Shown here: positions 1 through 64,000 of the stretch, in pieces | Numbering within the stretch: position 1 is the stretch's first letter | Layout: each line of letters starts with the position of its first letter | Origin: Fimbriimonadaceae bacterium | GTDB taxonomy: Bacteria; Armatimonadota; Fimbriimonadia; Fimbriimonadales; Fimbriimonadaceae | Length of the DNA: 64,000 nt | NCBI GenBank assembly: GCA_019638675.1 | Contig: JAHBTE010000001.1 | Coordinates: forward strand, 2,140,605-2,204,604 | Reading direction: 5' to 3' | Notes under the pieces: model-generated | Database searches by the model: none | What the model saw: the letters and a program-made list of their open reading frames with translations, nothing else | What the model was told of the DNA's origin: nothing | Made by a program: the position numbers and the translations under genes

Positions 1-157
1 AGAAGTCGCGGAGCTAATTATTGGCAAGCACCGGAACGGCCCAACCGGAACCGTATTGCTTGGTTTCCAACCCGCCTACACTCGGTTTACATTACTTGAT
101 GACATGAGTAAGGATGAATACCACCGTTCGCTCAAGAATAATCATCAGGATGAGTAG
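1..157 (+). CDS. dnaB: Replicative DNA helicase DnaB, 3' end only
   Basis: This is the last 51 codons of a gene that begins before the window. The translation contains ELIIGKHRNGPTGTV and then YTRF, which is the conserved C-terminus of the hexameric DnaB helicase that unwinds the replication fork. In the family this segment follows the RecA-like ATPase core and the DNA-binding loops, none of which is visible here. The stop TAG at 155-157 abuts the stop of holA, which lies on the opposite strand, with no base between them. There is therefore no room for a separate terminator. The identification rests on a short but very characteristic tail. Confidence 0.85.
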   Translation, partial: EVAELIIGKHRNGPTGTVLLGFQPAYTRFTLLDDMSKDEYHRSLKNNHQDE

Positions 158-1231
158 TTAAACGGCAACAGTTTTCTTGCCGCAGATTTCACAGATTCGT
201 AGAATCAATTGTTCTATCGTTTCTTCCGGGGTAAACGCTGGCAGTTGACCGTTGACTCTTTCGTTGGCGAGTTGCAATTCTTGAAGGCAATTAAGAAGTT
301 GCTTGTAATCAAGCCGTCTTGCAATTCGCGTGTTGCGCTCCTGTTGCCAATCTGGCCCTTTAGAAAATCCTTTCTCCGATGGCTCCCAGTCTCGAGGATG
401 AGGACCAGGATTCCGTTCCAGGTGGCCCAATGCTTGCCAAACAGTACGCAGGTAGCCGATCATGACAGGCATGATGCGCTGGGCTTCACCTCGGAAGTCT
501 CTAGTCTGTGACTTGATAATCAGGAATTGCTGGAGCGCGCGCCGTTGGTCACCGTTCATCATCGCGTCGAGCATGTGCCAAATGTTGTACTCGGGTTCTG
601 GAGTAACGCAGTTACGCAGGTCATCTTCGTTGATTTCCGGTGCATCGCCAACGTAGATCGCTAACTTTTGAAGTTCTTCTTCCGCGCGATCTGATTTTCC
701 CGCCACCATTTCCAATAGCAACGTTGCGGCTCGGGGAGAAATCTTTTTGCCGTAGCTTTGGGTGAGTTCACGAATAGCAGGAACCGATTTTTCCTTAGCC
801 GCTTCAAAGGTGAGAACCACTCCACCGTTATCCTTCACAACTTTTCGCCAAGCAGTTGCTGATGAACCTCGGTTTGAGCGTTCGTCTTTCACTGGTTCGT
901 CGTCAACGATCAGGATGAGTAGAGCCGATTCGGGCAAAGTTTTAAGATTTGTCAGAGCAAGGCTTTCTGCGGCTGTTTCTGTATCAACCCGAGCAAGGTT
1001 TCGGATGATGACGCATCGCCGATCACCAAAAAATGGAATCGTGGAAGCAGAAGCAACCCATTCGGCAAACGGTTTTTCGTGGGCGACGATGGTTTCTTTG
1101 TCCATCGCGTCGTTGCCGTCAAGATCAACTTCTTGTAGCAACGAAATCATCGCACGTCGCCGCTCTGCCGCATGACTTCCATCAATGAGAATCAAGCGGT
1201 TTTGAGCGATCTTTGCGAAATCAGTTGCCAT
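158..1231 (-). CDS. holA: DNA polymerase III subunit delta
   Basis: The 357-residue protein has the usual length and layout of HolA, the clamp-loader subunit that opens the beta sliding clamp. It has an N-terminal Rossmann-like segment (residues about 1-140, starting with RLILIDGSHAAERRR) in the AAA+ fold without a functional P-loop. A helical middle follows, and then a C-terminal collar domain with NIWHMLDAMMNGDQRRAL, a HolA-typical run. It is the last gene of a minus-strand run after the transglutaminase gene (12 bp gap). It is probably cotranscribed with the MoxR / DUF58 / transglutaminase genes, although the functions are unrelated. The stop meets the dnaB stop tail to tail. Confidence 0.9.
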   Translation of the reverse strand: MATDFAKIAQNRLILIDGSHAAERRRAMISLLQEVDLDGNDAMDKETIVAHEKPFAEWVASASTIPFFGDRRCVIIRNLARVDTETAAESLALTNLKTLPESALLILIVDDEPVKDERSNRGSSATAWRKVVKDNGGVVLTFEAAKEKSVPAIRELTQSYGKKISPRAATLLLEMVAGKSDRAEEELQKLAIYVGDAPEINEDDLRNCVTPEPEYNIWHMLDAMMNGDQRRALQQFLIIKSQTRDFRGEAQRIMPVMIGYLRTVWQALGHLERNPGPHPRDWEPSEKGFSKGPDWQQERNTRIARRLDYKQLLNCLQELQLANERVNGQLPAFTPEETIEQLILRICEICGKKTVAV

Positions 1232-1243
1232 AACCTGATTTCA

Positions 1244-3349
1244 TTATGCTTTGCGTTTGTGTTCCTTAGCGAGACGTTTGCTCAGTTCTTCGAACTTACT
1301 GACTTGTTCCCTAAGAGATTTAAATTCTTCTTGCTCAAGGTCATTCTTTCCGAACAAGGAACGCTCAATGGTGCTCAGTATAGGCAAGGCGGTGGCATAG
1401 GCTTCCCCGAGCCGTTCCTGATGGAAATCCGCGAATTCCCGGTGCGTTTGGCTGAAACGTTTGGGATGCCCAGCGAGAAGCTCAAGGCTCTTCTGAAACT
1501 TATTTGCATTCAAAACTGCCGCCCTGCGCGTGTTCAATTTCTCTTCGGTTGTTGGACGCCGTTGCCAAAGCAGGAAGACACCAACCAGAGCCGCAATTCC
1601 AATTGCCGCAAAGATAGTGCTGAAGTTGTCAGTAAAGAACTTTCTTATGAGTGCAGCAAAGTTATTGGATTCACCTTCTTTTGGAGTGATATCTTCAGCT
1701 CCTTCTGTTGCATCAAAGGGAACCCAGCCATAGTTTTCAATATATACTTCGCTCCAAGCGTGGCTCTGATTTTCTCGAACTAAGTAGTCGCCATTAGTAC
1801 CAACTCTTTGTGGGTCAATAAGGTAGCCGGTTACGTATCTAGCGTCCAAACCAATCCCTCTAGCCATGGCCGTAAAGGTCGTTGCAAAGTGATCGCAATA
1901 ACCTTCTTTTGAATCGAAATAAAAGTGATCCGCAACCGATTGGTTTGATGGAGTTGGCCCAGTTTTTAGATTGTATTTACATCGGCGCGCAATTGCTCTT
2001 TTAAGGGCAGTCAGTTTTTTATAAATCGTAGGTTCTGGTCGAGTGATAGCCCACGCTTCCTCTACTAGCCTTTCGCTGATTTCACGGTCGGATGTTCTTA
2101 AAGGAGGATTGCCTGGCTTTAATTTATTTGCCGCTTGAATGTCGGAGTCAGCGGCTGATTCAACAGCTGATATGTCTGTTACCTGAGCAAGGAATGTAAA
2201 GTCCGAAGTTAAAGAGAAAGTCGTCGTGTTGTTTCCATTACGGGTTCGATCAAAGAAGACTGTTCCGTCTGGTTCTTCCTGAAGAGTAGTGTTGGTGTCG
2301 GCGACTTCAACGATAAACCCGGGCGTTGGAATAGTAGATTTAGTTGAGTTGTTTTTTCTAATCGTAACCTCAACCAATTCGGGTTTCTTGGAAACCTCAC
2401 GATCAGGAATGGGGACTGCGCGTTTGCCAACGAGGTGATCTGGCGCGAGCGAGTAATTGACCCTTGTCAAAATGCCCGATTGAGAATCCCACCCACGGGG
2501 TGAATATCGATCGTAGCTCCGCATTCTCAGATAGTGAGGTTCACTCATCTTCACGGTGAAGAGGAGTTCATCACTTAGTTCCGAAGGGCCTCGTCCGACA
2601 GGAACGGCTGGAGCCGGGCCACGATTTTGATTGGGGCGAGGAATCGAATTTCTGACCTGCGACTGAACACTAACCCGGAAATTCTCGGATACTCCGCTGA
2701 GTGAACTTTGGATAACTGGCGCACCGACAAAACTCAGAAGAATAATCGTTCCAGCCGCGGCAAACGCATACTCTGGCCCTGCCATCCATCGCCACACGTC
2801 GCGACGCAGTAACTTAGTGTCGCTGCCACCTTCTGCCGCCCAGCGGATCATCGTGCGTTGATGCACTCTTGCGTAAAGTAAAGCGATACAAAGCAGGTAG
2901 CCACAGAACAGGAACAGACCGGGTCTCCAGGTATCAATTGTTCCAACCAAGCCAAACAGAACTAGAGATGGAAGGCTTAGGAACAACAAAGTGGCGTCTC
3001 GCCAAGCAAATAATCCCCCAGCGACAAGGAGGGCAAACATCATCACGGCGGCGAGGATTGCAAAGGGGAACCCTTCTTCCGGCAGCATTCTGTTAATGGC
3101 TCTAGATGAGAAGAATCCGACAAAACCGAGGATTGCAAACAGCCATGCGTCGACACCATGAGTTTTAGTGCCTTCGAAGGCTAGTGATAAACCATAGCCA
3201 GCCAACCCAGAGAGCGCCACTACAACTGCAAGCATGGTTGCAAGCTGAGGCTTAGAAACGCTCATTGAGACTGCATAAACACCCATGATGCCGGGCAAAA
3301 TGGCAAGCAGGTGGTCTAGCCAACCCTTTTCGACCGCGAATCGCTTCAC
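1244..3349 (-). CDS. Transglutaminase-domain membrane protein (TgpA/DUF3488 type)
   Basis: The 701-residue inner-membrane protein has about six hydrophobic segments in residues 10-230. An extracytoplasmic region then leads into a transglutaminase core with a visible Cys-His-Asp triad: Cys near 482 in GYCDHF, His near 530 in SHAWSEVY and Asp near 546 in PFDATEG. One more membrane helix (about 575-595) and a charged C-terminal tail follow, resembling the DUF4129 layout. Its start overlaps the DUF58 gene by 4 bp, so the two are translationally coupled. In many bacteria MoxR, DUF58 and TgpA-like proteins occur as one module with a suspected role in envelope protein processing. The substrate is unknown. 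Confidence 0.85.
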   Translation of the reverse strand: MKRFAVEKGWLDHLLAILPGIMGVYAVSMSVSKPQLATMLAVVVALSGLAGYGLSLAFEGTKTHGVDAWLFAILGFVGFFSSRAINRMLPEEGFPFAILAAVMMFALLVAGGLFAWRDATLLFLSLPSLVLFGLVGTIDTWRPGLFLFCGYLLCIALLYARVHQRTMIRWAAEGGSDTKLLRRDVWRWMAGPEYAFAAAGTIILLSFVGAPVIQSSLSGVSENFRVSVQSQVRNSIPRPNQNRGPAPAVPVGRGPSELSDELLFTVKMSEPHYLRMRSYDRYSPRGWDSQSGILTRVNYSLAPDHLVGKRAVPIPDREVSKKPELVEVTIRKNNSTKSTIPTPGFIVEVADTNTTLQEEPDGTVFFDRTRNGNNTTTFSLTSDFTFLAQVTDISAVESAADSDIQAANKLKPGNPPLRTSDREISERLVEEAWAITRPEPTIYKKLTALKRAIARRCKYNLKTGPTPSNQSVADHFYFDSKEGYCDHFATTFTAMARGIGLDARYVTGYLIDPQRVGTNGDYLVRENQSHAWSEVYIENYGWVPFDATEGAEDITPKEGESNNFAALIRKFFTDNFSTIFAAIGIAALVGVFLLWQRRPTTEEKLNTRRAAVLNANKFQKSLELLAGHPKRFSQTHREFADFHQERLGEAYATALPILSTIERSLFGKNDLEQEEFKSLREQVSKFEELSKRLAKEHKRKA

Positions 3350-4557
3350 GACACTTGCTCCCTACGAGGCATCAGGATAATCCTTGCCCCCGCTCGTTCA
3401 AGAGTGTCTATATATGCTGGATCAGAAGCTGGTTTAGCTTTTGGAATCAGTTTTTCAACGTTGGTGTATTCCGCTGGGTCATAGACCATGACGACGAACT
3501 GAATTCCGGGCCAGCCAGTGATTGTGTCTGCCATTGCGGGATCTTGCTCTGCTATCAAAAGAACAATCGTTTCGCCCTCGCGTAGTTTTCCTCTCAGAGA
3601 ATAGAGATCATCACTCAAGGTTTCTCGTGCGGTTGGCATTATGTCTGTGAGTAAGCTTCTAGCTGTTCGTTCCCGTGCTTCCGGATGTTCGGACATTGCT
3701 TTTTCTGTTGATTCATGAATAGGGAATACGACGACCGCACCTTTTTTCGCATAGTCGGTCGCCAAGTAGAGGGCATGGCTGCACATCGCCTCAAACGTAG
3801 ATGTTTCCTCGTTTCCGTAATCCGTTCCTTCTGTACGCTGAAGCAGGAAATTCATCGTTACGCCAGAACCGGTTTCGAATTCCTTGACCATCACTTTTCC
3901 GGTTTTGGCTGTGCTACGCCAATGGATGTATCGGATAGGATCGCCAAATGAGAATTCTCGAATGCCTTTCGGGTCTAGTCCTGAACCGTGAGTTCTGCCG
4001 CTATCCAAATCACTAGCACCCCAGCCGAGTAGAGGACGGATTTCTGCATTGACAGGAAGCGGAGTTGGATACACCTCTAGCTCAACCACGTCGGTGTGAT
4101 ACGATTTTTCAAGTGAAACTAAGCCAAGAGCATCAGTTCCAATAGCGGTGAGTCGCTCCCATGTGTATCGACCTCGGCGGGTTGGAATAAAACTGTATTT
4201 AGTGCGAATCGGTTGATCATAACTTGGTGCAACGGGAAGGCTGTGCGTGCGATTTTTGACTACCAGCCGACTAGGCAAGTGATCCCTGATCGTGATCAGA
4301 GGTCGTTTAAGTTCACGTTCACTCCAAACAACAATCTCAACTGTTACTTGCTCGCCGACCTTTACAGCTGGAGGAGCATATCGTTCAAATCGTAAGTATC
4401 GAACTGCTAACCAGGCTTGTAGGCGGGCCGCGCTAATCGTCACGATCATCGCAGTAGCCATGTAAAACAGCATCGGGGAATACACAAGAATAGCCATGAC
4501 GAGCAGAAAAACTGCCGCCCAACTCATGGATATTCCGGCGTAGCGGGTTATTCTCAA
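3346..4557 (-). CDS. DUF58 domain-containing membrane protein
   Basis: The 403-residue protein has two membrane helices near the N-terminus (about residues 12-50). A beta-rich region follows, and then the DUF58 signature around residues 195-230 with IREFSFGDPIRYIHWRSTA. The C-terminal half resembles the vWA-like fold usually assigned to DUF58. It lies between a MoxR ATPase upstream (12 bp gap) and a transglutaminase gene downstream (4 bp overlap). This is the standard MoxR / DUF58 / TgpA order. Known DUF58 proteins are thought to be MoxR partners in a chaperone-like system, but the exact target is not established. The start ATG is supported by the immediate hydrophobic segment. Confidence 0.88.
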   Translation of the reverse strand: MRITRYAGISMSWAAVFLLVMAILVYSPMLFYMATAMIVTISAARLQAWLAVRYLRFERYAPPAVKVGEQVTVEIVVWSERELKRPLITIRDHLPSRLVVKNRTHSLPVAPSYDQPIRTKYSFIPTRRGRYTWERLTAIGTDALGLVSLEKSYHTDVVELEVYPTPLPVNAEIRPLLGWGASDLDSGRTHGSGLDPKGIREFSFGDPIRYIHWRSTAKTGKVMVKEFETGSGVTMNFLLQRTEGTDYGNEETSTFEAMCSHALYLATDYAKKGAVVVFPIHESTEKAMSEHPEARERTARSLLTDIMPTARETLSDDLYSLRGKLREGETIVLLIAEQDPAMADTITGWPGIQFVVMVYDPAEYTNVEKLIPKAKPASDPAYIDTLERAGARIILMPRREQVS

Positions 4558-4569
4558 AGGAACTCCAGA

Positions 4570-5589
4570 TTAAGCAGTCGCTGGAACTGGTGCTGGCACC
4601 GCACTCAGAACTTGATTGATGATATCTACACCGCCAAGGCCTTTCGCTCGGACTTCACCTCGGACAATGATTCGGTGGCCCAGAACCGATGGCGCAACCG
4701 CCTTGATGTCGTCTGGGCGAACGTAATCCAAACCTTGAATTGCCGCCATCGCCTGACCTGCGTGCATTAAGTACAGCGAACCGCGAGGGGAAGAGCCAAG
4801 CATAAGTTGGTTGTTTTCGCGAGTGCTACGAACAATGTCCACCACATATTCACGAATGGAATCGTGAACTGAAATCTCACGCACGGCCCGTTGAGCGGCA
4901 ACGAGATCGCTCATTTCAATAATTTGTTGAACTGAATCAATCGGATGTACTGTTTGTTGGTTGCGGAGAACTTCTGCTTCCGCATCCCGGTCTGGGTAGC
5001 CGATAGCGACACGGGAAAAGAACCGGTCAAGTTGGGCCTCTGGGAGCGGATAAGTGCCGGTCATTTCAATATTGTTTTGAGTTGCCAGTACAAAAAACGG
5101 CTCGGGCAATTTCCGAGTGATTCCATCGCTGGTGACCTGTCGCTCTTCCATCGCTTCCAGCAGGGCAGCCTGCGTTTTAGGAGTTGCCCGGTTGACTTCG
5201 TCTACAAGTACAACGTTGCAGAATAGCGGGCCTTGACGGAATTCAAATTCGCGCGTTTCAGTATTGAAAATGGATGAACCAGTGATGTCGCTTGGCAGAA
5301 GATCAGGAGTAAATTGAACACGTCGGAATTCACCGCCGATGACTTTTGAAATTGCTTTTGCAAGAGTGGTTTTGCCAACGCCAGGAACGTCTTCGATCAA
5401 GACGTGTCCGCTACAAAGCAGGGCTAAAACACATTCTTCAACTGTTTCTCTTTTTCCGACAATAATGCGACTGATTTCATCAATCATCGCGTTGGCAATT
5501 TTCTGTATTTCGTTTGGCGACAAACCCCGTTCCTCCAATTGACTCTCTAGATGGAGCCTTCCTGCATAATACGTTGCCACAGGCCTCAA
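4570..5589 (-). CDS. MoxR-family AAA+ ATPase
   Basis: The 339-residue protein carries the MoxR AAA+ core. It has Walker A GVGKTT (about residue 70), Walker B VVLVDEVNRA, a sensor-1-like ATQNN, and the C-terminal lid with VLGHRIIVRGEVRAKG. MoxR ATPases act as chaperones with vWA or DUF58 partners, and the partner gene follows 12 bp downstream. The listed start is TTG at 5587-5589 and is uncertain. A later TTG or the ATG of MIDEISRIIVGKR would give a more usual N-terminus. The divergent ROK gene begins 47 bp away, so promoters for both directions must lie in or near that gap. Confidence 0.9.
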   Translation of the reverse strand: MRPVATYYAGRLHLESQLEERGLSPNEIQKIANAMIDEISRIIVGKRETVEECVLALLCSGHVLIEDVPGVGKTTLAKAISKVIGGEFRRVQFTPDLLPSDITGSSIFNTETREFEFRQGPLFCNVVLVDEVNRATPKTQAALLEAMEERQVTSDGITRKLPEPFFVLATQNNIEMTGTYPLPEAQLDRFFSRVAIGYPDRDAEAEVLRNQQTVHPIDSVQQIIEMSDLVAAQRAVREISVHDSIREYVVDIVRSTRENNQLMLGSSPRGSLYLMHAGQAMAAIQGLDYVRPDDIKAVAPSVLGHRIIVRGEVRAKGLGGVDIINQVLSAVPAPVPATA

Positions 5590-5636
5590 GCGTTACATCT
5601 CTTCAGAAGTCCCGGGTGCATAATGAGCCGTTCAAC

Positions 5637-6650
5637 ATGAAATGCGTTATTGGAGTTGACCTCGGGGGGACAAATGTCCGTGCACAGGCTATTTTTGAAG
5701 ATGGTTCACCAGCTGGCGACCGGTTTGAGAATCCAAGCTTGGCTCAGAGCGGCACAGAGCAGATTCTAGAGTCATGTGCGCTCACGGTACGTCAAGCGGC
5801 GAATTCTGCCAACACTGATATTTCTGCTGTTGGATTAGCAGTTCCGGGTCACGTTGATGATGCGAGTGGCCTGGTGAAGTGGGCTCCCAATTTTGGGAAG
5901 GTTGTAGATGGGGTTTTCCGGTACTGGGAAAACGTTCCACTCAAACAGCCACTTGAGGAGCGCACTGGATTACGCTTTGTTATGGGCAACGATGCTAATG
6001 TTGCTGCACTTGGTGAATACAGATTCGGCACGGGAAAGAATTCTGCCAAGTGCTTGGTTATGCTGACACTTGGAACAGGAATTGGTGGTGGGGTTGTGAT
6101 GGCTCCGAGTTCCGTTTTTGGTAAGGCCGAGGGGCCATTGCTTCTATTGGGCGGAAATCTCGGCGGTGGCGAACTTGGGCACACGATTCTCAGCATGAAC
6201 GGTCTTGACTGCACAGCAGGCGCGTATGGATCGCTAGAAGCTTATTGCCAACGCGATGCAATTATTCGCCGCGCTCAGCATCGGCTCAACCGTGGACGCA
6301 AGTCCATCATCAGCGATTTGGTTGAAGGCGACCGCAGTAAGATCACGCCGGCTACGATCAGTGAAGCGGCGGCAAAAGGAGACACGCTGGCTAGAGAAGT
6401 TTGGCGAGAGTATGGGCAGTTCCTCGGAATGGGAACTGGAAGCCTGATCAACATTTTCGCACCCGACGTTTTTGCAATTGGCGGGCAGATCAGCAAAGCA
6501 AACGAATGGTTTATGCCGTGTCTCATTCAGGAAGCCGAAAACATTGCTATTCCGTCCTTATTCAAAGACTGCACGATCAAGCTGGCAGAGCAGGACGAAG
6601 ATGCCGGAATTCTGGGCGGGGCGGCGTTAGCCCTGGAATCTATCCGATAA
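5637..6650 (+). CDS. ROK-family sugar kinase (glucokinase-like) with degenerate zinc motif
   Basis: The 337-residue protein begins with the ATP-binding DLGGTN motif (residues 8-13). It has the catalytic aspartate in GNDANVA (Asp119), a second phosphate motif LGTGIGGG (145-152) and the zinc-ligand histidine in GELGH (His182). ROK kinases phosphorylate glucose, N-acetylmannosamine or related hexoses. The usual CxCGxxGCxE zinc knuckle reads CTAGAYGSLE here (192-201), so two of three cysteines are missing. I chose ATG 5637 because DLGGTN should be within the first ten residues and the upstream codons overlap the divergent MoxR gene. The specificity cannot be named. Confidence 0.85.
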   Translation: MKCVIGVDLGGTNVRAQAIFEDGSPAGDRFENPSLAQSGTEQILESCALTVRQAANSANTDISAVGLAVPGHVDDASGLVKWAPNFGKVVDGVFRYWENVPLKQPLEERTGLRFVMGNDANVAALGEYRFGTGKNSAKCLVMLTLGTGIGGGVVMAPSSVFGKAEGPLLLLGGNLGGGELGHTILSMNGLDCTAGAYGSLEAYCQRDAIIRRAQHRLNRGRKSIISDLVEGDRSKITPATISEAAAKGDTLAREVWREYGQFLGMGTGSLINIFAPDVFAIGGQISKANEWFMPCLIQEAENIAIPSLFKDCTIKLAEQDEDAGILGGAALALESIR

Positions 6651-6770
6651 TTCAAAATAGTCAGGACGGACCGGGAGAATATATCCCGTTTCCGCGTAGA
6701 CTGTGAACTGGAGACAAGGGTGTCGCCAAGCAGTGCCGCGATTGCACTAATCTGAACGGAAGTTTAAAAC
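6651..6770 (+). other. Intergenic leader before the E2 gene
   Basis: This 120 bp gap contains a TAATCT box at 6748-6753. A GGAAG stretch lies about 8 bp before the ATG at 6771, which would serve as a weak Shine-Dalgarno sequence. No riboswitch-like fold or small gene was recognised. Confidence 0.35.
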
Positions 6771-8000
6771 ATGACCGAAGTGATCATGCCCAAGATGGGC
6801 GACGGGATGGAGGAGGGAACCCTCCTAGAATGGCTTAAGAAAGATGGCGAAGCGGTGAAGTCCGGGGAGGTCATCGGCACAATCCAAACCGATAAGGCAA
6901 CCCTTGAGCTGGAAGCACCTGGTAAGGGCAAACTTACAGGATTTTTGATTCAAGCGGGTGAAACCGTACCAGTCGGAAAAGCAATCGCCGCTATTCTCAA
7001 AGATGGTGAATCTCTGCCCGATGGTTGGGGAAGTGGCGAAGCAAAGTCTGCTGCTCCTACTGAAGCGAAGGAAGAAGCTCCGGTAGCCGCTTCAAGTGCT
7101 CCCGCGAAGGAAGCAGAATCTGCGCCAGCACCTTCAAGCGCTGGAGGCCGGATTAAAGCCAGCCCTCTAGCAAAACGTATTGCAGCCGAAGCCGGGGTTG
7201 ACCTCAGTACTGTAGAAGGCACTGGCCCGAACGGAAGAATTGTCGAGAAAGATGTTCGCGCGGCGATTGATCAGCAAGGAACGAAAGTTTCGGCACCAAG
7301 TATTTCTGCTCCAACAGCGGCAGATACAAAGATTCCTCTTAACAAACTCCGCGAAATCATCGCTGATCGAACTCAGCACAGCAAACAAACGGTTCCTCAC
7401 TTTTACGTCACGGTCGAAGTTGATCTTGAGAAGATCATGGCTCTCCGAGACTTGTTTAAGGAAGAAGAAGGCGGAAAGATTTCGGTTAACGATTTCGTAG
7501 TTCGAGCAAGCGTATTAGCACTCCAACAGATGCCAATTGCGAATTCCACATTCAACGGCAAAGAGTTGATTCAACATGGAAGTATCAACATTGGCGTTGC
7601 CGCTGCAGTTGATGACGGTTTGCTGGTTCCAGTTATTCACGGGGCGCATGGCATGACCCTCCGCCAACTCAGTGAAGAAAGCAAGCGACTCGTCAGCAAA
7701 GCCCGAGAAGGGAAGTTGACTCCAAATGAAATGGGCGGAAGCACTTTCAGCATCAGTAACATGGGAATGCTGAACGTAGACAATTTCGTTGCGATCATCA
7801 ACGAGCCTAATGCGGCCATTTTGGCAATTAGCTCGGCGGGCAAAAAAGCAGTTGTAAACGATGACGATGAGCTAGAAATCCGCTGGCGAATGAATATCAC
7901 GGCATCGTTCGACCACAGAGTCGTTGACGGTGCGGTTGGTGCTCAGTTCATCAACCTGGTTCGGGAAGCGTTGGAAAACCCGACTCGATTACTAAGCTAA
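6771..8000 (+). CDS. pdhC: Dihydrolipoyl acyltransferase, E2 of a 2-oxoacid dehydrogenase complex
   Basis: The 409-residue protein has the full E2 order. An N-terminal lipoyl domain has the lipoyl-lysine in TDKATLELE (Lys42). An Ala/Pro/Glu-rich linker covers about 85-125. The peripheral subunit-binding domain runs from RIKASPLAKRIA to GRIVEKDV (about 127-165). The catalytic domain ends with DHRVVDG (381-387), giving the active His382 and Asp386. It transfers acyl groups to CoA in the pyruvate or a branched-chain 2-oxoacid dehydrogenase complex. With no E1 or E3 gene adjacent, the substrate is not certain, though one lipoyl domain plus MPKMGDGMEEG resembles the pyruvate type. Its stop is 1 bp from the convergent TPR gene. 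Confidence 0.88.
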   Translation: MTEVIMPKMGDGMEEGTLLEWLKKDGEAVKSGEVIGTIQTDKATLELEAPGKGKLTGFLIQAGETVPVGKAIAAILKDGESLPDGWGSGEAKSAAPTEAKEEAPVAASSAPAKEAESAPAPSSAGGRIKASPLAKRIAAEAGVDLSTVEGTGPNGRIVEKDVRAAIDQQGTKVSAPSISAPTAADTKIPLNKLREIIADRTQHSKQTVPHFYVTVEVDLEKIMALRDLFKEEEGGKISVNDFVVRASVLALQQMPIANSTFNGKELIQHGSINIGVAAAVDDGLLVPVIHGAHGMTLRQLSEESKRLVSKAREGKLTPNEMGGSTFSISNMGMLNVDNFVAIINEPNAAILAISSAGKKAVVNDDDELEIRWRMNITASFDHRVVDGAVGAQFINLVREALENPTRLLS

Positions 8001-8001
8001 T

Positions 8002-8730
8002 CTAAAGCAAACTTTCGGGAGGTGGCGTCGGGCGATCAATTTTGCGCGGCGCCATTCTTTTTGTAGAAGCGTTGATGCTTGATACAGACCAAAGCCATGC
8101 AAAGGCACTTAAGGCAAGGAATACGAACCCCAATGCATTTCCTTCTGTTGCCGTACCTTGGGCAGGGGTTCCAAATAAGTTTCGAACCGCGGCTACCCCT
8201 CCGGGGGTCATATAAAAGCCAATCAGCCCTCCAAGCCACATAGCAAACATACTTCCACCCAAGACATATTTTTCTAAAACGATTTGCCCCATACCAGGAA
8301 CAATAAAACTAAGAATCGCCGCTGATTTTCCGCTTGCATAAGAACCGGAATTGGCTTCAAATGTGAGTGGGTCAACGTGCAAATCCACCCTGAGAACCAT
8401 TTCAGCGTACTTGTTTTCGATCACCGGGTTATTCGGGTCAATCTTATGAGCTTTGCCGTACATTTCCTTTGCGCGGCGGTACTGGTTACGGGCCTGGAAG
8501 TCATCACCAATGGCCTCTAAAACGGCGGCAGAATTCGGAGCGATCTCGGCGGCTTCTTTGAGTAAACGATCAGCTACCGCGCCCTGTTTACGAACCTTGG
8601 CAAGGTTCGCTTGACGCAGTAAATTTTCTGCCTCGGCTACTTTTTCAGGAGGATCAGGTTCAAACGATTCTTCCACCTCTGATTCAGAGGTTTCTTCGGT
8701 GATATCTTCTTCTCGGGGTTCTTCGCTCAC
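8002..8730 (-). CDS. TPR-containing membrane protein, function unknown
   Basis: The 242-residue protein starts with an acidic, disordered stretch (about 1-30, rich in Glu and Ser). Two to three TPR-like helix pairs follow (about 30-110), including AIGDDFQARNQYRRAKEMYGKA. Three hydrophobic segments lie at about 135-225, with SFIVPGMGQ, a motif common in small TM2-like membrane proteins. It has no signal peptide, so the TPR part probably faces the cytoplasm. It is the last gene of the ffh-to-rsfS run, 9 bp after rsfS, and may be cotranscribed with it. I do not recognise a defined function. Confidence 0.7.
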   Translation of the reverse strand: MSEEPREEDITEETSESEVEESFEPDPPEKVAEAENLLRQANLAKVRKQGAVADRLLKEAAEIAPNSAAVLEAIGDDFQARNQYRRAKEMYGKAHKIDPNNPVIENKYAEMVLRVDLHVDPLTFEANSGSYASGKSAAILSFIVPGMGQIVLEKYVLGGSMFAMWLGGLIGFYMTPGGVAAVRNLFGTPAQGTATEGNALGFVFLALSAFAWLWSVSSINASTKRMAPRKIDRPTPPPESLL

Positions 8731-8739
8731 TACCAGTGG

Positions 8740-9168
8740 TTAGGACGCAGATTCCTCACTGTCTGGTGCATCTTCTGCTTCAAACAGGTTTGGATCGCGG
8801 GGAAGATTCTTCCAAAAGCTCTCCAGATCATAAAACTGTCGCTTTTCTTCGAGCATCACGTGGAAGATAACATCGCCGTAATCGAATAAAACCCAGCCGC
8901 CGCCATCTCCATTACGATCCGACTGACGGATTGGGCGGATACCGACATCGCGTAGCTTTTCTGCTACCCGGTCGCAAATCGCCCGAACATGCGTGTCGCT
9001 GGTTCCCGTGCAGATCACAAAATAGTCAGTGACAGACGTTTTTTCTCGGACATCCATCACATCAATGTCGAGACCTTTCATATCGTCAGCGAATTCCGCG
9101 ATCAGTGCGGCCTTTTCGTTTGACGGGGCGTTTTTCTTACTTACTTTCTGTTCCACGGTATAAACCAC
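8740..9168 (-). CDS. rsfS: Ribosome silencing factor RsfS (Iojap)
   Basis: The 142-residue protein contains the RsfS core VTDYFVICTGTSDTHVRA. It also contains GDGGGWVLFDYGDVIFHVM, the DUF143 signature. RsfS binds ribosomal protein L14 and blocks subunit joining when nutrients are short. The family core is about 110 residues, and this protein has extra residues at both ends. The reading frame opens inside the 3' end of nadD (32 bp overlap). The true start could be an internal alternative codon near EKAALIAEF. The order obg, nadD, rsfS is widely conserved and supports the call. Confidence 0.92.
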   Translation of the reverse strand: MVYTVEQKVSKKNAPSNEKAALIAEFADDMKGLDIDVMDVREKTSVTDYFVICTGTSDTHVRAICDRVAEKLRDVGIRPIRQSDRNGDGGGWVLFDYGDVIFHVMLEEKRQFYDLESFWKNLPRDPNLFEAEDAPDSEESAS

Positions 9169-9763
9169 GCTCCTCTATATATTGCCAAACAGTGGGTTCT
9201 AACCATCTGTCCGCCGAAACCCCTCGGAGCATGGAGTCTCGAATTGTGGTTGATGAAATCTTATTTTCTTCCATCGGGATAACGTCAATCACATCTTGAA
9301 TATCTTCCGGAAGTTTGCGGATTGCGCTATCTAAATCTGTTCCAGGTCGGACAACGACGGCTAATCGGCACATGCGTGCTAGTTTGTCCGCCTCTTTCCA
9401 ATCCATGAACTGATTGACCGAGTCTGCGCCGAGAATGATCCATATCTGCCCAGGATTCACGATTTGAAATTCGGAAACCGTATCAATCGTGTAACTGCGC
9501 CCCGCACGGGAAACTTCAATATCAGAAACTGCCATGCCTGGATAGTTTTCTGTGGCAAGTTGGCACATCTGCAAACGTTCGGTAACCGATGCAATAGCTG
9601 GGCGGCGCAAAGGGTTGCGAGCGTTCGGAACCCAAATGATTTCATCCAATTCTAGGTGGTTGAGCACCGCCTGTGCGACCGCGATGTGCCCCAAATGAGG
9701 TGGGTCGAAACTGCCGCCGTAGATTGCGTATTTTAAGTTACCAACCTGCATAACTGAACTCAA
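9137..9763 (-). CDS. nadD: Nicotinate-nucleotide adenylyltransferase
   Basis: The 208-residue protein has the nucleotidyltransferase motif GGSFDPPHLGH near the N-terminus and the ISSTTIRDSM motif near the C-terminus. Both bind ATP in NadD. It makes deamido-NAD from nicotinate mononucleotide in NAD synthesis. The listed start overlaps the obg gene by 26 bp. An internal ATG at 9751 (MQVGNLKYAIYGG) gives the usual short lead before the motif and a smaller overlap, and may be the real start. Its 3' end overlaps the rsfS frame by 32 bp, so the genes are translationally coupled. Confidence 0.93.
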   Translation of the reverse strand: MSSVMQVGNLKYAIYGGSFDPPHLGHIAVAQAVLNHLELDEIIWVPNARNPLRRPAIASVTERLQMCQLATENYPGMAVSDIEVSRAGRSYTIDTVSEFQIVNPGQIWIILGADSVNQFMDWKEADKLARMCRLAVVVRPGTDLDSAIRKLPEDIQDVIDVIPMEENKISSTTIRDSMLRGVSADRWLEPTVWQYIEERGLYRGTESK

Positions 9764-11006
9764 AATCTCCTATCCACACTGTGTCGCCTTCGACTGCTCC
9801 CATGTCCTCTAGCTTTTCAATCACACCAATTCGCTTAAGCTTACGGTAGAGGTAATGAACCGCATCTCGGTTATCTAGGTTAGTCATCACCACCAGGCGT
9901 TCAATGCGCTTACCAGTGATTGTAAATCCTTCTTCTGATTGCTCGATATCCCAGAGCGAGTCTTCTTCGTTCTTGTATGTCGGCACAAGGATGGGCACTG
10001 AGCTTTCAGATTCCATCGCCTTTTCAATTGTTTGCCAGAGTGACCATTTGAGTGGATCTAACCCTTGGCTGGTAGCGGCCGAAATAATGAATATTGGGTA
10101 ACCAAACTTCTCAAGCCTGTTGACGATATCTTCCTCGGCTTCTGGGATACCCATGTCAGATTTATTGAGAGCGATGATTCTGGGTCGCTCCCACATTTCT
10201 TCGCTGTACTGCTTGAGTTCGGCCTCGATCATCTTGAAGTTCTCAACCGGATCGCTATCGTCTATTGGATACGCATCAATAACGTGGAGAAGAACCTTGT
10301 TGCGTTCCGCGTGGCGCAGGAACTCGTGTCCAAGGCCAATCCCTTCGCTGGCTCCTTCGATTAGGCCAGGGAGGTCTGCCATTACAAAAGTGTGGTCACC
10401 GACGGTAACAACTCCGAGTTGAGGCGAGAGAGTTGTAAAGGGGTAGTCGGCAATTTTTGGTTTAGCTGAACTCATTACGCTGAGCAAAGTGCTTTTTCCC
10501 GCGTTTGGAAGCCCGATCAGCCCAACGTCGGCAAGAAGCTTGAGTTCTAGCTTTGCGTCGAGTAAGTCACCGGGGGCACCCATCTGGGCAAATTGCGGCG
10601 ATTGCCGAACGCTATTGGTGAAGTACAGGTTGCCCCGACCTCCACGTCCGCCCTTGCAGATAACGTATTGCATTCCTTCGACCGCAAGGTCAACAATCAA
10701 TTCGCCATCTTGTGCATCCGTAACAACGGTGCCAACTGGTACTCGGATCGTGATGTCTTTGGCATCTTTGCCCGCTTTGTTGCCAACCGCTTTGCTGCCG
10801 TCATCCGCTTTGTATTCTGCGCGGAGTTTGAAGTCGTAAAGAGTTCGTTTGTTGCGATCAGCAAGTAGGGTGATGTGACCGCCGCGCCCACCGTCGGCTC
10901 CATTTGGGCCACCGCGAGGCACGTGTTTTTCACGATGGAACGTTGCCGCGCCATCGCCTCCTCGGCCAGAAATCAGCCGCACATTTGCCTCGTCAATAAA
11001 ACTCAT
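9738..11006 (-). CDS. obg: GTPase Obg (CgtA)
   Basis: The 422-residue protein has the three-domain Obg layout. The glycine-rich Obg fold (1-158) includes GRGGDGAATFHREK and GGRGGHITL. The G domain has the P-loop GLPNAGKST (about 165-173), switch II DLPGLIEGASEG and the guanine motif NKSD. A C-terminal OCT domain (about 345-422) has EDMGAVEGDTVWIGDFEF. Obg is essential for 50S assembly and linked to stringent control. The start overlaps the rimM stop by 4 bp, and the nadD frame starts inside its last codons, so it sits in the middle of a tightly packed operon. Confidence 0.96.
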   Translation of the reverse strand: MSFIDEANVRLISGRGGDGAATFHREKHVPRGGPNGADGGRGGHITLLADRNKRTLYDFKLRAEYKADDGSKAVGNKAGKDAKDITIRVPVGTVVTDAQDGELIVDLAVEGMQYVICKGGRGGRGNLYFTNSVRQSPQFAQMGAPGDLLDAKLELKLLADVGLIGLPNAGKSTLLSVMSSAKPKIADYPFTTLSPQLGVVTVGDHTFVMADLPGLIEGASEGIGLGHEFLRHAERNKVLLHVIDAYPIDDSDPVENFKMIEAELKQYSEEMWERPRIIALNKSDMGIPEAEEDIVNRLEKFGYPIFIISAATSQGLDPLKWSLWQTIEKAMESESSVPILVPTYKNEEDSLWDIEQSEEGFTITGKRIERLVVMTNLDNRDAVHYLYRKLKRIGVIEKLEDMGAVEGDTVWIGDFEFSYAGW

Positions 11007-11512
11007 TCTTCTTCAAACATTCCTGGAATCGGAGCAACCGTTATTACTCCTTCATCGAGGTCAACGTCTTTGACAAATTCCTGCACAGCAGGAATCATCC
11101 CTTTGCCAATCATTAAAATGTCGTGGGCAGGTGAATGGTAAATATCATCCACTTTGCCTAACTCGCGGCCTGATTCATCAATGACCCTAAGGCCAATCAG
11201 ATCGCTTGTATAAAACTCATCCTCATCGAGATCAGGCAACTCATCGGCAGGAACTGTTACTTTCGCCCACTTGAGTTCCTCCGCTTGGTTTCTATCTCGA
11301 ATCTCCTTAGTTTCGATTCGGATTTGGGTTTTGTGGGTTGTCGTCCGCTTGATAGTGTATGGCTGACCAGAGATGAATACTCGTTTGCCAGGTTCAAACC
11401 GCTCAAGAAAATCTGTTGACGGTTTGATTTTTACGGCACCCTTAATACCGTGCGGGCCGACCACCTGTCCAATCGTTATCTGATCCGATGGGCGAGGAGG
11501 TTGGCCCGCCAT
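11003..11512 (-). CDS. rimM: Ribosome maturation factor RimM
   Basis: The 169-residue protein has the N-terminal RimM beta-barrel with IGQVVGPHGIKGAVKIKP and the C-terminal PRC-barrel (about 95-169) with DEFYTSDLIGLRVIDE. RimM binds S19 and helps mature the 30S head. It lies 12 bp after khpA and overlaps obg by 4 bp. The order rpsP, khpA, rimM is common in bacteria. In many relatives trmD and rplS come next, but here obg follows instead. Confidence 0.94.
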   Translation of the reverse strand: MAGQPPRPSDQITIGQVVGPHGIKGAVKIKPSTDFLERFEPGKRVFISGQPYTIKRTTTHKTQIRIETKEIRDRNQAEELKWAKVTVPADELPDLDEDEFYTSDLIGLRVIDESGRELGKVDDIYHSPAHDILMIGKGMIPAVQEFVKDVDLDEGVITVAPIPGMFEEE

Positions 11513-11524
11513 GCTGTTTAACCG

Positions 11525-11770
11525 TTAGTTTTCCGTGTTGACTTTAACGATTGCTTTCACACGTGATTTGCTAGCAACCGCGCCAACGAACTGTCGAATA
11601 TTGGTGATCACTCGACCATCTTTGCCAATCACGCGACCCACATCATTTGGGCTCACGGTAACGTTGACGATGGTGGCAGCGCGATCAGTTCCAACCGATA
11701 CCTTGACTGCGTCTGGTTCGTTCACCAGTTGCTTCATGGTTTCTTCAACCAGATTGCCAATACTTTCCAT
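11525..11770 (-). CDS. khpA: KH-domain RNA-binding protein KhpA
   Basis: The 81-residue protein is a single KH domain. The RNA-binding GxxG loop is VIGKDGRVI (about residues 46-54), followed by a helix and strand ending SRVKAIVKVNTEN. KhpA pairs with KhpB and binds many transcripts in Gram-positive models. Its position between rpsP and rimM is the classic one. The ATG shares a base with the rpsP stop (TAATG), so translation is coupled. Confidence 0.93.
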   Translation of the reverse strand: MESIGNLVEETMKQLVNEPDAVKVSVGTDRAATIVNVTVSPNDVGRVIGKDGRVITNIRQFVGAVASKSRVKAIVKVNTEN

Positions 11771-12258
11771 TATTCAGGAGCCTCTTCAGTTGCTTCTGGA
11801 GTTTCCTCTACAGGAGCTTCTTCGGCGACTGGAGCAGTTTCTTCTACAGCTGGGGCTTCTTCTGCTGGCACAGCTTCGGCGGCAACTTCTTCCTTCTTTG
11901 GTTCAGCGGCTGGAGCAGCTTCAACTTGGCTGATGGCCGATTGTCGGCTCATTGCTTGGGTTGTTTTGTCTAAGAATCCAAATTTCTTTTTCGCTTTTGG
12001 TCGTTGGGAGAAGAATTCATCCAGAACGCCTTGTCGCTTGAGGAGGATTGCAACGGTTTCAGTTGGTTCAGCTCCGTTCATCAGCCAGTGCAGTGCTCGG
12101 TCATTTTTGAGTTGCACGGTAGAAGGCTTGGTGAGGGGATCATAAGTGCCGATGTATTCAATCGCCGCACTATCTCGCGCCGATGCACTCTTTGCAACCA
12201 CGATCCGATAAAACGGTCGGTGCTTGTTGCCCATTCTTGTCAGTCGAATTTTAACCAC
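11770..12258 (-). CDS. rpsP: 30S ribosomal protein S16 with a long acidic C-terminal tail
   Basis: The first 85 or so residues are ordinary S16 (MVKIRLTRMGNKHRPFYRIV, then YIGTYDPLTKPS), a 30S assembly protein of the body. The protein is 162 residues long, about twice the usual 80-90. The extra part (about 108-162) is nearly all Glu, Ala, Pro and Val and should be disordered and strongly acidic. This is unusual for a basic ribosomal protein. The frame is intact and followed immediately by khpA, so the tail is not an assembly artefact. It starts 178 bp after the ffh stop. Confidence 0.95.
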   Translation of the reverse strand: MVKIRLTRMGNKHRPFYRIVVAKSASARDSAAIEYIGTYDPLTKPSTVQLKNDRALHWLMNGAEPTETVAILLKRQGVLDEFFSQRPKAKKKFGFLDKTTQAMSRQSAISQVEAAPAAEPKKEEVAAEAVPAEEAPAVEETAPVAEEAPVEETPEATEEAPE

Positions 12259-12436
12259 GGTTTACGGTTTCCTTGTATCCACGGTGAACTAGCGGCCAAT
12301 GAGTTTGAACTCAAATCACGATTTTAGCCATGCGTAGCACAACTGCGGACTCAACATTATAGCCGCTCACGCGTTGAATTCACCCGAACTCATCTGCACA
12401 ATAGGCCCAACAGGGGAGGGAAGTGGGCTAAACACC
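12259..12436 (-). other. Gap between ffh and rpsP
   Basis: This 178 bp gap separates ffh from the rpsP group and probably carries the promoter for rpsP. A weak inverted repeat (GCCCA with TGGGC, about 12402-12430) could act as an ffh terminator, but it lacks a T-run. No gene or riboswitch was seen. Confidence 0.3.
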
Positions 12437-13765
12437 CTACCGGCGCTTGAGCTTTTTAAACTTCTTTTCCATTTGCGACATCTGCTTCATCCCTCGTCGC
12501 ATTTGAGCAAGCTGGTCAATCAGGCGGTTAACATCTTCGGGAGTTGTTCCTGAGCCACGCGCGATGCGTTTTCTTCGTGAGCCGTTCAAAATGTCTGGGT
12601 TTGAGCGTTCTTTTGGCGTCATCGAAAGGACAATTGCTTCTAGCCGGTCAATCTGTCGTTCATCAACGGAATCTAGAGCTTCTTCTGGAATTTGCGAAGC
12701 AACGCCGGGAATCATCTTCATGATGTTTTTGATCGGCCCCATTTTGCGAACCATGCGCATCTGGTTTAAAAAGTCGTGGAAGTCGAGCTTTCCAGTCCGC
12801 ATTTTTGCTTCCAGACCTTCAACATCTTGGTTATCAAATGCGGCCTCAGCTTTTTCGATGATGCCCATGACATCACCCATGCCGATGATCCGCTCGGCCA
12901 TGCGTTGAGCGTGGAAGGAATCTAAAGCATCTGTTTGCTCGCCGATCCCGAGGAATCGAACGGGAACGCCAGTTGCTTCTCGGACGCTAAGCACCGCGCC
13001 ACCGCGGGCGTCGCCATCCATTTTGCTGAAGATTGCACCGGTGACGCCGAGCTTTTGATGGAATGCTTCGGCGACATTGACTGCTTCCTGACCAGTCGTG
13101 GCATCTACAACAAGGAACACTTCTTGTGGCGGCACAGCTTTTTTGACCGCCGCAAGCTCTTCCATTAACGCTTCGTCAATGCTGAGGCGACCGGCCGTGT
13201 CGATGATCAGAACGTCGCAGAATAGGTGTTTGGCACGATCAAGAGCGGCTTTCGCAACTTGCACTGGGTTCCCACCTGGCTCACCCGCGAAAACAGGGCA
13301 GTCCACTTGCTCTCCGAGTACTTGAAGCTGCTTTATTGCCGCTGGTCGTTGAAGGTCGCAAGCAGCTAATAATGGTTTCTTGCCTTTGCTTTTTAGCCAC
13401 ATTGCAAGTTTTGCGGTTGTGGTGGTTTTTCCGCTTCCTTGAAGGCCGCACATCAAGATGACGGTTGGGGGTGCGGGATTCCAGTTAACTGGGGTTTCTT
13501 CTGGCCCGAGTAAGGCAACGAGTTCATCCCGCACAATCTTGAGAATGGTTTGATCGGCGGTGAGGCTGGCGAATACTTCTTCGCCCACTGCACGTTCCTT
13601 GACCTTAGCCATGAACTGCTTAGCGATCTGGAAATTGACGTCAGCTTCCAGCAGGGCAACGCGAATTTCGCGGAGCACAGTGTTGACGTCATCTTCGGTC
13701 AGGCGGCCCTTTTTGCGGATTGAAGCAAAAATGCCACCTAATCGCCGGGTGAGATTGTCCAGCAT
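12437..13765 (-). CDS. ffh: Signal recognition particle protein Ffh (SRP54)
   Basis: The 442-residue protein has the N helical bundle (1-90), the G domain with P-loop GLQGSGKTTT (about 107), DTAGRL and the TKxD-like SKMDGDARGG, and a Met-rich M domain (about 300-442) that binds 4.5S RNA and signal sequences. The RNA-binding SGTTPEDVNRLI motif is visible. It targets membrane proteins cotranslationally to SecYEG. It heads the housekeeping run that continues with rpsP. A TATCCT box lies 10 nt before the ATG (13776-13781), so the mRNA leader may be only a few bases. Confidence 0.96.
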   Translation of the reverse strand: MLDNLTRRLGGIFASIRKKGRLTEDDVNTVLREIRVALLEADVNFQIAKQFMAKVKERAVGEEVFASLTADQTILKIVRDELVALLGPEETPVNWNPAPPTVILMCGLQGSGKTTTTAKLAMWLKSKGKKPLLAACDLQRPAAIKQLQVLGEQVDCPVFAGEPGGNPVQVAKAALDRAKHLFCDVLIIDTAGRLSIDEALMEELAAVKKAVPPQEVFLVVDATTGQEAVNVAEAFHQKLGVTGAIFSKMDGDARGGAVLSVREATGVPVRFLGIGEQTDALDSFHAQRMAERIIGMGDVMGIIEKAEAAFDNQDVEGLEAKMRTGKLDFHDFLNQMRMVRKMGPIKNIMKMIPGVASQIPEEALDSVDERQIDRLEAIVLSMTPKERSNPDILNGSRRKRIARGSGTTPEDVNRLIDQLAQMRRGMKQMSQMEKKFKKLKRR

Positions 13766-13889
13766 GGGTGGGAGAAGGATACCGCTCGCAGTTGCATTAC
13801 TTTGGGAAGGATTAAACTGAGCAAGAAACTTGTGACTGCCTTACAGGCTATAAACATTCACCAAGGAAAAACAAGAAATGATGCTTTTT

Positions 13890-13899
13890 AATGATCATT
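13890..13899. repeat. 10 bp perfect palindrome upstream of the HAF-repeat gene
   Basis: The sequence AATGATCATT reads the same on both strands. It lies 60 bp before the HAF gene start and 22 bp before a second inverted repeat. It could be half of a regulator-binding region. This is inference from symmetry alone. Confidence 0.35.
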
Positions 13900-13920
13900 G
13901 AAGAGATATCATTTATTCGT

Positions 13921-13940
13921 ATGTATTGGTTTCAATACAT
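13921..13940. promoter_or_regulatory. 8 bp inverted repeat, possible operator or leader hairpin
   Basis: ATGTATTG and CAATACAT form perfect 8 bp arms around a 4 nt spacer (GTTT), ending 7 bp before the Shine-Dalgarno sequence of the PEP-CTERM gene. TATGTA inside the left arm, 16 bp after TTGAAG, could be a -10 box. A protein bound to the repeat would then block the promoter. A leader hairpin is the alternative. Confidence 0.4.
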
Positions 13941-13947
13941 CGATGTT

Positions 13948-13952
13948 AGGAG
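13948..13952 (+). promoter_or_regulatory. Shine-Dalgarno site of the HAF-repeat gene
   Basis: AGGAG lies 7 nt before ATG 13960. It is one of the few strong Shine-Dalgarno sites in the window. It fixes the start directly before a signal peptide. Confidence 0.75.
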
Positions 13953-13959
13953 AAGTCAC

Positions 13960-15075
13960 ATGAACACAAAAATAGCAGCAAGTTTGACTGTTTGCGTCGT
14001 AGCCTTTTCAGTAGCGCAAGCTCAGACATTTACAATCACTGACCTAGGTACTGCTCCGGGAGGAACGGCGAGCAGAATTGGCAATTCAGTAAATGACCAG
14101 GGGAAAGTTGTGGGGCAAGGTTTAAACTCGCCAGGAGCCAGGGCTTTTTATTATCAAGGCGGTTCTGGAACGATTGATATTGGTACATTGCCAAATGGAC
14201 AGAATGCCATTGCGTTTGGAATTAATAATAGCGGACAGGTAATAGGGTGGAGCACTACTTCTCCGGGATTTGACGGTACCACCACTGCCTTCATTTGGGA
14301 CAGTGTTAATGGGATGCAGAGTCTCGGATACCTTCCGGGTGTTATAAATAGTTCATTTGCTTACGGTATCAACGATTCGGGAAAAGTTGTGGGTTCCAGT
14401 CGGGCTGGTACCTCAGGTGGTCATGCCTTCGTTTGGGATTCCGTAAATGGAATGGTTGATATTGGGGCCTTACCAGGTGGAGGAGACTCCAGCCAGGCAT
14501 ATTCAATCAATAATCCGGGGGTTGTAGTTGGAGATAGCGTTGTAGGAAGCGCACGAATTGGATTTATCTGGGATGGCGTAAATGGGATGCAGTCTATTGG
14601 AACATTGAGCGCGATTAATCAGGCAAGTACTGCGTACGATATCAATGATTCGGGCAAAGTTGCCGGCGTGAGCAAAACGGATGCCAATGTGAACCACGCC
14701 ATGATCTGGGATGGAGTGAATGGGATGATCGATATCCACTCAGGACTGGTTTCAAGCGAAGCGCACAGCATCAATAATCAGGGTCAAGTGGTTGGGTTTG
14801 GGGCAACCGGAAGTGGAAATGCCGCTTTCCTGTGGGATCAAACAAATGGAATGAGGAACTTGAACAGCTTGCTAAATGCTAACTCGTCCGGGTGGAGCCT
14901 CACAACTGCTTACGGTATCAATAATAACGGTCAAATCGTTGGATCAGGTGTGTTTAATGGTCAGTTGCGCGCTTATATCGCCACTCCAGATGCAGTGCCC
15001 GAACCAGCTACGATGTCGGTTCTCACTTTATGTTCTCTCGCTTTCCTGCGACGCAAAACGAAGTCAGGGTCGTAA
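13960..15075 (+). CDS. HAF-repeat extracellular protein with PEP-CTERM anchor
   Basis: The 371-residue protein starts with a signal peptide (cleavage near VAQAQ, residue 21). About seven repeats of roughly 45 residues follow, each with an [FY]-x-INxxGxVVG strand and an AFxWDxxNGM strand, the HAF-repeat pattern of bacterial beta-structured exoproteins. The C-terminus is VPEPATMSVLTLCSLAFLRR, a PEP-CTERM sorting signal (VPEP, hydrophobic stretch, basic end) recognised by an exosortase. It should be exported and processed at the envelope, perhaps in the exopolysaccharide matrix. No exosortase gene is in this window. The start is fixed by AGGAG 7 nt upstream. Confidence 0.88.
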   Translation: MNTKIAASLTVCVVAFSVAQAQTFTITDLGTAPGGTASRIGNSVNDQGKVVGQGLNSPGARAFYYQGGSGTIDIGTLPNGQNAIAFGINNSGQVIGWSTTSPGFDGTTTAFIWDSVNGMQSLGYLPGVINSSFAYGINDSGKVVGSSRAGTSGGHAFVWDSVNGMVDIGALPGGGDSSQAYSINNPGVVVGDSVVGSARIGFIWDGVNGMQSIGTLSAINQASTAYDINDSGKVAGVSKTDANVNHAMIWDGVNGMIDIHSGLVSSEAHSINNQGQVVGFGATGSGNAAFLWDQTNGMRNLNSLLNANSSGWSLTTAYGINNNGQIVGSGVFNGQLRAYIATPDAVPEPATMSVLTLCSLAFLRRKTKSGS

Positions 15076-15302
15076 TTTGATACGCAGGTCACTCAAATCA
15101 ATGGGCTTGAGTGGCCTTGCTATTTTGAGTTGTTACAATTTCATAAGTTAAGGTTCTGCTCGCCATTTAGCCTGGTTCGCGAACTTACAACATGTGAATT
15201 CCGTTGAATGGATTGAATGGGAAAAATTGCCCTGTTCCTTTCAAGCAATATAACCAACACTTAAAGAACAAACTATCTCAATTTGAGGTCTAAGAGAAAG
15301 CA
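15076..15302. other. Gap after the PEP-CTERM gene, with a weak terminator-like hairpin
   Basis: This 227 bp AT-rich gap has a 7 bp inverted repeat, CACTCAA/TTGAGTG, at 15090-15113. It is followed by a T-containing stretch without a clean T-run. It may end the HAF transcript. Nothing else was recognised. Confidence 0.35.
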
Positions 15303-15533
15303 ATGGCACAAGAAACGATCAAGGAAGATACGCTTCAAAAGCAAAAATCCGCTCTGCCGATGATTTGGCTCGCAGCAGGGGCAGCGGTTGGCCTGGGTGC
15401 GGCTGCGTGGTTTTTGAAGACCCGCCAAGGAAAAGCTTTGCCATGGGATGCCGACAAGCTAATTGATGCTTGCGATGCGGCGGCGGCAAAGCTTGATGAA
15501 ATTCTTTTCACTGAATCTCGACAAGTCGGATAA
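15303..15533 (+). CDS. Small single-span membrane protein, unknown
   Basis: The 76-residue protein has a short polar head, one glycine/alanine-rich membrane helix (about residues 20-41, IWLAAGAAVGLGAAAWFL), and an amphipathic tail with an Ala-rich helix (DACDAAAAKLDEIL). It resembles YtxH-like stress proteins only in layout, and I do not recognise a family. A purine-rich AAGAGAAAG lies before the ATG and can serve as a ribosome site. The DUF1801 gene follows 17 bp later but has its own -10-like box. Confidence 0.65.
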   Translation: MAQETIKEDTLQKQKSALPMIWLAAGAAVGLGAAAWFLKTRQGKALPWDADKLIDACDAAAAKLDEILFTESRQVG

Positions 15534-15538
15534 CCAGC

Positions 15539-15544
15539 TAAACT
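15539..15544 (+). promoter_or_regulatory. -10 box TAAACT for a leaderless start
   Basis: TAAACT ends 6 nt before ATG 15551. No Shine-Dalgarno sequence is present. Transcription would begin at or next to the start codon. Confidence 0.5.
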
Positions 15545-15550
15545 GGTGGC

Positions 15551-16000
15551 ATGGTCATCAAGGCGGCTTCGTTTGACGAATATCTAGTTCAAATCCCACC
15601 GGAAAGACAAGCGGCGTTTGTTCGCCTTCGAGAAGTTATCAATAATAACATCGACCCGCGGTTTGAAGAGGGAATGCAATACAACTTCCCATCGTGGTTT
15701 GTGCCTCACTCAATCTATCCTCAGGGATACCACTGCGATCACAAACAGCCTTTGCCATTTATTAGTATTGGAAACCAGAAGAACTTCATCGCATTTTACG
15801 GTTGCTTTTTGTACAACGACGATGGCCAGCGTGACTGGTTTATTGACCAATACAAAAAGACTGGGTTGAAGCTTGATATGGGGAAAAGCTGTGTGCGATT
15901 CAAAAAACACGACGCAATTCCATTTGAGTTGATTGGAGAATCCGTAGCTCGGGTAAGTCTTGAAGAATTTATTGCGACGTACGAGAAACACAGGATGTAA
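15551..16000 (+). CDS. DUF1801 domain-containing protein
   Basis: The 149-residue soluble protein has the DUF1801 (YdhG-like) pattern. An N-terminal helix pair (FDEYLVQIPPERQAAFVRLR) is followed by EGMQYNFPSWF. Next come a beta strand pair with FISIGNQKNFIAFYG and a final helix. The family has a small alpha/beta fold and no established biochemical role. The protein has many aromatic residues and His/Cys in the middle. A TAAACT box 6 nt upstream suggests a leaderless transcript. A long convergent gap (16001-16164) with a terminator separates it from the propeller gene. Confidence 0.8.
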   Translation: MVIKAASFDEYLVQIPPERQAAFVRLREVINNNIDPRFEEGMQYNFPSWFVPHSIYPQGYHCDHKQPLPFISIGNQKNFIAFYGCFLYNDDGQRDWFIDQYKKTGLKLDMGKSCVRFKKHDAIPFELIGESVARVSLEEFIATYEKHRM

Positions 16001-16119
16001 AGCCTGACAGAGTCTCTTTTTTATACAGGGAATTCAAGCATAGCGAATTCAGAAAAATTTCCGATAATCAATATTATGACAAAATTAGATTAATAATCAC
16101 TGCCCTTGCTTTCAGGCAC

Positions 16120-16153
16120 AAAAACAGCCGGGGCGATACTGCTCCGGCTGTTT
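16120..16153 (-). terminator. Intrinsic terminator of the sortilin-like gene
   Basis: The arms at 16122-16131 and 16144-16153 are perfectly complementary (10 bp), and up to three inner pairs leave a 6 nt loop. On the minus strand the stem is followed by five Ts. It lies 11 bp after the stop at 16165. It contains the 9-mer CCGGAGCAG shared with other hairpins in the window. Confidence 0.8.
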
Positions 16154-16164
16154 GGCATGTTTTA

Positions 16165-18720
16165 TTACTCGGGCTTTCCTACTAAGTCCTCGTATCGAAC
16201 GGTTGTAGTAAAAGTTTTTTCACCAACGGTGAGCTCGACAAGATAAGTCCCCGTAGCCAGAGTTGTGCCTCGGTTTCCGCGTGGTCGCCAAAATACGCTG
16301 TTCAAGCCCTTGGCGCCTTTACCAGCAAGTCTGCCCAGTGATTGCCCATCGGCGGTTTTGATATTCACCTCTACTTTCTCTTCCGTCGCTTCCTTCAAAT
16401 AGTAGTAAATGGTTGTTCCAGGTTGGGTATTCGGCGTTGCCAAAATTCGGTCGCCTTCAAACCACCCATCAAATATCTTGCCGAATGTATAAGCATCCGT
16501 TGGTTGGCAGAGGAACACATCCTTTTCCATGTTGGCTCGAGTGATTTGCTCGAGTGCCGAGACAGGGATTGTCCAGAACGAACGTCCATGGGTGGCAATG
16601 ACCAAATCAGCCTCAGTTGGGTGAATCAGCATGTCGTCCACACGAACGGTTGGGAATCCAGCTTGCTTATTGACCTTAGTCCAATTGGAGCCTCGATCTA
16701 AGCTCACCCACAAGCCCATTTCTGTACCTGCAAAGAGGAGATCAGGGTTCACACGGCCTTCACAGACCGAATAAACTACCTCGTTTTCTCCAAGTGCTCC
16801 ACTCAGTTTCTTCCATGTTTTGCCCATGTCATCAGTCATGAACAAGTAAGAATTGAAGTCAGCGCTTCGGTGGCCGTCAAATGCCACATAAGCGCGGTTC
16901 AGATTGTGATTGCTGGCAACGACACGGCTGACCCAAGTTCCAGCGGGGACATCAGGAATTGTGATTTTCTCCCAATTCTTACCGCCATCTTGTGTGAGCT
17001 GAATGTTGCCGTCATCGGTACCTACCCAAACGACGTCAGCCTTGCGAGGAGATTCGCTGATTGTGATGATCGTACAGTGCATTTCTGCACCCGTTGATTC
17101 CGGTGAAACACCTCCACCAGGTTTCAGTTTTTCTGGATTATTTGTGGTCAGATCAGGGCTTGCTTCAGTCCAAGTGTCACCACGGTTGACTGACTTAAAC
17201 AGCTTGTTTCCGCCAAGCCACAACGTTTGTGGATTGTGCGGGCTGAGAATGAACGGAGTATTCCAGTTGAAGCGATAGGTTTCGCCCTGCGGAGCGCGCG
17301 GGCGGATAAACCGCTGCTCACCCGTTTGCATGTTGTGACGGGCAATTGCGCCGCCTTGGCTTTCGGCATAAACGGTTCGCCAGTCAGTTGGATCAACCTG
17401 AACATAGAATCCATCGCCGCCATTAAAGAATCGGGCGTCGGCCATTGTGACATTTCCTCTTTCTGATTGAGATGGAATGCCCCAAGTGCCGTTATCTTGG
17501 AATCCACCATAAACCCAATAAGGACGTCGCATATCAACTGCGATGGCGTAGGGTTGTCCAATCACCATATTGTCCAGGTGCTCCCAAGTTGCGCCGCGAT
17601 CTCGGGTGACAGCAATGCCGCCGTCGTTCCCAGTCATCATGTGATTGTTATCCTGAGGGTTGATCCACATAGCGTGGTAGTCAACGTGGATATCAATGTT
17701 CATGACCTTAAAACTCTTCCCTCCATCTTCTGAGAAGTGGAAGTTGGTGCCAGGAACATAAACTCGCGATTCATCAACTGGATCAATACGAGGAACGCTG
17801 AAGTAAAACGGTCGAGGGTTCAAATTGTTAAGAAAAGTCCAGCTTTCCCCCAAGTCAGTTGACTTGTAGATTCCCCGGTTTTCCTTGCTTTCCACGGAAG
17901 CGATAAGAACATTTGGATTCTTACGGAATTGGGTGAGTCCAACTCGCCCCATTTCGCTGTCGGGAAGTCCCTTAGTGAGTTTTTTCCAGTTCTTGCCGCC
18001 GTCAGTGGTCTTGTAAACGCCACTTCCAGGGCCACCGCTGGCAAAACTATATGCAGTTCGTTTCTTCTGCCATTGGGCAATAATTAAGGTGTCTGGGTTA
18101 CGCGGATCCATGATCATATCGATCGTGCCCGTCATATCGTTGATGTAATGAATCTTGTTCCAGGTTTTGCCGCCATCGGTTGTCTTAAAAACGCCACGTT
18201 CGGTGCTTGGCCCCCAGAGTTGTCCCATTGCGGCAACATAGACTACGTTCTTATCTTTGGGATGAAAGGCGATCTTGGAAATATGATGCGTTTTCTCTAA
18301 TCCCATAAACGACCATGTTTTGCCACCATCCTCTGATTTGAATACCCCGGCACCCCAACTGGAACTGTTACGGCTGTTTTGTTCGCCTGTACCAACCCAA
18401 ACACGATCCGGATTATCTTGGTCAACGGTTACTGCCCCCAAAGCAGATGCCGATTCATATTGAAAAACAGGTTCAAATTTGACCCCGCCACCTGTGGTCT
18501 TCCACAATCCGCCGCTTGCTGAAGCAACGTAGAAAATCCGTGGATCTTTATCGTAGACGGCGATTTCGCTGACCCGGCCACCCATGTTGACCGGGCCGAG
18601 AGATCGTGGTGTGAGCGCCTGTAACAAAAGATTGGCATCTGGCGCTTGTGCGGTTGCGGCAACGCTTAATGCCAAAGTGGCAGCCAAGAACACGCCTTGG
18701 CTAACATGACTTACCCTCAT
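16165..18720 (-). CDS. Secreted sortilin/VPS10-like BNR-repeat beta-propeller protein
   Basis: The 851-residue protein has a signal peptide (MRVSHVSQGVFLAATLALSV, cleavage near ATAQA). Many BNR/Asp-box repeats follow (S-x-D-x-G-x-T-W type, e.g. KTTDGGKTW, KSTDLGESW, RSVNRGDTW-like), spaced as in the double propellers of the sortilin and VPS10-like glycosidase group. A C-terminal beta domain (about 760-851) ends in FTTTVRYEDLVGKPE. Such proteins are often annotated as glycosyl hydrolases, but no catalytic residue can be assigned here. ATG 18720 is preferred to a longer frame because it gives the signal peptide and has TAAAGT 7 nt upstream. A related gene starts at 63309. Confidence 0.85.
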   Translation of the reverse strand: MRVSHVSQGVFLAATLALSVAATAQAPDANLLLQALTPRSLGPVNMGGRVSEIAVYDKDPRIFYVASASGGLWKTTGGGVKFEPVFQYESASALGAVTVDQDNPDRVWVGTGEQNSRNSSSWGAGVFKSEDGGKTWSFMGLEKTHHISKIAFHPKDKNVVYVAAMGQLWGPSTERGVFKTTDGGKTWNKIHYINDMTGTIDMIMDPRNPDTLIIAQWQKKRTAYSFASGGPGSGVYKTTDGGKNWKKLTKGLPDSEMGRVGLTQFRKNPNVLIASVESKENRGIYKSTDLGESWTFLNNLNPRPFYFSVPRIDPVDESRVYVPGTNFHFSEDGGKSFKVMNIDIHVDYHAMWINPQDNNHMMTGNDGGIAVTRDRGATWEHLDNMVIGQPYAIAVDMRRPYWVYGGFQDNGTWGIPSQSERGNVTMADARFFNGGDGFYVQVDPTDWRTVYAESQGGAIARHNMQTGEQRFIRPRAPQGETYRFNWNTPFILSPHNPQTLWLGGNKLFKSVNRGDTWTEASPDLTTNNPEKLKPGGGVSPESTGAEMHCTIITISESPRKADVVWVGTDDGNIQLTQDGGKNWEKITIPDVPAGTWVSRVVASNHNLNRAYVAFDGHRSADFNSYLFMTDDMGKTWKKLSGALGENEVVYSVCEGRVNPDLLFAGTEMGLWVSLDRGSNWTKVNKQAGFPTVRVDDMLIHPTEADLVIATHGRSFWTIPVSALEQITRANMEKDVFLCQPTDAYTFGKIFDGWFEGDRILATPNTQPGTTIYYYLKEATEEKVEVNIKTADGQSLGRLAGKGAKGLNSVFWRPRGNRGTTLATGTYLVELTVGEKTFTTTVRYEDLVGKPE

Positions 18721-18727
18721 AACAGGA

Positions 18728-18733
18728 ACTTTA
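18728..18733 (-). promoter_or_regulatory. -10 box TAAAGT for the sortilin-like gene
   Basis: TAAAGT on the minus strand lies 7 nt before ATG 18720. This suggests a leaderless transcript and supports the internal start. Confidence 0.5.
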
Positions 18734-18834
18734 CTCAAACTCAGTCGCGAAGAATTCCTTATTTTTAAAGATTCGACTGGACGATAGTTTTGATTTCGGC
18801 CTCCTTGTCCATAGGACTGGTCAAAAAAAGCCCG

Positions 18835-18840
18835 TACACT
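18835..18840 (+). promoter_or_regulatory. -10 box TACACT for the acyl-CoA dehydrogenase gene
   Basis: TACACT ends 6 nt before ATG 18847. No ribosome site is visible in the 6 nt between, so the mRNA is probably leaderless. Confidence 0.5.
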
Positions 18841-18846
18841 GCCCCT

Positions 18847-20037
18847 ATGGACTTTGCCCTGACGCAAGAACACGAGTTAATTCGTGAATCGGCTGAGAAG
18901 TTTGCCGCCCAAGAAATAGCCCCTGGCATCCGAGATTTAGATAGAGCCCACGATTCCAACCCTGAATCACTCAAAAAGCTTGGCCAAGCGGGTTTGCTTG
19001 GTGTAGCGATTCCGGCAAAGTACGGCGGAAGCGATACTGACTACATTTCTCTTGGTTTAGTTTGCGAAGAATTAGAAAAAGCAGATACCTCGGCTCGTGT
19101 TGTGCTTTCTGTTCATAGCGGTCTGCACTGCATGACCTTGATGCAATGGGGCACGGAAGAACAAAAACAACGCTGGTTACCAAAACTGGCTACCGGTGAA
19201 GCAATCGGAGCATTCGGTTTAACCGAACCCAATGCTGGTTCAGATGCGATCAACATCAAAACCACAGCAAAAAAAGATGGCGACCATTACGTCATCAATG
19301 GTTCTAAAACCTGGATCAGTCTTGCCGATTACGCAACCCAGTTTCTGATCATCACGAAGCTCTCGGAAACCGACGCTAAAGCACCCTACGCTGCATTTAT
19401 CATTGATCGAAACACTCCTGGATTCAGCAGTCGCCCGCTTAAAGGCAAACTTGGAGTACGAGCTGGAAACACCGGTGAAATCTTCTTCCAAGATATGCGC
19501 GTTCCCGCTGACTGCATGCTTGGTCAGGAAGGCGACGGATTCAAGGTTGCCATGTCTGCCCTCGATCACGGTCGATATACAGTTGCCGCTGGCGCAGTTG
19601 GAATCATCACCGCTTCCCTAGAAGCCAGTGTTAAATATGCGAACGATCGCGTTGTTGGCACCGAACCGATTGGTAAAAAACAGCTTGTTCAGCAACTCAT
19701 CGCTAGCATGGCGAAAGGTCGCGATATTGGGCGACTTCTCTACTACCAAGTGGGTTGGATGAAGAACCAAGGTCTCCGTCACACTCGCGAAGTCAGCATG
19801 GCGAAATGGGTGAACTGCGAGGCCGCCTTTGATGCTGCGAATAAAGCGGTCGAAATCCACGGTGCTTACGGTTTCAGCGATGAATTCCCGGTGGAGCGCT
19901 ATTTCCGCAACTCGCGCGGCGCGATGATCTACGAAGGCACTCACGAAATCCACACGCTTGTTCAAGCTGAATACGCGCTCGGCTACCGGTCAGATAAGCC
20001 CCTGGCGAACAATCTGCCGACCTATCCGTTTGAATGA
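18847..20037 (+). CDS. Acyl-CoA dehydrogenase, short-chain/butyryl-type
   Basis: The 396-residue protein has the usual length of mitochondrial-type acyl-CoA dehydrogenases. Visible motifs are GAFGLTEPNAGSD (FAD and substrate contact, about 125-137), a WIS motif in KTWISLADYA, and the C-terminal IHGAYGFSDEFPVER with YEGTHEIHT. The catalytic glutamate of the short/medium-chain group lies in IYEGT. It oxidises a saturated acyl-CoA at alpha-beta and passes electrons to ETF. The chain length cannot be fixed from sequence alone. ATG 18847 is chosen because MDFALTQEHELIRE is the family start. Confidence 0.92.
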   Translation: MDFALTQEHELIRESAEKFAAQEIAPGIRDLDRAHDSNPESLKKLGQAGLLGVAIPAKYGGSDTDYISLGLVCEELEKADTSARVVLSVHSGLHCMTLMQWGTEEQKQRWLPKLATGEAIGAFGLTEPNAGSDAINIKTTAKKDGDHYVINGSKTWISLADYATQFLIITKLSETDAKAPYAAFIIDRNTPGFSSRPLKGKLGVRAGNTGEIFFQDMRVPADCMLGQEGDGFKVAMSALDHGRYTVAAGAVGIITASLEASVKYANDRVVGTEPIGKKQLVQQLIASMAKGRDIGRLLYYQVGWMKNQGLRHTREVSMAKWVNCEAAFDAANKAVEIHGAYGFSDEFPVERYFRNSRGAMIYEGTHEIHTLVQAEYALGYRSDKPLANNLPTYPFE

Positions 20038-20083
20038 ATTTCAGCGGATAGAAGTTTAGACTACTAAGAGTTGATCACCTTCC

Positions 20084-21388
20084 ATGGGAAGTAAAAGAAA
20101 CAGAAATAAGAAGAAAAATTCAAAGCTGGTTGCAGATATTCCAAGTATCGAAAAACTGTTATTTCAACTGAATGGTTTAGCGCAGTTAGGTAGAGCTGTA
20201 AAAATTATTGAGCCATTATTTTTAATATTTAGAAAAGATGCTAAAAGTATAAGTAAAGACTTCGAAAAATTGGCGACACTGCAAATCGAGTTAGAAAATT
20301 TGGTAAGAATAATTAATGAATTTAATGAGATTTTTGCTGACCATGGTTGGATAATGTTCGACAACATGAACTTGGACGTTGCTCGGAAAGCTGTTGAAGT
20401 TGCAAATGCTGATGGTGTGAAATTTGGAGAGCAAGTGCTGATTGAATACTATAATGAAGAGACGCTAAGGTCTCATACGCTATTTTTGTCAGGGATACGA
20501 GCATTCCGCCCTAGAATTGAATTAGCTGAAAAAGCTATCGTGGATTATGCCGAAAGTCGATACTACTCATCCGTTTTAGTAGTGTTAACTCTCATTGATG
20601 GTCTTGTTAATGAGTTACATTCTGACAGGCGTGGCTTCTTCTCCGACGGTGCTGATCTTAATGCTTGGGACTCAATAGCTGCGAATGAGTCTGGGCTGGG
20701 CACACTTGCTAATTTATTTAGGAAAGGACGCCGGAAAACGTCAACGGAAGAATTAAGCATTCCTTACCGCAACGGAATTATTCACGGGATGGACTTAGGC
20801 TATGACAACATTATTGTAGCCGCTAAATGTTGGGCTGGGCTCTTTGCGGTTGGAGATTGGGCTCGAAGAGCCGAACGGGGTGAATTGAGTGAGCCTCAAG
20901 AAGAGGCTAGAATTTCTATTCCAGAACTTTTTGATATGATTTCGAAAAATAAGGAAAGAGCGAAGCTTATAGAAGAGTGGTGCCCCAGGGGTAATGGGCA
21001 ACCATTCTTACTTACTGACACCCATGAGCCAGGTTCACCTGAAGAAACGGTCAACCAATTCCTTTTGCTTTGGTCAAAGCAAAATTATGGTCACATGGCT
21101 AGTTTATTGTCAAAGATGTGGCACGATGGAGACCAAAATGCAGTCGCGATAATAAGGAGGGATATCCATTCAATAAAATTGAATAACTTTAAATTAATCT
21201 CTGTCAAAGATGAAGCTGCGGCGATATCTGAGGTGGTGGCAGAACTTGAAGTTGTAAACGACGCAAATACTGTTAGAGTAGAGCGTACTTATAGGGTTAT
21301 TTATGAAAGCTCTGATGGTATGCCAGAAACAAGGAATCGGCCTGGTTGTTACTGGAAGTTAATTATTTGGCACCCACCTCACATTTGA
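20084..21388 (+). CDS. AT-rich orphan gene: HEPN-like domain plus NTF2-like tail (predicted)
   Basis: I do not recognise a named family. The 434-residue protein has a basic N-terminus (MGSKRNRNKKK), a helical region (20-160), then a helix-rich part with YYSSVLVVLTLIDGLVNEL (160-177) and IPYRNGIIHGMDLGY (226-240). Arg229-x4-His234 in an RNGIIHG context fits the Rx4-6H active site of HEPN RNases of toxin and abortive-infection systems. The last 115 residues (PEETVNQFLLLWSKQNYGHM onward, then antiparallel strands) look like an NTF2/SnoaL fold. Bases 20221-20340 hold 31 G or C of 120 (26%) against about 47% in the preceding gene, which suggests recent acquisition. It stands alone, with no antitoxin-like partner. 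Confidence 0.6.
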   Translation: MGSKRNRNKKKNSKLVADIPSIEKLLFQLNGLAQLGRAVKIIEPLFLIFRKDAKSISKDFEKLATLQIELENLVRIINEFNEIFADHGWIMFDNMNLDVARKAVEVANADGVKFGEQVLIEYYNEETLRSHTLFLSGIRAFRPRIELAEKAIVDYAESRYYSSVLVVLTLIDGLVNELHSDRRGFFSDGADLNAWDSIAANESGLGTLANLFRKGRRKTSTEELSIPYRNGIIHGMDLGYDNIIVAAKCWAGLFAVGDWARRAERGELSEPQEEARISIPELFDMISKNKERAKLIEEWCPRGNGQPFLLTDTHEPGSPEETVNQFLLLWSKQNYGHMASLLSKMWHDGDQNAVAIIRRDIHSIKLNNFKLISVKDEAAAISEVVAELEVVNDANTVRVERTYRVIYESSDGMPETRNRPGCYWKLIIWHPPHI

Positions 21389-21479
21389 ATGACCACTTAT
21401 CTGTAGGTTAATCAAAGTCACTTTTGATATTTGACTCCACGTAGCCCTATGTCTACCAGGGACTGGTTTTTCGGAGCGG

Positions 21480-21485
21480 TAATCT
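21480..21485 (+). promoter_or_regulatory. -10 box TAATCT for the ABC exporter gene
   Basis: TAATCT ends 6 nt before GTG 21492. This supports the GTG start and a leaderless transcript. Confidence 0.5.
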
Positions 21486-21491
21486 ACGTTT

Positions 21492-23297
21492 GTGGCAGAA
21501 GAAACCCCTACTAAAAAGCAACTCGATAAGGCGATGATCCGCCGGATTGTCGGGCTGTTTGCCCCGCATAAGAAGATGGTTTTCTTGACCACGCTTGCCG
21601 TGCTTGTCGGCGTATTGCTGGGGATCGTCCCTCCTTATTTGATCATGAAGATCATTGACGAAGGGATCACACACCAAAACCTCGGAGTCATTGCCCAATA
21701 CTCGATTTTGATGCTGTTTGCGGTTTTGGGCGGGGCGGGAATGACCCTTCTCTACGGCTATTGGGGGGTTATTGTTGGTCAGCGCATTATGTGCGACTTG
21801 CGGCAGAAGCTTTTTGACCATCTACAAGGCATGTCGCTGAAGTTCTTTACTAGCACTCGCACGGGAGAAATCCAAACTCGACTGATCAGCGACGTTCAGG
21901 GTGTTCAGACGGTTGTCAGCAGCACTTTGGTGGATCAGCTCAGTAACGTTGCCATTGTTGTTTCAACGTTGGTTGCGATGTTCCTGATGGATTGGCGGCT
22001 AACGTTGCTCAGTATCGCATTGGTACCGGCTTTCATGGTGATCGGCAAGGCAGTTGGCGACTACGCCCGCACGGTTCGTGAAGGCACTCAGGAGCAGACC
22101 GGTGAGCTCAATGCAATGATGCAGGAAACCCTTTCGGTTTCAGGCATCTTGCTTACCAAAGCGGTTGGACAGCAGGGGTTGCTGAGTTCGCGCTTTGGTA
22201 TTGAAAATGAAAAGCTGGCTAATTGGCAGATCAAAGCCATGGTCGTCCAGTACATGTTCTTTGGCATGATCCGGCTAATCACCCAACTTGCCCCAGCTTT
22301 GGTTTATTGGCTCGCTGGTTGGTTGCTGATCCGCCAAGGAGATACTTCGATCACTGTGGGGATGCTGGTTGCCTTTACTGGTCTCCAAATTCGCTTGTTC
22401 TTCCCTATGACTGGTTTGTTTGGCGCGCAAGTCGAAATCATGAGTTCGATGGCGTTATTCGAGCGCATTTTTGAATACCTCGACTATCCGCGAGACATTG
22501 CTGATGTGGCCAACCCAATTCCGATTACCGACCAAGCCCAGGGCAAAGTTGAGTTTAATAATGTAAGTTTCAAGTACGAGCCAGAACTTGAACGCAACAC
22601 ATTGAGCAATGTAGATTTTGTTGCTCAGCCTGGTCAACTGATTGCGCTGGTTGGTCCAAGCGGAGCCGGGAAAACAACCTTCACTTATCTCATTCCCCGT
22701 CTGTACGATGCGGATTCCGGTGAAGTTCTGATAGACGGAGAAAACATCAAGAACCTCAAGCTTGCCGATCTTGGCCGCATGGTTGGGGCCGTCACGCAAG
22801 AAACCTATTTGATGCACACAACGGTTGCGGAAAACCTTCGCATTGCTAAACCCGAAGCAACTCAAGAAGAGTTAGAGGAAGCTTGCAAACTTGCGGCGAT
22901 CCACGACCATATTGCAGGTCTGGAAAAAGGATACGAAACGATTGTTGGAGAGCGAGGATACAAACTCAGTGGCGGTGAAAAACAACGGCTCGCTATCGCC
23001 CGGGCGATTCTCAAGAATCCTAAGATTTTGATTCTGGACGAAGCTACTTCTGCTTTGGATACGCGTTCTGAGCGCTTGATTCAGGAATCGATGAGCCGGT
23101 TGATGGTGGGGCGGACAACGTTTGCTATCGCTCACCGATTGAGCACGATTCTCCACGCCGACCAAATCTTGGTACTGGAACACGGGCAAATTGTCGAAAA
23201 GGGTCGGCATGCCGAGCTGCTGGCTTTAGATGGACTCTACGCAAAGCTCTACAACGAGCAGATCAACGCAAAAGCTGAAGAGCCCGTTGAAGCTTAA
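21492..23297 (+). CDS. ABC exporter, fused permease and ATPase (MsbA-like)
   Basis: The 601-residue half-transporter has six membrane helices in about 25-320, with LRQKLFDHLQGMSLKFF and TRTGEIQTRLISD in the first loop. The nucleotide-binding domain follows (about 355-595), with Walker A GPSGAGKTT, signature LSGGEKQRLAIARA, Walker B ILILDEATSALD and the switch histidine AHRLSTI. It would work as a homodimer exporting a lipid, drug or peptide. The type is MsbA/LmrA-like and the substrate is unknown. The start is GTG, supported by a TAATCT box 6 nt upstream. Its last 4 bp overlap the convergent membrane-protein gene. Confidence 0.92.
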   Translation: MAEETPTKKQLDKAMIRRIVGLFAPHKKMVFLTTLAVLVGVLLGIVPPYLIMKIIDEGITHQNLGVIAQYSILMLFAVLGGAGMTLLYGYWGVIVGQRIMCDLRQKLFDHLQGMSLKFFTSTRTGEIQTRLISDVQGVQTVVSSTLVDQLSNVAIVVSTLVAMFLMDWRLTLLSIALVPAFMVIGKAVGDYARTVREGTQEQTGELNAMMQETLSVSGILLTKAVGQQGLLSSRFGIENEKLANWQIKAMVVQYMFFGMIRLITQLAPALVYWLAGWLLIRQGDTSITVGMLVAFTGLQIRLFFPMTGLFGAQVEIMSSMALFERIFEYLDYPRDIADVANPIPITDQAQGKVEFNNVSFKYEPELERNTLSNVDFVAQPGQLIALVGPSGAGKTTFTYLIPRLYDADSGEVLIDGENIKNLKLADLGRMVGAVTQETYLMHTTVAENLRIAKPEATQEELEEACKLAAIHDHIAGLEKGYETIVGERGYKLSGGEKQRLAIARAILKNPKILILDEATSALDTRSERLIQESMSRLMVGRTTFAIAHRLSTILHADQILVLEHGQIVEKGRHAELLALDGLYAKLYNEQINAKAEEPVEA

Positions 23298-23773
23298 GAC
23301 TTCGGCTGGCTCTCTTTCGGAGGAGTTAGGTGAATCAGTCTTCCGCCGATGGCTGTACCGACAAGGTTGATGGCGATGAACAGAAGAGGCGTAAAAATCC
23401 GATTATCTAAATAGTATCTCCATCGCATAGCTACAGACAATAAGCCGAGAATCAGCCATACGATCAACATTATCTTGATGACTTTTGTGGATTTAAAAAC
23501 TGCGTATCCGAATAAGCCGCTTACTATGCCACCGATTGCAGTTGTAATATATTGCACAGGAAGAAACAATGGGCCAGGAGGGTTAGACCCAGCGAATATT
23601 CCACCACCGACTTTACCGCCTGACAGAAACTCAATCAGATAAAACGATGCTAGTTGAGAGACTCCTCCAACAATGTATGCAACAGTAATAGTAGCCACTA
23701 TAGCCATAGGGCTGGGCTTCGTGACTACTGGTTCAGATTCCCGAGGGTAATTACTTTCCAAGGGCTTTGCCAC
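23294..23773 (-). CDS. Four-span membrane protein, unknown
   Basis: The 159-residue protein has a proline-rich polar N-terminus and four hydrophobic segments (about 22-50, 70-92, 97-115 and 125-148). There is no recognisable family motif. It overlaps the upstream membrane-protein gene by 23 bp and lies on the same strand, so both are probably one transcript and may form a complex. The stop region overlaps the ABC exporter by 4 bp. Confidence 0.65.
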   Translation of the reverse strand: MAKPLESNYPRESEPVVTKPSPMAIVATITVAYIVGGVSQLASFYLIEFLSGGKVGGGIFAGSNPPGPLFLPVQYITTAIGGIVSGLFGYAVFKSTKVIKIMLIVWLILGLLSVAMRWRYYLDNRIFTPLLFIAINLVGTAIGGRLIHLTPPKESQPKS

Positions 23774-24182
23774 CGATCAGAACTCCGACTGTGCCGATGA
23801 CAACATTGGTCATGGTTACCCACTTGGGCGTAATTGCTTTCGCCATGGCATCCATGGCACTAACGTCGGCAGGGCGTAGATCGGTATGAATTACCATTGT
23901 AAACGACCAAATTGCGCTTAGGCCTGCCAGAAAAAAGAATACACCCGCCAGAATCTTGACTGTATTTGTGTTGTCGCTGATTTTTCGGCAAACCCATCCG
24001 CCAAGCCACGCCGCCCCGATTCCTACAATGAGCATGATGATTATCCAGGGCATGGAGACTTCGTAGGTGCCGGGCATAAATGCACCATCTACGCCAAGCG
24101 CCAAATAAGCGACGGTTAGCAAAGCGAATACTATGATCGCCATCGTTAAGTAACCAGCTACAACTGCAAGAAACCCTTTCAT
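23751..24182 (-). CDS. Four-span membrane protein, unknown
   Basis: The protein has 143 residues from ATG 24182 (MKGFLAVVAGYLTMAIIVFALL). Four hydrophobic segments (about 5-30, 43-65, 76-98 and 118-139) and a GGWVCRK loop are visible. A longer frame back to 24263 adds a polar stretch that crosses the divergent dacB start, so the shorter form is preferred. It is coupled by overlap to the following small membrane-protein gene. No family is recognised, although the layout resembles that of the neighbour. Confidence 0.65.
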   Translation of the reverse strand: MKGFLAVVAGYLTMAIIVFALLTVAYLALGVDGAFMPGTYEVSMPWIIIMLIVGIGAAWLGGWVCRKISDNTNTVKILAGVFFFLAGLSAIWSFTMVIHTDLRPADVSAMDAMAKAITPKWVTMTNVVIGTVGVLIGGKALGK

Positions 24183-24232
24183 AAAATTGAGATTACATTT
24201 GTCTGTCCATAATTGCAAATATTTCTGTTGGG

Positions 24233-24238
24233 TAAGGT
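24233..24238 (+). promoter_or_regulatory. -10 box TAAGGT for dacB
   Basis: TAAGGT ends 6 nt before ATG 24245. No ribosome site is visible in between, so a leaderless mRNA is likely. Confidence 0.45.
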
Positions 24239-24244
24239 CATTGC

Positions 24245-25600
24245 ATGATTTCTGTCGTTGCAATGCTGGCTATTCAATCGAGTTCGCTGGGTGAACGGCT
24301 GAATGCGACAATTGCTCCATACAATGCTGAGGGCGGGATTATTGGTGTTTACGTTGGCAAAGTTGATGGCACCGAACTCTATTCGCACATGGCGGATACG
24401 CGGCTTATGCCCGCAAGCAATCAGAAAATAGTTTCTTCAGCTTTCGCATTCGCTGCTTTGGGTGTTCAGCACCGGTTACAAACTCGTTTTTGGCGCGAAC
24501 CAAACGGAATCTACGTTGATGCACCCGGCGATCAGATGATTACTCCCGAACAACTACGGGAAGTAGCCAACAAGCTAAACGTTACTGGTAGAGCCAGGGT
24601 TTACGTAAAACAGGCTTATGATTTCGGGTTTGGGCCGGGGTGGGAATACGATGATCTTCCCTTCCGGTATGCGCCTCGTGTTCAGGCATTTTCGGTTAAT
24701 CGTTCGCAGTTTGATGTGGTGAGTAGTGGCAATCATGTTGTGGTTCCAGATTGGGCGCGGGTTAAAGTGAGCTATGGAAATCGCAATGGCAAGCTAACGG
24801 TTGATTACGACCGAGAGCACCAGCGTCTGCATGTCACAGGAACTCCCGAAAAAGATGAGCTAGTCACACGCTTTGCACTCCCTGAGCCAGCCGCCTCGGC
24901 CGCTTCATTTTTGGGCCGTCAGATGGTTACCACGGATTCAGTTCCAAGTCGCACACCCGATGCAGTAATAGATGGGCCAACCCTTGCCGAATGGGGCAAA
25001 GCCTGCTTGGAACCGAGCGATAACTTGCTCGCAGAAAACTTACTCATTCAGGCAACGATCGCAAAGAACCCAGGCAAGCCGTTTAGTTACTCATTGGCGC
25101 AACAATCAGCACGTGAATTCTACGAAAAAGTGGTGAAAATCCCCGAATTTGGGTTCAAATTGGATGATGGAAGCGGGTTGAGTCGCCACAACTTGGTCAC
25201 GCCAAGAACGTTGGCACACATTTTGCGATATGTATATTCACAACCCTTTCGGGATGACTACATTCGAGCCCTACCCGCCGCCGGCGAAGGAACTCTTGGC
25301 AGTCGTCTTGCTGGGGTGAGAATCACGGCAAAAACCGGAACGTTGGACAGCGTTTCTTGTCTTTCTGGATTCTTGTGGATTGGCCAAAGCGATCCGGTTG
25401 TGGTTTCGATAATGATGAACCATTATTCGATGACTGCATCCCAAGCGCGGCAACTGCAGGATCAGATTGTGCAGGTGATTCGAGAAGAACTGAATTCATT
25501 TGAGAGTCAAGATGGAAGAAACGCGAACTGGTGTGTCAATTTGGAAAACCCTTTTTCCGACCCGAGCTTTGTTATTGCTTATGGTCATCGGGGTTATTGA
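24245..25600 (+). CDS. dacB: D-alanyl-D-alanine carboxypeptidase/endopeptidase, PBP4 type (S13)
   Basis: The 451-residue protein has the three penicillin-binding motifs of the PBP4 class. These are SxxK in ASNQK (about residue 58-61), SDN in SDNLLAENL (about 259) and KTG in AKTGTLDS (about 361). Between the first two is the large S13 insertion. It trims or cleaves peptidoglycan peptides in the periplasm. The N-terminus is a short hydrophobic stretch (MISVVAMLAIQ), weak as a signal peptide. The C-terminal 30 or so residues beyond VIREEL look unrelated to the family and overlap the next gene by 89 bp. An upstream stop may have been lost. Confidence 0.88.
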   Translation: MISVVAMLAIQSSSLGERLNATIAPYNAEGGIIGVYVGKVDGTELYSHMADTRLMPASNQKIVSSAFAFAALGVQHRLQTRFWREPNGIYVDAPGDQMITPEQLREVANKLNVTGRARVYVKQAYDFGFGPGWEYDDLPFRYAPRVQAFSVNRSQFDVVSSGNHVVVPDWARVKVSYGNRNGKLTVDYDREHQRLHVTGTPEKDELVTRFALPEPAASAASFLGRQMVTTDSVPSRTPDAVIDGPTLAEWGKACLEPSDNLLAENLLIQATIAKNPGKPFSYSLAQQSAREFYEKVVKIPEFGFKLDDGSGLSRHNLVTPRTLAHILRYVYSQPFRDDYIRALPAAGEGTLGSRLAGVRITAKTGTLDSVSCLSGFLWIGQSDPVVVSIMMNHYSMTASQARQLQDQIVQVIREELNSFESQDGRNANWCVNLENPFSDPSFVIAYGHRGY

Positions 25601-25856
25601 CCTCGTTTCGACTGCTCTGCTCCACCACCACGGCTTGATTGTTGAGCTTAATCCGTTGATGAAGCCGCTGATTGAGCGCAGTGAATGGCTATTCGCTGCC
25701 GTTAAAGGCATGACCCTGGCCCTTGCTTGGCTAGTGATGGTCAAACACTTTGATACTCACCGAGACTTTGTGCGAACGGCGGCAACTGCTGGAGCATGCA
25801 CTTATGTCGGAATCTGGCTCATCTGGTTTATCAGTGGCACTGTTCTCGGTGCATAA
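25512..25856 (+). CDS. DUF5658 small membrane protein
   Basis: The protein has 114 residues from ATG 25512. Three membrane segments (about 17-40, 55-78 and 88-110) and the motif VIDLVSTALLHHHGLIVELNP (split here as VIDLVSTALLHHHG and ELNPLMKPL) fit DUF5658, a family of unknown role. The frame begins 89 bp inside the dacB gene, in a different phase, so the two must be translated from overlapping bases. A start four codons earlier is possible. Confidence 0.75.
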   Translation: MEETRTGVSIWKTLFPTRALLLLMVIGVIDLVSTALLHHHGLIVELNPLMKPLIERSEWLFAAVKGMTLALAWLVMVKHFDTHRDFVRTAATAGACTYVGIWLIWFISGTVLGA

Positions 25857-26030
25857 CGTTTTGGGACTATCTTAAACATAGGGTAGATTTTCACAAATCT
25901 CTTTGGTGAGGCAAACCCGCCTAAACAAAACCTCACCCCCAACCAGTCCAATACCGCCCGCCTGGCAAGCGAGTGACGACGAAATACCTTAACGACTGAG
26001 TATCTGCGCCTCATTTGCGCAGCCAAAACA
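25857..26030 (+). other. Gap before the GNAT gene, with a hairpin close to the start
   Basis: The 174 bp gap holds CTGCGC (26004-26009) and GCGCAG (26017-26022) around a 7 nt loop, ending 8 nt before ATG 26031. It could hide or space the ribosome site. No gene is seen. Confidence 0.3.
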
Positions 26031-27005
26031 ATGAATCAATTTGAAAAATCAACGCGCCTTGTCGTGCGTCCGGTCGAGTCGGAAAACGACTTCCGCACAT
26101 ATTTGCAGATCGCAAACGATTCTGACCCTCACAAGGCGAACACATTCGACGACTTTATGGCTCGTCATAACAATTTTCCCGAGGGAAAGTTTCGGCAAAG
26201 GTTGCTACTGGATGTAGAAGGGACGCCCACGATTGCATTTGTAGTCATGCGCAATATCTGGCAAAAGGAAGACACCAACTTCTTTGTGGACATTTCCAAA
26301 GTAGGCGATCTAAATAGAGATGAATGTGTTGCTGTGCTTGATCACGCGATTCCGCTTGCAAAAGAAAACGGGGCTTTAAAACTCAACACTTGGAATAAGG
26401 AAACAGCAACTACACTGAATGAAGTTTTAGCCGAGTACGGGTTTACGTTTGACCAAGCGAACCCGGAATCGCGGCTTGACTTGACCCAATTTGATAGCAC
26501 TCCATTTCAGGCGAAGGTTGACTACGTTCGCTCTCAGCCTTGGCGGATCATTTCTCTTGCTGATCTTGAACGCGAAGACCCTGAGAACTATATCGAGCGG
26601 TATTACAACGGAGATAGGGAGTTATCGGCGGATATTCCGGTGCCCTGGGAAATGGATGCACCTCCGCTTGAGAACTACAAGAAGGCACTTGAGCGAGATC
26701 GTCACTCATTTGACACTATTCTCATCGTTCTTGATGGTGAAAAGATCATTGCAACTACCATGCTTTTCCGGAACAAAGTGCACCCGGACGTCTTTGAAAC
26801 TGGCTTAACCGGGGTTCATCGGGATTACCGTCGGCATGGAATCGCAACTGCAATTAAAGTAATCAATCTTTCGCGAGCCAAAGAGTTGGGCGGCAAGGTT
26901 GCTTACTGCGACAATGAAGAAAATAACCCTATGCTACAGCTCAATTATCAGCTTGGGTTTGAAACTTATCGTCGATATAACTCGACTACGAAAATCCTTG
27001 ACTAA
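26031..27005 (+). CDS. GNAT acetyltransferase, two-domain
   Basis: The 324-residue protein looks like two tandem GNAT domains. The N-terminal half (about 1-150) is weakly conserved. The C-terminal half (about 170-324) has the acetyl-CoA pyrophosphate loop in GVHRDYRRHGIATAIKV and the following NxxNNPMLQLNYQLGFE, which is the typical GNAT end. It would acetylate an unknown small-molecule amine or protein. It converges on mnmE with 2 bp between the stops. The start is supported only by length and the basic N-terminus. Confidence 0.8.
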   Translation: MNQFEKSTRLVVRPVESENDFRTYLQIANDSDPHKANTFDDFMARHNNFPEGKFRQRLLLDVEGTPTIAFVVMRNIWQKEDTNFFVDISKVGDLNRDECVAVLDHAIPLAKENGALKLNTWNKETATTLNEVLAEYGFTFDQANPESRLDLTQFDSTPFQAKVDYVRSQPWRIISLADLEREDPENYIERYYNGDRELSADIPVPWEMDAPPLENYKKALERDRHSFDTILIVLDGEKIIATTMLFRNKVHPDVFETGLTGVHRDYRRHGIATAIKVINLSRAKELGGKVAYCDNEENNPMLQLNYQLGFETYRRYNSTTKILD

Positions 27006-27007
27006 GG

Positions 27008-28324
27008 TTATTTTCCAATACAAAACTGGCTGAAAATCTGCTCCAGCACATCCGCCGGAGCAGATTCACCAGTAAGTTCTCCCATCTTTCGTAATGCCGC
27101 CCGTAGCGTGACCGCCGCCAGATCGTCGGGCACATTTGGATTCGTAATAGCTTGGCTACTTTCCTGTACAAGCGACTTTACTTCGCGCATCACTTCGTAG
27201 TGCCGTTCAATAAGGCTTGTTGGCTCGTTTGAATCCGAACTTTGAATTCGTCGCAAAATTAGTTCTATCAATGAGTCTAACCCTTCGCCGGTTTTGGTCG
27301 AAATTTCGTGCCCCTTTGCAGATCGAGCTAGATCGCACTTAGTAGCTACTTGGATGACTTTGTTATGGAACTCTTGATCCACTTTTTTATCGTTGTCATC
27401 CCATCCCTTTTCGGCATCGAAAAGATACAGAATAACATCCGCTTGATTGAGTAAGTCACGACTCCGTCCAATTCCGATTTGCTCAACTTCGTCCTCTGAT
27501 TCGCGCAGGCCAGCGGTATCCACCAATCGAACGGGAATTCCATTAATGGAAACCTGTTCTTCGATGCTATCGCGAGTTGTGCCAGGAATCGGCGTGACAA
27601 TCGCCCGATCATATTTGAGAAGGGCGTTCATCAGTGAGCTCTTCCCTGCGTTCGGCTGGCCAGCAATTACCACGAGAACCCCTTCACGGATTCGGCGAGC
27701 TAGTTGCTCCAATGCCAAGAATTGATCGATGGATTTCTCCGCTTCTTCCAATGGAGCGGTTTTATCTTCAAGCGGAATCTCGCCCAGTTCTTCGCTAAAG
27801 TCAGTCAGCGCTTCAATTGTTGTGAGGACTTTGCGAATGTTTGTCGCAATTGGAGCCAACTCTCGCCCGACATTCCCTTCCCTCAGGCTATTTGCCATAG
27901 CAAGCTGTTTATCTGTGGCGGCGTCAACCGTGGCGCGGATTCCCTCGGCTTGGGCGAGATCAATCTCTCCGTTCATGAATGCCCTAAGTGTGAATTCTCC
28001 TGGCTCGGCGGCTCTTGCTCCTGCTAGATAGCAGAGTTCCAAAAGTTGCTTAATTGATTCGGGCGAGCCGTGAATATTGAACTCAGCCACAGGTTCTCCG
28101 GTGAAGCTAGATCCCGCGGCAAATAAAATGCAGAGTCCGTCGTCTTGGTGGGCAAACGCACCGTAATATGCGTGGCGATAAGTTATTTCTTCAGGCAGAA
28201 AAGGAGCAATTAATCGTGCTATCTCCAATGCCTTTGGCCCGCTGACGCGGACAATTGCTACGGCTCCACGTCCGGGAGGAGTGATCGGCGCAGCGATTGT
28301 GTCGGCAAAACGGTCAACTCCCAT
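27008..28324 (-). CDS. mnmE: tRNA modification GTPase MnmE (TrmE)
   Basis: The 438-residue protein begins with the folate-binding domain (DTIAAPITPPGRGAVAIVR). It has a helical domain split around a G domain with P-loop GQPNAGKSS, switch TRDS, DTAGLRESE and TKCD. The C-terminus is the invariant FCIGK, whose cysteine acts in the 5-carboxymethylaminomethyl modification of wobble U34 together with MnmG. All features of the family are intact. An inverted repeat of 10 bp arms lies within its last 60 bp (27035-27066). The start is 35 bp from the divergent lipoprotein start. Confidence 0.96.
   Translation of the reverse strand: MGVDRFADTIAAPITPPGRGAVAIVRVSGPKALEIARLIAPFLPEEITYRHAYYGAFAHQDDGLCILFAAGSSFTGEPVAEFNIHGSPESIKQLLELCYLAGARAAEPGEFTLRAFMNGEIDLAQAEGIRATVDAATDKQLAMANSLREGNVGRELAPIATNIRKVLTTIEALTDFSEELGEIPLEDKTAPLEEAEKSIDQFLALEQLARRIREGVLVVIAGQPNAGKSSLMNALLKYDRAIVTPIPGTTRDSIEEQVSINGIPVRLVDTAGLRESEDEVEQIGIGRSRDLLNQADVILYLFDAEKGWDDNDKKVDQEFHNKVIQVATKCDLARSAKGHEISTKTGEGLDSLIELILRRIQSSDSNEPTSLIERHYEVMREVKSLVQESSQAITNPNVPDDLAAVTLRAALRKMGELTGESAPADVLEQIFSQFCIGK
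27035..27066. repeat. 10 bp inverted repeat within the mnmE 3' end
   Basis: AATCTGCTCC at 27035-27044 and GGAGCAGATT at 27057-27066 pair perfectly around 12 nt. On the minus strand the stem is followed by TTTTC. It could act as a terminator for mnmE inside its own coding sequence. It also contains CCGGAGCAG. Confidence 0.4.
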
Positions 28325-28346
28325 TGGAGTTCATTCTACTTGTGAG

Positions 28347-28352
28347 TACACT
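28347..28352 (+). promoter_or_regulatory. -10 box TACACT for the lipoprotein gene
   Basis: TACACT ends 6 nt before GTG 28359. It gives a leaderless mRNA whose protein begins MVIRGVSM, a proper lipoprotein n-region. Confidence 0.5.
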
Positions 28353-28358
28353 TTGGTA

Positions 28359-28763
28359 GTGGTTATCCGTGGCGTCTCAATGGTTCTACTGGTGCTGGCA
28401 ATTGCCGGTTGCCAACCCAAAACTCACCCCGAACCGATTGTCGTACCCGCTAAGCAGACCGAAGATGTCATCGGCACTTACCGCCTGAAAGCAACCCCTG
28501 ATGAAGTTGCAGAGGCAGGCGGGCTTGAAAAACTCCCGACGCTGGTAATTGAACGTGACCACTGGAGAATGCTCGTTGATGGCGAAGAATCTTCCGGCAA
28601 CTGGAAGTACGAGAACGGGAAACTCACGCTGTCCGATAAAGTCACGGGTGAAAATAGCGTTTTCCTTTCCGATCAAGGTGGTCTAGAACTTGTTTTACAA
28701 GGTGAAGACCCGGTCAGGTTCGCAAAATACGGTGCACAGAAACCTAATACAGCTAACGAATAA
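28359..28763 (+). CDS. Small lipoprotein, unknown
   Basis: The protein has 134 residues from GTG 28359. The lipobox is IAGC in SMVLLVLAIAGC, with an arginine in the n-region, so the cysteine near residue 18 should be acylated. The mature part has a beta-rich pattern (VIGTYRLKATPDEV, ERDHWRMLVDGEESSGNWKY, GKLTLSD) with short repeating strands, like proteins that describe an effect of an added term. No family is assigned. ATG 28380 is the alternative start, but it would remove the arginine. A TATAAT box for the next gene follows. Confidence 0.7.
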   Translation: MVIRGVSMVLLVLAIAGCQPKTHPEPIVVPAKQTEDVIGTYRLKATPDEVAEAGGLEKLPTLVIERDHWRMLVDGEESSGNWKYENGKLTLSDKVTGENSVFLSDQGGLELVLQGEDPVRFAKYGAQKPNTANE

Positions 28764-28790
28764 CACCCATTCCGCAGAAGCTGGTTTCCG

Positions 28791-28796
28791 TATAAT
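28791..28796 (+). promoter_or_regulatory. -10 box TATAAT for the long acyl-CoA dehydrogenase
   Basis: The perfect consensus TATAAT lies 9 nt before ATG 28806. The leader would be about 2-3 nt at most. Confidence 0.55.
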
Positions 28797-28805
28797 AAAC
28801 CAAGC

Positions 28806-30389
28806 ATGATCGCATCTCAACTGACCGAGCAAGGGGGCTCGTTCCTTAGTCAGACGCCAACCTCAACTTTTACGCCCGAGGACTTCAGTAACGACGAAAA
28901 GCTGATGATTCAGATGGCGGACGACTTCTCACGTAAGGAAGTCCTTAGCGTCGTAGAACGACTCGAAAAGCAAGAGGAAGGCTTGATGCCAAACCTTATT
29001 AAAAAGGCTGGTCAACTCGGTTTTTGCGGCATCGATGCACCAGAAGAATACGGCGGGCTCGGCCTGAGTAAGAACCTTGCGGCGCGTATTCTTGAACACC
29101 TCAGTTTAGATGCCTCGTTTAGCGTTACCGTTGGCATTACCAGCGGTATTAGCCTTTTTGGATTGATTGCTTTTGGCACAGAAGAACAGCGCCAAAGATA
29201 TCTGCCCAAGCTCACGAGTGGCGAATGGATCGGCGCGTATGCTCTCAGCGAGCCGAACTCTGGTTCCGATGCGCTGAGTATGTCAACGAGAGCCGAAGAT
29301 AAAGGCGATCACTGGCTTTTAAACGGCACAAAGATGTGGATCAGTAACGCCAAGTGGGCGAATTTTTTCCTGGTTATGGCGAAGATTGATGGCGAACACG
29401 TCACCGCTTTCTTAGTCGAAAAAGACTTCCCTGGTGTTTCTATTGCGCGGGAAGAACACAAAATGGGCTTGAAGGGTTCATCCACGGCTCGACTGTTACT
29501 GGAAAATGCTCAGATTCCTAAAGAAAATCTGCTCTATCTGCCTGGCAAGGGTCATCACGTCGCATTTAATGCTTTGAACATGGGGCGATTCAAACTTGGC
29601 GCAATGAGCATCGGGCCAGCGAGGCAGGCGATTGGCCATGCTGCCGCTTACGCTCAAGATCGGAAGCAATTCGGGCAACCGATTTCCAATTTCGGGTTGA
29701 TTCAAGCGAAGTTCGCCGACATGGCGGCTTATTATTTTGCTATCGAATCTTTGCTTTACCGAACTGGAGCAAATATAGATGCTGCCTTCGCGCAAAGCGA
29801 TGGTTCTCTGGAAGGCAATCGAGCGGCGGCAGAGGAATTTGCCGTTGAGTGTAGTGCATGCAAAGTCCTCGCAACTGAACTAGAAGCGGCAATCGTTGAC
29901 GACTGCTTGCAGGTTTATGGTGGCTACGGGTTTACGGAAGAGTTTCCGGTTGCTCGCATTTACCGCGACGCCCGGATTTCTCGTATCTACGAGGGCACGA
30001 ATGAAATCAATCGCATTTTCCTTTCTGATCGAATGGTGCGCCGAGCAAATGAGGGCAAATGCTCACTGACGGCTTCCGGCGATTCGTTTATCAACGATCT
30101 CACTGGCAAGGCATATGCTAAGTTCAGCAATGGTCAAGAAACACTCGGGCGGATCAGCGACCTCACCATACTCTGCCTGGCGGAGCAATCAGCTAAATTG
30201 CGCGCACAAAAGACGGGAGCACTTGGTCAAGCGGCGTACGAGAGGTTCGCTAACTTTGCCAACGCTAAGGCGGCGGGTATCTATGCGGCCTTGAGTGGCG
30301 AGGCGGTTACGATTCCGGCTCCGTTTGACGGTCATACTGCGGAACTGGCAAACGCTGTGCTCTCCCAAAAAGGCCCGTTAAGTTTCTAA
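28806..30389 (+). CDS. Acyl-CoA dehydrogenase, long form with extra C-terminal domain
   Basis: The 527-residue protein is longer than the usual 380-400. The core carries GAYALSEPNSGSDALS, WISNAKWANFF, DRKQFGQPISNF, YGGYGFTEEFPVAR and YEGTNEINR. A helical C-terminal extension (about 400-527) resembles the VLCAD/ACAD9 group, where it mediates membrane contact. It likely oxidises long-chain acyl-CoA. A second, standard-length acyl-CoA dehydrogenase is at 18847. It may end at the hairpin at 30407-30437. Confidence 0.9.
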   Translation: MIASQLTEQGGSFLSQTPTSTFTPEDFSNDEKLMIQMADDFSRKEVLSVVERLEKQEEGLMPNLIKKAGQLGFCGIDAPEEYGGLGLSKNLAARILEHLSLDASFSVTVGITSGISLFGLIAFGTEEQRQRYLPKLTSGEWIGAYALSEPNSGSDALSMSTRAEDKGDHWLLNGTKMWISNAKWANFFLVMAKIDGEHVTAFLVEKDFPGVSIAREEHKMGLKGSSTARLLLENAQIPKENLLYLPGKGHHVAFNALNMGRFKLGAMSIGPARQAIGHAAAYAQDRKQFGQPISNFGLIQAKFADMAAYYFAIESLLYRTGANIDAAFAQSDGSLEGNRAAAEEFAVECSACKVLATELEAAIVDDCLQVYGGYGFTEEFPVARIYRDARISRIYEGTNEINRIFLSDRMVRRANEGKCSLTASGDSFINDLTGKAYAKFSNGQETLGRISDLTILCLAEQSAKLRAQKTGALGQAAYERFANFANAKAAGIYAALSGEAVTIPAPFDGHTAELANAVLSQKGPLSF

Positions 30390-30406
30390 ATAAGGAACAG
30401 AACTCT

Positions 30407-30444
30407 GCCCCCGCTGGTTGATAAGGCCAATGGGGGCTTATTTT
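30407..30444 (+). terminator. Terminator-like hairpin after the acyl-CoA dehydrogenase
   Basis: GCCCCC (30407-30412) pairs with GGGGGC (30432-30437) with an imperfect inner stem, and TTATTTT follows. It ends the upstream gene. It also covers the start codon region of the DUF817 gene, so the true DUF817 start may be later. Confidence 0.6.
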
Positions 30445-31266
30445 CCAAGTAAGGGCGAGAGAGTTAGCTTCCTTTTGGATTTCGTTCGTATCCAAATCAT
30501 TGCTTGTAGCTTTCCGTTTACATTGGTTGCTCTTATTGCAATCACAAAATTCTTGCCCCAGTTGCCTGTCGCCCGATACGACTTATTATTTCTCTTGTGT
30601 GTATTAGTGCAGTTTGCGATGGTCAAGCTAAGACTCGAAACTTGGCGCGACGCTTCAGTCGTAGCAATTTTTCATCTTCTTGGTCTCTTGTTGGAGATTT
30701 ACAAGGTGAATCAAGGCAGTTGGAGTTACCCGGAGCATTCTGTATTGAAAATTGCAGGCGCTCCACTCTATAGCGGATTTATGCACGCCAGTGTGGCAAG
30801 TTATATGTGTTTAGCTTGGAAGAAATTTGATCTAAAAAGCACCGACTGGCCCACGCCTAAGATTGCTCTGACCACTGCCGCGATTGTGTATGCACAATTC
30901 TTCTTCCCTTCGTGGCCGACCGGGCTGAGAATCGTGATGCTAGTCGCTGTTTGTGCTGTTTTTGGTCGTTCGCAGGTTCATTACACGGTCATAAATAAGG
31001 TGTGGCAAATGCCGATGCCTGTCGCTTTTATTCTCATAGGATTCATGATCTGGATTGCAGAAAACCTAGCTACTTTCTTCGGAGCTTGGAAATACCCTTA
31101 TCAACTTGACTACTGGCAACCAGTTCATGCTATGAAAATAGTTAGTTGGACGCTATTGATGATGGTTAGCCTAGTGATCGTTGCCGAATATAAAAGACGT
31201 ATATTTCAAAATGAAAATATCCGGAGCAGTTCTGCTCCGGATATTAATGAAGTCGCGATTACTTAA
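30430..31266 (+). CDS. DUF817 membrane protein
   Basis: The 278-residue protein has about seven membrane segments and the DUF817 pattern. It contains YKVNQGSWSYPE, APLYSGFMHASVASYMC, WIAENLATFFGAWKYP and WQPVHAMKIVSW. The function of the family is unknown. The ATG listed lies in the terminator-like stem of the preceding gene. A TTG 12 bp earlier, or a later start near SFLLDFVRIQ, is also possible. Its last 50 bp include a perfect 14 bp inverted repeat (31216-31245), and its stop overlaps the next convergent gene by 8 bp. Confidence 0.8.
   Translation: MGAYFPSKGERVSFLLDFVRIQIIACSFPFTLVALIAITKFLPQLPVARYDLLFLLCVLVQFAMVKLRLETWRDASVVAIFHLLGLLLEIYKVNQGSWSYPEHSVLKIAGAPLYSGFMHASVASYMCLAWKKFDLKSTDWPTPKIALTTAAIVYAQFFFPSWPTGLRIVMLVAVCAVFGRSQVHYTVINKVWQMPMPVAFILIGFMIWIAENLATFFGAWKYPYQLDYWQPVHAMKIVSWTLLMMVSLVIVAEYKRRIFQNENIRSSSAPDINEVAIT
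31216..31245 (-). terminator. Terminator of the DUF6263-like gene, inside the DUF817 coding sequence
   Basis: The arms at 31216-31229 and 31232-31245 are perfectly complementary (14 bp) with a 2 nt centre. On the minus strand the stem is followed by TTTTCATTTTG. It lies 14 bp after the stop at 31259 but still within the last codons of the plus-strand DUF817 gene. Confidence 0.7.
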
Positions 31267-31978
31267 TACGCGTAATTTCCGCTACGCCGTTGGTTGGCGG
31301 CATACCTTCTTGGAACGATACATTTTGGAAGTTCATCTTCGAATAAACCAAGTTGCCGTTTGCTTTTTCAAGCCAAACGGTTCCCATGTTGCTCATTCCA
31401 CTGCTTGAATCCAACTCTGCAAAAACGACTGAAATCTTCCAGCAATCCACTTTATTCTTGACTTCTTCGCCTTCCAGCGTATATTTCGCCTTTGCGCTTT
31501 GGAGTCCTTTCGCTTTGTCAGCGGCCCACTCGTGAGTCCATGAATCGCCAAAATTGATTGGCTTTTCTGGGAAATAGAAAGCGTTGAAGCGTTGCATCCT
31601 TTCTCCACCACCCATTTCTGCTGGCGTCGAATCGCTGATGACTTCTCCGTTCAGTTTTCGAACAATTGTGGTTTTCTCTCCTTCTGGTGGAGCACCGCCG
31701 CCCATATCGCCCATTTCTTGACCGTTCATGAGGAGTTTGAAGTCGGACATAGAGCCTTCTTCGGTTACTTTGTCACCATCAATCTTTGTCGTTTTGGAAC
31801 TAATATTGAACATGGCGATGATTTCCATCATCTGCCCACCTGCATCCATTTGCATGGTGAACTTCATGTTGAGCTTGGTGGTTTCGTTGACCTTGGGTTT
31901 CCAAGCAACTGTATGTTCTGCAATAGCTGGCTTAGCCGTAGCGATGGCAGCAAAAAGAGCAAACGAAGTGCTGATCAT
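31259..31978 (-). CDS. Exported DUF6263-like protein, unknown
   Basis: The 239-residue protein begins with a short signal peptide (MISTSFALFAAIATAKPAIAE). The rest is beta-rich and Met/Gly-rich, with KFTMQMDAGGQMMEI and a GDSWTHEW turn. It ends in a strand pair with GTVWLEKANGNLVYS. The pattern resembles DUF6263-type periplasmic proteins with no known role. The start has no clear Shine-Dalgarno sequence, and TATCGT lies 11 nt upstream. It converges on DUF817 with an 8 bp overlap. Confidence 0.7.
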   Translation of the reverse strand: MISTSFALFAAIATAKPAIAEHTVAWKPKVNETTKLNMKFTMQMDAGGQMMEIIAMFNISSKTTKIDGDKVTEEGSMSDFKLLMNGQEMGDMGGGAPPEGEKTTIVRKLNGEVISDSTPAEMGGGERMQRFNAFYFPEKPINFGDSWTHEWAADKAKGLQSAKAKYTLEGEEVKNKVDCWKISVVFAELDSSSGMSNMGTVWLEKANGNLVYSKMNFQNVSFQEGMPPTNGVAEITRIK

Positions 31979-32032
31979 AATTAATCAGTACGATACCAAA
32001 GCTGATTAGGTGGCATAGTGCCAGAAAATTTA

Positions 32033-33034
32033 TTATCTTCGGGTGAACACCAACGCATTGGTAAGAAGGCGGCCTTCTTTCCGAACGGCTTTGCCGTTAG
32101 CATAAAGCCCGCTACTGGCTCCACCATCAAGGTTCATGGCTTCAATGCAGCCCAATTCTTTCATCAGAACCGCCATCTGGGCAACCGTGCCGCTTGAGGT
32201 AACGAGCAAAACGTGTCCGTCTTTGTGGATGCCGATTATGCTTCTTGCGCCGCTTGCAGTGAGAATTTTGGGGTCAGTAAAACCTTCCTCTTCCGCATCA
32301 AGAACAACTTTTCCTTGCTTCACTAAAGTTGGCCCTGCTCCAACTCCTTCTTGGCAGTTTGCCCACCACGTTTTATCCGGGGCATCAATGGTAACTGTTC
32401 TCGTAACGCTCGAACCCATCTTGAATTTCTTGCCTTGAGATTCTTCAGTACCTTTGAAGAAAAGTACATATCCATCAGTGGGAATAGTGGTTGAAGTGCG
32501 GCTGATCCAAGTGACTTTATCGCCTCGAACTTGAACCTGCAATCCGCCATCAAACCCGGTTTCTCTTCCCCACGCCGAATTGAACTCCATTGCGACGCTG
32601 GCACTCACCGGATCGTTATTGAATCGGTAGACGTACCAACTTTGTCGATCAACCGTGCCACGAACCCTGATTTTCAGCCGGTCAATCCGGTAGTCGCCGT
32701 TCGCTCCCATTCCGAATACACAACCAATGTCGCTCGCGTTGATTGGGCGGCGGTTAGAGATCAAGGTCTGAACCGTATTTCGGATTTTGTTATCGCTGTA
32801 AGCATCGAAAAACGCTCCATTGACCGCAGCAACTCCGCCTACTTGCTGGGCCATGCTCTCCAGGCTTGCTAGCGACCCAATCCGACCAGTTCCTGAGACA
32901 ACTTTGGCTTGATAAAACTTGGGATCTATGCTCGCTACTGTGGCAGAAATTGATCGTCCGTTGACGTTGACCGATTTTGTGGAGACGGGGATTGCTGGTG
33001 CCGCCAACGCCAAAGCAAGCAGTAGTGAAATCAC
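32033..33034 (-). CDS. Exported phosphodiester glycosidase-family (NAGPA-like) protein
   Basis: The 333-residue protein has a signal peptide (MISLLLALALAAPAIP) and the NAGPA/DUF2233 domain, with VAAVNGAFFDAYSDNK (about 68-83), TSSGTVAQMAVLMKELG and the signature AMNLDGGASSGLY near residue 300. NAGPA-type enzymes remove N-acetylglucosamine phosphodiesters, and bacterial members act on cell-wall or exopolysaccharide glycans. The gene is 9 bp after the esterase gene and on the same strand, so it is likely an operon. The GAFF and NLDGG motifs are intact, so it should be active. Confidence 0.88.
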   Translation of the reverse strand: MISLLLALALAAPAIPVSTKSVNVNGRSISATVASIDPKFYQAKVVSGTGRIGSLASLESMAQQVGGVAAVNGAFFDAYSDNKIRNTVQTLISNRRPINASDIGCVFGMGANGDYRIDRLKIRVRGTVDRQSWYVYRFNNDPVSASVAMEFNSAWGRETGFDGGLQVQVRGDKVTWISRTSTTIPTDGYVLFFKGTEESQGKKFKMGSSVTRTVTIDAPDKTWWANCQEGVGAGPTLVKQGKVVLDAEEEGFTDPKILTASGARSIIGIHKDGHVLLVTSSGTVAQMAVLMKELGCIEAMNLDGGASSGLYANGKAVRKEGRLLTNALVFTRR

Positions 33035-33043
33035 AATTAGATT

Positions 33044-33949
33044 TTATCTGAGGATCGGTTCAAGGAATTCTCTTGCGCCTTCGATCATGCGCGGATGCCA
33101 GTCGTGCCCCCAGTCAATTTCTTCTAATTGCCTCTTTCCTGGCAAGGCATCGTAGATCGCCCTTACTTGGTCTGGCTTTACAGCGGGATCTTTCAAGCCA
33201 AGAGTTACCCGAGTTGGCTTTTCGCAAAACGCCGCCTGATTAAGAGTGTCGAAATAGCTCAGAGTTTCACGAACCTTCACTTCATTTTCGGGCGAAGAGA
33301 ATGCCAGATCAGCCAACTCCTTGAGAGGATATCGAAACGCTTTTGCCGTGAGAACAAACGGCATTGCGCCCAAAAACGGTTCGTCGGCTACGACCGCGCG
33401 GATCAATTTGCACCATGCACTGAGCCAGATCGCCATACCGCCACCTTGCGACATTCCGGCGGCAACGATTTTGTTCGAATCCACTTGAGGCACTGATTCA
33501 AATAACCGAGTCACAATCACTGCATCTTGGTACATGCGGCGGAATATCCAAGTTCGCTTATCCAATGCTCCTTCGGCAAAGTAACCGCGTTCTGGTTTGT
33601 ATTCTTCTTGGTGGAAGGCGGACTCTCCGTGGAAGTTGAAGCTGATGCTCGCCATTCCGGTGCGAGTGCCGTACTCGTTCGGAAGCATCGACCACCGAGA
33701 ATAAGGGGCGAGCCAGACCATTCCGGGTGCGACATCTAAATGGGGTGAAGCCAACCAACCGTAGCGAGTTGCGCCATCAATTCCCCGAAAAGAGAACGTT
33801 TCAATACTGTGGGCTTTTGATTTAAACTCAGATTGTGGAGTGCGTTGCCAATCCAACTCCGCGGCAAAGGCTTCTTCTGTGGTTTCCCGCCAGAACGGCT
33901 CAAAGCCAGGCGGGACATAAGGTTTTAACAGGTCTGAGTGGTCGCTCAT
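33044..33949 (-). CDS. Acetyl-xylan-esterase-like alpha/beta hydrolase
   Basis: The 301-residue protein has the AXE1/cephalosporin-C deacetylase fold. The nucleophile elbow is GMSQGGGMA (Ser about 176), with an acid in LGLKDPAVKPDQV and the base in the C-terminal DWGHDWHP. No signal peptide is seen, so it is cytoplasmic. It follows the NIL-domain gene with a 4 bp overlap and precedes the phosphodiester glycosidase gene. A role in deacetylating sugar esters taken up from the environment is reasonable but unproven. Confidence 0.85.
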   Translation of the reverse strand: MSDHSDLLKPYVPPGFEPFWRETTEEAFAAELDWQRTPQSEFKSKAHSIETFSFRGIDGATRYGWLASPHLDVAPGMVWLAPYSRWSMLPNEYGTRTGMASISFNFHGESAFHQEEYKPERGYFAEGALDKRTWIFRRMYQDAVIVTRLFESVPQVDSNKIVAAGMSQGGGMAIWLSAWCKLIRAVVADEPFLGAMPFVLTAKAFRYPLKELADLAFSSPENEVKVRETLSYFDTLNQAAFCEKPTRVTLGLKDPAVKPDQVRAIYDALPGKRQLEEIDWGHDWHPRMIEGAREFLEPILR

Positions 33950-34185
33950 GCCCCGACGGCGCGCTGTTCAGCATCTACGTGGATGCCGGTTGTCATCAGC
34001 CAAGAAATCGCACGTTGGGCTTCTTCTAGCTCACCCGTGATATTGATGAGCATATAACCGAAATCTGTATCAACGTTCGCCTTGAGAATTGTCACCCGGA
34101 GGTCAAAATCTTTGCAGAGGCGACAAATCCATGGTTCGCCGACCTGTTGATCGCGGGCGGTGAGGTTCACATCAATACTGACCAT
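33946..34185 (-). CDS. Stand-alone NIL-domain protein
   Basis: The 79-residue protein is one NIL/ferredoxin-like domain (beta-alpha-beta), with EPWICRLCKDFDLRV and ITGELEEAQRAISWL. NIL domains usually sit at the C-terminus of the methionine transporter ATPase MetN, where they sense methionine. Here it is alone, heading an operon with an esterase. It may bind a small ligand or be a regulator. A TATCTT box 6 nt before ATG 34185 suggests a leaderless start. Confidence 0.8.
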   Translation of the reverse strand: MVSIDVNLTARDQQVGEPWICRLCKDFDLRVTILKANVDTDFGYMLINITGELEEAQRAISWLMTTGIHVDAEQRAVGA

Positions 34186-34191
34186 TGCATA

Positions 34192-34197
34192 AAGATA
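34192..34197 (-). promoter_or_regulatory. -10 box TATCTT for the NIL-domain gene
   Basis: TATCTT on the minus strand ends 6 nt before ATG 34185. No ribosome site is seen in the spacer. Confidence 0.5.
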
Positions 34198-34325
34198 TTA
34201 CCGCTCCTGGCCCTGCGATATGAATACCGACCCAACATCTTAGGCTCGGCATACAAATTGGTCAACTTTTCGGTACCCTGAAAGTATATCAGCGGGCAGG
34301 TTCCCGCAAGCTCCGGAAAACAAAC

Positions 34326-35468
34326 ATGAACCAAGTGCACATCTTCGATACAACCCTCCGCGATGGTGAACAAAGCCCCGGTGTGCGCCTGAACATGGAT
34401 CAGAAACTGCAGATCGGGCGCGCTCTGGTTGACCTAGGCGTGAATATTATCGAGGCGGGTTTCCCGATCTCGTCGCCTGGCGATTTTGAAAGTGTCCACA
34501 CCCTTGCAACCGAGCTCAAAGGAGTAACTATTTGCGGCTTAACCCGTGCGGTCACCAAAGATATTGAATGTGCGGCGGAAGCCCTCAAACCAGCAGAACG
34601 ACGACGCATCCACACTGGGCTTGGGGTGAGCGAAAACCACTTGGTCAACAAACTTCGCATGACTGAAGACCAAGCGCTCGAAAAAGGGGTCGCGGCAGTC
34701 AAACTGGCAAGGCAGTTCACTGACGATGTCGAATACTTCATGGAAGACTCTGGTCGGGCGAAAAAGGAATACCTCTACCGAGTTGTTGAAGCAGTAATTA
34801 GTGCAGGTGCGACGGTTATTAACGTTCCGGACACCACTGGCTACACCACCCCAGATGAATATCAACAGTTGTTCGCCGACCTCATCAGCAACGTTCCCAA
34901 CAGCGATAAAGCCGTTTTTAGTTGCCACTGCCACAACGACCTTGGTATGGCGACTGCTAACACTCTGGGTGGCGTGATTGGTGGTGCACGACAAGTCGAA
35001 GTCACGGTTAACGGCATTGGAGAACGAGCAGGCAATACTTCCCTCGAAGAAGTTGTGATGGCCCTGCACATCCGCGAAGATAAATTCGGTCTGGAAACCT
35101 CGATCGACACGAAAAAGCTACTGGCGATTTCTAAAATGGTGAGCGAACTCACCGGGATGCTTGTCCAACGCAACAAAGCCGTGGTTGGGGCCAACGCTTA
35201 CGCCCACAGCAGCGGCATCCACCAAGATGGCGTTCTCAAAGAACGCAGTACTTACGAAATCATTGATCCATCCCTAGTTGGGGCAGAAAAAAGCGAAATT
35301 ATCCTCACAGCGAGATCAGGTCGGCATGGGTTGAAGCATAGGCTAAGCGAACTCGGCTTCAGCTTCCCTGCCGAGCGGTTCGAAGAGCTATACACTTACT
35401 TCCTGGAAATGGCAGATACCCGTACGGAAGTCGGCGATGGTGATTTGTACGAGTTGGTCAAGAAGTAG
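34326..35468 (+). CDS. leuA: 2-Isopropylmalate synthase lacking the regulatory domain
   Basis: The 380-residue protein has the catalytic TIM barrel of LeuA. It contains DTTLRDGEQSPGV (Arg12, metal Asp13), GFPISSPGDFESV, and the metal histidines in HCHNDLGMA (His201 and His203). NGIGERAGNTS and HSSGIHQDGVLK, typical of isopropylmalate synthase, also appear. It condenses acetyl-CoA with 2-oxoisovalerate in leucine synthesis. Usual LeuA has 500 or more residues, and this one ends at the linker (ADTRTEVGDGDLYELVKK). The C-terminal leucine-binding dimer domain is therefore absent. It is not NifV, as GFPISSPGDFE is LeuA-type. The leader of about 140 bp contains a short GCGGG/CCCGC hairpin. Confidence 0.88.
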   Translation: MNQVHIFDTTLRDGEQSPGVRLNMDQKLQIGRALVDLGVNIIEAGFPISSPGDFESVHTLATELKGVTICGLTRAVTKDIECAAEALKPAERRRIHTGLGVSENHLVNKLRMTEDQALEKGVAAVKLARQFTDDVEYFMEDSGRAKKEYLYRVVEAVISAGATVINVPDTTGYTTPDEYQQLFADLISNVPNSDKAVFSCHCHNDLGMATANTLGGVIGGARQVEVTVNGIGERAGNTSLEEVVMALHIREDKFGLETSIDTKKLLAISKMVSELTGMLVQRNKAVVGANAYAHSSGIHQDGVLKERSTYEIIDPSLVGAEKSEIILTARSGRHGLKHRLSELGFSFPAERFEELYTYFLEMADTRTEVGDGDLYELVKK

Positions 35469-35526
35469 CAATCAATCTTTCGACTTGCTTGAAACCGACA
35501 TTTCGCATAGATCGAAAGCTTAGTAA

Positions 35527-36021
35527 GTGAACAACCAGGATAGTGTGATGCTGAAAGTATTGAGGTCGCAAGGGTGTATGACTGTCGCGCCGATTCTGCT
35601 CATCATCACGGTGATTGCAATCCCTATATTCGCCTACAAGGTTTTTGTTGATGTAATGGCTCCACCTCCAAACTCTCGACACTTTACATATTTCGAAACT
35701 CAGATTGCCGCCGATGGCCTTCCGATAGAGGCTGAAAGTTTAATTGCATGTGAATTAGATCGCCCGAGCTATGTAGGCGAAGGAAAGTTGACCAAATCTT
35801 GGGCAGATATCTTAGCTAGTGCACCAAATAAGAATGCTGGTCAATCCACGATTGTTGTCAGAACAAAAGAAGGAGATTTCGCTAGAGTCAGATTATTAGT
35901 GGGAGATCGGGTTCGTGTGCTCACCGGATCTCATTTGGAGTACTCCGAAGTTAATACTTTATTTGACGAAGAGTTTGAGACTGGAAAAGGAAAACACCCG
36001 CCATTCAAAAAACCGGAATAA
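35527..36021 (+). CDS. Single-span membrane protein, unknown
   Basis: The protein has 164 residues from GTG 35527. It has a polar head of about 17 residues, one membrane helix (APILLIITVIAIPIFAYKVF) and an outer part of about 120 residues with strands and an acidic end. ATG 35548 is an alternative start. No family or motif was recognised. It ends exactly where the convergent 924-residue gene ends (stops adjacent). Confidence 0.6.
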   Translation: MNNQDSVMLKVLRSQGCMTVAPILLIITVIAIPIFAYKVFVDVMAPPPNSRHFTYFETQIAADGLPIEAESLIACELDRPSYVGEGKLTKSWADILASAPNKNAGQSTIVVRTKEGDFARVRLLVGDRVRVLTGSHLEYSEVNTLFDEEFETGKGKHPPFKKPE

Positions 36022-38796
36022 CTACACGCCTAATCCCTGCAGAGCGACTTCTAGCTCGCCGTCGTTAGTAGTCACGATTAACTTGGAAACCCGCTCACCT
36101 GCCTGTTGCGGAGTAAACGTGATGTGAATCCGCCCGTTTGGCCACACATCTCCTGGCTCGACTTGGTCGGGAGTGCCTGATTCAAAATGCTCGCCAGGCA
36201 TTGCAAATGAAAACTCATTGCTATTCCCGCTAATCTGAACATCCGTCACAAGAAGCGCGCTGTAGCCAATAGAAGCAACTAACCCGTACCTGGTTCTGGA
36301 TTGACCTATTGCCAAGCTGCCGAAATCAATCCTTTCTGGAAGCACGATTCCATCAGCTTGTGAAGGCGCAACTTGGGCCGAAACCTCTATTTGTACCACT
36401 GGATGCAGACGGTCGTTGGTAGTGAGTTCGAGAATCGCCGACCTTGTTCCACCACCGCTCGGCAAGCAGGCTCCGCCGATAAGCAGAGTTTCCCCTTGCC
36501 TGAGTGCAACATTCCGGTTTGCAATATCAAGTATGTGGAAAGTCAAGCCATTTGTGCGCAGGTTTTCAAAGAACGATGACTGCCTATACGGCCCGCTTGG
36601 CATTGTGCCAACGACTAACGAAAAGTCTTGCGCGTTACTTCCAATCAGCCTTGCTCCAGTGATGCGCAATGCGCTTTGACCGTCGTTCACAAGGGCGCCA
36701 AATTGCTGAGGAGTTAGTGTCACGACATTCTGAACCGTGTTGCCAAACTCTATGTTTTGAGTTCGAATCCGATTGGTTAGCGTTTCAGTCACACGCTTAG
36801 AAAGCCCGATCACTTGCGGGAATGCGGACCAGAAGTGCAGATCATCTTCGGAATCGCTCTCTTTTTCCGTGGCTATTCCACCAGCCATCTTGAACTGCAT
36901 CTTTTGACCGTCATAAAGGCTTCCAATCAACTCGGCACTCAGCTGGCGAATTTTCCCTTCCGGGCTTGAACTGATTGCTCCTATGGAAACAAATGCCATA
37001 TCGGCGGCAACTGGAACAGCAAAGTCCAGCGTCCTTCGGTTCTCATCAATGATCGTTTCGTAATCCTGTCCAACCCTGTTCCAAATGCGGGGTTGGGATT
37101 CAAACGTGATCAGCCTTCCACCTTGGGTGACATCAAAGAACGATTCTTCTGGCTCGGAGGTTGTGGCGGCTCTCAGTTCGAATTGAGAAAGGTTAATCAG
37201 CTTCCCTGGTTTGAGCGATGGTGAACCTAACACAAGGCCATGGGCTGACCTTGCCCCGCGTGGGTCGAGGGTGATATCTATTGGCCACTCAACTCTAGCG
37301 GTTCCATACGGATCGCGTCCCGACATCCTTGCCGCTTTGACATTCATAAAAATGTCGTCAATTTCCTCTTCGCTCGGTGAGATCGAAAGGTGGGTCAGCG
37401 TTCCGGCAATTGGACAGTCGGTGTTTTGCTGGCACGGATGAATACCGCTCAGGACAATGTCGCCCGATTGCGATTGGCTTTTCTGCCCAAAAACACCCGA
37501 TGTTTCTAAGTTCACGGTTCTATCGTTCCAGGCAACCAAACTGTAGTACAGTCTCATGCGCCACTTAGTTGCCTTGGTTGCATTCATCATGCCCCGCGCG
37601 ATGAGCGAGCCGTTAGCGGCACCGACACTCATGTTGAGGAGTTTCAGTTCTTGTGGGTCACCCACAAATTCTGCATGGAAGCCTCGTAGGGTCGCAAAAA
37701 CTTGGTTGCAATGAAACGGCAGGTTGATCTTTTTGGACGTGGTGCTTAATCCCCGACCAGATGAGTTCTCGATTTCAATAAAATCCTGCAAAACCGCAAC
37801 TGATGGGAACGGCTCATGCCAAACCCGTTGAATAATCTGCTCCGCCGTGATATACGGTTCTTCGCCCGTTTGGTCATCAGCATGATCTTTGTCGAATTCA
37901 AATTCAACGTAGGCTATCGAAGCATTGCGGTCGGTTACTCCCAACAGATTGTAGGAAGTGCCGTTTGGAATCTCCGTCCTGGTCGGTCGGCTACCCAACA
38001 AGATTCCGCCGCTTGCGGTTGCCAATATTCGACCATCAATATCGTAGGCGATCAATCGGCAGTTTGCGGCGGGAATAGTTTGGCCCTGCTGGCCGTTAAA
38101 TCCGAAACTAATCGCGACAGACCTTTGAGGTTCATCAAAAATGATAAAAGTGGATGGAAGCTTTGTGTTAGGATCTGGCTGTACGCCCTGCGGTCTCTGG
38201 TGAAGGACTACTTTCAAATTAGCGTTTGGTCGCCCTTCCCCGCGTTCGTTAGCTCCCTGCAAGCTCTTATCAATAACAACAAGCTGATAGTTCGGGTCAG
38301 ATGACCGCATCGTGAACTCAGCATCTGGCAACTGGTTGGCGTTGGAACCAGGGGCGACAGACTCCCAAGTCACGAATTTGCCGACGGCTGGACTAAATTC
38401 GCATGGAAAACGCTCAATATCCCGAATCGGGTCGGTGAGCAGTTCAACCTCTCCTCCCGGGGCGGTGACATCAAAATATGTTTTCCACCACAACAGGCGA
38501 TTGTTTGGCAGGTAATGTTCTTGCCCTGGCCCGAGGCCGCGGATGCTGGTTCCTACCCCGGGTGGCACTGCTCGGTGGGCAACAGGTTTTTTGCCTTCGA
38601 GTAAATCGAACAATTTGGCTTCTAGGTGGATGTTCGGCCTTCGTTTGAGTTCATCCGAAAGCCTAGGCGCTTTTTTAAACCATAGAGAAGTATTCGGCTG
38701 AGGTTCCTTTCCCTTCTTGCTTGTAGCGGGGGATTTTTCTGTATCTTTAGTATTGGATTGCGATGATTTTGGAGACTTAATTCTCGCCTTAGACAT
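36022..38796 (-). CDS. 924-residue protein with ASPM/Hydin-like C-terminal domains, unknown
   Basis: The protein has no signal peptide. A Lys/Ser-rich, disordered N-terminus (1-50) precedes a conserved-looking region with GLGPGQEHYLPNNRLLWWKTYFD. Then come long beta-rich stretches and two ASPM/SPD-2/Hydin-type beta-sandwiches near 665-815 (SNAQDFSLVVG, AILELTTNDRLHP) and 820-924 (IDFGSLAIGQSRTR, ITFTPQQAGERVS, KLIVTTNDGELEV). Such domains are common in exported or ciliary proteins, but this one lacks an export signal, which is odd. It may be a cytoplasmic scaffold or be exported by an unknown path. A CATACT box 6 nt upstream supports the start. Confidence 0.7.
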   Translation of the reverse strand: MSKARIKSPKSSQSNTKDTEKSPATSKKGKEPQPNTSLWFKKAPRLSDELKRRPNIHLEAKLFDLLEGKKPVAHRAVPPGVGTSIRGLGPGQEHYLPNNRLLWWKTYFDVTAPGGEVELLTDPIRDIERFPCEFSPAVGKFVTWESVAPGSNANQLPDAEFTMRSSDPNYQLVVIDKSLQGANERGEGRPNANLKVVLHQRPQGVQPDPNTKLPSTFIIFDEPQRSVAISFGFNGQQGQTIPAANCRLIAYDIDGRILATASGGILLGSRPTRTEIPNGTSYNLLGVTDRNASIAYVEFEFDKDHADDQTGEEPYITAEQIIQRVWHEPFPSVAVLQDFIEIENSSGRGLSTTSKKINLPFHCNQVFATLRGFHAEFVGDPQELKLLNMSVGAANGSLIARGMMNATKATKWRMRLYYSLVAWNDRTVNLETSGVFGQKSQSQSGDIVLSGIHPCQQNTDCPIAGTLTHLSISPSEEEIDDIFMNVKAARMSGRDPYGTARVEWPIDITLDPRGARSAHGLVLGSPSLKPGKLINLSQFELRAATTSEPEESFFDVTQGGRLITFESQPRIWNRVGQDYETIIDENRRTLDFAVPVAADMAFVSIGAISSSPEGKIRQLSAELIGSLYDGQKMQFKMAGGIATEKESDSEDDLHFWSAFPQVIGLSKRVTETLTNRIRTQNIEFGNTVQNVVTLTPQQFGALVNDGQSALRITGARLIGSNAQDFSLVVGTMPSGPYRQSSFFENLRTNGLTFHILDIANRNVALRQGETLLIGGACLPSGGGTRSAILELTTNDRLHPVVQIEVSAQVAPSQADGIVLPERIDFGSLAIGQSRTRYGLVASIGYSALLVTDVQISGNSNEFSFAMPGEHFESGTPDQVEPGDVWPNGRIHITFTPQQAGERVSKLIVTTNDGELEVALQGLGV

Positions 38797-38802
38797 TTGC
38801 CC

Positions 38803-38808
38803 AGTATG
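38803..38808 (-). promoter_or_regulatory. -10-like box CATACT for the 924-residue protein gene
   Basis: CATACT on the minus strand ends 6 nt before ATG 38796. It differs from TANNNT at the first base. Confidence 0.4.
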
Positions 38809-38875
38809 CCAAGAGGTCGGTTTAAATGGAAGTGGTTGTTAAAACATTTAATTTGGGAGTTGATTTGATAAATTG

Positions 38876-39349
38876 TCACTCTGGTGCGTCGGGGACGAAG
38901 ATCGTCCACCAATCGCTCGGGTCTTCGACGAGTTCGGAATCTACGGGTGAACTCAAAATCGCTTCCCAAGTAGATTCAAACTCGGCTTCGTCGCGGATGA
39001 TCCGGTCGTAACACTCGGTGTAGAACGGGGGCCACCGCTCCTGGGTCTTTTTGATGATCGCGCTTCCGGCTTGGCGTTTGGCTTTTTCGATCACGTCCGT
39101 GAGTTCGTATGGCGAGCCGTCGGGCGATTCGTTGACCGTGAAGATCATCTCAGTTTTTTCGGGCAATACGCACAGGATGTGGTAGTCGAACTTGCGCCTC
39201 TGCGCACGCATCAACCGCTGGAACAGCAGGTTCATCTCCGCGTCTTCCAGCGGGCGCTTATGGCGGAAGGTGGCGTAATACTGGACTCCATCCGCCCGCC
39301 AGTGCGGCAAGCGTCCTCGCCAGATCGAGAAGTTCTGCCACTTAGCCAA
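38876..39349 (-). CDS. RAYT-like (IS200/REP-associated) transposase family protein without HUH histidines
   Basis: The 157-residue protein aligns by eye with REP-associated tyrosine transposases. It has YYATFRHKRPL at the start, the helix-turn around LMRAQRRKFDYHILCVLPE, and CYDRIIRDEAEF with the C-terminal EDPSDWW. In active members the strand reads PxHVHLL. Here it is PEKTEMIF, so both HUH histidines are replaced (Lys65, Glu67). The Tyr114 in CYDRIIRDE is retained. It should not cut DNA by the standard mechanism, so a domesticated binding protein is possible. The start is TTG. REP-like palindromes lie 32 bp upstream and around nrdB. Confidence 0.75.
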   Translation of the reverse strand: MAKWQNFSIWRGRLPHWRADGVQYYATFRHKRPLEDAEMNLLFQRLMRAQRRKFDYHILCVLPEKTEMIFTVNESPDGSPYELTDVIEKAKRQAGSAIIKKTQERWPPFYTECYDRIIRDEAEFESTWEAILSSPVDSELVEDPSDWWTIFVPDAPE

Positions 39350-39381
39350 ACTTATTTTTCCAAGAATATTTTAGCAAGTCA

Positions 39382-39418
39382 ACCCCTCCCTTCATCCCTC
39401 CCCAGGCTTGGGGAGGGA
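39382..39418 (+). repeat. REP-like palindrome copy 1
   Basis: The element is ACCCCTCCC, a 5 nt spacer, then a 9 bp stem CCCTCCCCA / TGGGGAGGG (39396-39404, 39409-39417) with loop GGCT. It lies 32 bp upstream of the RAYT-like gene and just after the nrdB stop. Three more copies are at 40789-40973. Confidence 0.7.
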
Positions 39419-39426
39419 AACTAAAT

Positions 39427-40515
39427 TTACAACTCGTCGTCATCAACTGCGTTCAAAGCCGATGACTTTTGATATTCCGTCACCCGGCCTTCAAAGAAGT
39501 TCTTTTCCTTCTTAATGTCCATCATTTCGGCGAGCCAAGGCAGAGGGTTGGCGATGCCAGGGTTCATGGCGGGCAGACCACAGCCTTCGAGCCGGCGATC
39601 AGCGATGTAATCGATGTACTGCATGAACTCTTCGGCGCTCAGTCCGACTGCGGCAACCGGAAGGCAGTCGCGGATGAATTCTTTTTCGAGGTTCACCGCT
39701 TCCTTCATCGTGTTCACCAGTTCCAGTTTGAATTCGCTCGTCCAGATATCGGGGTTCTCATCCACGAGTTCCATGAGCAGTTGGCGGAACAGTTCGATGT
39801 GATTGCTTTCGTCGCGCAAGGTGTAGCTGAACATCTGCCCGATGCCCGGGAACTTGCCCTGGCGGTACAGGCTGAGAACCATGCCGAATAGGCCGTAGAA
39901 CTGGGTGCCTTCCATGCACTGGCCGAACATAAAGATGTTGCGAGCGAGCAACTGCTTGTTTTCGGTTTTGGTAAGGTCAATATCGCGCCGCATGCTCTGG
40001 CTGATGCGGGTGACGAATTCGTTTTTGCGCTTGATGGTGGGAACATCTTCGAACATCGCTTCGCATTCGTGCGGATTAATGCCTAGGCTGGAAATCATGT
40101 AAAGCAGGCTGTCGGCGTGGATATTTTCTTCGTGTGCGTGGCGTCCAAGCACCAATTTGAGTTCGCTGGCGGTCACGTTTTCGCGAACAACGTGCAAGAT
40201 GTTGTCGCCGACGATTCCCTCCGCCGCGCTGAAGTAGCCAATCGCCATGCGGATGACCCAGCGGTCAACGTCGCTGAGGTCGTTATCGCTACGCCACTGT
40301 TCGATGTCGCGCTGCATAGGGATGTCTTCTGGCTCCCAGTGGTTGGCCTTCATCGTCCGGTAAAGCGTGTACGCCCAGGTGTATTTGAGCGGCAGAAGGT
40401 TGAACGTCATGGTTTCGCGACCGTTGATGACGGACTTTGCGACTTGCGCGGCTTCTGCTTTTTCTCGGTCGAGGGTGAACGACCTTTCGCCTACTTTAAT
40501 TTGAATCGTATCCAT
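39427..40515 (-). CDS. nrdB: Ribonucleotide reductase beta subunit, tyrosine-less (class Ic-like)
   Basis: The 362-residue protein is a class I R2. Its six metal ligands are visible: Glu99 (SAAEGIVGDN), Glu130 and His133 (EENIHADS), Glu202 (CMEGTQF), and Glu236 and His239 (RDESNHIE). Their spacing matches the chlamydial enzyme as I recall it. The position of the radical tyrosine, four residues after His133, is Leu137. A glutamate rather than aspartate is the first ligand, as in class Ic. This predicts a Mn/Fe-type cofactor rather than a tyrosyl radical. nrdA is not in the window. The gene is bracketed by REP-like palindromes. Confidence 0.93.
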   Translation of the reverse strand: MDTIQIKVGERSFTLDREKAEAAQVAKSVINGRETMTFNLLPLKYTWAYTLYRTMKANHWEPEDIPMQRDIEQWRSDNDLSDVDRWVIRMAIGYFSAAEGIVGDNILHVVRENVTASELKLVLGRHAHEENIHADSLLYMISSLGINPHECEAMFEDVPTIKRKNEFVTRISQSMRRDIDLTKTENKQLLARNIFMFGQCMEGTQFYGLFGMVLSLYRQGKFPGIGQMFSYTLRDESNHIELFRQLLMELVDENPDIWTSEFKLELVNTMKEAVNLEKEFIRDCLPVAAVGLSAEEFMQYIDYIADRRLEGCGLPAMNPGIANPLPWLAEMMDIKKEKNFFEGRVTEYQKSSALNAVDDDEL

Positions 40516-40652
40516 TCGATGATTTCCCAGAGTGAACCTGTTTTGCGCCCCAGTAGACGCTTGTCTATATTACCCACTCGTTATCGCTGTATTTCTACAT
40601 GACTCCGACTATTGCTCTTGTATTCTTCCCGCTACAAGATGTGGGGTTGATA

Positions 40653-40674
40653 GCATGTTCAGGTTACAACATGC
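40653..40674. promoter_or_regulatory. 7 bp inverted repeat upstream of nrdB
   Basis: GCATGTT (40653-40659) and AACATGC (40668-40674) are perfect arms around 8 nt, 138 bp before the nrdB start. It does not match the NrdR box consensus well, so another regulator or a structural role is possible. Confidence 0.3.
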
Positions 40675-40788
40675 GGAGTTCCAGACGAGCCGAAATCGCC
40701 GTTTGATTCTTGCTTTTTGCGGGATGATTCTCACCGCTTTTCCACCCGGTAAAAGTAACAGGGTAATGAATGTTTGAGGAGGAATATT

Positions 40789-40824
40789 AACCCCTCCCAA
40801 CCCTCCCCAGTATTGGGGAGGGAA
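40789..40824 (+). repeat. REP-like palindrome copy 2
   Basis: AACCCCTCCCAA is followed by the stem CCCTCCCCA / TGGGGAGGG (40801-40809, 40814-40822) with loop GTAT. It has the same layout as copy 1. Confidence 0.7.
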
Positions 40825-40873
40825 TCCAGTGTCAAAGCTGCCTCATTTTTTGAAAAGTTTAGGTACAGCAATT

Positions 40874-40911
40874 TCTCCTCCCAAGTTTGGGAGGAGATCA
40901 AGAGGAGGGTT
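40874..40911 (-). repeat. REP-like palindrome copy 3, reverse orientation
   Basis: An 11 bp stem (40874-40884, 40887-40897) is followed by AGGAGGGTT, which is the AACCCTCCT head on the other strand. It therefore faces copies 2 and 4, as in paired REP elements. Confidence 0.65.
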
Positions 40912-40936
40912 GTTTAAGGAGAAGTATTTTAGGATT

Positions 40937-40973
40937 AACCCCACCCTGCCCTCCCCAAACTATTGGGGAGGGA
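40937..40973 (+). repeat. REP-like palindrome copy 4
   Basis: AACCCCACCCTG is followed by the stem CCCTCCCCAA / TTGGGGAGGG (40949-40958, 40963-40972) with loop ACTA. It ends 53 bp downstream of the glnA stop. Confidence 0.7.
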
Positions 40974-41025
40974 GTCTATAAGCAGAGGTCTCGGGTGGCA
41001 CTGGTTTTAACCAGTGGGTTGTAGT

Positions 41026-42435
41026 TTAGCAGTCGTTATAGAGATAGAACTCCATGGGGTGGGGCCGCAGAGCCACCGCTTCGACTTCATGCACTCGTTT
41101 GAATGCGATGTAGGATTCGATGAGATCTTCGGTGAACACGTCGCCTCGGGTGAGGAATTCGTGATCTTCTTCCAACGCCGTGAGAACATCTGCAAGTGAA
41201 GCCGGAGTTTGCGCGATATCTGCTTTTTCTTCCGGAGCCAATTCGTAGAGATCCTTGTCAACTGGTGCAGGTGGCTCGATCTTGTTTTGGATACCATCCA
41301 AACCAGCGAGCATCATCGCGGTGAACGCAAGATACGGGTTCGCGGTTGGGTCGGGGATTCGGAACTCCACTCGCTTTGCCTTGGGTGAGTTGCCAACCAT
41401 CGGGATTCGGATACAAGCGGATCGGTTTCGTGCGGAATATACAAGGTTGATCGGAGCTTCGTAGCCTGGAACCAATCGCCGGTAGCTGTTGGTGGAAGGG
41501 TTGGTGAATGCCAGCAGAGCCGGAGCGTGCTTGAGCAAACCACCGATGTAGTAGCGCGCGGTGTCGCTTAACCCGGCATAACCTGCATCATCGTAGAACA
41601 GGTTCTCGCCGTTCTTCCAAAGAGATTGGTGAACGTGCATCCCGCTTCCGTTGTCACCGAAGACAGGCTTTGGCATGAATGTCGCGGCGCATCCGTACTG
41701 GGCGGCAACGTTCTTGATGACGTACTTGTACTTTTGCATTTTGTCGGCCATGCGTAGAAGCTCGTCGTAGCGGACATCAATTTCGCACTGACCTGCGGCA
41801 CCAACTTCGTGGTGATGGATTTCGACGGTGATCCCTACATCTTCCAAAGCGAGGCACATGTTCGCGCGCATATCGTTGAGGCGGTCAGCTGGTGCGGTTG
41901 GGAAGTATCCGCCCTTGACCCGGTGGCTGTAACCAGTGGCATCCTCTGCCCCACTGTTCCACCAAGCTTCCAAGCTATCGATTTCGTAAAACGACTTATT
42001 TGGAGTAACCGAGAACGACATTTTGTCGAAAACAAAGAACTCTGCTTCTGGCCCGAAGTAGGCGATGTCAGCAATTCCGGTGGATTTTAGATATTCCAGG
42101 CCTTTGCGAGCAACGTAGCGAGGGTCACGGGAATAAGGTTCGCGGGTAATTGGATCTTCGATGTCGCAAATAACAATCGCGGTCGGGTGCTCGGTAAAGG
42201 GATCCATGAACACGCTTTCTGGATCGGGACGAAGCAACATATCCGATTCATTGATGGATTTGAACCCCCGAATACTTGAACCATCAAATGGAAGGCCGTC
42301 TTCAAATGCATCTAGGTCAAACATTTGAGATGGAACTGTGAAGTGATGCCACATACCAAACGGATCTGTAAATCTGATATCGACGAATTTAGCCTTGTTC
42401 TTGTGAATTAAATCGAGTGCTTCGGTTCCCGTCAT
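41026..42435 (-). CDS. glnA: Glutamine synthetase, type I
   Basis: The 469-residue protein is a GSI enzyme. The beta-grasp start is followed by FDGSSIRGF, then [11 protein letters not shown], the catalytic core [11 protein letters not shown], and NRSACIRIP with [16 protein letters not shown] tyrosine in DLYELAPEE sits where the adenylylation site lies in the beta subgroup (NLYDLPPEE in enteric bacteria), so covalent control is possible. It makes glutamine from glutamate and ammonia. ATG 42435 is chosen, since [10 protein letters not shown] is the family start and the longer frame runs through a hairpin. A leader of about 105 nt and GGGGAA precede the ATG. Confidence 0.95.
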
Positions 42436-42476
42436 TTTATTTTCCCCAGAACGATTTTCACTAACTCTAAAGACAA

Positions 42477-42507
42477 GAGCCCCCGGGACACTACTCCCCA
42501 GGGGCTC
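42477..42507 (-). promoter_or_regulatory. Hairpin in the glnA leader (terminator or attenuator)
   Basis: GAGCCCC (42477-42483) pairs with GGGGCTC (42501-42507), and an inner GGG/CCC extends it past a bulge. On the minus strand it is followed by TTGTCTTT, not a strong T-run. It could end the antiporter transcript or regulate glnA. Confidence 0.5.
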
Positions 42508-42546
42508 CATTGCTGTCGTGTCAGCTTCATCGCTGTGATAACAGAA

Positions 42547-42576
42547 ATAATACCAGTAGGTGCCGGTGACTGTCTA
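42547..42576 (-). promoter_or_regulatory. Promoter of glnA
   Basis: On the minus strand TAGACA (42571-42576) and TATTAT (42547-42552) are 18 bp apart, close to the sigma-70 consensus. Transcription should start near 42540, giving a leader of about 105 nt that contains the hairpin. Confidence 0.45.
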
Positions 42577-42578
42577 AT

Positions 42579-44402
42579 TTATCCCGGGATTCTTTCCACC
42601 GATTGTTCTGGCAGCACTAAATTGATCAGCGTGTCTCCGGGTTTAGGCTTTGGTTGGTAATCCACAGTTACAGGCGAGAGAACTTTCGCATCGGTGAGAA
42701 CGGCAAGAAGAATTGCACGATCTCCGTACTGTTCTTTAAATTGCTCGTAAGTGAACTCTTTGGAGATATTTGTCGCTTTGACTTTCCCGCCATCGTGAAT
42801 CATTGAATCGATTTCGGCAAAGGTGTACTGCTGGCCAAATAGAGTTCTTTTGGTTAAGCTCTCTGAAATCTCAGATTCATGGCCTTTTTCACCATTCAAG
42901 CGTTTTGATGCAGACAGGTGATAACTGCGCTCTTTAGTGAACTGCGGTCCGTGCTGAACCAAAGCCAAACTGTTGACCTCGTTGTTTGGCGTCATTGCGA
43001 ATATCTTGCCAATACCCTCTAAGTCAGCGTCCTCTAAAGCCTTTTCGGTCAGGATATTGCCCTGAATGACCGGAATTCCTTTTGCTTTTGCTCTCCGTAC
43101 ATGCCCCCAGTTAGTGTCAATCAGTAGCACTGCGATCCCCTTGCTTTTCAGAACTTCGGCTAGATCAATTACAAATTGCGTGGCTCCAACAAATAGAATT
43201 CCCTGCGGGTTGGAATCAGTGAGCTTGAGCCTGCGGGCCAGCGGCAATGCAGTGATTCCGTAGATTAGAACTGTGCCAACGATAACCAAAAATACGTTCG
43301 GCACAAACAGAGCGGCATCCGGGTGGTTAATTTCTTCCAGGCGTAGCGCAAATACCGATGCACTCGCCGCCGCAACGATCCCGCGGGGGGCAAGACAGGC
43401 TAGTAATACTTTTTCGTTAAATTTAAGTTTGCTGAAAATCGTGCTCAGAAATACTGAGATGGGACGCCCCAACAGAATGAGAATGAGTAGGAAGATAACG
43501 CTTTGCGAACCGATCTTTTGAAGTGTTCCTAGTTCGATACGAGCGGCAAGCAAGATGAACAAACTTGAGATGAGAAGAACCTGAAGGTTTTCCTTGAATT
43601 CAAGAACGTGTTCTACATTCACCCATTTTTGGTTTGTCAAGGCGACGCCCATCACTGTTACAGTAAGAAGTCCAGATTCATGCTGAGCCATGTTTGATGC
43701 AGTAAATGAACCAATCACCGTCATTAAAATAAATGGGCTATGCAGGAATTCGGGAATCCAAAATCGCCGCAGGAAAATAACGAGCACAGCGGCAATTCCT
43801 AGTCCGAGACCAAATCCAATTCCGAGAGTGCTGAAAATCGCGCTTGCAACGCCCTGCGGACTAGCGGCGTGGGCACCGAAGCAAACCTCAAAAACAAGAA
43901 CCGCTAGCAAAACACCGACCGGGTCAATAGCAATTCCTTCCCACTTGAGAACGCTGGCGATCGTTTTCTTTGGCCTGATTATCCGCAAGAGCGGCCCAAC
44001 AACGGTTGGTCCGGTAACAACCAAAACTGCTCCAATCAGCGAAGACAACGGCCATCCGAAATCCAAAATATAGTGGGCCGCAAGGGTGGAAATACCCCAA
44101 CTAATCAGCATTCCCAGGATAACTAAGCTGAATATCGTCCCGCCGATCTTTTGAACCTCTTTGAACTTCAGGCTCATTCCGCCTTCAAACAAAATAATGC
44201 CGACCGAGAACTGCACAATCTGCAGCAATAGTTCCTGACCAAAGACTTCATCTGGCTTCATAAAGCCTGTAAACGGTCCGGCGCACAACCCAAAGAAGAG
44301 GAGGAGAAGAATTGCAGGGGTACGAATTCGCCACGCAATCCATTGCGCGCCGATTCCTAATAGAAAAACAGCGGCGAGGGTAATCCCCAAAGTCCCTTCC
44401 AT
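42579..44402 (-). CDS. Cation:proton antiporter with TrkA-N domain (Kef/NhaP type)
   Basis: The 607-residue protein has about twelve membrane segments in 1-400, forming the Na/H exchanger fold. The ion-site motif is IAIDPVGVLLAVLVFE. A cytoplasmic TrkA-N nucleotide-binding domain follows (about 405-520), with the Rossmann start ILFVGATQFVIDLAEVLKSKG and then LLIDTNWGHVRRAKAKG. A tail at about 530-607 may be a TrkA-C-like part. It likely exports K+ or Na+ in exchange for H+ under nucleotide control. The C-terminal side is well conserved. The stop is near the glnA promoter. Confidence 0.88.
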   Translation of the reverse strand: MEGTLGITLAAVFLLGIGAQWIAWRIRTPAILLLLFFGLCAGPFTGFMKPDEVFGQELLLQIVQFSVGIILFEGGMSLKFKEVQKIGGTIFSLVILGMLISWGISTLAAHYILDFGWPLSSLIGAVLVVTGPTVVGPLLRIIRPKKTIASVLKWEGIAIDPVGVLLAVLVFEVCFGAHAASPQGVASAIFSTLGIGFGLGLGIAAVLVIFLRRFWIPEFLHSPFILMTVIGSFTASNMAQHESGLLTVTVMGVALTNQKWVNVEHVLEFKENLQVLLISSLFILLAARIELGTLQKIGSQSVIFLLILILLGRPISVFLSTIFSKLKFNEKVLLACLAPRGIVAAASASVFALRLEEINHPDAALFVPNVFLVIVGTVLIYGITALPLARRLKLTDSNPQGILFVGATQFVIDLAEVLKSKGIAVLLIDTNWGHVRRAKAKGIPVIQGNILTEKALEDADLEGIGKIFAMTPNNEVNSLALVQHGPQFTKERSYHLSASKRLNGEKGHESEISESLTKRTLFGQQYTFAEIDSMIHDGGKVKATNISKEFTYEQFKEQYGDRAILLAVLTDAKVLSPVTVDYQPKPKPGDTLINLVLPEQSVERIPG

Positions 44403-44423
44403 GAGTGTATTAGTATGCCCGGA

Positions 44424-45395
44424 TTACTCCGTGAGTTCCCCGGTTGTCTCCCAATCTGACCAATCGCCTAGGTAGAGAGCTTCTTCTTCTAGCCATACGC
44501 CAAATTTTTTGTGAACCTGGGCGTTCACGTATTCAGCAAGGCGGCGAATTTCACTAGCGGTTGCGCCACCCACGTTGAGAACGAAGTTTGCGTGACGTGC
44601 GCCCACCATCGCTCCGCCAAACCGCTTCCCTTTCAGCCCGCATTGTTCTATAAGATATCCGGCGGGAACAACCCCTGCATCTTTCAGAGGTAATGGGAGT
44701 GATGGTAAAGATGCCGCTAGCTTTGCATCGTTTACATTCTTAAAAAACGATCCTGCGCTTGCCGAGGGTGGTTGCTTACCGATTCTTTGTCGTTGGAATT
44801 CCCGAGCGTCGTCGTAAATTTGTTTTGCATCAGCCCGGTCAAACTTGAGTTTCACGGCTAGCAACGTAATTGAAGGCGGGTTGATTTGCCTGAGGATGGA
44901 ATCACGGTAGCTGAACTGCATGAACTCCGGAGTCAGCCATTCTCGTACTCCATCGCGAACAACTTCTATTTCCGCCAAATAACGGCTGACGTTGCTTCGA
45001 TAGGCACCGGCGTTGCTAACCAATGCCCCGCCGACCGTGCCAGGAATACCGACGGCAAACGATAAGCCTTCTAAGCCAGCCTGCGCCGTTTTGAGGAAGA
45101 GTTCTTGAAGCCCTGCACCGCAGTCAGCAACAACAGTTCCATCGGGTGATATCTGAATCTGGGTGGCTAAATTGACGGTCACCAACCCTGGCACACCCTT
45201 ATCAGAAGGAAGAACGTTGCTTCCCCACCCAAGGATTGTGTGCTTCAGGCCCGTTTGGTAAGCGAACTTAGAAACTTCAGCGAGTGAATCCCTTGATCGG
45301 GCAAAACAAAGTTTAGATGCTCTTCCGCCAGCCTTGAGGGTGGTGAGCAGTTTGAGATCGTACTGCTCGTGAATTTCAATCGCATTACTGGCCAT
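44424..45395 (-). CDS. murB: UDP-N-acetylenolpyruvoylglucosamine reductase
   Basis: The 323-residue protein has the MurB FAD domain with GWGSNVLPSDKGVPGLV and VGIPGTVGGALVSNAGAYRS. The substrate domain has FSYRDSIL and the catalytic SAGSFFKN serine. The final glutamate is in GVWLEEEALYLG. It reduces enolpyruvyl-UDP-GlcNAc to UDP-MurNAc with NADPH in peptidoglycan synthesis. It overlaps tsaB by 11 bp, which suggests coupling. The antiporter gene follows 21 bp downstream. Confidence 0.94.
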   Translation of the reverse strand: MASNAIEIHEQYDLKLLTTLKAGGRASKLCFARSRDSLAEVSKFAYQTGLKHTILGWGSNVLPSDKGVPGLVTVNLATQIQISPDGTVVADCGAGLQELFLKTAQAGLEGLSFAVGIPGTVGGALVSNAGAYRSNVSRYLAEIEVVRDGVREWLTPEFMQFSYRDSILRQINPPSITLLAVKLKFDRADAKQIYDDAREFQRQRIGKQPPSASAGSFFKNVNDAKLAASLPSLPLPLKDAGVVPAGYLIEQCGLKGKRFGGAMVGARHANFVLNVGGATASEIRRLAEYVNAQVHKKFGVWLEEEALYLGDWSDWETTGELTE

Positions 45396-45948
45396 GGGTG
45401 AATGTTTCTCCCATGATGTGAGTTTGCTTAGCGACGCTGATATTTGGCTGAGAAACGTATTTTGGGAGTAAATCTAGCGGACTCACTAGCTTTGGACAAC
45501 GTTCGTCCGGAAGCTCGATGAACAGATTTTGCAAGTCAGCTTCGCTAGCAACTGTGATTCCTTTTTCTGCCGCTTCGCCCGGAGTCATTGTGGTTGGTGC
45601 TTGCTCTGGGATGCGAACATATACTTCTGATTTCTTGCTTGGTATGGCTACAGGTTTGTTTGGGTTAACTAAATCAAATGTACTAACTGCATAGATCGGC
45701 AAAGATAGTAACTCGCCCCACATTTTGGCGAGCGTCAGGCCAACTCGAACGCCAGTAAAGCTCCCTGGGCCGACATCAACGAGGATTTCAGTCGCTTCGT
45801 TCAATTGGTGGCCTGATTCTTCGATCATCGAAAGAATTGCACTAGAAGCCGCTCGTTTGCTTTCAACGGCTTTTCGCCACACCACTTCACCGCCTGAAAA
45901 CCAAGCGACAACCGCATATTGGCCCGATGTCGAAATCGCGAGAATCAC
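45385..45948 (-). CDS. tsaB: tRNA threonylcarbamoyladenosine biosynthesis protein TsaB
   Basis: The 187-residue protein has the ASKHA-type start MILAISTSG and the TsaB signature DVGPGSFTGVRVGLTLAK (about 58-75). It supports the TsaD/TsaE complex that makes t6A37 in tRNAs. It is shorter than the usual 220-230 residues because the second half is reduced. The start overlaps the upstream gene by 4 bp and the stop overlaps murB by 11 bp. It is therefore in a coupled operon of secreted protein, tsaB and murB. Confidence 0.92.
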   Translation of the reverse strand: MILAISTSGQYAVVAWFSGGEVVWRKAVESKRAASSAILSMIEESGHQLNEATEILVDVGPGSFTGVRVGLTLAKMWGELLSLPIYAVSTFDLVNPNKPVAIPSKKSEVYVRIPEQAPTTMTPGEAAEKGITVASEADLQNLFIELPDERCPKLVSPLDLLPKYVSQPNISVAKQTHIMGETFTHGQ

Positions 45949-46967
45949 TCAGGGGCTACCGCAGTGAGTTGATAGAGTTCGGCAAGTGCATCTTTGGCCT
46001 TTTCGTAGTCGGCAGGCGTTCCGCTCCATTCTAGGGTGTAGAAGTAGCCGCCAGACCAACCGTAAACGATCCATTGGAACTCCTCGTAATCACCAACTGC
46101 ACCGGTTCGGGTCATCACCGACCCTTTGAACCCAGCCTTTGTGTACTTAGGTTCAGTTTCTTTCCGGCTGACTACGGCATTGATTCGATTCAATGCGCCG
46201 CCACAAACTTTCAGCCATGCAGAACGAGCAACACGTTCGTCGCCGATTCCATGGGTAACGGTTACCTTTGTGGATTCCCGCGTCAATGAATCATCTTTAA
46301 AGCTCCAGGTGGTTGGGAAAAACATCATCAATCCGCTGGATTGGTCGATCTTCACTTTTGCCTCCCCACGCACAGATTTATCGGGCTTATTAGTTGGTGG
46401 AGCGATAACCTGCACATTTGAATCTCCCCCAGAAGTGTTAACTGGCACGTTTGTGGTGGTTCCACCGTTTGGCACGTTGGGCAACACCCCAGAAATCGTA
46501 TTTGAAGTCAGCAAAACATTTGTCCAAATGCTTTCTGCCTGGGCAGCTACGCTTTCGTTCGCGTTGAGGCGGAACAACATTTTGTCCTGGCGGGCGCTGT
46601 ATAGCAACCCTGTGACAATGATTTGGGGCTCAGCCTTGGCTGTGTCTCGAACTCTGAGAAGCAGAAGCGGAACTCCAAGCAACTCTTCTTCCCACTGCTT
46701 GAGAACTTGGCGATAGTTGTTTTCGTTGACTTCCCGGTTAACAGTTTGCCAGTGATCCTTTGGATAGTTCATCTGGGTAACCATCACCTGAACGGTGACT
46801 GGCTTCCCTTCAATTTCAAACGAAAACTCATCGTAAAGGCGATCTTTTTTTAGTTTCCAGTCGGCGGGATAGCTAAATTTGAGGTCAGTTGGTTTACTTT
46901 CATAAACCTTGACATCAGTTGCCTGAAATGCCAACAACGTTGCAATAAAAGGGATCACCATAACCAA
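45945..46967 (-). CDS. Exported protein with two similar beta domains, unknown
   Basis: The 340-residue protein has a signal peptide (MVIPFIATLLAF after an internal ATG). It has two halves that resemble each other: FSYPADWKLKKDRLYDEF near the start and MMFFPTTWSFKDDSLTRES near 210-230. The PsbP-like pattern (a beta-sheet with a W and K/R-rich motif) is likely. A Thr/Gly/Asn/Pro-rich linker joins the halves. The listed TTG start could instead be ATG 46961. It heads the operon with tsaB and murB, so it may be involved in the envelope. Confidence 0.7.
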   Translation of the reverse strand: MVMVIPFIATLLAFQATDVKVYESKPTDLKFSYPADWKLKKDRLYDEFSFEIEGKPVTVQVMVTQMNYPKDHWQTVNREVNENNYRQVLKQWEEELLGVPLLLLRVRDTAKAEPQIIVTGLLYSARQDKMLFRLNANESVAAQAESIWTNVLLTSNTISGVLPNVPNGGTTTNVPVNTSGGDSNVQVIAPPTNKPDKSVRGEAKVKIDQSSGLMMFFPTTWSFKDDSLTRESTKVTVTHGIGDERVARSAWLKVCGGALNRINAVVSRKETEPKYTKAGFKGSVMTRTGAVGDYEEFQWIVYGWSGGYFYTLEWSGTPADYEKAKDALAELYQLTAVAPE

Positions 46968-47071
46968 TTCAATTCCTTAATGGTTCAAGACGCGTCATGC
47001 ACGGGCGACGCTTCGCGCAGGCTGACCATTGGGCCAAACTCACGCTACCTCAGATGGGTAGTCTTACCGGA

Positions 47072-48016
47072 ATGGCCCTAGGTTATCACATGGAGCAAGA
47101 GATCCGGCAGCAACCGGATGTACTCGCAAGCAATGCTGATCGGTATCTCGTGGAGCTGAAACAATATCTGCAAGGCAAGTCTTTCGATATGGTGCTCCTC
47201 GCTGCCCGTGGAAGCAGTGATAATGCGGCGTTGTTTGCGCGATACCTAATCGAAATACATCTAAAAATCCCGGTCAGTCTTGCGGCCCCCTCTGTCATTA
47301 CCAAGCACAAGAGCCAAATTCGCTATCCAAAGTGTTTAGCAGTGGGAATCAGTCAATCGGGCGCTGCTCCGGATGTGAGTGAAGTCATCGCCTACATGAA
47401 AAGTCAGGGGCACGACACGCTTGCAATCACAAATACATCTGGTAGCCGGCTTTCAAATGAAGCCGACCACACCCTTCTGCTCGAATCCGGAATTGAAAAC
47501 AGCATCGCGGCAACAAAGACGTATTCCGCTTCCCTGCTGGCATTAGCTCAGATGGTGCGGGCGATGGGCGGAGAATTGGGATCAATCCAATTGCCAGATA
47601 ATGATTGGCTAGAGAAAGTGCACGATGAAGCTCTTGCGAATAGTGGTCACGTCGTCAGGTCGTCGCCGATATTCTCGCTTGGCCGGGGATACAGTTATTG
47701 CACAGCGGTAGAAACCGCTCTTAAACTCATGGAGTGCGCGTTGATTGCAGCAAAAAGTTACAGCATCGCGGACTTTCATCACGGACCAAAAGCTTTGGCA
47801 AACCCGGCGACTGCTTGCATCTTGTACGGCGAAGTGCCGGATGACCTCGCGGCTACGGGTGCAACCGTGATTTCGGCGCCTTCGGCAGATGTTGGGGTGT
47901 GGGCGCCCCTCTGGAACATCCAGTTCGGTCAATGGCTTGCCTTGCTTGCGGCAAGAGCAAGAGGAATTGACCCGGATCGCGCTCAGAATCTGAAAAAGGT
48001 TACGGAAACACTCTAG
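47072..48016 (+). CDS. SIS-domain sugar isomerase (GlmS C-terminal-like)
   Basis: The protein has two SIS domains, with AARGSSDNAALFARYLIE (first) and SYCTAVETALKLMECALIAAK (second). It also has the ISQSGAAPDVSEV motif and DFHHGPKAL, both typical of GlmS-type isomerases and AgaS-like proteins. Without a glutaminase domain it may be a sugar-phosphate isomerase/deaminase or a binding protein. The start is uncertain. I give ATG 47072 because TAGTCT lies 7 nt before it and MALGYHMEQEIRQQPD fits the family N-terminus, but the frame is open from 46997. Confidence 0.78.
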   Translation: MALGYHMEQEIRQQPDVLASNADRYLVELKQYLQGKSFDMVLLAARGSSDNAALFARYLIEIHLKIPVSLAAPSVITKHKSQIRYPKCLAVGISQSGAAPDVSEVIAYMKSQGHDTLAITNTSGSRLSNEADHTLLLESGIENSIAATKTYSASLLALAQMVRAMGGELGSIQLPDNDWLEKVHDEALANSGHVVRSSPIFSLGRGYSYCTAVETALKLMECALIAAKSYSIADFHHGPKALANPATACILYGEVPDDLAATGATVISAPSADVGVWAPLWNIQFGQWLALLAARARGIDPDRAQNLKKVTETL

Positions 48017-48966
48017 AGCGGTGCCTCTACAGGGTCGCCCACTGGTTCCTTCACGTCATATCCCAGTGACTGCAGAATCTTTGCCGCAATAAAGCTCACC
48101 AACTGCATATTGCTTCCCTTCTGAGTGAAAATCGTAATTGCGAACTCCCGACCATCGGGCATCACAAGCCAAGCCGAATCGTGTCTTTGTTTAGTCACCC
48201 ATCCAGCTTTTGAATATAATTTCGTGCCTTTTGGGATCACGCGGCCAATATATGCTCTGGCTTGGTCGTCTGCTTTGTCAAAATCGTCCTGAGGATTGGC
48301 TCTATTCAGGAGCGATTTCATCCATTCATTACGCTCTTTGTTCCAATGCCGATTGAGCGCAATATCTGCCATCAGACGGCTACAGGCATCGGCGCAAAGT
48401 GAATTGCGGTTCGTATACTTTTCACCGACCCACTGCGCTTCGCGTCCATAGGGGCCTTCATTGTAAGTTCTTTGAACCGCGTTGATTTTTGGATAATTTA
48501 GGGATTCAAACCAACGATTGACAGCACTGCGTTTTTCGCCAAATTCTTTTAGTTCTTCATCAGATAATTCTGGGCCAGGAGTGGTGCCGCAGATTTTGTC
48601 AACCATATAGCCCGTTGCATCGTTGTTCGAGTCCACGATCATATCCCGGGCCGCCCGTTGTATTTCGTCTGACAAAGTGATTTCACCCGAATCTAGCAGG
48701 TGTGCCGCATAAGCTAAAAAGAACATCTTGACAACGCTCGCCGGATACATCTGCTGATCTCCCCGGAATCCTCCGCTCACCCAACTGTTTTCTGATCTAT
48801 TGATTTCGAAAATCGAAATACTGGCGTCCTCAACTTTGAGCGAATCATTGGGAAATTTTTGTTGGGCCGAGGCAAAGGCACTTTCGGCAATCTGATCCAA
48901 GTCACTGGGGAGGGTGTTCATTGTTCGGTTCGAAAACAGTACGGTTGCGGCAACTGTTGCAAGCAT
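48013..48966 (-). CDS. Class-A-beta-lactamase-like serine hydrolase
   Basis: The 317-residue protein has a signal-like start (MLATVAATVLF) and the class A fold. It contains SxxK in PASVVKMF (about 76), SxN in DSNNDATGYM, and KAG in SKAGWV at the position of KTG. The alanine in place of threonine and the lack of a clear Glu166 loop make true beta-lactamase activity uncertain. It may be a peptidoglycan-interacting enzyme. TAATTT lies 8 nt before ATG. The divergent flavoprotein gene starts 33 bp away. Confidence 0.78.
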   Translation of the reverse strand: MLATVAATVLFSNRTMNTLPSDLDQIAESAFASAQQKFPNDSLKVEDASISIFEINRSENSWVSGGFRGDQQMYPASVVKMFFLAYAAHLLDSGEITLSDEIQRAARDMIVDSNNDATGYMVDKICGTTPGPELSDEELKEFGEKRSAVNRWFESLNYPKINAVQRTYNEGPYGREAQWVGEKYTNRNSLCADACSRLMADIALNRHWNKERNEWMKSLLNRANPQDDFDKADDQARAYIGRVIPKGTKLYSKAGWVTKQRHDSAWLVMPDGREFAITIFTQKGSNMQLVSFIAAKILQSLGYDVKEPVGDPVEAPL

Positions 48967-48974
48967 CTTGCCCG

Positions 48975-48980
48975 AAATTA
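48975..48980 (-). promoter_or_regulatory. -10 box TAATTT for the beta-lactamase-like gene
   Basis: TAATTT on the minus strand ends 8 nt before ATG 48966. It lies just beside the -10 box of the divergent gene, so the two promoters overlap. Confidence 0.4.
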
Positions 48981-48985
48981 CCTGG

Positions 48986-48991
48986 TAGATT
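48986..48991 (+). promoter_or_regulatory. -10 box TAGATT for the IYD-like gene
   Basis: TAGATT ends 7 nt before ATG 48999. No ribosome site is present, so the mRNA is probably leaderless. Confidence 0.5.
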
Positions 48992-48998
48992 TGCCTCT

Positions 48999-49670
48999 AT
49001 GCCCGCCGACCACAAATTTGTTTCCTACCAACCGGAGCGCAAGCCAGCTGAGGAAACTTTGCGGATCATCAAGAGTGATTATGAGGTAGCCGATGCAAGA
49101 AGGACGGTTCGGCATTTTTCGAACGATCCTGTGCCTCAGGAAGTCATCGAAACTGCAATCAGGATCGCTGGTACAGCTCCGAGCGGTGCACATCGCCAAC
49201 CTTGGCATTTTGTTGCGATCAGCGATGCAACAATTAAGGAGCAGATACGTGAAGCGGCAGAACAGGAAGAACGCGAATTTTATTCCCGCCGGGCGACTCC
49301 CGAATGGCTCGAAGCTTTGGCTCCGCTCGGTACAGATTTCGTCAAAGAGCACATCGTTACCGCCCCTTGGTTGATCGTTGTGTTCCGGCGTGATTACGAT
49401 GTGTTAGAAGACGGCACTCGGCAAAAAAACTATTACATGACGGAAAGCGTTGGCATAGCGGTCGGATTTTTGATTCAGGCATTGCACCGGGCCGGACTTG
49501 CCACACTCACTCACACGCCAGCGCCGATGAACTTCCTGCGTGATATTTGCCAGCGACCAGCGCACGAAAAACCGTTTGTTCTGATGCCTGTCGGTTATCC
49601 TCACCCTGATTGTTTAGTCCCCGACTTAGAACGGAAACCGTTGAACGAAATTAGTGACTTCCTTCTATGA
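48999..49670 (+). CDS. Nitroreductase-fold flavoprotein resembling iodotyrosine deiodinase
   Basis: The 223-residue protein has the IYD pattern. It contains ARRTVRHFSNDPVPQEVI, AGTAPSGAHRQPWHF (FMN contacts), and the substrate lid with Glu91, Tyr95 and Lys116. The spacings (4 and 21) equal those of human IYD Glu157, Tyr161 and Lys182. The C-terminal RPAHEKPFVLMPVGYP and PDLERKPLNEI also match. IYD reductively removes halogens from halotyrosines, so this is a dehalogenase candidate and not a generic nitroreductase. The start ATG 48999 is supported by TAGATT 7 nt upstream. Confidence 0.85.
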   Translation: MPADHKFVSYQPERKPAEETLRIIKSDYEVADARRTVRHFSNDPVPQEVIETAIRIAGTAPSGAHRQPWHFVAISDATIKEQIREAAEQEEREFYSRRATPEWLEALAPLGTDFVKEHIVTAPWLIVVFRRDYDVLEDGTRQKNYYMTESVGIAVGFLIQALHRAGLATLTHTPAPMNFLRDICQRPAHEKPFVLMPVGYPHPDCLVPDLERKPLNEISDFLL

Positions 49671-50570
49671 CCAGGGTTCGTAGTAAACGTAGCCTGACCG
49701 CATACCTATCAAGAATCCTTCGCCTGTTTTCAGGGCAGTGAGAGTCAGAGCGAAGTCGTCTTGAAAAGCGATTTCGCGGTTAATCGAACCGTCGATTGAC
49801 CTAAGGAGCACATTACGTTCCGTGAGATGAGCTATTTCGCTACCGAATTGATCCACCGCGATAACAGGCAAGCCACCCGGTACCTCAAACTCAAATTTAA
49901 GGTCGTTCGTTTTCGTGTCAAAGCATAGTAAACGGCTATCAGACCGAGCAACCAGCGTAGAGCCGTCTCCACTCAACCCAAGACCGTAACAGCGAGCGTG
50001 AGCAATACTTTTTACGTTTCCTGCCAGCAATTGCCGATCCCAGCAATAAATGTGATTTCCATCCGAACCATAAACGCTTTCGATTTCTGGCTGAGAAACC
50101 AAAAACTTTGGCGCATGGTTAAAGTATCCAGTTTCAATAACCCGTGCTTTACGATCCAGCATCGTCATTTCTCCGCTGGAGTAGGTGATGACGATGTTCT
50201 CGTCATCTGTTAGATATGTGCCTTGCGGAATGCTTGGGAGGAATCCCCAAAGTCTGCGTTGCTGATAATCCCAAGCGATGTCTGCAGCGTTCGTGTTAAT
50301 CGCCAACACATCTACTGAAGTGGCGCAGTAGGTAAGGTCGCCTGACTTCCCGAGGCTCAGCATCTGGAGTTCTGCCTCCGCTTTGTTTTTCATGCGGATT
50401 GGTTGAACATCAAATTCACTTACCAAATCACGATTGGCAAATACGGCGACTTCACCACTCCGTGCTCCACAGGCGATGATTTGACCATTCGGGCTAGATG
50501 CAATCGTCCGAACTCCGCCTGGTAGCCGGTAGTTGAAATAGGGGGCCGCTAAACTAGGGGAAACTGCCAT
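49665..50570 (-). CDS. Beta-propeller (WD40/PQQ-like) protein, unknown
   Basis: The 301-residue soluble protein has about seven blades of roughly 40 residues. Strands such as VRTIASSPNGQIIACG, NIVITYSSGEMTMLD and YGLGLSGDGSTLVAR show an IAxSxxGxxLA rhythm. There is no signal peptide, catalytic motif or clear family. It may be a scaffold or a ligand sensor. It converges on the IYD-like gene with a 6 bp overlap. Confidence 0.6.
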   Translation of the reverse strand: MAVSPSLAAPYFNYRLPGGVRTIASSPNGQIIACGARSGEVAVFANRDLVSEFDVQPIRMKNKAEAELQMLSLGKSGDLTYCATSVDVLAINTNAADIAWDYQQRRLWGFLPSIPQGTYLTDDENIVITYSSGEMTMLDRKARVIETGYFNHAPKFLVSQPEIESVYGSDGNHIYCWDRQLLAGNVKSIAHARCYGLGLSGDGSTLVARSDSRLLCFDTKTNDLKFEFEVPGGLPVIAVDQFGSEIAHLTERNVLLRSIDGSINREIAFQDDFALTLTALKTGEGFLIGMRSGYVYYEPWS

Positions 50571-50594
50571 TTACACCATTGATATACATCAAGT

Positions 50595-50600
50595 TATAAT
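50595..50600 (+). promoter_or_regulatory. -10 box TATAAT for the GNAT gene
   Basis: TATAAT ends 6 nt before GTG 50607. This favours GTG over the TTG one codon earlier. Confidence 0.55.
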
Positions 50601-50606
50601 AATTTG

Positions 50607-51215
50607 GTGCCAGAGTTTGAAGTAAGGCTCGCAAATCCATCGGATATTGCGGGCATAGTGGCTCTGCAAAGAGATTGCTTTCCGCCGCCTTTCCCCGATG
50701 ATCTCCTCTGGCAACCTGAGCACATCATTAGCCACCTGCAAAGGTTTCGTGAAGGCCAATTTGTTGCTGCCCAAGAAAGCAAAATTATCGCAAGCTGCAC
50801 TAATATCCTGGTGAGTGAGCAAACCTGGAACGCTCATCTTGACTGGGAATCGCTGACGGGCGGGCTTTCACTCAAACGTCACAACCCGCTTGGCACAGTG
50901 ATGTACGGGATTGACATCAGTGTTCATCCAAAGTTCAGGGGACAAGGCATAGCACGTAGCCTATATCTGGCCAGAATTGACCTTACACGGGAGAAAGGAT
51001 GGCACTACGCAACTGTTTGCCGTCTTCCAGGATTTTCTAGGTCTGGCGTAAAAACAACCGCCGAATATGCGGAAAAGGTTGTTGCGGGTGAGTTAAAAGA
51101 TCGAACCCTTACCCCGCTTCTTAAGATCGGTCTCACTTACTGTGGACTTATATCTGGTTACATGGAAGACCCCGAGTCGGATAACACTGGGGCGATTCTC
51201 CGATGGATTCCATAA
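50607..51215 (+). CDS. GNAT acetyltransferase paired with a nitrilase gene
   Basis: The 202-residue protein has the GNAT acetyl-CoA motif DISVHPKFRGQGIARSLY and a C-terminal helix. In many bacteria such a domain is fused to a carbon-nitrogen hydrolase in one polypeptide of about 510 residues (YhcX-like). Here the two parts are separate genes that overlap by 13 bp, so translation is coupled. The target is unknown. GTG 50607 is chosen because TATAAT lies 6 nt before it. Confidence 0.85.
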   Translation: MPEFEVRLANPSDIAGIVALQRDCFPPPFPDDLLWQPEHIISHLQRFREGQFVAAQESKIIASCTNILVSEQTWNAHLDWESLTGGLSLKRHNPLGTVMYGIDISVHPKFRGQGIARSLYLARIDLTREKGWHYATVCRLPGFSRSGVKTTAEYAEKVVAGELKDRTLTPLLKIGLTYCGLISGYMEDPESDNTGAILRWIP

Positions 51216-52054
51216 CCGTTGCGGCCGTAAGTTGGGAAGTCAGAATGGCTTCATCACTCAACGAATACCTTGACCATGCTACTTTGTTGGTTGAGGAGGC
51301 AGTTTCGCGTGGAGCGGCGCTCGTGGTGTTGCCTGAATCTATCGACCTTGAGCGGATGGCTTACCATGGTTTCGTTCCCGCCCCCGAGGTGCCTGGCGTG
51401 CTCGTCCCTGACTATCCCAAAGTTCAGGAGCATTTTCAACAACTGGCAGATCATCACATCGTTACGATCGTTGCTGGAGCGCACTTACGAGAAGTCAACG
51501 GGGTTGTGATCAATTCGGTTTTAATCTGTTGGCCAGGCGGATTCACGCACCAGGATAAAAATATCCTCACGCAGTGGGAAGTAGCTGAATGGTGTATCAG
51601 TGACGGGCGAGGGCTTAGGGTCACACCGCATATGCCGCTGGGAGCTCTGGTTTGCTACGATTCGGAATTCCCGCCAGCCTGCCAGACTCTATGCGAAGCG
51701 GGTGCCCAAATTATCGCGATCCCAGCTTACAACGAGTACGAAAGAGGGTTCAACCGAGTTCGGCGAAGCGCGTTTGCCCGTGCCATTGAAAACCAAGTTT
51801 TTGTGGTTCACTCAGCTTTGGTTGGTTCACTAGGATACGAACCAGTCAAACAAACCTATGGCTCGTCAGCGATTATCTGCCCTCATGTCTCACCATTCCC
51901 GGAGACAGGAATTTTGGCAGAAACTCCTCTTAACCAGGAAGCGATAGTCGTTGCAGAACTAGAACTAAATCTGATCGAATTCGCACGAAACAACGATGAT
52001 GTTCGAAACTGGCATGATCGCCACAAGGGCGACTGGCGAATTCTCCCGAACTGA
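51203..52054 (+). CDS. Carbon-nitrogen hydrolase (nitrilase superfamily)
   Basis: The 283-residue protein has the nitrilase triad: Glu in VVLPESIDLE (about 46), Lys in HQDKNILTQW and Cys in GALVCYDSEFP (about 151). It cleaves an amide or nitrile in an unknown substrate. It follows the GNAT gene with a 13 bp overlap, the split form of a common GNAT-nitrilase fusion, so the two may act in one complex. There is no signal peptide. Confidence 0.88.
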   Translation: MDSITVAAVSWEVRMASSLNEYLDHATLLVEEAVSRGAALVVLPESIDLERMAYHGFVPAPEVPGVLVPDYPKVQEHFQQLADHHIVTIVAGAHLREVNGVVINSVLICWPGGFTHQDKNILTQWEVAEWCISDGRGLRVTPHMPLGALVCYDSEFPPACQTLCEAGAQIIAIPAYNEYERGFNRVRRSAFARAIENQVFVVHSALVGSLGYEPVKQTYGSSAIICPHVSPFPETGILAETPLNQEAIVVAELELNLIEFARNNDDVRNWHDRHKGDWRILPN

Positions 52055-52095
52055 GTATTTGCAACCCACCTGTAGAATCCAGAGTCATAGAAAGT

Positions 52096-52269
52096 ATGGC
52101 TGGGATCGCAAAACTCATCAAAACCATCATGATGCTCGCCGCATTGGTGACATCTATCGAAACCTTAGTCCGAATTGTAAGATTTGCTTGGTCACTGATC
52201 CTCAAACTCAGCGATTTGCTCCGCAGACGGGCGATGGCAGGTCAAATGCGAATGAGATTTACCGGCTAG
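52096..52269 (+). CDS. Small hydrophobic protein candidate
   Basis: A 57-residue frame starts at ATG 52096 (MAGIAKLIKTIMMLAALVTS). It has one amphipathic or membrane-spanning segment (about 8-39) and a basic end (LLRRRAMAGQMRMRF). It fills the gap between the nitrilase and L,D-transpeptidase genes and overlaps the latter by 11 bp tail to tail. The composition is protein-like, but there is no homology evidence, so it may be chance. Confidence 0.4.
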   Translation: MAGIAKLIKTIMMLAALVTSIETLVRIVRFAWSLILKLSDLLRRRAMAGQMRMRFTG

Positions 52270-53059
52270 CGTCGAGCTTTGGTGCTACGAGAGCCTGAAC
52301 CTTCTCTGACCAACCGCGACGAATTTCAACTTCACTGCCAAGATTCACCCATTCAAAAAAGAACTTTGCGGCGTTTTGCCCGGTGAGGGGCATACGAATG
52401 CAGCCGTGTGAAGCCGGATAGTTGGGCACGCTGGATGACCCGTGGATAAAGTAGTTCCCCTGAAACTGAACAGAGAACGGCATTGGGGCATCCTCGTAAA
52501 GACTTGAAGTGCGGTACTTACTCTTTTCTGGCCCCGCTTTGTAACTACCCGTCGGTGTTGACATTCCCTTTTTGCCAGAACTGATCTTCGTATCGATAAT
52601 CAGTCGATCACCCTGAAATCCTCGAAGTCGTTGAGAAGTAAGGTCAATTTCTACCCAGTGTTTGCCAACTGTTACGTAGGTTTCGTAGTGACCGCTGTTG
52701 AGCACATATTCATCCAGTTCATCGTTGAACTTGGTGGTGATTCCAGTTCCTGAAAGGTCATTAATATTGACAAGCAACGTTCCGTCGAACAGCGTTCGGA
52801 TACTGGATTTCTTAAGTGTTTTTTCTCCAATCGCTAACGACTGCTTTTTGGTATCCCAATCGGTAGCAACATTGAGGGCGTCTTCTAGTTCAATCACTGG
52901 AACGTAAATCGCACCTTTATCGCTCGCAAAAGTTACTCCGTCAAGAGTGAACTCGCTTGGCATGAGTACAGTTGGCCCGCGCTGAGCTAGAGCTAAACCC
53001 GAGATACATGCCGCAACTAAAAGCGCACTTATTCTCACCATGCTTAATATCGTTGGCAT
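52259..53059 (-). CDS. L,D-transpeptidase (YkuD) with signal peptide
   Basis: The 266-residue exported protein has a signal peptide (VRISALLVAACISGLALAQ). A copper amine oxidase-like N-domain (about 30-110) contains TLDGVTFASDKGAIYVPV and SLAIGEKTLKK. The YkuD domain has the active-site run HGSSSVPNYPASHGCIRMP, with Cys220. It makes 3-3 cross-links in peptidoglycan or attaches proteins to it. The start may be ATG 53041 (MVRISALL), six codons inside. It is not operonic with the DUF4230 gene, 34 bp upstream. Confidence 0.88.
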   Translation of the reverse strand: MPTILSMVRISALLVAACISGLALAQRGPTVLMPSEFTLDGVTFASDKGAIYVPVIELEDALNVATDWDTKKQSLAIGEKTLKKSSIRTLFDGTLLVNINDLSGTGITTKFNDELDEYVLNSGHYETYVTVGKHWVEIDLTSQRLRGFQGDRLIIDTKISSGKKGMSTPTGSYKAGPEKSKYRTSSLYEDAPMPFSVQFQGNYFIHGSSSVPNYPASHGCIRMPLTGQNAAKFFFEWVNLGSEVEIRRGWSEKVQALVAPKLDASR

Positions 53060-53093
53060 TTGAACGTAAAACTCTCCCCTAAAGTGTTAAAAA

Positions 53094-53717
53094 TCAGTCA
53101 AGAAACCGAATTTCAACTGAGTTTACGCCTGCGCTTTTGAACAAATCAACGACTTGGTCTTTTGCCTCACTTTTGGCTTGGCTAAGAATGCCTGCCTTGA
53201 GACTCGCTGCCTCAAACCGATTTGCGCCTTCTCGACGTGCCTTCAGGCCAAGGTTTCTGTCGTCCCAGCCAATCGCTCGTTTTTGCGAATGAAGCTGTGC
53301 ATCCACGTTTGCCGGATAAATTTTTGGCTGTGGAAGAGTTACAACGACTTTGTCTGCCGACTGGATGATGGAAGCTTGACTCATATCAATTCCTGCTTCA
53401 ACTGAACCTGTAACCGTTACCAAAGCTTCGTTTTTGGTTGCCGCTTCAACTGCTCCAGATACGAAGTTACTGAGCATCGGCACACCCTGAGTCCACTCAG
53501 CGGCGTCTCGATGACTTTCCATCGTCATGACGGTTTGGTATTTGTGTTCAACTAAATGCAGTTCGCCAAGTGACCGTACTTGCTGTAGGACAACTGGTGC
53601 CGGCGTGATGGTTTTAGTGGATTGCCCGATTCGCCCAAGGGAAAACCCAACAGCCAGCACGCTGAGGACTGCAAGCCAGGGGAGAAAACGAAAGCCGCGT
53701 CGCTGCTTCATGTTCAT
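53094..53717 (-). CDS. DUF4230 membrane-anchored protein
   Basis: The 207-residue protein has a basic N-terminus with one membrane helix (about 12-32, FLPWLAVLSVLAVGFSLG). The DUF4230 core follows, with LGELHLVEHKYQTVMTM, VTGSVEAGIDMSQASI and VVTLPQPKIYPANVD. It has no known enzymatic role. ATG 53717 is chosen, but the frame could start at TTG 53726. A Gln- and Ala-rich end is present. It lies between the S9 peptidase and the L,D-transpeptidase genes on the same strand. Confidence 0.85.
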   Translation of the reverse strand: MNMKQRRGFRFLPWLAVLSVLAVGFSLGRIGQSTKTITPAPVVLQQVRSLGELHLVEHKYQTVMTMESHRDAAEWTQGVPMLSNFVSGAVEAATKNEALVTVTGSVEAGIDMSQASIIQSADKVVVTLPQPKIYPANVDAQLHSQKRAIGWDDRNLGLKARREGANRFEAASLKAGILSQAKSEAKDQVVDLFKSAGVNSVEIRFLD

Positions 53718-53758
53718 GTAAGACAACGACGCGGCGTGATGCGTTCCCTGGCCCTGCC

Positions 53759-56119
53759 TTACGGCATTGGTCGGTCAGATTCCCAATGCTTGAGAATAAA
53801 TGCCAAATAGATGGCGTGGCGATCTCTTGTGTTCATGTCACCACCCATACCGTGGCCCCCAGTTGGATCAAGAGCCAGCTCTACGAGTGGCCCTTTCCCT
53901 GCTTGCAGGAGCTTTCGATAAACGTGGATAGTGTCTTGGAATAACACGTTTGTATCCTCAATCCCATGGAGAAGCAAGAGTGGATGGGTTAGATTTTTAG
54001 CGAGGTGAGTCAGGCTGAACTTATCCATTTCCTCTGGCTTATTCTTAGGAGTATTGAAAATTACACCACCTGTGTACCAGTTGTTGTAGTTTTGCCACTC
54101 AGTTGGGCCGGCCCCTGCGATTCCGAGAGTCACCCATCCTGGTTGCGTGTACATGGTGTACTGAGTCTGGAATCCTCCAAAGGACCATCCGTTAAGGCCA
54201 ACCTTGTTCCGGTCTACCATGCCTTTTGCATCGTAGTATTTGATGAGATCGACAATATCTTCTGCTTGCGGCTTCCCAACTTGCTCCCAGTTCGCTCCTC
54301 CGAATTCCGCGCTATATCCACTTTGACCACGAGGATCAATAGTGACCGTGATATACCCAAGCACATCTGTCAGATACTGCGCGAACATATAGTTAGTTGA
54401 ACCAAACGAGCCGTCAACAACCGATTTGTCAATACCAAGCGGACCACCATAAACGTAAATGAACAGCGGGCGTTTTTCACCTGGCTTCAAATCCTTAGGA
54501 AGCATTTGAAATGCGTGAATTTCCTGGTTGTTGCGATTCTTGAAAGTCACCAACTCTGGCTGGTACTGTGCAACCTTCCAAAACTCTTCCGATCTGTGCG
54601 AATCAGTTACCTTTGTTTCCGTCTTTCCATCGTTGATAACCATTTCGCGCAGGTCTTTCCATGAACTAAAGATCGCAGCAAACTTATCAGATTTCTCAGC
54701 AAAGTTCGGGAAAGCCATTACCCCCTGACCCTTTGAAAGTCGTTCCATCGAGCCATTGTCAACGTTCACTCTGTAGAAGTCGTATCGGGATAAATCCTCT
54801 TTACTGCTACGGACGAGTAAGTTCTTTCCGTCGGCTGCAAGTTGTAACGGATACACCTCAAAGTTGCCGAGGGTGATCTGGCGTTCGCCTCCTTTACCAT
54901 CCAGTAAGTGAGCTTGGCGCCACCCTGATTTATCCAGCAATGCGATTACCGACTTATCGTCGCCAGCATAAAACGGGTTCGCTAAACCGGGGGTACCGTG
55001 TTCTCCTTTGCTGGTACCTTCGTATATCGTGTCTATCTTTTTGCTGGTGAGATTGGCTTCCAGAACTTTGAACTCTCTAGCATCTCGTTTCCAGGTTGCA
55101 AATACAAACCTATCTCCATCTTTTGACCAAGGGTCACTGTTGATGGAAGTCTGTTGCCACTCTTCTCCGCCCTTCCAGTTCCAGATTTCTAGGGGTTCGT
55201 TTTCCTTGCTTTTATCGCCGATGGTTTCTTCTCGAATATCAACAAGATAGATGTACGTTTCGCCTGAGAAATCATCATCAGCGACGCCGCGTGACGTTTT
55301 CATTACTTTCGCAAATCGCTCGCGGTAGGTGATGTAATCTACTTGCCGTTCTGGCGGACCCGCTTTGAACGCATATAGAAGCATCTTGTCGCCCTGCGGT
55401 GAGATGCTAAAACCTCCAAAATTCTTACCATCTTTCAGAATAGGGGTGACTTGTACAACGAGGGGACTATCGAATCTCATCCGGTAGACGGCTCCGCCTC
55501 GCTGGAACACAAATCCCTTGTCGTCTGGGAGATACTCAATATTAGATTCAGAATCGGATGTATCGGTTAGTCGAGTTGGTTCTTTGTCGCCAACCTTCCA
55601 GCGATAGATATCGCCTTTGTAGTTCATCAGGAACTCATTCGATTTGTTCGCCCAGCTAATTGAGCCAACTCCGCCGTAGTTCTTGCGTGGAGTTTTATCC
55701 TTCTTTTGCTCTTCTTCGTAGTTTTGAACAGCGTCTCGATACTCCTGATCCGACAGCTTTTCCCACTTTTCCCAACGCTCTTGTTCTTCGTTGTATTGTT
55801 TAACCGCATCTTTGATGTCGCCATCAAACTTCATAAATAGATCTGGCGATGTAATTCGTGTGGATTTCCCTGTTTTGGAATCAAATAGCCACAAGTCAGA
55901 CCCCTGATCCTTATATGTGTTCCAGGCGTACGCAAGGTAACGATCATCGGGCGACCAACCCATGATTCGGGCGGTTTTGCCGAGCAAAGACCTTCGCGGG
56001 AATAGATCATCAAACTTAAGGTTCTTTTCCCGAGAGGTTGCCCTTTCAAGACCAGTATCAGCAATGCTGAATGCCGCTAGGCTGACGATAGCAAGAATGG
56101 AGTACCACTTCAAACGCAT
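53759..56119 (-). CDS. Prolyl-oligopeptidase-family peptidase (S9), exported
   Basis: The 786-residue protein has a signal peptide (LKWYSILAIVSLAAFSIA). A beta-propeller follows (about 45-520), with DDRYLAYAWNTYKD and many strands. The alpha/beta hydrolase domain (about 545-786) has the nucleophile Ser646 in GWSFGGF, Asp722 in GIEDTNVL and His756 in GGHGMGGD. It is DPP-like (dipeptidyl-peptidase IV group). It should cleave short peptides in the periplasm. TATGAT 6 nt before ATG suggests a leaderless mRNA. Confidence 0.9.
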   Translation of the reverse strand: MRLKWYSILAIVSLAAFSIADTGLERATSREKNLKFDDLFPRRSLLGKTARIMGWSPDDRYLAYAWNTYKDQGSDLWLFDSKTGKSTRITSPDLFMKFDGDIKDAVKQYNEEQERWEKWEKLSDQEYRDAVQNYEEEQKKDKTPRKNYGGVGSISWANKSNEFLMNYKGDIYRWKVGDKEPTRLTDTSDSESNIEYLPDDKGFVFQRGGAVYRMRFDSPLVVQVTPILKDGKNFGGFSISPQGDKMLLYAFKAGPPERQVDYITYRERFAKVMKTSRGVADDDFSGETYIYLVDIREETIGDKSKENEPLEIWNWKGGEEWQQTSINSDPWSKDGDRFVFATWKRDAREFKVLEANLTSKKIDTIYEGTSKGEHGTPGLANPFYAGDDKSVIALLDKSGWRQAHLLDGKGGERQITLGNFEVYPLQLAADGKNLLVRSSKEDLSRYDFYRVNVDNGSMERLSKGQGVMAFPNFAEKSDKFAAIFSSWKDLREMVINDGKTETKVTDSHRSEEFWKVAQYQPELVTFKNRNNQEIHAFQMLPKDLKPGEKRPLFIYVYGGPLGIDKSVVDGSFGSTNYMFAQYLTDVLGYITVTIDPRGQSGYSAEFGGANWEQVGKPQAEDIVDLIKYYDAKGMVDRNKVGLNGWSFGGFQTQYTMYTQPGWVTLGIAGAGPTEWQNYNNWYTGGVIFNTPKNKPEEMDKFSLTHLAKNLTHPLLLLHGIEDTNVLFQDTIHVYRKLLQAGKGPLVELALDPTGGHGMGGDMNTRDRHAIYLAFILKHWESDRPMP

Positions 56120-56125
56120 GAAACG

Positions 56126-56131
56126 ATCATA
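56126..56131 (-). promoter_or_regulatory. -10 box TATGAT for the S9 peptidase gene
   Basis: TATGAT on the minus strand ends 6 nt before ATG 56119. No Shine-Dalgarno sequence is seen. Confidence 0.5.
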
Positions 56132-56151
56132 CGCAGAAAACTACTGATTTG

Positions 56152-56679
56152 TCACCCTCGTTTTGAAGTGAGATCAATTTCAAAGCTAACAGTTGATCCG
56201 ATGCGGATCCAGTCAGTGACATACGGAAGGTCATCAATCATCGCAAAAACCCGGTTGTTTGTAGCGAACATTTCGGCACACAGATATTGGATTTTTCGTT
56301 CGATGACCCCTTCAATCAGCCGATTGAGCAACTTCCGCCCAACCCCTTGCCTCTGAAAACAGTCGGCAACTATGAGCCCGAAGTCGGCGGCTTCAGGCCG
56401 ATCTTTGTATCGAATTGCGCGCGCTACCCCGATAAGTAAGTCGCCATGAAAAGCGACGACGGCCAAGTGGTTTTGATTGTCGCATTCAGTGAGGTATTCG
56501 AGTTCCGCTCGCGTAAACCGCGGCTTAGCTCCCATAAACCGGTTGTAGATTGTTTGAGGAGAGCACTCTTCTAGGCCGATAACGAAAGCCAACTTATCGT
56601 CTGGGCGCACTAGCCTGAGAATGACCTCTCGACCATCTGGAGTTTTGTATTTCTCTTTATAGTTTTCATCCAGAGTCAT
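56152..56679 (-). CDS. GNAT acetyltransferase
   Basis: The 175-residue protein has the GNAT core with ADFGLIVADCFQRQGVGRKLLNRLIE (acetyl-CoA loop QRQGVGRK). The N-terminal VILRLVRPDDKLAFVIGLEE is like that of protein acetyltransferases of the Pat/AcuA type. It would acetylate lysines or small amines. It is the only domain present, so the regulatory acyl-CoA synthetase-like part of Pat is absent. TAAAAT lies 7 nt before ATG. Confidence 0.82.
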   Translation of the reverse strand: MTLDENYKEKYKTPDGREVILRLVRPDDKLAFVIGLEECSPQTIYNRFMGAKPRFTRAELEYLTECDNQNHLAVVAFHGDLLIGVARAIRYKDRPEAADFGLIVADCFQRQGVGRKLLNRLIEGVIERKIQYLCAEMFATNNRVFAMIDDLPYVTDWIRIGSTVSFEIDLTSKRG

Positions 56680-56686
56680 GATCTCA

Positions 56687-56692
56687 ATTTTA
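56687..56692 (-). promoter_or_regulatory. -10 box TAAAAT for the GNAT gene
   Basis: TAAAAT on the minus strand ends 7 nt before ATG 56679. It suggests a leaderless transcript. Confidence 0.5.
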
Positions 56693-56718
56693 AGACGTTC
56701 TGATGCGCGTGGAAAAGG

Positions 56719-58047
56719 TTACTTCCAATTGAATTCCACGGCTGTACCAATTCGTTTTTCCTGGTAGGTGCCATCTTTTACAACATGATTGCCGCGGAGG
56801 AAAACGTGCTCAATCGAACCCTGAACTTGCTTGCCGTGGTAAGGAGTCCAGCCACATTTACTCTGAACCCACGAGTTGAGAATTGTCCACTGCTTATTCA
56901 TGTCAACAAGAACAAAATCCGCATCAAACCCAGGCTTAACAACTCCCTTGTTCTTAATTCCGTAGAGATCAGCCGGACGCTCCATCAGCATCTTCACTAC
57001 AGTTTCAATCTTGATTTGGCTCTTGTTTGCCCAATCCAGCATGATTGGTAACAAAGTTTGAACGCCGGGCATTCCACTGGGAGATTTCGGATAAGGGTTA
57101 GCCTTTTCAAACAATGTATGCGGAGCATGGTCGCTTCCGAATACGTCGAACAAACCATCTTTTACCGCCTGCCAGATCGCCTGCCGATGTTCCTCGCTTC
57201 GTACGGGTGGGTTCATCTGAACAAGAGTCCCAAGCGTTTCGTAGGCTTCACTATTCAAGGTGATATGGTGGGGCGTAGCTTCGCAGGTGATATTGATCCC
57301 GTTCGCTTTTGCTTCAGCAAGAAGCGGTAGTTCTTCCATGCTTGAAATATGGAGGATGTGCACCGCCCGCCCAGTTTCGGCGGATAATTTAATCATCCGT
57401 TTGGTGCTAATTACCGCCGCTTCAGCATCACGAATTTTCCAATGCTCGCTAACATGCGGGTGATCGCCAAATAATCCTTTCCTTTCTCTGAGTCTCGCTT
57501 CGTCTTCCGAGTGAACCGCCATTGGTCGCTTGCCGTGCTGCATCACCTTGCGCTGATGCTCCTCAACATCCACGAGCAAGTCTCCGGTGGAACTCCCAGC
57601 AAACATTTTTATTCCTGGCGTTCCCGGAAGCATTTCGAGTTCAAAGAGATTATCTAGGTTCGTCGTCGCCGCACCAACAAAGAATGAATAATCACAGGAA
57701 GCTCGCCCATTCGCTCGATTCAACTTATCTTGAAGTGCCTCAGCAGTAACCGTTGAAGGGTTCGTATTCGGCATTTCGAAAATCGTAGTTACACCGCCGC
57801 AAATTGCCGACCGAGTGCCTGATTTCAGGTCTTCTTTCTGTTCTAAGCCTGGTTCTCGGAAGTGAACCTGCGTGTCAATCGCGCCGGGCAGAATATGAAG
57901 TCCCGTAGCATCAAGAACAGTTCCGGCAGGGGCATCTTTCAGGTTATCAACCGCATAGATTTGCTCTCCGAGAATTCCAACGTCAACACGTTGTTGGCCC
58001 AAAGAACTGACCACGGTTCCCCCTTTAATAATCGTATCAAACTGCAC
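56719..58047 (-). CDS. pyrC: Dihydroorotase, Gln-variant type
   Basis: The 442-residue amidohydrolase has DTQVHFREPGLEQKED (58-73), PGIKMFAGSSTGDLL, AVHSEDEARL, ILHISSMEELPL and the metal Asp in GSDHAPH. In most dihydroorotases the first motif is DxHxH. Here the first histidine is Gln60, a variant I recall from Bacteroidetes-type PyrC. It makes dihydroorotate in pyrimidine synthesis, with hydantoinase or allantoinase activity as the alternative. The start is GTG. GGAG lies 12 nt before it. Confidence 0.85.
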   Translation of the reverse strand: MQFDTIIKGGTVVSSLGQQRVDVGILGEQIYAVDNLKDAPAGTVLDATGLHILPGAIDTQVHFREPGLEQKEDLKSGTRSAICGGVTTIFEMPNTNPSTVTAEALQDKLNRANGRASCDYSFFVGAATTNLDNLFELEMLPGTPGIKMFAGSSTGDLLVDVEEHQRKVMQHGKRPMAVHSEDEARLRERKGLFGDHPHVSEHWKIRDAEAAVISTKRMIKLSAETGRAVHILHISSMEELPLLAEAKANGINITCEATPHHITLNSEAYETLGTLVQMNPPVRSEEHRQAIWQAVKDGLFDVFGSDHAPHTLFEKANPYPKSPSGMPGVQTLLPIMLDWANKSQIKIETVVKMLMERPADLYGIKNKGVVKPGFDADFVLVDMNKQWTILNSWVQSKCGWTPYHGKQVQGSIEHVFLRGNHVVKDGTYQEKRIGTAVEFNWK

Positions 58048-58100
58048 TGCTCAAGAACTCCACGTCTAATAATCCCCTAAAGTGGTTCATGGCCGGACGG

Positions 58101-58106
58101 TATCAT
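58101..58106 (+). promoter_or_regulatory. -10 box TATCAT for the glycosyltransferase gene
   Basis: TATCAT ends 6 nt before ATG 58113. It suggests a leaderless transcript. Confidence 0.5.
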
Positions 58107-58112
58107 TAGGTA

Positions 58113-58862
58113 ATGACTTCTCCTGGCCCGGTTCCGGATGTTTCCGTCATCGTGCCCGCTTACAACGAAGAGAACACGATTCGCGAAGTCATTGAACGCC
58201 TGCTGGCTCTTCCAATTAGCCTGGAAGTTGTTGTCGTCAATGACGGTAGTACCGATAAAACTGGCGAAATCATTGCCGAATTTGGCGAACGAATCAAGAG
58301 CCTTGCCAACGAGAAACCCGGTGGAAAAGGCAATGCTATCCGCAAAGCCCTTCCCCACTGCATTGGGCATGCAGTGATCGTACAAGACGCTGATCTGGAA
58401 TACCGCCCTGAAGAGATTCCGCTTTTGATTGAGCCAATCACCCAGGGCAAAGTCAACGTAGTTTATGGCACGAGGTTCTTAAACGGATTGCATCCTCAAA
58501 TGGCGTTGCCCAACAAGATAGTAAATCTACTTCTGCGGTTGGCGGTTAAAGTTCTGTTTGGGCGCAAACTCACCGATGAAGCCACTTGCTATAAAGCGTT
58601 TCGTCGTGATTTGCTGGTTCGCATGAACCTAGATTGCCAGAGGTTTGAATTCTGTCCAGAGGTCACGGCAAAAGCAATTCGGATGGAAGAAGAAATCCAA
58701 GAGTTGCCCATAACCTATGTCCCTCGGAACAAAGAAGCGGGTAAGAAAATCCGTTGGACAGATGCACCTGAGGCGTTTTTGACTTTGTTTAAGTACCGGG
58801 GTTGGAAAGAAAAGTCGGCCCAAACGTCGCCGAGCGAATCTTCCGCCGACTCGCAATCTTAA
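58113..58862 (+). CDS. Family 2 glycosyltransferase (dolichol/polyprenyl-phosphate mannosyltransferase-like)
   Basis: The 249-residue protein has the GT2 start VSVIVPAYNEENTI, VVNDGSTDKTGEI, the DxD-like motif IVQDADLEYRPE and the acceptor region DEATCYKAFRRDLL. It lacks a membrane anchor, so it transfers sugar from a nucleotide sugar to a lipid or other acceptor at the cytoplasmic face, perhaps for surface glycans. The last 74 bp overlap the convergent gene on the other strand. TATCAT 6 nt before ATG supports the start. Confidence 0.88.
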   Translation: MTSPGPVPDVSVIVPAYNEENTIREVIERLLALPISLEVVVVNDGSTDKTGEIIAEFGERIKSLANEKPGGKGNAIRKALPHCIGHAVIVQDADLEYRPEEIPLLIEPITQGKVNVVYGTRFLNGLHPQMALPNKIVNLLLRLAVKVLFGRKLTDEATCYKAFRRDLLVRMNLDCQRFEFCPEVTAKAIRMEEEIQELPITYVPRNKEAGKKIRWTDAPEAFLTLFKYRGWKEKSAQTSPSESSADSQS

Positions 58863-59562
58863 TTGTTACTGGCCCTGTTCCCAAATCTTCGTTCGGCGTG
58901 ACCCATCGCCAGATTCGATAATAGTTGCCGCGCTGGATAATCGGTGGTTCAAACGGCTTTTCAAACTTCTGCGTTAATTCGTTTGAGAGTCGCGTAAATG
59001 TCCACCAAGGAACTTGGTCAAGTTCTGATCTCGTTTTCGCACGCTGACGATGGATCTCAAATGAGCTTGATTCGATCATTCGCCCATTTGATTCAAAAAC
59101 GATCTTTACTTCCTCAATTTCGTCAAGCGTTGGCTTCTGATCATCCCCAAGCCCGAAGACGGTTTTCTTTGGAAAAGCACTCAGAACGATTATGTAAACG
59201 GGTTTACGCCCCAGCCCATTTGTAATTGAGTTCCAACGTGCTTCTAATTCGTTGAGGGGCCAGAGTTCGCGGGCTTCTAGGAATCCGCACCACCGTGACA
59301 TGAGCGGAGGCGAAAGCCGGATCGCCCATTCCACATCTAAATCTCGAACACCTTCGTTCCAAGTTCCCAACACGATCCGATCATCTCGGTAAACCTCTTC
59401 GATCTTTGTGAACTCAGCGGTTGTTGGTGGAAAATCTATCCTGCGTTCCCAGCTATCTTGATCATGACGCATAGCGATCTTGCGCCCGAGTTCAACTTCG
59501 GACGTGATCGGTTCACTCGGAAACGCAGTTGCCGAGGAGAATGCGACGATAAATGGGATCAT
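58789..59562 (-). CDS. Exported protein, unknown
   Basis: The 257-residue protein begins with a short signal peptide (MIPFIVAFSSATAFPSE). The rest is mixed and polar, with a Trp-rich pattern (DLDVEWAIRLSPPLMSRWCG, QVPWWTFTRLSNELTQ) and a beta-rich end (RGNYYRIWRWVTPNEDLG). No family is recognised. The last 25 codons overlap the glycosyltransferase gene by 74 bp, so the two stop regions share bases. It is followed 18 bp upstream by the LmeA-like gene on the same strand. Confidence 0.6.
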   Translation of the reverse strand: MIPFIVAFSSATAFPSEPITSEVELGRKIAMRHDQDSWERRIDFPPTTAEFTKIEEVYRDDRIVLGTWNEGVRDLDVEWAIRLSPPLMSRWCGFLEARELWPLNELEARWNSITNGLGRKPVYIIVLSAFPKKTVFGLGDDQKPTLDEIEEVKIVFESNGRMIESSSFEIHRQRAKTRSELDQVPWWTFTRLSNELTQKFEKPFEPPIIQRGNYYRIWRWVTPNEDLGTGPVTIKIASRRKIRSATFGPTFLSNPGT

Positions 59563-59580
59563 CTCCCGTAATAATCGGTA

Positions 59581-60393
59581 TTACTTTGCTGGTTCGCTAG
59601 TTGGCTTCGTTGGGATTTTTGTCTTGCCAATTGCCTTTAGTTCGCCATTTTTGATGATAACTTTCTCAACATAAACCGCATCGTAAAGCCCCATATCCTT
59701 TTTGAGATCAACCACCGGATTCAAAGTCTTTAACAGCACATCCACCGCCGGGCCATCCGCCCGGAGCCAGTCGAAGAACACTTTTGCATTCTTAAGATAC
59801 AGTTTGGTGCCGTCTTCAATTCCTAAGTCAGCGATCACGGCAAAGTTTGTGTTGACGACCAAGAACTCGCCATAGCCTTCCACCCAAACCGTGCTTCCCT
59901 GTAGCTTAACCGTGCATGTTTTGATTTCTGCAAACTTCTTGACTAGATACTCCGCTAGTTCGGCTTCTCTTATTCGCACCCAACCAGTACCGATTCCACT
60001 TCGGCTGAGTCGAATCTGTTTTTCATTTTTTGCCAAGCCATAGTCGTAGCGGCAACCGGGAATATCTGCTTGTAGCTCCGCACATTTGAGCCGCTTGAGG
60101 GTGAAGTCAGTCAGTCTGAGTTGCAGCATGCCGATCTTGCCACTCGCCCGGCGATCTGGTTCAGTGAAAAGCGGGAGTTCGTTGATCGAAAAGTTGTCGG
60201 CGGAGATTGTGGCGGTATCAAGTTCGCCCCACGCGGCGGCAAGCCCGCTTGGCTGTACTTTAACCTTGACTTCCCCTTGAACATTGTTGAGCTTTGCCCG
60301 GATGTCTTCAGCGGCCCGGTTTTCAAACCGAACTCGCTCTTGGTCGGCGAAAAATATCCCGCCTCCCACCAAAAACATTCCCAGAAGACTCAT
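59581..60393 (-). CDS. LmeA-like phospholipid-binding protein (DUF2993)
   Basis: The protein has 270 residues from ATG 60393. An N-terminal membrane or signal helix (MSLLGMFLVGGGIFFAD) is followed by the DUF2993 fold. This has repeated beta strands with VKVKVQPSGLAAAWGELDT, RIREAELAEYLVKKF and KTLNPVVDLKKDMGLYD. DUF2993 proteins (LmeA in mycobacteria) bind phospholipids in the periplasm. The longer frame back to 60552 overlaps ygfZ, so the shorter form is preferred. TAAGCT 7 nt before ATG agrees. Confidence 0.78.
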   Translation of the reverse strand: MSLLGMFLVGGGIFFADQERVRFENRAAEDIRAKLNNVQGEVKVKVQPSGLAAAWGELDTATISADNFSINELPLFTEPDRRASGKIGMLQLRLTDFTLKRLKCAELQADIPGCRYDYGLAKNEKQIRLSRSGIGTGWVRIREAELAEYLVKKFAEIKTCTVKLQGSTVWVEGYGEFLVVNTNFAVIADLGIEDGTKLYLKNAKVFFDWLRADGPAVDVLLKTLNPVVDLKKDMGLYDAVYVEKVIIKNGELKAIGKTKIPTKPTSEPAK

Positions 60394-60400
60394 CTCTTTT

Positions 60401-60406
60401 AGCTTA
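60401..60406 (-). promoter_or_regulatory. -10 box TAAGCT for the LmeA-like gene
   Basis: TAAGCT on the minus strand ends 7 nt before ATG 60393. It supports the internal start and a leaderless mRNA. Confidence 0.45.
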
Positions 60407-60451
60407 GCCCCGAACAACCCATTCCGTTGCACCGTATGCTGAATCGAACCA

Positions 60452-61312
60452 ATGGATTTGCGGGAAACTTTGAGCCATCTAGAAATCGGCAAACTCCTGA
60501 TTAGCCCAATCAACGAAACAGTGATTGAGCTATCGGGGGAAGATGCTCGCAATTGGCTTCAGGGGCAAATCACGCAGGATATTTCATTGCTGACTGAAGG
60601 TGGACACATTGCTTCGTGCATCTGCTCGCCTACCGGGCAACTCCTGACTGTTGTTCACATTTATGAACGATCAGGCAATCTACTTCTGGTTACTTCGAAT
60701 CCCGAAGTAATTCTGAGCCTAGTTGAAAACTTTGTGATCATGGAGGATGTGACAGCACGAGTTGTCGCAGATTCATTGGTTTCGGTTCAGGGCGAAGGCG
60801 CAGAAAATCTTGGAGATTGCTATTTGCCACGTGACAGGACTGGGTTTGGAGGTTTCGATGTCTTTGATCCAAGTCTTAATGAGTTACAGATAGCTCTATT
60901 GAATCCTGATCACCTCGACGCACTTGAAATAGTCGCCGGAATTCCAAAGTTGGCAGTTGATACAACGGCGAAAACTCTTCCACCAGAACTTGGGCCACAG
61001 TTTGATGCAATTCATATCCACTATCAAAAGGGTTGCTACGCGGGGCAGGAAGTGCTCCAGCGAATTCATTCGCGCGGACATACTAATAAAACTTGGGTTG
61101 GATTACTTTCTATCGGCCTCTTGCCAGTTGGTGAGAAAGTAAGTCTTAACGGTGATGAAGTTGGCGTAGTTTTGCGCTCAGCCAACCATCCTGAACTCGG
61201 ATTCATCGCCACCGCAATGCTAAAGAACTCGGCTACTGAACAGGGCACTCAAGTAATTGTTGGGTCAGAACTCGCGACCGTTCAGCACTTCCCGCTTATT
61301 CGTACGAAGTAG
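60452..61312 (+). CDS. ygfZ: Folate-binding protein YgfZ/GcvT-like
   Basis: The 286-residue protein has the YgfZ signature KGCYAGQEVLQRIHSRG (about 193-209). It also has the GcvT-like barrel start and GEDARNWLQGQITQDI. YgfZ helps assemble or repair Fe-S enzymes such as MiaB and uses tetrahydrofolate. It is close to GcvT, but the KGCxxGQE motif is diagnostic. TATGCT is 11 nt upstream of ATG. The stop overlaps the following convergent membrane-protein gene by 17 bp. Confidence 0.9.
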   Translation: MDLRETLSHLEIGKLLISPINETVIELSGEDARNWLQGQITQDISLLTEGGHIASCICSPTGQLLTVVHIYERSGNLLLVTSNPEVILSLVENFVIMEDVTARVVADSLVSVQGEGAENLGDCYLPRDRTGFGGFDVFDPSLNELQIALLNPDHLDALEIVAGIPKLAVDTTAKTLPPELGPQFDAIHIHYQKGCYAGQEVLQRIHSRGHTNKTWVGLLSIGLLPVGEKVSLNGDEVGVVLRSANHPELGFIATAMLKNSATEQGTQVIVGSELATVQHFPLIRTK

Positions 61313-61673
61313 CTTCCGCTTCTTTTCGTTTCATGGCCATCATATGCCCCATCCCCAGAATTACGATCATGGCAACCGAGAGGATGATTGAAAGGATGTG
61401 GGGATAGAACGAAGCTTCGCCTTTGACAACCTTGCCCATGAATTGACCGATTACGAGTAAGCAGAGAATGACCGTTCCAATGTATGCGCCGCGTGGGCTG
61501 CGCGCTTTCACTGAAAGATAAGTGAATCCTAAAGCGGTGGCTCCAAGAGTTCCAGCCGCAAACAAACTGATCGGCGATACCTTGCTGCCAGGCAGCGGGA
61601 AAAAGTAAGACTGCACTCCCATTGCGATTAAGCACAACCCATAAACCAGCATTGACCATCGAACGGCGTTCAT
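61296..61673 (-). CDS. Four-span membrane protein, possibly TMEM14-like
   Basis: The 125-residue protein has four hydrophobic segments (about 7-25, 33-53, 62-78 and 90-110). It has a Gly-rich run (LFAAGTLGATALGF) and a basic end (MKRKEAEATSYE). The size and GQFMGKVV loop recall TMEM14/UPF0136 proteins, but I am not sure. It converges on ygfZ with a 17 bp overlap and is 40 bp before the DUF1800 gene stop. Confidence 0.6.
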   Translation of the reverse strand: MNAVRWSMLVYGLCLIAMGVQSYFFPLPGSKVSPISLFAAGTLGATALGFTYLSVKARSPRGAYIGTVILCLLVIGQFMGKVVKGEASFYPHILSIILSVAMIVILGMGHMMAMKRKEAEATSYE

Positions 61674-61713
61674 AACACTTTGAACTTACCACCGAACTCA
61701 ACAAGACCCTGGG

Positions 61714-63204
61714 TTAACAGAGCTGGAATTCTGGCGCAGAACCCAATAGCTTGAGCGCAGTCGTGCAAGCCCATCCGAATTCACGATCCTTGTTCAGGTT
61801 TTGAAGCGCTCCCATCTTTGTAAAATGCTGAGCCAAAACTTGCTGTTGGGTGGGTGACAGCGGACAATCGTAAATTGTGCAGAAATAATTAACGATGTCT
61901 TCCACACTCGCAGGTTGACGTTTGCGGATTTCGTTGACCACGTACTTTACTGGCTCATCAGGATGCCAAATCGTGTCTTTGCCATCTTCTTTAACCGGAT
62001 ACCACGTGTAAACGCCAACGACTTCCTTCCGGCGCAGAAGGATGTTGGTACTGATCCAGCCTTCATGCCAATCCCACCCGGCTACGGTCGGTGGATAGAA
62101 AATATCTTGGCCAGATTGACTGATTTGGTAAAAAACCCCGGCCGATTGATCCCAAACTGGCTTTGGAACTGGTTGGTCGAAATTCAAATCTTTCGGAAGA
62201 TCCTTTTTGAACCGCTCGCCACAACGCATTGCTCGGGCGATTCCCAAAACGTAATCAGTTGGACTCTTGATGAGTTTGCGGTAACTCTTTTCCCCGTAAA
62301 ACTCATCCATCTGTGCCATTTCTTTGAGGACGAGCTTAATTTCGCCATCCACATCCATGAGTCGTTTAGCTAGCCGATCAATCACAGATTTTTCTGGTTT
62401 GGCGTAGGCAAAGAACTCCCACAGTTTTGTGCAGATGTATCGCGCAGTTTGCGGATGGTGGGCCAGTAAATCTAGAACGTCATCGCCATTTTCGACTTGT
62501 TTGCCGAGCACCTGCTTTTTGCCTTTGATATTGATATCAGGCGCATAAATATAGAACACACCCGAAGTTCCGGCGACCATCATATTGCGGAGCCGCTCAT
62601 CGTTTGTTTTGCCCATGCGCCAATAGACATCTATATGCGCCCAGCCAGTAAGGGCCCGAGAAATTTCTTTGATATCCTTTTCGCTGTAATTGCCTTCGCC
62701 AAGAGTGTAAAGCTCCATTAGCTCGCGGGCGAAGTTTTCATTAGGCGTGACTTTGCTGAGTAGCTCAACGTTGAGTTGCCGCAAGACCGCCGGGCTCTTT
62801 GCGAACCTTCCAAGAATGTCTTTGAATTTGCCAAGTGGATTTTCGCGGAGTCGTTCCAAATAGTCGTACATCGCCAAGCCGTGAGCAACATCTTCTTCAT
62901 TTACTGCAAAGTGGTCGTGCCAGAAGAGCGCCATTTTCTCACGCAGTGGAGTTTCCGACATAACCATCTGGAGAGCCCACCAGATTCTAAATCTGTACCC
63001 TCCTGGCTCCGCTTCAGTTTTATCGTCTTTGAATGCGTAGTTCAAAGGGTGAAGGACATCGGTAGAAGATGAGATATCCAGCAACTTATCTATCGTGCCT
63101 CGTACTCCGAGCGGCACATAGATTTCCATCTCGGCTAAAGATGCGCCGAATCCAAACCTTCGCAAAAGGTGCCCTATTTTTTGCCGATCTGTCAGCCCCA
63201 CCAT
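61714..63204 (-). CDS. DUF1800 family protein
   Basis: The 496-residue protein has the DUF1800 start MVGLTDRQKIGHLLRRFGFG (about 1-20). The conserved helices contain TPLREKMALFWHDHFAV, NVELLSKVTPNENFARELMELYTLGEGNY, and WDWHEGWISTNILL. DUF1800 proteins are often paired with a DUF1501 gene, which is not adjacent here, and the function is unknown. The longer frame back to 63345 is rejected, because the family begins with the LLRRFGFG segment. AGGTGA 5 nt before ATG and TACACT 10 nt before it fit either a short leader or a weak ribosome site. Confidence 0.88.
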   Translation of the reverse strand: MVGLTDRQKIGHLLRRFGFGASLAEMEIYVPLGVRGTIDKLLDISSSTDVLHPLNYAFKDDKTEAEPGGYRFRIWWALQMVMSETPLREKMALFWHDHFAVNEEDVAHGLAMYDYLERLRENPLGKFKDILGRFAKSPAVLRQLNVELLSKVTPNENFARELMELYTLGEGNYSEKDIKEISRALTGWAHIDVYWRMGKTNDERLRNMMVAGTSGVFYIYAPDINIKGKKQVLGKQVENGDDVLDLLAHHPQTARYICTKLWEFFAYAKPEKSVIDRLAKRLMDVDGEIKLVLKEMAQMDEFYGEKSYRKLIKSPTDYVLGIARAMRCGERFKKDLPKDLNFDQPVPKPVWDQSAGVFYQISQSGQDIFYPPTVAGWDWHEGWISTNILLRRKEVVGVYTWYPVKEDGKDTIWHPDEPVKYVVNEIRKRQPASVEDIVNYFCTIYDCPLSPTQQQVLAQHFTKMGALQNLNKDREFGWACTTALKLLGSAPEFQLC

Positions 63205-63295
63205 ATCTTCACCTAGTGTAACTACGGATTGGCTAACTGCAAAGTCCCAACTAGAAAATATTGAGATAAAGGAATTTGCTCGCTGTATCCGTGCG

Positions 63296-63301
63296 TATAC
63301 T
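63296..63301 (+). promoter_or_regulatory. -10 box TATACT for the second sortilin-like gene
   Basis: TATACT ends 7 nt before ATG 63309. The short spacer and the lack of a Shine-Dalgarno sequence suggest a leaderless mRNA. Confidence 0.5.
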
Positions 63302-63308
63302 GGGCAAC

Positions 63309-64000
63309 ATGGCCAAAAAGGCAGAGAGTTCCACGACATCCGCACCCAAGCGCACCCTCACCGAAAACGACCTCAAACGACTTCCCTGGCGATCCGTTGG
63401 CCCGGCGATCATGGGCGGTCGGATTTCCGATATGTGCTTTGCCCCCGGCGATACTAAAACGTTTTACGTTGGGTATGCAACCGGCGGCGTGTGGCGAACG
63501 AAAAACCATGGCACTACATTTGAACCGATTTTCGATAAAGAAGTCACTTCCGCCATCGGCGCGATCGCCGTTTGCGATGCACCTGCTGATTGGGAAGGCT
63601 GGGATAAAGAAACCAAGAAATCTGATCGCTTAGAAAAAGGCAAACAGAAAATTCTTTGGGTTGGTACGGGCGAAGGCAATGGTCGTAACTCAAGTTCTTG
63701 GGGCAACGGCGTTTACCGTTCTGTGAACTCTGGAAAATCTTGGGAGCATTGCGGACTTGCCGAGAGCCACGATATTCCCCGCCTGGTTGTAGATCCAAGA
63801 AATCCAGATATCTGCTACGTCGCGGCACTTGGTCACCTTTGGGGCACGAACGAAGAACGCGGGCTTTACAAAACGTCTGATGGCGGCAAAACCTGGGACA
63901 AGGTTCTTGGTATCGACAAAGAAACTGGCTGCTGCGACGTTGCCATTGATCCCAAAAACCCTGATACAGTTTACGCCGCGTTTTATGCCCGACTCCGTTC
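63309..64000 (+). CDS. Sortilin-like BNR beta-propeller protein, 5' part only
   Basis: The first 230 codons of a gene that runs off the window are open. The start is ATG 63309. The N-terminus is basic and lacks a clear signal peptide (MAKKAESSTTSAPKRTL). BNR/VPS10-type strands follow: LPWRSVGPAIMGGRI, GVWRTKNHGTTFEP, GTGEGNGRNSSSWGNGVYRS and LYKTSDGGKTWDKV. The fold matches the larger gene at 16165-18720 but is divergent. It may be a paralogue, and the 3' half is not visible. Confidence 0.85.
   Translation, partial: MAKKAESSTTSAPKRTLTENDLKRLPWRSVGPAIMGGRISDMCFAPGDTKTFYVGYATGGVWRTKNHGTTFEPIFDKEVTSAIGAIAVCDAPADWEGWDKETKKSDRLEKGKQKILWVGTGEGNGRNSSSWGNGVYRSVNSGKSWEHCGLAESHDIPRLVVDPRNPDICYVAALGHLWGTNEERGLYKTSDGGKTWDKVLGIDKETGCCDVAIDPKNPDTVYAAFYARLR

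Follow-up and report, generated by a model that had tools for sequence, protein, structure and literature searches.

A RAYT descendant without catalytic residues, vertically inherited and conserved in the Fimbriimonadaceae, and a separate family of REP-like palindromes beside it

REP-associated tyrosine transposases (RAYTs) have been called domesticated transposases, and their benefit to the host is a standing question. The class 2 RAYT/TnpA-REP proteins comprise E. coli TnpA-REP (PDB 4er8), Bertels groups 1-5 and Quentin subclasses 2.1-2.8. The roles of the histidine pair (HUH), the tyrosine and the metal-ligand asparagine in RAYTs have been described, and the main RAYT survey excluded sequences lacking HUH and Tyr as non-functional (PMC6006769). 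In E. coli TnpA-REP, residues E100, H101 and R104 contact the GTAG guide (PMC6006769; PMC8266576). The TnpA proteins of IS200/IS605 (IS608, ISDra2) are mobile and catalytic and carry a Y---Q motif. Conversion of a transposon nuclease into a binder has a precedent in TldR, nuclease-dead descendants of TnpB which are RNA-guided transcription factors (PMC13418256). A RAYT family devoid of catalysis was not found described in the literature searched, which covered the minority of subscription journals and no preprints.

In this study, we analyzed a RAYT-derived gene and the palindromes around it in a stretch of 64,000 nucleotides (the window) from an armatimonadotal genome of 2.85 Mb in 3 contigs (G000). 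The genus set consisted of eight genomes, G000 to G007. The features of the locus are listed in Table 1.

Table 1. Features at the locus; positions refer to the window.
Feature	Position	Strand	Description
RAYT-derived protein gene, 157 aa	38876..39349	minus	ORF in which the catalytic HUH, Tyr and Asn are replaced
REP-like element 1	39381..39418	minus	hairpin CCCTCCCCA-N4-TGGGGAGGG, tail GGGAGGGGTTG; plus strand reads AACCCC; stem 39396-39417
nrdB, ribonucleotide reductase small subunit	39427..40515	minus	name from the original prediction; sequence consistent; context only
REP-like element 2	40789..40823	minus	design as element 1; stem 40801-40822
REP-like element 3	40875..40912	plus	CTCCTCCC stem variant, tail GAGGAGGGTTG; stem 40875-40896; opposite orientation
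REP-like element 4	40937..40973	minus	longer loop; stem 40949-40972
Palindrome of another class (GGGTGGCACTGGTTTTAACCAGTG)	40993..41018	.	class found 65 bp from catalytic RAYT no. 1

The focal ORF starts with TTG, and its near-identical orthologue in G004 with ATG. Against the NCBIfam model REP_Tyr_transpos (NF047646) the protein scored 39 bits (6e-10), which is below the family cut-off of 80, and the model was recognised in 45 of 60 orthologues at 0.001. No Pfam family was matched by the focal protein, the cut-off of PF01797 included. PADLOC gave no match for a defence function, and a match to the phage tail-completion family TIGR01635 was taken as chance (20 bits, under the cut-off, 2 of 60 orthologues). 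In the alignment, VMPDHVHLL of the HUH RAYTs corresponds to VLPEKTEMI in the focal protein, the HxH strand being PEKTE, and Y-I-x-x-N-P-V corresponds to A-I-L-S-S-P-V. Both histidines are replaced, the catalytic Tyr is A130 and the metal-ligand Asn is S134, so that all four catalytic positions are lost. The original prediction, that the protein aligns with RAYTs and that the PxHVHLL strand reads PEKTEMIF, is thus borne out by the NF047646 score, the alignment and a 4er8-like fold; it understated the losses, since these extend to the catalytic Tyr and the metal-ligand Asn. Because these two are also missing, the exchanges K65H/E67H alone would not rebuild the active site. HxH is absent from all 60 aligned orthologues, anywhere in the sequence, and therefore no other alignment rescues the HUH pair; a pair in another register was rejected on the same ground. 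Tyr at position 130 was found in 0 of the 60 orthologues, while position 134 is mostly Ser and Pro135 is often retained.

An AlphaFold2 model calculated with 60 orthologues reached a pLDDT of 88 and a pTM of 0.81, with low confidence for residues 1-17. Its top solved match in Foldseek was 4er8, which is TnpA-REP with a REP hairpin (E 6e-7; Z 14.3 across 136 residues), followed by the chain of an IS608 transposase with 10.4; tRNA-His guanylyltransferases reached 9.6. Since the margin in Z over the common fold is moderate, the RAYT assignment rests on sequence and fold jointly. Conservation was ranked by entropy across 153 sites. The former catalytic positions 65 and 130 drift freely and occupy ranks 136 and 137 of 153. 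Residues D115, R116 and R119, the guide-pocket equivalents, whose counterparts in the alignment with E. coli TnpA-REP are E100, H101 and R104, are nearly invariant (ranks 15, 28 and 12), as is the basic helix residue K91. The PHWRA segment holds ranks 3-7, and F7, W10 and P15-A19 are invariant in the orthologues. Elsewhere in the guide region, W94 and Q95 of TnpA-REP are substituted by F109 and Y110. The orthologues have a median pI of 5.5 and a net charge of -4, compared to 9.0 and +3 in the HUH relatives; the charge is split between the core alone (+2) and the C-terminal part (-7). Residues 6-19 (NFxIWRGRLPHWRA) form the most conserved segment and lie largely in the low-confidence part of the model, which looks as if they might become ordered on a ligand or partner.

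The focal gene was present in all eight genomes of the genus (identity 74-97%), and 80 of 85 Fimbriimonadaceae genomes yielded an orthologue, the five others being incomplete assemblies. Among family genomes of at least 90% completeness it was found in 70 of 70, spanning all 32 genera represented there. When 291 genomes of the phylum were searched, full-length family members scored 177-257 bits and everything else at most 99 bits. The top-scoring hits outside the family were HUH proteins, as far as they were read, and the additional weak matches in a few family genomes were HUH relatives or fragments. In the tree, the 29 tested family members grouped in a single clade with support of 100/100; its stem branch is long (1.59), and HUH relatives stand beside it. 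The nearest row was an HUH protein of the same family (L113), the placement of which is weak (82/59), and the two catalytic RAYTs of G000 stand on branches distant from the focal gene. HxH was kept in all 20 sampled HUH-type relatives (L213-L232). The focal gene is a single-copy core gene of the Fimbriimonadaceae, vertically inherited and of one origin. Apart from this clade, a related RAYT within the family (L112, in G033) has the motif DHVQV, with one HUH histidine lost and the Tyr kept; its sequence possibly reflects an independent loss of activity.

For three close pairs of genomes, the remaining pairs being saturated at synonymous sites, dN/dS was 0.040 (G000/G004), 0.018 (G001/G002) and 0.043 (G053/G054). 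The gene is under purifying selection. Two divergent members are located in genomes of 1.5 Mb, and therefore the gene outlasted genome reduction. Loss of all catalytic residues is the usual ground for calling such sequences non-functional (PMC6006769), and the gene could accordingly be read as a decaying pseudogene or the functionless remnant of a dead transposon. This reading has a negligible probability in view of dN/dS values of 0.02-0.04, the occurrence in all good genomes from 32 genera and a frame that is open in all listed orthologues except for a single-stop read-through in two; it was rejected on dN/dS and universality. The focal protein thus descends from a RAYT, has lost catalysis, is vertically inherited and is conserved across the family. 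Fold, phylogeny, the loss of four catalytic positions, the family-wide occurrence and purifying selection strongly support the non-catalytic RAYT descendant that had been proposed; its proposed DNA binding is plausible only, the guide contacts being conserved and the protein being acidic.

Four palindromes of the same design, the first located 32 bp from the gene, had been reported at this locus. All four are present, with element 3 reversed, and the distance of 32 bp is that between the focal start codon and the beginning of the AACCCC head of element 1. The design is a 9-bp stem, CCCTCCCCA-N4-TGGGGAGGG, followed by N2-5 GGG N GGGG TTG. In the window the hairpin pattern occurred 2 times versus 0 in 100 shuffles. 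Genome-wide, G000 has 28 exact sites versus 0 for a reversed-letter control, so the palindromes are not confined to this locus; with relaxed criteria about 44 copies were counted, in clusters and in both orientations, and the CTCCTCCC variant of element 3 recurs elsewhere in G000. REPs and REPINs are short extragenic palindromes, dispersed in many copies and often paired in alternating orientation, and the elements of G000 agree with this description. GTAG or CGTC was found at none of the stem feet, which read GGGNGGGGTTG on one side. The four palindromes are genuine members of a dispersed repeat family and not a product of chance. Stem arm and tail match a four-tract G-quadruplex pattern, as a pattern match only, in 18 of the 28 G000 copies read (e.g., 39381-39418). 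A sub-type with loop-closing CGAAGATCG occurs three times, in both orientations, within a stretch of 600 bp (L240, G000:C1:2540472-2541052). The four-element set is adjoined by a fifth palindrome, CACTGGTTTTAACCAGTG (40999-41016), with GGGTGG beside it and 7 exact copies genome-wide.

Following the original prediction of a non-catalytic, DNA-binding RAYT beside palindromes that bracket nrdB, the protein could bind the neighboring CCCTCCCC palindromes, perhaps with a regulatory effect on nrdB. These palindromes are specific and occur throughout the genome, one is found upstream of the gene in the window at a distance of 32 bp, and in G003 two are located directly downstream, all of which fits such a binder. 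However, gene and palindromes occur apart in the congeners. The strict sites in G000 to G007 number 28, 40, 48, 19, 35, 0, 0 and 3, so that G005 and G006 have the gene and zero palindromes, while the 48 and 19 palindromes of G002 and G003 occur in genomes in which no intact Y1 transposase was found. The palindromes adjoin the gene in only two genomes of the genus, G000 and G003, and in the flanks of 57-59 orthologues CCCTCCCC palindromes are not near the gene in nearly all other genera. The HUH relatives are flanked by hairpins of other sequence, many of them with a GTA(G) foot, and hairpins on both sides of the gene were found in 12 of 20 HUH relatives versus 0 of 59 orthologues. The bracketing of nrdB does not indicate a meaningful link either, as nrdB neighbors the focal gene only in G000-G004, i.e., five genomes of one genus; downstream of the gene lies dnaK in G005, and other genera have varied neighbors. 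By clustering of neighbors no constant neighbor was found; some, such as DnaK and a P-II-like protein, are shared by subsets only. Binding of the CCCTCCCC palindromes with an effect on nrdB is therefore improbable. After counting both in eight congeners and inspecting the flanks of 57-59 orthologues, we rejected the palindromes as general partners of the gene, and a functional linkage to nrdB was rejected because it is confined to one genus group. The CCCTCCCC palindromes form a repeat family of their own and adjoin the gene in G000 and one congener by chance. Several kinds of palindromes occur in the flanks of the focal gene within the genus, and they may reflect only short intergenic spaces. 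In G004 about 2.3 kb that are absent from the window genome lie between nrdB and the focal gene (L054:3727-5952), holding a PIN-domain-like ORF of 439 aa and a decayed copy of the N-terminus of the focal gene.

Catalytic RAYTs were found in G000, G001 and G004, and the focal gene alone was recovered from G002, G003, G005 and G006. A Y1 profile gave a consistent picture: its matches stayed below the threshold in G002 and G006, G003 and G005 had no match, and G007 had a short fragment. A pairing of the CCCTCCCC design with the focal gene finds no support here either, as each catalytic RAYT of G000 has a different palindrome of its own. RAYT no. 1 of G000 has a CACTGGTT..AACCAGTG palindrome directly beside it, RAYT no. 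2 a CCCTACC..GGTAGGG palindrome, and the same holds for both in G004. The CCCTCCCC elements are at least 1.5 kb from the catalytic RAYTs of G000, by which they may be mobilised. The class CCCTACC..GGTAGGG(GCAC) (L234, L236, L239, L054 near 6580) was seen beside RAYT no. 2, and in G004 it recurs downstream of the focal gene at about 90 bp. The focal protein could also be a trans-acting antagonist or modulator of catalytic RAYTs in the same genome, either as a dead dimer partner or as a competitor for REPs. Y1 transposases work as dimers (PMC6006769), and most family genomes also have HUH RAYTs (45 of 85 over the cut-off); yet the gene is retained in genomes that yielded no catalytic RAYT (G002, G003, G005, G006 and others), and those of G000 are on distant branches, which makes this role very unlikely.

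The gene is kept in every good family genome despite the catalytic loss, and therefore the protein probably has another job, most likely DNA or RNA binding. We favor, with a probability of roughly 0.55, an ancient domesticated non-catalytic RAYT which lost catalysis once and acts by binding a folded single strand. The whole DNA-cutting apparatus would have been lost once, at or before the base of the Fimbriimonadaceae, followed by vertical single-copy inheritance, and the protein would work through binding and not through cutting. The old guide-tetranucleotide pocket (D115, R116, R119) would form the contact surface together with the invariant N-terminal PHWRA, the ligand would be a folded single strand of DNA or RNA, and such structures would be regulated or protected by the protein. 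By analogy, and more tentatively, the guide pocket may have become specialised for sensing or regulating folded single strands while catalysis was discarded. The main argument against binding of nucleic acids is the acidic pI. Further points are the changes of W94 to F and Q95 to Y in the guide region, the lack of a constant neighbor hinting at function, and the invariant N-terminal segment, for which a protein ligand could be equally possible. Alternatively, the RAYT scaffold would be kept as a protein-protein module without nucleic-acid binding, and the N-terminal NFxIWRGRLPHWRAD would dock on a partner. The acidic pI with a strongly acidic C-terminal part would suit such a module, and so would the low model confidence at the invariant residues 6-17, as expected for a segment ordering on a partner. 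It is nevertheless doubtful, because the equivalents of the guide-DNA contacts D115, R116 and R119 as well as K91 are nearly invariant and PHW was inherited from HUH relatives, whose protein handles DNA.

In a clade that is universal in its family and strongly selected, the binding role of a RAYT is separated from its cutting role, and therefore a test of the host function would not be confounded by transposition. If the more tentative reading of the guide pocket as a sensor or regulator is true, the protein would be the RAYT counterpart of nuclease-dead, exapted TnpB. The likeness to TldR is a precedent by analogy only, since TldR belongs to an unrelated protein family and is RNA-guided, and no RNA guiding was seen for the focal gene. 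With IS200/IS605 TnpA the focal protein has the superfamily fold in common (Z about 9-10), but the focal gene is not mobile. Class 2 RAYT/TnpA-REP proteins share with it the same fold (Z 14.3) and order of secondary structures, the guide-contact residues D/E100, R/H101 and R104, and single-copy vertical inheritance; the focal protein differs by lacking HUH, Tyr and the metal-ligand Asn, by being acidic instead of basic and by having no flanking REP pairs. Closest by profile (up to 99 bits) and tree are the LPHWE-type HUH RAYTs of Armatimonadota (e.g., L213-L217), which resemble Quentin subclass 2.7 by motif ([ND]HVH, WQ, YI[LR][NQ]NP). They share LPHW and ESYDRIVRD with the focal protein, but unlike the focal gene they have retained HxH, Tyr and Asn, and REP hairpins footed by GTA(G) lie next to them.
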